Assembly (NCBI GenBank): GCA_020429485.1
Contig: JAGQLK010000013.1
Coordinates: forward strand, 1 to 14,264
From: Candidatus Dojkabacteria bacterium
Lineage (GTDB): Bacteria; Patescibacteriota; Dojkabacteria; B142; OLB20
Direction of reading: 5' to 3'
DNA: 14,264 nucleotides
The first letter of the stretch is position 1. Each line of letters begins with the position of its first letter. Made by a program: the position numbers and the translations under genes. Shown in pieces: positions 1 through 14,264 of the stretch. Below the pieces are notes generated by a model. The model had not been told where the DNA came from, did no database searches, and was given only the letters and a program-made list of their open reading frames with translations.

Positions 1-152
1 AAACTATTTTAAGTAATTCGAGCAGTGATCAACTACAAGATGTAGCAAGAGAGCTTGGTTTAGTGCTAATGCTTGAAGATGGAGTTCAGAAAGCACGTGA
101 AGGTACTACTACAATAGAAGAATTAATTCGTGTAACCGCAATTAAAGATTAA
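1..152 (+). CDS. pilB: Type IV pilus assembly ATPase PilB/GspE, C-terminal end (partial)
   Basis: The open frame entering from the left edge (codons in phase with position 3) gives 49 residues and ends in TAA at 150-152. The tail shows the pattern that closes GspE/PilB secretion ATPases: a short helix ending DVARELG, then LEDGVQKAREGTTTIEELIRV, equivalent to the family's 'DGl.ka..G.Tt.eEv.rvt' end. PilB is the cytoplasmic hexameric ATPase that powers pilus extension by acting on the PilC platform. The next gene, two bases downstream, is pilC, which fits. The Walker motifs lie outside the window, so a retraction ATPase of the PilT type cannot be excluded from the tail alone, although the neighbourhood favours PilB. 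Confidence 0.85.
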   Translation, partial: TILSNSSSDQLQDVARELGLVLMLEDGVQKAREGTTTIEELIRVTAIKD

Positions 153-154
153 AC

Positions 155-1264
155 ATGGCAGAATCAGCAATACAAAAAAAGAAAAAGAAAAAACAATCTA
201 TTTTCAATAAGTCATTATCATTTGGTAGTGGTGTCTCTCAGTTAGATGTAGCACTTGCTATAAGGCATCTATCCATTATGCTTAAATCTGCATTAGCTCT
301 ATCTGATGCGCTAACTAGTTTGCAGGCTCAAACTACCAATAAAAAACTCGCTGAAATATGGGGTGAGATACATGACGATGTAGAATCAGGCAAAACTATG
401 GCTGACTCAATGAAAAAATATAAACAAGTATTTTCAGATATTATTATTTCAGTTATAAGTATCGGGGAGCAGGGTGGTACATTAGAAAAAAACCTGATTT
501 TCTTGTCTGACTTTTTAAAGAAAAATTACGAACTAAATAGAAAAGTAAAAGGAGCATTGGTCTATCCTGTGGTTGTAATGCTGCTAACTTTTGGTGAAAT
601 GTCTGGAGTAGTTTTCTTTATATTGCCGAGTTTGGGAGCACTTATTGAGCAATTCGAAACTACTCCAGCTATGACACTATTTATCCTTCATTTGGCCGAT
701 TTCTTAAGAGAGAATATATTATATGTAGGTCTGGTTACTATTATTCTTGGTATTTTCGCTAGATTTTATTTTAGAACTAAAATGGGAATAAGAATTAAGG
801 CAATTGCAGCGCTTAAGTTCCCAATTGTAAAAAAACTATCTGAGGGTCAGACTTTGGCTAATTTTTCTAGAACACTTGGAATTCTATTAGAAAGTGGAAT
901 ACCTATTGCTGAAGCACTAAGTATTACATCGAATACCACTACAAATGTGATCTATCGAGAAAAACTTATAAAGGTAGCAAAAGATGTTTCTGACGGAAAA
1001 ACAGTGGCAGAGTCGTTATCGCAATATAAAAAGTTCTTTCCAGAAACATATACTAGAATCATCGAAGTAGGTGAACAAACAGGAACACTAGAAGAAAACC
1101 TTTTATATCTATATGACTTTTATGCAGAAGACGTTGAAGAAATAAGCAACAACTTAGCAACATTATTAGAGCCTATTTTACTTGTATTTATTGGGATAAT
1201 GATTGCCTTACTAGCTCTAACAGTCATTGGACCAATTTATCAGTTAACTGGAAGTATTAGTTAA
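155..1264 (+). CDS. pilC: Type IV pilus inner-membrane platform protein PilC/GspF
   Basis: This is a 369-residue membrane protein with the duplicated GspF architecture. Domain 1 lies at about residues 30-153 and domain 2 at about 237-358, and each has the helical bundle with an 'E.G...GTLE.NL' signature (GEQGGTLEKNL and GEQTGTLEENL). Hydrophobic segments follow domain 1 (two, around residues 135-210) and close domain 2 near the C terminus. The N terminus is a lysine-rich cytoplasmic stretch. Length is slightly below the usual 400. PilC couples the PilB ATPase to pilin insertion in the membrane. The ATG follows the pilB stop by two bases and no SD is visible, so translation is probably coupled. 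The next gene starts directly after its TAA. Confidence 0.95.
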   Translation: MAESAIQKKKKKKQSIFNKSLSFGSGVSQLDVALAIRHLSIMLKSALALSDALTSLQAQTTNKKLAEIWGEIHDDVESGKTMADSMKKYKQVFSDIIISVISIGEQGGTLEKNLIFLSDFLKKNYELNRKVKGALVYPVVVMLLTFGEMSGVVFFILPSLGALIEQFETTPAMTLFILHLADFLRENILYVGLVTIILGIFARFYFRTKMGIRIKAIAALKFPIVKKLSEGQTLANFSRTLGILLESGIPIAEALSITSNTTTNVIYREKLIKVAKDVSDGKTVAESLSQYKKFFPETYTRIIEVGEQTGTLEENLLYLYDFYAEDVEEISNNLATLLEPILLVFIGIMIALLALTVIGPIYQLTGSIS

Positions 1265-1726
1265 ATGTTAAAGAAAAAACTGCCAGCATTTACAATGATA
1301 GAAATCGTAATTGTAATAGCGATATTTACAGTATTGCTAGTACTATTCTTACCGATTGCAACTCAGCAGTTTACAGCAAATAGAGTAAAAACATCAGCAA
1401 GTTCAATGTCTTCAGATGTATATGTTTATCAACAAAAGGCATATAACAGAATAGATGGGGAATCATATGGAGTCTCATTTGGAACGAATACTTATACATT
1501 GTTTACCGGAACCAGCCTAGGAGCTGGTACTAATTTAGTAATAGTCGATCTCGCACAGAATGTAACCATAAGTAACGTGAATTTAGATGATGCTAGTAAT
1601 GAAATAGTATTTAGTCCTGGAGATTTGGAACCCTCTACATTTGGGACTATTACAATGACAGATGGTAGTACTAGCTACAACCTTGATGTGAATGCAGAAG
1701 GGTTAATAGATACATATAAGTTATAA
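1265..1726 (+). CDS. Type IV prepilin-like protein (class III leader)
   Basis: This 153-residue protein begins with a short basic leader (MLKKKLPA) followed by FTMIEIVIVIAIFTVLL, the type IV prepilin signature. Cleavage is expected between A8 and F9, which leaves Glu at position 5 of the mature protein (F-T-M-I-E). The -1 residue is Ala rather than the usual Gly, which prepilin peptidases often tolerate. After one hydrophobic helix (mature residues 1-25) comes a small polar, beta-rich head with no cysteines. It could be the major pilin or a GspH-like minor one; its size and its position first after pilC do not decide this. The start codon abuts the pilC stop. Confidence 0.9.
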   Translation: MLKKKLPAFTMIEIVIVIAIFTVLLVLFLPIATQQFTANRVKTSASSMSSDVYVYQQKAYNRIDGESYGVSFGTNTYTLFTGTSLGAGTNLVIVDLAQNVTISNVNLDDASNEIVFSPGDLEPSTFGTITMTDGSTSYNLDVNAEGLIDTYKL

Positions 1727-1733
1727 GTGTTTT

Positions 1734-3674
1734 ATGAAAAATATTAATAAAAAAATAAAGGGATTCAGTCTAGTGGAACTAGTAGTTGCAATGACATTCT
1801 TCTTCATGGTAAGCGCTAGTGTTATTGTATTCTCAATTGATTCTCTTAGGGCATCCAAAAATAACAGAACTGAACTAAAAAGTAACTTATATCTGCAGGA
1901 AGCATTTAATGCAATTCTTGTTACAAAGAACGAAAATTGGATAGATCTAGTTAATAATACTAATAGTGGTGATAAGCATATGGAGCTTATTAATAATAAG
2001 TATCAGATTGTAGATGGAACCGAGACACGTGATGAGATAACAATAGGATTCGTAATTGGTGATGTATACCGCGATGTGAATGGAGATATTGTAACCTCTG
2101 GTGGAACCTATGATGCGCTCACAAGAGAGATTATGTTGACTGCAAATTGGGAAGATTTATTAGGACAACCACAATCTGTTAGCTTTGTTTCATACGTTAA
2201 CAGCTGGAAGGTTGAGAGATGGTTGATGTCAACTGATGTAGAATTCGATACTGGTACATATGACACAACACTATCAGCAACTGATATTGACGATGGTGAA
2301 GTTGTACTTGAAAGAGTATTTTTCCCTGATTGGTGTAATCCAGAACTTACACTATCTGAATACGATATTATTAACCAAGCACATGCCAAAACAATATTTG
2401 CAACTTTAGGTTATGCTTTTCTTGGGACAGGAGGTAACTCATCAGGAACAACACTAACTAAAATTAGTGTTACCGGTGTTAATCCTCCATCGATTTTCGA
2501 AGAAGGAATTTTTGATGGGGAGAAAGTAAATGACATTTTTGCATTAGATGGAGATGTGGCTTACATGGCAAGTGATAATAATGCTATGGAAGTAATAATA
2601 TTGGATACTTCTGCAGAGCCGTTTAGTATAATCGGTTGGTTTGATGCCGAAGGTAGTGTAAATGCAGAATCTGTATTTGTAAAAGATGGAATTGGGTATG
2701 TAGGTCAGGGAAGGCGTCTTAGAACATTTGATTTATCATCAAACTATGGTTCTAGACCTGAATTAGGTGAAGTAATTCTTGGTTGGTCAGGTGCGGAAAT
2801 TACAAAAATATTTGTCGATGAAAATAATTATGCTTACTCAGTAATGGCTAATGATTGGTTTGAGCTATCGATTGTAGATGCTTCTGATCCTACAACAATG
2901 AGTATAACATCTCAGACTTCTGTAAATGATCAAGCAGTATACGACATGATTATTTCCGAAGATACAAGTAGGGCATATTTTGGAACAAGCGCATCTACTT
3001 ATGAAGATGAATTCTTCATTGTAGATACTAGTTCGAAGGTAGGTATTAGGCCTGTTGTTAGCTCATATAATACTGACAATAATGTGACTGGTGTAGCTGT
3101 GATTGAACAAGACAATAGAGCAATTATCACTGCATCTGACGAAGAAGAATACAAAGTACTTGATATTTCAGATGAAGCTAACCCAACATATTGTGGAGGA
3201 ACGCAAATATATAAGGGTATCTCCGATCTGGATTCTATTGCTGATCAGTTTGGTAATGTTTTCTCCTATATTATGACAGGTGACTCAGAAGCAGAACTTA
3301 AGATTATATTAGGAGGTCCTGGTGGTGGTGGAGAAGATGGGTACGCTTATTCGAATACCGGCTCTTATGAATCCCCAGTTTTTGATAGTGAATCAGTCTT
3401 TACTAAATACCTATATCTAACATGGCATGAGACAGGCACAGCAGCTACAGAATTGAATATTCAAGTAAGAACTGGTAATTCAGCCGATTTATCAGGTGAA
3501 ACGTATGTCGGTCCAGATGGTACATCTGCTACCTATTTTACTGAACCGAATGGAGCAGTTATGCCAGATATATTAAATAATAAGCAGTATGTTCAGTTCA
3601 AGGCTGACTTTGATACTACAGATAATGAATTTTCACCAGTACTAGAGGATATTAGTATCATTTATCAGAATTAA
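1734..3674 (+). CDS. Giant pseudopilin with predicted beta-propeller head, probable pilus-tip protein
   Basis: This 646-residue protein opens with a canonical prepilin leader and helix: MKNINKKIKG, then FSLVELVVAMTFFFMVSAS, with Gly at -1 and Glu5 present. Residues about 45-200 form a pilin-like head. Residues about 214-527 carry six or so repeats of 40-50 residues built as 'hydrophobic strand, aromatic-glycine turn, strand, (I/V)(V/L)D(T/A/I)S'. Examples are VIILDTSAEP, LSIVDASDPT, FFIVDTSS and YKVLDISDEANP, a pattern typical of LVIVD-like beta-propeller blades. A glycine-rich hinge (GGPGGGGEDG) near 528 leads to a C-terminal beta-sandwich-like domain of about 105 residues. The analogy is to PilY1-like or large minor pilins that sit at the pilus tip and bind surfaces; that role is inferred. 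It is seven bases downstream of the previous pilin gene. Confidence 0.85.
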   Translation: MKNINKKIKGFSLVELVVAMTFFFMVSASVIVFSIDSLRASKNNRTELKSNLYLQEAFNAILVTKNENWIDLVNNTNSGDKHMELINNKYQIVDGTETRDEITIGFVIGDVYRDVNGDIVTSGGTYDALTREIMLTANWEDLLGQPQSVSFVSYVNSWKVERWLMSTDVEFDTGTYDTTLSATDIDDGEVVLERVFFPDWCNPELTLSEYDIINQAHAKTIFATLGYAFLGTGGNSSGTTLTKISVTGVNPPSIFEEGIFDGEKVNDIFALDGDVAYMASDNNAMEVIILDTSAEPFSIIGWFDAEGSVNAESVFVKDGIGYVGQGRRLRTFDLSSNYGSRPELGEVILGWSGAEITKIFVDENNYAYSVMANDWFELSIVDASDPTTMSITSQTSVNDQAVYDMIISEDTSRAYFGTSASTYEDEFFIVDTSSKVGIRPVVSSYNTDNNVTGVAVIEQDNRAIITASDEEEYKVLDISDEANPTYCGGTQIYKGISDLDSIADQFGNVFSYIMTGDSEAELKIILGGPGGGGEDGYAYSNTGSYESPVFDSESVFTKYLYLTWHETGTAATELNIQVRTGNSADLSGETYVGPDGTSATYFTEPNGAVMPDILNNKQYVQFKADFDTTDNEFSPVLEDISIIYQN

Positions 3675-4165
3675 TGAAGAAAGTAAAGGCATTTACAATT
3701 ATTGAAACAGTAATCTATCTAGGGATATTTGCATTTATCTTCATTGCTGTAGTGCAATTTTATTTCACTGTTGCTAGAGGAAATCAATTAGCAGGTGAGA
3801 GGAATGAGATTCAAAAAGCGATAATTTTCTTGGATCAACATATGAAAAGCAGTTTTGAGTCATCTGTAGATGTAGACACTCTAAATTCTACTTTTAATAA
3901 TGATAACGGTGTATTGAGTTTAAATACTACAAGTGGATATGTTGAATATTCTGTTTCTTCAAATAGGATATTATTTGATGAAAATGGTACATTCTCTGAT
4001 TATGTGACTACCGATGATTTTATTATCACAAAATTTTACTTAGAAGAAATTGAAGATTCAGATTCAATTGTTGTTGGTGTTAAGATGACCTTAGATATAA
4101 GTTCACGAGTTCTTCCTGACACAGTAACTGAAACATATGTAACATCTTATATCTTTTTGGACTAA
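3674..4165 (+). CDS. Minor pseudopilin (PulJ/PilW-like)
   Basis: This 163-residue protein has the leader MKKVKA followed by FTIIETVIYLGIFAFIFIAV. Cleavage after A6 leaves Glu at mature position 5. The 'FTIIETVIYLGIFA' core resembles the GspJ/PulJ or PilW group of minor pseudopilins, followed by the usual amphipathic helix (residues 30-60) and a small beta-rich head without cysteines. Its ATG overlaps the stop of the 646-residue pseudopilin gene (TAATG, one shared base), a sign of translational coupling and of a joint role in one tip complex. No SD is visible. Assignment to a specific minor-pilin subclass is tentative. Confidence 0.88.
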   Translation: MKKVKAFTIIETVIYLGIFAFIFIAVVQFYFTVARGNQLAGERNEIQKAIIFLDQHMKSSFESSVDVDTLNSTFNNDNGVLSLNTTSGYVEYSVSSNRILFDENGTFSDYVTTDDFIITKFYLEEIEDSDSIVVGVKMTLDISSRVLPDTVTETYVTSYIFLD

Positions 4166-4174
4166 TATTACATT

Positions 4175-4555
4175 ATGAGAAAAATAAAATTACAAGGAGG
4201 AATAGCATTAACCACTGTAATTGTGCTAAGCGGAGTATTATTAACAACCGGCATAGCAATCGCTATTACAGCAATAGATTTAAGGAAAGCCTCGGAAGCT
4301 GCTACTGATAACTTTGTTGCTGAGAGCTATTCACTTACATGTTTGGATGAAAGTGTAAATAAGCTCAAATTTAATCCGACGTATACTGGTAATTTTTCAC
4401 TTACATTACCAGATGGCGATTGTAGCAGTGTCATTACTAATAATGCTAATCCCAACTATAAAGATGTAGCTATAATGAGCTCTAAAGGGAGAAGTATTGT
4501 TGAGGTGTCATATGTGTTAGATGTTTCAGATTACCCGTTTCAGATAGTCAACTAA
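4175..4555 (+). CDS. GspK/PilX-like pseudopilin lacking Glu5
   Basis: This 126-residue protein has a basic leader MRKIKLQGG followed by IALTTVIVLSGVLLTTGIAIA. If cut after G9, mature position 5 is Thr, not Glu. Loss of Glu5 together with a 'G-(I/V/M)-A-L' start is characteristic of GspK/PulK in type II secretion and of PilX-type proteins in pilus systems, which cap the filament tip. It has two cysteines (in LTCLDES and DGDCSS), possibly forming a disulfide. It is last in the pilus operon, nine bases after the preceding pseudopilin gene. Its stop interlocks with that of the convergent peptidase gene. The GspK analogy rests on the N terminus alone, because GspK itself is larger. Confidence 0.75.
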   Translation: MRKIKLQGGIALTTVIVLSGVLLTTGIAIAITAIDLRKASEAATDNFVAESYSLTCLDESVNKLKFNPTYTGNFSLTLPDGDCSSVITNNANPNYKDVAIMSSKGRSIVEVSYVLDVSDYPFQIVN

Positions 4556-5274
4556 ATAGGTAAATAGCTTGAAACTACTGGGTAAATATTATTCCAAAAA
4601 AGAAAAGTAATAATTGATCCGATTACAATAAAGGGTACAAATGGAATTCTTGTTCCTTTTAGCTTCCCTCTTCTTACTCCTAATAGTATACCAACAATTG
4701 AGGCACTGATTATTATTATATAGAAAGCAATGAATAGTTTTTGCCATCCAAGAAATAGTCCAACTATTGCCGCTAGAAATACATCTCCGAAACCTATACC
4801 TTTACCCTTAGTAATAAAATATATAATTGCTATAACTAACGCAGCCACTGTTCCAGTAATGAGATTATTAACGCTATAGAAATAACTATCTTCCCATAGC
4901 ATTACTTCATTGCCAATGATGGACCATACACACAGGTTTATTAGTATTCCAAATGCAACAAGGCTTAAGACAGGTAATAATGAAATCTCATAAGTGAAAA
5001 GATCCTCTATCAGCAAAAATAGTAATGCACTACAAACAATTATAATCAGCAAGCCTGTGTAAACATTTGTTATATTCAGGTAAATAAATAAATAAGTAGA
5101 AAGCAGTCCGTTAAATACTACTCCAGAGAGATTATATAGAATCATTTTATCTTTAGCTTTCAAGGCTTTGATCATTGAACTCTGAGGGCTTGTGTCAAAG
5201 TATCTTGTTAGAGGATAAATTATGTATCCTATTGCTAATGAAATAATTGTTAATACAAACTGTGTGGTATTCAT
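4552..5274 (-). CDS. pilD: Prepilin peptidase (A24 family, PilD-like)
   Basis: This 240-residue polytopic membrane protein is an aspartic prepilin peptidase. Both catalytic aspartates are visible: D91 in LLIEDLFTYEIS (family form 'xxxDxxxxxIP', with Pro replaced by Ser) and D164 in the GxGD motif (GIGFGDV, about residues 159-165). It would cleave the leaders of the four prepilin-like proteins encoded opposite. The N-terminal region (1-50) has one hydrophobic helix and a short cytoplasmic loop but no CxxC pairs. The zinc-binding, methyltransferase-associated portion of classical PilD is therefore reduced or absent, and N-methylation may not occur. Its TAG and the pilin operon's TAA share bases (CTAA), so the genes converge with a 4-base overlap. 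No terminator is visible between them. Confidence 0.9.
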   Translation of the reverse strand: MNTTQFVLTIISLAIGYIIYPLTRYFDTSPQSSMIKALKAKDKMILYNLSGVVFNGLLSTYLFIYLNITNVYTGLLIIIVCSALLFLLIEDLFTYEISLLPVLSLVAFGILINLCVWSIIGNEVMLWEDSYFYSVNNLITGTVAALVIAIIYFITKGKGIGFGDVFLAAIVGLFLGWQKLFIAFYIIIISASIVGILLGVRRGKLKGTRIPFVPFIVIGSIITFLFWNNIYPVVSSYLPI

Positions 5275-5280
5275 AAATAA

Positions 5281-5289
5281 ATTCTATCA
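5281..5289 (-). promoter_or_regulatory. Extended -10 promoter of the prepilin peptidase gene
   Basis: On the minus strand the sequence reads TGATAGAAT, an extended -10 (TGn plus TAGAAT), with TTGCCC 16 bases upstream of the hexamer as a weak -35. Only six bases (TTATTT) separate the -10 from the ATG at 5274. Initiation at the usual distance would fall on the A of the start codon and give a leaderless mRNA. The assignment is by pattern only. Confidence 0.5.
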
Positions 5290-5354
5290 AAGTAAACACT
5301 AAGGGCAAGCTATATATAAGATAAATTGGATATATAGTAATACTATAAGATATT

Positions 5355-5363
5355 TGGTATAAT
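5355..5363 (+). promoter_or_regulatory. Extended -10 promoter of the winged-helix regulator gene
   Basis: TGGTATAAT is a perfect -10 hexamer with the TGn extension, located 25 bases before the ATG at 5389. No good -35 lies 17 bases upstream (TAGTAA), as is usual for extended -10 promoters. The predicted start near 5370 leaves a leader of about 19 bases without a clear SD. It is divergent from the peptidase promoter, 66 bases away. Confidence 0.6.
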
Positions 5364-5388
5364 TGGGAATTGTTTTTGTCTGGGATTA

Positions 5389-6450
5389 ATGGCTCTAAAA
5401 GGAAAAACTACAAGTATAACTAGTTGGAAATATAGCTTGAGAACAGAAGCTGTTCGATTAATTCACACTGCTTTATATACATATTCTGGTTTTTATAAAA
5501 GAAACAACTTTATAGTTGTGCCATATTCTGTACAAGACAATCATGGGTCATTAGTGCGTATGCCTCACATTAAATTTCAGAATATCCCTAGATTTTGGAA
5601 GAGATTAGAGTCAATAGACTTAGAAGAGTTTTACAAGTTACCAAATAGTAAATTGATAGACTCTGTTGAGCAAGAACTCATTGAATTGGAGCTTGAAATC
5701 CCAAAATATTCAAAGCTTATGGAAGATTGGTCTAAAGTTGAAAGTAAATTCTTTGAAACTTTATATGAGATATTGCCAAATAAGCATAATATAGTAACTG
5801 AGGTTAACATTTATCCAACTGTATTCGGAACACCAGCATCATTTAATGTTATTCCTAATGGTAGTCAGAGTAACAACGTCATTAATATGTTTATTCGAGA
5901 TGATCAGGATATCTATAAGATTGCAGAAGCTATTGTGACAGCTGTCACTAGAAGAGATGTAGAACTAAAATACGAGGGTCTATGGCGAGATTCTGAAATA
6001 ATTGTAGATTGGGTAGTAGGAGAAACAAAGATTGATAATGTATTGAAAGAAGTCGTTAAGGTGAGGAAATCGAAACCAACAATTGCTAATCTAACCGATA
6101 AGCAAATGGGAAACTTCTTAAGAATTTCCAGAGAATTTATGGGGGAATTAGGCATTACATTTAAAGAAGGGCAGTTTCAGATAGAAGAGGGAGAAGTATT
6201 ATACTTGAATAAGAAGATCAACAATTTATCCTCTCAGGAAAAATCTGTAATGAGAGCATTAGTAGAGAATAGCAATCGCACGGTAAGGTTAAGTGAAATA
6301 TCAGAGATTATGGGATATATGCCAGAGAGCTACAGTCTTTATGCTATAACAAAATTAATTCAGAGATTACGTGATAAATTGGATAAATCCGGTATTTCAT
6401 CAGGTGCTATCAAAACAGTAAGAGGAGAAGGGTATATTTTAAATAATTGA
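5389..6450 (+). CDS. Winged-helix (OmpR/PhoB-type) regulator with uncharacterised N-terminal domain
   Basis: This is a 353-residue soluble protein. Residues about 270-352 form a Trans_reg_C-type winged helix: a short strand pair (VLYLNKKINNLSSQEKS), helix 2 (VRLSEISEIMGY), a recognition helix (YAITKLIQRLRDKLDK) and the beta-hairpin wing 'IKTVRGEGYIL', which is nearly diagnostic of the OmpR/PhoB class. There is no receiver domain. Instead residues 1-225 form a mixed alpha/beta domain I do not recognise. Segments at 176-188 (YKIAEAIVTAVTR) and 199-210 (WRDSEIIVDWVV) have the spacing and feel of the 'HExxH ... E' helices of zinc peptidases but without the histidines. A catalytically dead peptidase-like sensor is a guess. 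It is divergent from pilD, so pilus genes are candidate targets. Confidence 0.75.
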   Translation: MALKGKTTSITSWKYSLRTEAVRLIHTALYTYSGFYKRNNFIVVPYSVQDNHGSLVRMPHIKFQNIPRFWKRLESIDLEEFYKLPNSKLIDSVEQELIELELEIPKYSKLMEDWSKVESKFFETLYEILPNKHNIVTEVNIYPTVFGTPASFNVIPNGSQSNNVINMFIRDDQDIYKIAEAIVTAVTRRDVELKYEGLWRDSEIIVDWVVGETKIDNVLKEVVKVRKSKPTIANLTDKQMGNFLRISREFMGELGITFKEGQFQIEEGEVLYLNKKINNLSSQEKSVMRALVENSNRTVRLSEISEIMGYMPESYSLYAITKLIQRLRDKLDKSGISSGAIKTVRGEGYILNN

Positions 6451-6463
6451 TGGAGTTGATCGT

Positions 6464-7009
6464 TTAATTAGTTTCTGTAAATTTACTTACGTTGCCGTTG
6501 ATGTAAGAAACAAGTAATTCTTCTATTTCGTCGTGTAAATCTATGAACTCTTTAGAAAGTTTATCCATCTTAGCTGTACCATTATTTGGCAGGGATGTAA
6601 TTATCTGCTCTACAAACTCATAGTCCTCATGGTTGAGAACTTCTGCAGGAATTAATCTTAAGGCTTCTTTCACTTTGTTGTATGGCTCTGTTGCATTAAG
6701 CTTTTGTAAAGCAGCCAGAGTTACTTTGACTAGATATCTTGAGTTATTAAGAAAAAACTCTGCAAACCCACCACGTTTAGTGTCGTAAAGTAGATGGATG
6801 GTTGTATATAGTATCTTTTCAACCCCAGTAAAATTTTCAAAACCAATACAGTGTTCCAGTTCGTCTATATATTCTTTTAAAGCTTTCTTTTTCTCTAAAT
6901 CTGAACTAATAAGCAGTATGGAAGATATACCTCTTCTAGGCATTGTAGGTTTTTTGCGAATTAAGTCTGTCAGCTTCTTAATCATTTTTGTACTCTTTTG
7001 ATAAATCAT
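6464..7009 (-). CDS. DMP19-like (DUF4375) family protein
   Basis: From the ATG at 7009 this is a 181-residue helical protein. The core 'RGGFAEFFLNNSRYLVKVTLAALQ' (about 79-102) and the tail 'LSKEFIDLHDEIEELLVSYINGN' (about 151-173) match the DMP19/DUF4375 pattern: 'NGGF.Q.F.N.s......a..aL..i', and later 'LD..F.......l...Yi..N'. The founding member, from Neisseria, is a DNA-mimic protein that binds a transcription factor; most relatives are uncharacterised. The N terminus is basic (IKKLTDLIRKKPTMPRRG), which is unlike a DNA mimic. A TTG at 7033 would add eight residues, but I prefer the ATG because every other start here is ATG or GTG and a TAAAAT-like -10 (7044-7039) would place the transcript start near the TTG. 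It converges on the regulator gene. Confidence 0.65.
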   Translation of the reverse strand: MIYQKSTKMIKKLTDLIRKKPTMPRRGISSILLISSDLEKKKALKEYIDELEHCIGFENFTGVEKILYTTIHLLYDTKRGGFAEFFLNNSRYLVKVTLAALQKLNATEPYNKVKEALRLIPAEVLNHEDYEFVEQIITSLPNNGTAKMDKLSKEFIDLHDEIEELLVSYINGNVSKFTETN

Positions 7010-7053
7010 AGCCTGTAGAGCGAGGAATCGCAATAGAAATTTTACATCAAAAA

Positions 7054-7062
7054 TGATATAAT
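7054..7062 (+). promoter_or_regulatory. Extended -10 promoter for the 147-residue ORF
   Basis: TGATATAAT is a perfect TATAAT with the TGn extension. A partial -35 (TAGAAA, 7034-7039) sits 17 bases upstream of the hexamer. The predicted transcription start near 7069 gives a leader of about 20 bases to the ATG at 7089, with no SD in the usual window. It lies in the divergent gap with the DMP19-like gene. Confidence 0.6.
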
Positions 7063-7088
7063 GACTATATACAGAGTGAAAAACAATA

Positions 7089-7532
7089 ATGCTTTCTTTA
7101 GTAGAAGCTACTCAAATACAACCAAATACGGATCTAGACTGGTATTATTACTACCAGGATTTAGTATTGGCCAGGTATCAAGACTATATGGATGATGGGC
7201 ATATGACTGATGAAAACTTTTCATATTACGGCTTATTTGATAATCCTGAGGATTTGGAAGCAGCTATTGATGGATATTTATTAGCATTAACTCCGGAACA
7301 GGTCCACTGTGAGGGTAGCTGTTTAAATTCAGTTGAACTTCCACATTACATTTATTCTGTCTACTGTATAGTAGATACTACAATACATCTTATTACATTT
7401 GTTTCTTCGAAAGCATCTCCAACATACATAGAAGACTTAATTCAAAACAAGAACCAAGAAATCTTAGCAAGTCCTTTTCAACAGATTCCATCTGGTGCTA
7501 CTAGACAACAAATAATCTTTGGGAGTAGTTAG
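7089..7532 (+). CDS. Hypothetical acidic protein
   Basis: I do not recognise this 147-residue protein. The N-terminal half is very acidic and aromatic (LDWYYYYQDLVLARYQDYMDD, about residues 16-36) and probably helical. The middle has three cysteines, C74 and C78 (CEGSC) and C93, in a segment that alternates like beta strands (VELPHYIYSVYCIVDTTIHLITFVSS). There is no signal peptide or membrane segment. An extended -10 promoter lies 27 bases upstream. The next gene, a DUF218 protein, starts 37 bases after its stop on the same strand and may be co-transcribed. Codon use and composition look like the neighbours, so it is probably a real, lineage-restricted gene. Confidence 0.65.
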   Translation: MLSLVEATQIQPNTDLDWYYYYQDLVLARYQDYMDDGHMTDENFSYYGLFDNPEDLEAAIDGYLLALTPEQVHCEGSCLNSVELPHYIYSVYCIVDTTIHLITFVSSKASPTYIEDLIQNKNQEILASPFQQIPSGATRQQIIFGSS

Positions 7533-7569
7533 GCTTTTCTGATAGTATAAGAATAATTACTAACCAAAT

Positions 7570-8187
7570 ATGGATGCAATTTTAGTGCTTGGAAAAGCAA
7601 TGTATAAAACAGGAATACCTGATTGGATCTTGGAATCTAGATTAAGTAAATGCATAGAGGTATTGGCGCTCTATCCAGATGCACAATTGATATTAAGTGG
7701 TGGTAAAAGTCATATTATAGATAGCAATTCTGCTAAATCAGAGGCGGAAGATATGCTGAATTATCTCAAAGGTAAATTTCCAGATAAAATTATTAATAGG
7801 GATATCCAATTAGAAACAGAGAGCAATAGTACTATTGATCAAATAATAAGATTAAAATTGAATTTCTTATCAAGAAATAAATTTACAAAGATCGCTCTAA
7901 TTACAGATGAAATACACATGCCAAGGGCTTTTGAAACAATCAAGCATATCCTAGGTCCAGATTATTCCGTTGAGGCACACCCCGCAGAGGTTAAGATAGG
8001 CGGTGTCTGGAGAAAGAAGATTGAAGAATACGAAAGAGGAAATTTTGAGATAACTAAAACAACGAGATTTAATAAAATAAAGCCAGGTGATCATCAGGAA
8101 TGGTCTAGATTAAATAAAGAATTTACAAGTAAACCACAGGCAGAAAAAGAGGCTATTCTTAGTAATAAAGCACCTTTCCCTCAATAG
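7570..8187 (+). CDS. DUF218 (YdcF/SanA-like) protein
   Basis: This 205-residue protein has the DUF218 pattern throughout its first 130 residues. It shows a first strand ILVLGKA (4-10), an arginine-containing helix (ESRLSKCIEVL), then LILSGGKS (40-47), SEAEDM (57-62), the 'E..S.sT' signature (ETESNST, 82-88), and a strand plus helix 'IALITDEIHMPRA' (108-120). These are the conserved, mostly polar positions of the Rossmann-like fold. Some members (SanA, ElyC) affect envelope or peptidoglycan integrity; YdcF binds S-adenosylmethionine. The N-terminal membrane anchor found in SanA/ElyC is absent, so this one is cytosolic. The C-terminal 60 residues are charged and divergent. The reaction is unknown. 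Confidence 0.85.
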   Translation: MDAILVLGKAMYKTGIPDWILESRLSKCIEVLALYPDAQLILSGGKSHIIDSNSAKSEAEDMLNYLKGKFPDKIINRDIQLETESNSTIDQIIRLKLNFLSRNKFTKIALITDEIHMPRAFETIKHILGPDYSVEAHPAEVKIGGVWRKKIEEYERGNFEITKTTRFNKIKPGDHQEWSRLNKEFTSKPQAEKEAILSNKAPFPQ

Positions 8188-8205
8188 CAAATATGCAAAT
8201 TTTCT

Positions 8206-8233
8206 AGTAACTTTTGCTTCTATTTGGAGTATA
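8206..8233 (+). promoter_or_regulatory. Candidate ECF-type autoregulated promoter of the sigma factor operon
   Basis: AGTAAC (8206-8211), followed by TTTT, lies exactly 16 bases upstream of AGTATA (8228-8233). The Bacillus SigW-type ECF promoter is TGAAAC, 16 bases, CGTATA, so the -35 keeps the 'AAC' core and the -10 keeps 'GTATA'. The predicted start near 8240 leaves a leader of about 18 bases before the GTG at 8258. ECF operons usually read their own promoter. The match is by eye, and a sigma-70 promoter is not excluded. Confidence 0.45.
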
Positions 8234-8257
8234 TTTAATTACAGATAAGTAATATTT

Positions 8258-8740
8258 GTGACAGAAGAACTGTTCATACAACTTTTTAGAGATACAAATA
8301 AGTCGATTTATAATTTCGTATACTTTTCTGTAGGAAGAGATAAGCATTTAGCTGAAGATATCGCTCAAGAAACGTTTCTTAGAGCGTGGAAATATAGAGA
8401 GACATATAAGGCAAGCAAAGCAAATGTAAAAACATGGCTCTTCTCAATAGCAAGAAACTTGATAATAGATAATTATAAAAAGATAAAAGAGGTTAATAAT
8501 GAGAATTTAGATAGTGAGGATGTAACCAACATGTCTTTGTCTTTAGATGAATCGATTGATATAAAAATCGCTCTAGACAGACTTGATTTATCCTCAAGAG
8601 AGTTAATTACCCTGAGATATATAGAAGAATTGGAACTGAGTGAAATAGCATTAATTATAGATAAGAATATAAATTCAACAAAGGTAGCTATTCATAGAGC
8701 ATTACAAAAATTAAAACAGAACATTACTCATGAACCATAA
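8258..8740 (+). CDS. ECF-type RNA polymerase sigma factor
   Basis: This 160-residue protein has only sigma regions 2 and 4, the ECF (sigma-70 group 4) architecture. Region 2 covers about residues 6-75 and includes the core-binding segment DIAQETFLRAWKYRE (34-48) and TWLFSIARNLIIDNYKK (59-75), which is nearly diagnostic. A short acidic linker follows. Region 4 covers about 104-156 with 'LSSRELITLRYIEELELSEIA' and the DNA-reading helix NSTKVAIHRALQKLKQ. The start is GTG, fixed by the position of region 2 and lacking an SD. It overlaps the next gene, a membrane anti-sigma-like protein, by 11 bases, the standard sigma/anti-sigma pairing. The trigger is unknown, but an envelope signal is likely given the partner's large external domain. 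Confidence 0.93.
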   Translation: MTEELFIQLFRDTNKSIYNFVYFSVGRDKHLAEDIAQETFLRAWKYRETYKASKANVKTWLFSIARNLIIDNYKKIKEVNNENLDSEDVTNMSLSLDESIDIKIALDRLDLSSRELITLRYIEELELSEIALIIDKNINSTKVAIHRALQKLKQNITHEP

Positions 8741-10610
8741 ATCTACAGAACAATTATTAGAAGAGCAACTAAGGTCGCTAGATCAAGAACCTGATTCTGG
8801 CTGGGGTGATAATGTTGAGATCAAATTAAGAGAATTTATTAAAAATGATGTAACTAATCTCGAAAAAGAAAGTAAGAGTAATAGTAATTCATTTATTTTA
8901 TTTAATTTATTCAAAATGAACAACAAAGCAATTTTATTTACCCTTGGAATTTCTTGTTCGCTATTTATGTTACTAGGAAGTTCTGTAGGAGGATATCTAA
9001 TTTATAGAGGATACAACAATGATAGTTTATCCGAAGAGGAGAAGAGAGCTATTCTGACAAATGTATATAAGAATAATTCAGAGTCTGTTCTTAAAGCAGA
9101 ATCAGGTAATTATGCATTAGCTTCTGGAACAGGTGATTCTGCAACAATTACCAGTGCAATAATCTCCGATTCAGAGAAGCTCGAGTATACATATTCAAGT
9201 GACAAGACTACTATCTTACCAGGCAGTAAGGTAGATCAGTGCAAGAGTGTTTTTAATACAGAAGATGGAGTAACAATATATACATGGGAAAGTTACTCTT
9301 TCTATGAAGATGGTAAGAGCTACTATAAGTCTAAAGGTTATACTGAAGATAATTCGTTGGCTTCATATGCGCTTGGTTCATTCTCTGATACAAACTCTAC
9401 AGACTATATCTTCAATGGAGGTAGTTATGCAGTGAAGTTTGTAAATAACTATAATTTAGAAGTTACTGTATTAGAAGATACTGATGAAGTATACGTTACT
9501 GATGAAAATCAAGAAGAATTCTATGAAGATACTTTAATCTATGAAGATACAGAAGAGTTAGATCCTATCGAGTCCTACTTTGGCACAGATGTAGATGTAG
9601 TAGGAAAAGAAACTATAGATGGAGTTGACTACTATCTTATCCAGTATTCATATCAGACTGATTGTGATGCAGAGAGTTTTATGATCGACACAATGTATGA
9701 TGATTTTATGGAACAAATGGATGATTCAACTGCAGATGATAAGATAATTGAGCAATTATGGGTAGATACAAATACATTTGAGGTTAAGAAGTATGTTACT
9801 TTCTTAGGTGAAGCAACAAGTGATAATGCAATTATTACTACCGTAACTGAGTCCGACAGAGGTAACTTCTCTTTTGGTGATGTGTCTCAAAACTTCGAAT
9901 TCGAATATGATGTAGATGTCATAGAGATAGTTAACGATGAGAGTACTTTACAAGCAGAACAAAAGGAGCAATTGTTGAACTATGTTGATAAGAGTAATGT
10001 ATCTATAATTACTATCGATAATGAGTCTTTCGATATTGATTATCTATTTGTAAATGAAGAAAATATAGGTGAGGGCGATATAGATTACATAAATGATAGA
10101 AACTTCTATCCAGCAGGTGAACTCGGAGATAAGATGTACGCAGAAGCTACAAGGATACCAGATGAGTTTGGAAAAGGTATTACAGAGTACATCTCAGAAG
10201 GATTTGCACACATTGAAGGAGATGGCTACATATCTATCTCAATATTTGATGCAGCTGAGAATAGTAAAGAAGATATAGTGGATATGTGGATCCCTTTTGA
10301 AGCAACAGTAAAAAATATGAAGGTTGATTTTGGAAAGGGCGAAATTGATGCAGAAGTGTATACATTTGACTACTCAGAAGAAGTAATACCTGGAGTAGAT
10401 AGCACTAATTCTGCACCTGCATATGATGATGAGTTATTGAATTATAGAGAGACAATAATTATATTTGAATCTGATGGATATTATTATGATATTCATATAA
10501 GTGGTAGCTCAGCATTTGACTATTCACAGATAGGTATCCATATACTTGACCTTGGTGATAGTGCTGACAAATCTGAAGCTAGAAAACTAATTCAAAGACT
10601 ATTTGATTAA
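8730..10610 (+). CDS. Transmembrane anti-sigma factor with large extracytoplasmic sensor domain
   Basis: This 626-residue single-pass protein has a charged cytoplasmic head (residues 1-64, including 'EPDSGWGDNVEIKLREFI' at 20-37, which resembles the start of anti-sigma domains), one membrane helix (about 67-92), and an external part of some 530 acidic residues. No HxxxCxxC zinc motif is present. Within the external part, 'GKETIDGVDYYLIQYSY' and 'IIEQLWVDTNTFEVKKYVTF' resemble the beta-sheet core of LolA/RseB-like domains, which detect lipoprotein or envelope stress. Two external cysteines (C171 and C312) could form a disulfide. The ATG lies inside the sigma gene, so translation is coupled. 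Anti-sigma function is inferred from operon and topology. A hairpin terminator follows 15 bases after the stop. Confidence 0.75.
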   Translation: MNHKSTEQLLEEQLRSLDQEPDSGWGDNVEIKLREFIKNDVTNLEKESKSNSNSFILFNLFKMNNKAILFTLGISCSLFMLLGSSVGGYLIYRGYNNDSLSEEEKRAILTNVYKNNSESVLKAESGNYALASGTGDSATITSAIISDSEKLEYTYSSDKTTILPGSKVDQCKSVFNTEDGVTIYTWESYSFYEDGKSYYKSKGYTEDNSLASYALGSFSDTNSTDYIFNGGSYAVKFVNNYNLEVTVLEDTDEVYVTDENQEEFYEDTLIYEDTEELDPIESYFGTDVDVVGKETIDGVDYYLIQYSYQTDCDAESFMIDTMYDDFMEQMDDSTADDKIIEQLWVDTNTFEVKKYVTFLGEATSDNAIITTVTESDRGNFSFGDVSQNFEFEYDVDVIEIVNDESTLQAEQKEQLLNYVDKSNVSIITIDNESFDIDYLFVNEENIGEGDIDYINDRNFYPAGELGDKMYAEATRIPDEFGKGITEYISEGFAHIEGDGYISISIFDAAENSKEDIVDMWIPFEATVKNMKVDFGKGEIDAEVYTFDYSEEVIPGVDSTNSAPAYDDELLNYRETIIIFESDGYYYDIHISGSSAFDYSQIGIHILDLGDSADKSEARKLIQRLFD

Positions 10611-10624
10611 TTTCTAGAAGATAT

Positions 10625-10653
10625 AAAAGGCTGATTTCAATCAGCCTTTTTTT
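10625..10653. terminator. Bidirectional intrinsic terminator between convergent genes
   Basis: The arm AAAAGGCTGA (10625-10634) pairs perfectly with TCAGCCTTTT (10641-10650) around a 6-base loop, followed by more T residues (seven in a row, 10647-10653). It ends the sigma/anti-sigma transcript. Read on the minus strand, its arm encodes the last codons and the TGA stop of the phosphatidyltransferase gene, and the outer A/T pairs give a weaker U-tract in that direction. Confidence 0.9.
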
Positions 10654-11204
10654 ATTAATTGAAATATTGTTCTAGTTCGAGTAGTAGGAAAAAAAAAGAT
10701 AATTGCTAGAATTGATTCGATTGAAAATACTAAAAGTGTTATGAACCATAGATTGAATAGAACAGAATTGAAGCCCCAATAAATGATTTGTAATACTATT
10801 AGAATAGTAAATAACTGAGCCACCTTGGCGGAATAAAAATGTAACCCTACCTCCTTAAGCTTAGTAACCTTGAGGATATTTACTAGAATGAATAGGGCTA
10901 TTATCATTAATATTTGATAAAGGTTTTCCCAGAAAATTTGAGGAAACAGCAGAAAGAAAAATATTCCCAGAAATGTATTACCTATGTCATCAACTAAGCT
11001 ATCAAGCTTTGCTCCAAGTTCAGAAGTAATATTAAAATATCTAGCTATATTGCCATCAAGAGTATCGGTAATACCATAGACTATCAATACCGCTGCAAAG
11101 CTATTTGGATGTCCTTTAAAGCTAAGGTAGAGCATAAAAGGAAGTAAGAAAAGTCGAGAAACCGACAAATAATTGGGAATATTTCGTGTAAATTTATTGG
11201 GCAT
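10641..11204 (-). CDS. CDP-alcohol phosphatidyltransferase family protein
   Basis: This 187-residue membrane protein carries the complete CDP-alcohol phosphotransferase motif D(x2)DG(x2)AR(x8)G(x3)D(x3)D at D47, D50, G51, A54, R55, G64, D68 and D72. The aspartates bind two metal ions and the CDP-linked substrate. The N-terminal 'IPNYLSVSRLFLLPFM' is also typical, and four or five further hydrophobic helices follow. Such enzymes join a phosphatidyl group from CDP-diacylglycerol to an alcohol (glycerol-phosphate in PgsA, inositol-phosphate in others); the acceptor cannot be read from sequence here. The ATG lies eight bases downstream of a tRNA gene without an SD. The stop codon is inside the shared terminator hairpin. 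Confidence 0.9.
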   Translation of the reverse strand: MPNKFTRNIPNYLSVSRLFLLPFMLYLSFKGHPNSFAAVLIVYGITDTLDGNIARYFNITSELGAKLDSLVDDIGNTFLGIFFFLLFPQIFWENLYQILMIIALFILVNILKVTKLKEVGLHFYSAKVAQLFTILIVLQIIYWGFNSVLFNLWFITLLVFSIESILAIIFFFPTTRTRTIFQLIKKG

Positions 11205-11212
11205 TGATATTA

Positions 11213-11283
11213 TTGCCGGACAGGGATTCGAACCCCGATTACTGGTGCCAGAAACCAGCGTCCTACCATTAGACGATCCGGCA
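11213..11283 (-). tRNA. tRNA-Gln (anticodon CUG)
   Basis: The minus strand folds into a complete 71-base cloverleaf. The acceptor TGCCGGA/TCCGGCA has seven pairs and a U1-A72 pair, as in typical glutamine tRNAs. The D arm is GTCT-AATGGTA-GGAC, the anticodon stem CTGGT/ACCAG has loop TTCTGGC, the variable region is TAAT, and the T arm is CGGGG-TTCGAAT-CCCTG with one G-U pair. The anticodon CTG reads CAG. The discriminator is A, followed by TAA, so the 3' CCA is not encoded and must be added enzymatically. The D-arm string 'TCGTCTAATGGTAGGAC' is shared with bacterial tRNA-Gln. A promoter lies upstream, and the tRNA is probably co-transcribed with the phosphatidyltransferase gene. Confidence 0.95.
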
Positions 11284-11301
11284 AGGTAAACTATGTTGAT
11301 A

Positions 11302-11310
11302 ATTATAACA
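11302..11310 (-). promoter_or_regulatory. Extended -10 promoter of tRNA-Gln
   Basis: The minus strand reads TGTTATAAT: TATAAT with the TGn extension, and no good -35. The predicted start near 11295 gives about 12 leader bases before the mature tRNA 5' end at 11283. It is the only visible promoter for the phosphatidyltransferase gene as well. Confidence 0.6.
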
Positions 11311-11343
11311 AGTCTATACCTAATTTTTAAGTAAAGAATTGAC

Positions 11344-12183
11344 TTACTGGATGTAGATTATTCCTCCAATGTAACTAAGGAAGGCAACTATGCTTAAGAA
11401 AATCTGAGGATCTAATAATAACAACTTCTCAGGCTTTTGTCCTTGATTAGTTGTAATTACAATAAAGTAATACCTGAATATGATAAAAGTAAAGATGATA
11501 ATCGTAGGAACATATAGATTGCTCTGAGTGATTGCATATACAGAATATGAGGCAATGGTGACTGTTGATGAGATTAATAGCAATGAGTTTAATAATTCTT
11601 GGGTGTAGTAATCTAATACTTTTCTTGCTTTCTCTTGTTTTAATTCTGAGTATCTTTTTCCAATAATTAATATTAGTGCTCCAAAGAATATTACAAGAAA
11701 TAGCCAGCCGGATAGTTCAATCCCTGATACTGCTGAGCCAGCTTCCAGCCGTAGTAAATAAATAACGGCTAGAGATACTAAATCCCAAATAGGTTGATGC
11801 TTGGTATAGAAAGTATAAATTAGATTTGTAGCAACGTAAGCACTTATAATATAAACTAATCCAAGGCTCCCTGTTAAATATGCTAATAGCGCACTACCGA
11901 TCAACATTGTTAGGAATATAATTATTCCTAAGTTCAAACCAATCTTGCCTGATGCAAGTGGTCTATTTTTCTTTTCAGCATGTTTTCTGTCTTCTTCTAG
12001 ATCGTTGAAGTCATTAATTATATATATTGCACTTGCTGAGAAGCTGAATGCCAAAAAGGCTAGTAGTACTTTGATCAATAAATCTACATCAGTAAGTTCT
12101 CCACCAAAGAATAGAGGAGTAAATAATATTAGATTTTTGATCCAATGGTTAATGCGAATCTGTTTGAGAATATCTAAAAACAT
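11344..12183 (-). CDS. UbiA-family prenyltransferase, decaprenyl-phosphate phosphoribosyltransferase-like
   Basis: This 279-residue polytopic membrane enzyme has about eight or nine hydrophobic helices. The first aspartate motif NDxxDxxxDxxH is complete (N57, D58, D61, D65, H68), followed by NRPLASG (73-79). The second conserved loop is YTFYTKHQPIWD (123-134). The N-terminal 'HWIKNLILFTPLFFGG' and the 'GKRYSEL' segment (175-181) are characteristic of the decaprenyl-phosphate phosphoribosyltransferase branch. That branch moves phosphoribose from PRPP to a polyprenyl phosphate, the first step towards polyprenyl-phosphoryl arabinose or ribose donors for envelope glycans. No downstream epimerase or glycosyltransferase is in the window, so the product's use is unknown. 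It lies 47 bases after the riboswitch-controlled gene and has its own promoter-like sequence. Confidence 0.88.
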   Translation of the reverse strand: MFLDILKQIRINHWIKNLILFTPLFFGGELTDVDLLIKVLLAFLAFSFSASAIYIINDFNDLEEDRKHAEKKNRPLASGKIGLNLGIIIFLTMLIGSALLAYLTGSLGLVYIISAYVATNLIYTFYTKHQPIWDLVSLAVIYLLRLEAGSAVSGIELSGWLFLVIFFGALILIIGKRYSELKQEKARKVLDYYTQELLNSLLLISSTVTIASYSVYAITQSNLYVPTIIIFTFIIFRYYFIVITTNQGQKPEKLLLLDPQIFLSIVAFLSYIGGIIYIQ

Positions 12184-12204
12184 AATGGAAGAAACTATAA
12201 CCTA

Positions 12205-12213
12205 ATTCTATCA
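12205..12213 (-). promoter_or_regulatory. Extended -10 promoter of the UbiA-family gene
   Basis: The minus strand reads TGATAGAAT, identical over nine bases to the extended -10 in front of the prepilin peptidase gene. The predicted start near 12198 gives a leader of about 15 bases to the ATG at 12183. If real, it uncouples this gene from the riboswitch upstream, although read-through remains possible because no terminator separates the two. Confidence 0.45.
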
Positions 12214-12230
12214 TTAATAGCATAAACATA

Positions 12231-13604
12231 CTATTCGTAGATTCCACCGTCATAATACCCCTGACAACACTCCAAACCTACACTACATTTACCTACCGGG
12301 CCGTATGAGACTATGCCGAATACTAAAAGACATCGAACACACAAATTATGATCAGCGCTGTCAGATGCTAGAACAGATGCACTTGATGTCTCTCCTAAAC
12401 CAGCAATTCCATTATTGCCAAATGATCTTTGGCCTCCACAGTAGCTAGACTCGAAATCATTGGCATCCATTATTTCTATTTGTTCAGCTATACTTAATTC
12501 AGCGAACTCATCAGCGCTAACTATAGTATTTTTCTGCACGGTATTTACACCAGAAAGCTCGTCTAATTTAAGATAAGTTAGGTATTCATAGCCAGCTCTC
12601 AAATCCTCAATCTGCTGAAGTATGAACCTAAGAGCATTACTATTATCCACTCCTTGATCCAGTTCTTCTGTAATCAGAATACTTGCATCTTGGATTAGTG
12701 GTAGCACCTCTGCCAATATCTGTTTGCCTACCACGTTATCTATAAATTCTGCTAATTCAGGACTATTGTTAGGTATTCTATTCTCATTAATAAAGGTCAT
12801 TACTGTTGCCTCATAAGCTTCTTGAGGAATTGCGCCTGAGGCAAGCATAATGCTCACATCTTGAGTAGGTGGGTATTCTTCAGGTAACGTTGCCTCTTGG
12901 TATCTCTTGGCTGTAGCAGGAATCTGTTCGATCAATTCAATAAATTGAGCATGGTCGACATCTTTCTTTAACCAATATAAATTTACTTGTTCACGTCTTA
13001 GTACTGGATCAAACTTCCAGCCAAAAACCACATGATATCCATCATAACCTCTTTGGATGAGCTCTTCTGTAAGAAACTCAGGAGTAGGGCTAAGTTCAAG
13101 TATTATTGAATCGAAGTCGCCGCTAGCTCTAGTAGCTTTAGCTCTTTCATATAATGCTCGATTAGCGAAGTTTCTAGCTTCTTCACCCCTAGGTACTTGA
13201 TGCGAGTCAATCCCATCATTATAAATTGCTTCTAAAACAGGTATTTCCCAGTTTTGATCATAAGCGGCTAATGTATATTCAAGCTCTCCTGTTGCCTTTC
13301 GCCTAGCTTTTTCTGTTGAGGCTGTTAATCTATTGCTGAAATTTTCTTCTGTAAAGACTCCACCTTCTCGCAAATATTTAACTACACAGTTAATACTGTT
13401 TCCATATAAGTTGCCATATCGATTCTTATATTGATCTGCTGTATCTTTATTAATTAAAGCAGGAGCTGTTTCACTCAACAGTCTAGCTTTCATTTCAGCA
13501 AATGATTCAGGTCTTTGCCAAATTACCTCTGCAGCAAAAGGGTCCTCATCAATTAATTCATCTGGAAATTCTACTAGATTTTGTTGACTTAATTCTAAGC
13601 ACAT
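12231..13604 (-). CDS. Unknown 457-residue protein with Cys-rich tail, under cobalamin riboswitch control
   Basis: I do not recognise this protein. It has no signal peptide or convincing membrane helix and so is probably cytosolic. Residues 1-385 look largely helical, acidic and rich in Glu, Ala and Leu, with one more structured stretch at about 164-212 (FDSIILELSPTPEFL, then YHVVFGWKFDP and VNLYWLKK). After a Gly/Ser-rich linker (390-415), the last 40 residues carry clustered cysteines: C422 and C425 (CVRC), C440, and C446-C447 (ECC), with C389 just before the linker. This looks like a metal-binding or disulfide-rich tail, or a leader/substrate-like module. Its ATG follows AGAGG and six T residues. 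B12 repression or activation links it to cobalamin, but no known B12 enzyme, transporter or synthesis motif is seen. Confidence 0.8.
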   Translation of the reverse strand: MCLELSQQNLVEFPDELIDEDPFAAEVIWQRPESFAEMKARLLSETAPALINKDTADQYKNRYGNLYGNSINCVVKYLREGGVFTEENFSNRLTASTEKARRKATGELEYTLAAYDQNWEIPVLEAIYNDGIDSHQVPRGEEARNFANRALYERAKATRASGDFDSIILELSPTPEFLTEELIQRGYDGYHVVFGWKFDPVLRREQVNLYWLKKDVDHAQFIELIEQIPATAKRYQEATLPEEYPPTQDVSIMLASGAIPQEAYEATVMTFINENRIPNNSPELAEFIDNVVGKQILAEVLPLIQDASILITEELDQGVDNSNALRFILQQIEDLRAGYEYLTYLKLDELSGVNTVQKNTIVSADEFAELSIAEQIEIMDANDFESSYCGGQRSFGNNGIAGLGETSSASVLASDSADHNLCVRCLLVFGIVSYGPVGKCSVGLECCQGYYDGGIYE

Positions 13605-13665
13605 AAAAAACCTCTATATAGCAGAGGTTTTATGTAATTCCATACTTATTGGGTATGGCCTCTGC
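13605..13665 (-). promoter_or_regulatory. Riboswitch expression platform with switchable SD hairpins
   Basis: Read on the minus strand, the order is GCAGAGG (13665-13659), a 6-bp hairpin CCATAC/GTATGG (13658-13640, loop CCAATAA), CCTCTGC (13627-13621), TATAT, AGAGG (13615-13611), TTTTTT, then the ATG at 13604. CCTCTGC can pair fully (7 bp) with the upstream GCAGAGG, leaving the SD AGAGG free. Alternatively its CCTCT can pair with AGAGG (5 bp), hiding the SD and forming a small hairpin followed by six Ts. The two states exclude each other. This supports control of translation initiation, possibly with some termination. Which state the ligand favours cannot be told from sequence; repression by B12 is usual. 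Confidence 0.7.
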
Positions 13666-13677
13666 TCGGAGTTTGTA

Positions 13678-13766
13678 AAAAAAGATTGGTATTCGGACTA
13701 TTCTCCTTTATGGAGGACCGTTGCGGCACAGTGTAGGAATTTCACCTATCTTCCCCAATCTTTTTT
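13678..13766 (-). promoter_or_regulatory. Cobalamin (B12) riboswitch aptamer, compact form
   Basis: The minus strand contains the family's signature core in order: GGGGAAGATAGGTGAAATTCC (13757-13737), then CACTGTGCCGCAACGGT (13733-13717), matching the cobalamin consensus 'GGGAA...GGUGaaAaUCC...CuG..CCGCAACuGU'. A short hairpin CTCC-ATAAA-GGAG follows, then a B12-box variant AGTCCGAATACC. A long closing stem (CCAATCTTTTTT on the plus strand at 13755-13766 with its complement at 13678-13689) brackets the core. The peripheral arms seen in large AdoCbl riboswitches are missing, so the aptamer is under 90 bases and resembles the small class II or variant types. Position just upstream of the 457-residue gene and downstream of its own promoter confirms the orientation. 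Confidence 0.92.
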
Positions 13767-13796
13767 AATATAACTAATTCTTTTTAGACTTGTAAA
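13767..13796 (-). promoter_or_regulatory. Promoter of the riboswitch transcript
   Basis: The minus strand has TTTACA (13796-13791), an 18-base spacer, and TATATT (13772-13767). Initiation about seven bases downstream falls near 13760, at the first bases of the aptamer's closing stem, so the RNA starts where the riboswitch starts. The -35 lies directly beyond the pyruvate kinase stop codon. Confidence 0.65.
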
Positions 13797-13797
13797 G

Positions 13798-14264
13798 TTA
13801 ATTTTTGAAGTATTCTTTCAAGTCAATAAATTCGAATGCATTAGGGAATTTAGAATAATCCTTAGATGCATTACCTAGAATAACGATTTTATCTGTTCTT
13901 TTGATATATTTATTCTTCAAAGAAAAATCAATCATGTACTCGATAGCTTTAGTTCTATCTGTGTATTTCTTCATGAACTTATGAGCTATTACATTTTTAG
14001 TTAATTGTAATTGTCTTTTGTATAGATCATCGCTTACGAAAGCAATTATTTCTGTTGGAAGATTATATCTTGAGATCATTCGTGCTGTAGTTCCTGTTTG
14101 ACTCATAACAATAACTTTATCTGCTCCTGAAGACAGGGCTAACTCAAAAGCAGCATTTGTCATTGCATCAGTTACAAATCGATCTTCAAGCTGAATTGAA
14201 TCAATAATTTCGGGTATCAAGTATTGTTCGTTTTCTTCAGCTATTCTAGCCATTGTTTGAACTG
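13798..14264 (-). CDS. pyk: Pyruvate kinase, C-terminal part (partial)
   Basis: The open frame runs in from the right edge (…VQTMARIAEENE) and ends at TAA (13800-13798), giving about 154 residues. 'AVxTMxxIAxExE' closes the catalytic barrel of pyruvate kinase. The rest is its C-terminal alpha/beta domain: 'TDAMTNAAFELA', 'ADKVIVMSQTGTTARMISRYNLP' with the conserved 'T.sG.tAr.iSr.rP' pattern (Pro retained, preceding Arg replaced), then 'EIIAFVSDDLYKRQLQL'. The enzyme makes pyruvate and ATP from phosphoenolpyruvate and ADP at the end of glycolysis. The internal ATG at 14253 is not the true start. No terminator is visible after the stop, so read-through into the riboswitch is possible. Confidence 0.92.
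   Translation of the reverse strand, partial: VQTMARIAEENEQYLIPEIIDSIQLEDRFVTDAMTNAAFELALSSGADKVIVMSQTGTTARMISRYNLPTEIIAFVSDDLYKRQLQLTKNVIAHKFMKKYTDRTKAIEYMIDFSLKNKYIKRTDKIVILGNASKDYSKFPNAFEFIDLKEYFKN

What the first reader, a model, noticed from the sequence alone, without database searches (positions are those of the whole stretch)
12231..13796. Compact cobalamin riboswitch controlling an unrecognised Cys-tailed protein
The aptamer core is unmistakable (GGGAA, GGTGAAATTCC, CCGCAACGGT and a B12-box variant). The controlled 457-residue gene matches no B12 transporter, biosynthesis gene, or B12-independent isozyme I can name. Riboswitch targets usually relate to their ligand, so this is a candidate new B12-linked protein family, perhaps for cobalamin capture, storage or salvage in a genome likely unable to make it. 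The clustered cysteines in the last 40 residues could bind a metal or corrinoid. The riboswitch is seen directly; the function is inference.
Basis: partly seen in the sequence, partly recalled or inferred. Interest (0 to 1): 0.85.

Follow-up and report, generated by a model that had tools for sequence, protein, structure and literature searches.

The report
B12-riboswitch-controlled new protein family
A tiny-genome bacterium appears to switch one gene off with an RNA sensor for vitamin B12, and that gene belongs to an undescribed protein family whose relatives sit beside, and once are fused to, the enzyme that makes active B12, so it is probably a new part of how these bacteria scavenge the vitamin for DNA synthesis.

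Summary
Confirmed: an AdoCbl-II riboswitch (46.1 bits, cut-off 36.5) lies at 13765-13679 minus, before the 457-aa ORF. A covarying P13/L13 hairpin and a terminator/antiterminator pair just before the ATG predict a cobalamin OFF switch. The genome is a Dojkabacteria (WS6) MAG. The protein matches no Pfam, NCBIfam or PDB-sequence family but is not alone. Four relatives, found by protein similarity, all follow a cobalamin riboswitch. Profiles join them to two further subfamilies (E 2.5e-9 to 4e-6; reversed and unrelated controls 0.13 or worse, NrdJ's Cys tail excepted). I call the family SPP: invariant Glu, Arg, Ser, Cys-Gly, and a zinc-ribbon-like tail. Of 14 testable relatives found by similarity alone, 11 have the riboswitch. 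In Levybacteria and kin, class II ribonucleotide reductase, riboswitch, cobalamin adenosyltransferase and SPP lie together (9 of 11 loci); in one genome adenosyltransferase and SPP are one 538-aa protein. Best reading: a B12-repressed salvage factor acting with the adenosyltransferase to supply coenzyme B12 to ribonucleotide reductase. The genetic module is well supported; the biochemical role is inference.

The parts
13679..13765 (-). AdoCbl-II (RF01689) cobalamin riboswitch aptamer
   Evidence: 46.1 bits, gathering 36.5, E 1.4e-8; one hit in own genome
13660..13671 (-). P13 hairpin CUC-[CGAGCA]-GAG; loop L13 (13668-13663) is complementary, with one bulged A, to 5'-UGCCG-3' of aptamer loop L5
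   Evidence: P13 covariation over 20 selected leader rows: score 0.743 against 0.285 shuffled, 0 of 500; L5/L13 listing over 36 leaders; pairing read from sequence
13659..13666 (-). antiterminator 5' arm AGCAGAGG, shares bases with L13/P13
   Evidence: pairs with 13627-13620, predicted -16.9 kcal/mol for the arm-to-arm hairpin
13620..13627 (-). antiterminator 3' arm CCUCUGCU, shares bases with the terminator 5' arm
13605..13630 (-). intrinsic-terminator-like hairpin AAACCUCUG-CUAUA-UAGAGGUUU with U run, ending at the ATG; its 3' arm also holds the likely Shine-Dalgarno AGAGG (13615-13611)
   Evidence: hairpin -8.8 kcal/mol; forms when P13 is forced; Shine-Dalgarno read from sequence
12231..13604 (-). 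457-aa SPP-family protein, the controlled gene
   Evidence: homologues; profile homology to two further subfamilies
12804..13406 (-). core domain (residues 67-267) with invariant E98, R144, S172 (Ser-Pro motif); AlphaFold2 pLDDT 78
   Evidence: alignment of 16 cores, model, 30-row alignment
12264..12440 (-). C-terminal Cys segment: invariant C389-G390 and zinc-ribbon-like tail C422, C425, C440, C446, C447
   Evidence: C389 and G390 in 30 of 30, aligned C422 in 29 of 30
13798..14253 (-). upstream gene: pyruvate kinase alpha/beta (C-terminal) domain protein; also upstream in two relatives (L033 of G003, L036 of G001; recognised there by eye)
   Evidence: PF02887 E 1.2e-18

Best explanation
A cobalamin-class riboswitch turns this gene off when cobalamin is plentiful. 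Cobalamin binding pins loop L13 to aptamer loop L5; P13 then keeps AGCAGAGG from forming the antiterminator, CCUCU is free to make the terminator, and transcription stops just before the ATG. When cobalamin is scarce the antiterminator forms and the 457-aa protein is made. The protein is a member of an undescribed CPR family (called SPP here) that works in the same module as cobalamin adenosyltransferase (CobAT) and AdoCbl-dependent class II ribonucleotide reductase (NrdJ). I think it most likely handles the corrinoid between uptake, adenosylation and NrdJ (an escort or loader), perhaps with its invariant Cys in cob(II)alamin reduction. Shown by computation: riboswitch, P13/L13 covariation, family, riboswitch linkage, gene order, fusion. 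Inferred: OFF direction, ligand, and the protein's biochemical act.
For: Riboswitch. P13 covariation; L5/L13 complementarity with two compensated variants, L172 and L113. Mutually exclusive hairpins; antiterminator is the best fold until the U run is made, terminator when P13 is forced. Four of 4 relatives have a cobalamin-clan riboswitch upstream (L003 below curated cut-offs). Profile homology of three subfamilies. Homology-first finds: 11 of 14 testable have it. NrdJ, CobAT and SPP together in 9 of 11 named loci; CobAT-SPP fusion of 538 aa in L167. In Dojkabacterium G008 the window subfamily lies between a class II RNR (PF08471) and a CobAT. Other CPR riboswitch targets fit an AdoCbl regulon: DUF4430 genes, class I and class III RNR. 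No B12-binding-domain protein in any of the 9 Dojkabacteria genomes with SPP, so NrdJ is the only AdoCbl user seen there.
Against: Not next to NrdJ or CobAT in the window or in three of four close relatives. G041 has riboswitch and SPP but no NrdJ match (E<=1e-20), no CobAT and no B12-binding domain; G006 lacks CobAT; G015 has no NrdJ match. G159 and G172 have SPP without a riboswitch; L167 has none in its 288 upstream bases. No DxHxxG motif or conserved His; no significant fold match. SPP is also often followed by a VirD4-like ATPase gene, which points elsewhere. The unconstrained full-length leader fold already contains the terminator, so switching must be kinetic. No ligand test.
Confidence: 0.5

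Rival explanations
1. SPP is a component or substrate adaptor of a CPR type IV secretion-like machine that is made when B12 is scarce, for example to take nutrients from a host cell; its place near cobAT is operon sharing.
For: A VirD4/TrwB-like ATPase gene follows SPP, usually after a short disordered protein, in L091, L100, L102, L122, and follows the SPP-like candidate of L099, and in L168, L170, L172 (Pfam for L170, and L091). PrgI-like and VirB6-like neighbours by eye in L131 and L132.
Against: No such genes beside SPP in the five window-subfamily loci by eye. The fusion is to CobAT, not to a secretion protein. Seven of the 46 non-Dojkabacteria riboswitches sit before CobAT or RNR genes and 21 before DUF4430 genes.
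Confidence: 0.2
2. SPP spares B12: a B12-independent factor that lowers the need for NrdJ or controls it (for example competes with NrdJ's own Cys tail) when AdoCbl is low, like the class I and III RNRs that also sit behind B12 riboswitches.
For: B12-independent RNRs behind the same riboswitch: class I in L097, class III in L105 and L116. The SPP Cys tail is the only SPP stretch with any similarity to NrdJ (26 columns, hhalign E 6.5e-4). nrdJ itself lies upstream of the riboswitch in 9 of 11 named loci.
Against: Zinc-ribbon tails resemble each other by chance. Fusion with CobAT suggests a step before NrdJ. G041 has SPP without a NrdJ match.
Confidence: 0.15
3. The riboswitch is real but the protein's function is unrelated to B12; the gene was captured behind a mobile or ancestral leader.
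For: Riboswitch targets are not always ligand genes (general knowledge); 12 of 46 census riboswitches precede genes I could not assign; two SPP genes lack the riboswitch.
Against: Linkage kept across three subfamilies and several CPR lineages, with different aptamer subclasses, plus nrdJ/cobAT clustering and fusion.
Confidence: 0.1

Closest known systems
AdoCbl-II (RF01689) cobalamin riboswitches
   Same: Full-model Rfam match above cut-off, with a downstream L13 hairpin complementary to L5; that such a loop pair is usual for this class is recalled.
   Different: Ordinary aptamer. The unusual part is the target gene and the terminator abutting the ATG.
ATP:cob(I)alamin adenosyltransferase, PduO type (PF01923)
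   Same: Neighbour or operon partner of other SPP genes and fused to SPP in L167.
   Different: The window protein has no PF01923 match; SPP is a separate module of about 350 aa in the fusion.
Cobalamin chaperones and delivery factors such as MMACHC, MeaB or BtuH (recalled; BtuH seen only in a search listing, PMC8941943)
   Same: Proposed role: handling cobalamin between uptake, adenosylation and the user enzyme.
   Different: No Pfam or PDB-sequence similarity; CPR-only in what was searched; different architecture.
DUF4430 lipoprotein plus DUF6580 ECF-type S component
   Same: The other main gene pair behind cobalamin riboswitches in these bacteria. A passage of PMC4350170 places DUF4430 in transcobalamins.
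   Different: Membrane/lipoprotein uptake genes; the SPP protein has no such domain.

Membership tests
Cobalamin riboswitch, AdoCbl-II (RF01689) | Covariance-model score above Rfam gathering cut-off | tested here: met
   46.1 against 36.5 bits, model 1-81
Cobalamin riboswitch, AdoCbl-II (RF01689) | L5-L13 loop pairing with downstream P13 hairpin (recalled as typical) | tested here: met
   L5 UGCCG against L13 CG(A)GCA in the window; CGAGCA in 27 of 36 leaders; P13 covariation
Cobalamin riboswitch, AdoCbl-II (RF01689) | Binds a cobalamin and switches expression | not testable with these tools
   needs in-line probing and transcription assays
Cobalamin adenosyltransferase PF01923 | Pfam domain in the window protein | tested here: not met
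   no match up to E 1
Ribonucleotide reductase (class I, II or III) | Pfam RNR domains in the window protein | tested here: not met
   no match up to E 1; only the Cys tail resembles NrdJ's
B12-binding domain proteins (PF02310, DxHxxG) | PF02310 match or DxHxxG motif | tested here: not met
   no Pfam match; no DxHxxG in any of 30 family members
Zinc-ribbon proteins | two CxxC-type knuckles | tested here: inconclusive
   conserved C422/C425 and C440 columns in the family, but the window tail is CxxC-14-C-5-CC and Pfam zinc-ribbon matches are below cut-off
PAS/profilin-like alpha/beta fold | structural match of the core model | tested here: inconclusive
SPP family (defined here) | profile homology over core and tail; invariant E, R, S, C-G | tested here: met
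   hhalign E 7.2e-9 over 332 columns; E98, R144, S172, C389, G390 in 30 of 30

The most novel reading that the evidence does not exclude
SPP proteins are a CPR-specific class of cobalamin escort, reductase or loader that couples adenosyltransferase to class II ribonucleotide reductase, made only under B12 shortage; the family would be a missing step in how ultrasmall B12 auxotrophs turn scavenged vitamin into dNTP synthesis. A bolder variant is that the same B12-starvation switch also drives the linked VirD4-like secretion machine.
Probability: 0.35. Interest if true: 0.85.

Novelty: new variant of a known kind. Interest (0 to 1): 0.72.

Why it matters
CPR bacteria are B12 auxotrophs by inference, and the little that is known of their regulation is mostly guesswork. 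Here a riboswitch points to a B12 regulon in them: uptake genes, adenosyltransferase, B12-independent ribonucleotide reductases and an unnamed protein family that a fusion ties to the adenosyltransferase. That gives a testable function for orphan CPR proteins and a candidate new step in coenzyme B12 handling. My nine paper searches (open-licence PMC only) showed no account of it in their listings.

Tried and rejected
Led nowhere: Pfam, NCBIfam, PHROGs on the family (one PHROG of unknown function, one member, E 0.0076). Single-protein and alignment database searches gave only 2 to 4 proteins each. AlphaFold2 on the whole protein was poor (pLDDT 53.6); Foldseek and VIA on both models gave no significant fold. 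Viral contigs: no relative. A first profile comparison with few sequences was weak; only the larger alignments were convincing.

Considered and rejected: chance aptamer (homologues); ORF as artefact; B12-independent isozyme or transporter (no domain). Dropped from counts: G264, a 69-column hit at E 6.8e-4 that does not look like SPP; L168, only 57 bases of contig upstream; L088 and L108, SPP scores at chance level. L119 is a weak SPP by the whole-family profile (E 0.18) although its core aligned.

Full report
The observation. cmscan places one cobalamin-clan riboswitch in the window, AdoCbl-II (RF01689), 13765-13679 minus, 46.1 bits against a cut-off of 36.5, and it is the only RF01689 hit in the own genome at E<=1. 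The ORF at 13604-12231 minus codes for 457 aa and has an 89%-identical homologue on another contig. It has no Pfam match above cut-off.

Where it comes from. One homologue, P0003, is named for candidate division WS6 bacterium OLB20 and has a longest contig of 267,420 bases, the length of contig C2 of G001, a genome of the same family as the window's. The window is therefore from a Dojkabacteria (WS6) MAG, 77% complete.

The RNA switch. Right after the aptamer lies CUC-CGAGCA-GAG (13671-13660), read from sequence. The same hairpin, [stem]CGAGCA[stem], follows the aptamer in many CPR leaders: CGAGCA is found in 27 of 36 leaders listed. On 20 selected rows its stem covaries (26 cells changed on both sides; score 0.743, shuffled 0.285, 0 of 500; slid controls at most 0.282). 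L13 minus its A is the exact complement of UGCCG in L5. L172 (L5 AGCCG, L13 CGAGCU) and L113 (L5 UCCCG, L13 CGAGGA) show compensating changes; L112 and L047 do not fit. In the window L13/P13 shares bases with an antiterminator (13666-13659 with 13627-13620), which shares bases with a terminator ending at the ATG (13630-13605). Growing-transcript folds give P13 first, then the antiterminator until the U run is complete, then the terminator; with P13 forced the terminator forms. So cobalamin binding should favour termination: an OFF switch. The unconstrained full-length fold already has the terminator, so the switch would have to act during transcription. Ligand identity is untested.

The family. 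In 96 related genomes the protein has four relatives besides itself, 23-26% identical in the alignment; a profile finds the same five genomes among 85 of the class, all among the 10 of its order. All four relatives have a cobalamin-clan riboswitch directly upstream, three above cut-off; L003 is below (RF01482 36.8 of 50; RF00174 27.1 of 31.5). Four further Dojkabacteria genes behind cobalamin riboswitches (G015, G021, G034, G041) form a second subfamily, with four more environmental members. A third subfamily came from a riboswitch census of 379 CPR genomes. With enlarged alignments the three are homologous: window subfamily against third, hhalign E 7.2e-9 over 332 columns; second against third 5.7e-9; first against second 4e-6. 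Controls (CobAT, VirD4-like, reversed alignments) give 0.13 or worse; NrdJ gives 6.5e-4 to 0.0099, but only over 22-26 columns of the Cys tail. Over 30 members E98, R144, S172, C389 and G390 are invariant, no His or DxHxxG is conserved, and a Cys tail is shared. I call the family SPP.

Riboswitch linkage without circularity. Members found by protein similarity alone: four; G261 and G159; G251 and G172; seven new named loci (L166-L170, L172, L173). Riboswitch present: 4 of 4; G261 and G251; L166, L169, L170, L172, L173. Absent: G159, G172 (same family f73) and L167 (288 bases upstream). L168 is untestable (57 bases upstream). That is 11 of 14, 10 of them above cut-off. In eight of the 11 the riboswitch lies directly before SPP, in three before a cobAT-SPP pair.

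The neighbourhood. Of the 11 named loci, 9 carry nrdJ, cobAT and SPP together: six as nrdJ - riboswitch - cobAT - SPP (L166, L171-L175) and three as nrdJ - cobAT - riboswitch - SPP (L165, L169, L170; riboswitch positions-type scans 43, 49, 111, 119). The other two are contigs that begin at cobAT or SPP. In L167 one frame of 538 aa holds a full CobAT domain (residues 3-168, E 8.4e-63) followed by SPP (38% identical to L166 SPP). In the window subfamily, G008 has NrdR, a class II RNR (PF08471), a MATCAP-family gene, riboswitch, SPP, and CobAT on the opposite strand.

The regulon. Among 46 non-Dojkabacteria riboswitch places, 21 precede a DUF4430 gene, 4 cobAT-SPP, 5 SPP directly (one more, L119, weakly), 3 B12-independent RNR (class I in L097, class III in L105 and L116), and 12 I could not assign (own-built profiles for DUF4430, CobAT and SPP). 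Of 17 Dojkabacteria places, 9 precede SPP, 7 a DUF4430-type gene mostly with an S-component gene (one pair checked by Pfam; the rest by eye), and 1 (G083) a cobalamin biosynthesis operon by eye, on a contig that may be foreign.

What does it do. The only AdoCbl user seen is NrdJ: class II RNR model hits in 40 of 85 class genomes, CobAT in 22 of 85; the own genome has a truncated NrdJ-model hit at a contig end, below cut-off, and a CobAT fragment. PF02310 is absent from the nine Dojkabacteria SPP genomes. Fusion and clustering with CobAT, B12 repression and invariant polar residues plus Cys argue for corrinoid handling between uptake, adenosylation and NrdJ. Against: G041 has SPP and riboswitch but no NrdJ, CobAT or PF02310 match; G006 lacks CobAT; G015 lacks a NrdJ match. 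A VirD4-like ATPase gene often follows SPP in other lineages, so a secretion link is a live rival.

Verdict. The riboswitch is an ordinary member of its class; the protein family and its tie to adenosyltransferase and class II RNR are the new part.

Noticed in passing
L097 174-3672 minus; L105 328-2487; L116 1673-3778: B12-independent ribonucleotide reductases (class I NrdA/NrdB, class III NrdD) behind cobalamin riboswitches in CPR genomes.
   Followed up: partly
L088, L093, L101, L114, L120: Cobalamin riboswitches before long, disordered-looking proteins of unknown family; a ClpB-like AAA ATPase gene follows in L093 (Pfam) and similar-looking genes by eye in L101, L114, L120.
   Followed up: no
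L099 1432-2552: Two cobalamin riboswitches about 1 kb apart: one before a DUF4430 and S-component pair, one before a 542-aa unknown protein and a VirD4-like ATPase.
   Followed up: partly
G001-G007, for example G001:C2:233315-240030: Several class II RNR model matches per genome in the window's order, with two in one open frame of about 1,450 aa.
   Followed up: no
L170 9-2474: The nrdJ frame begins with a stretch that looks intein-like by eye; the RNR match starts only at base 999.
   Followed up: no
L005 1375-1420: The G001 homologue's Cys tail is in a shifted frame; sequencing error or decay, not settled.
   Followed up: no
window 155-5274: Type IV pilus-type cluster: T2SSF/PilC-like protein (PF00482), pilin-like small proteins by eye, prepilin peptidase (PF01478, minus).
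   Followed up: no
window 8258-10610: A sigma-70-family (ECF-like) factor followed by a 626-aa protein with no Pfam family above cut-off.
   Followed up: no
L032 (G083:C17): A riboswitch before what looks like a cobalamin biosynthesis operon, on a 5.4-kb contig of a genome with 7% contamination; probably foreign.
   Followed up: no
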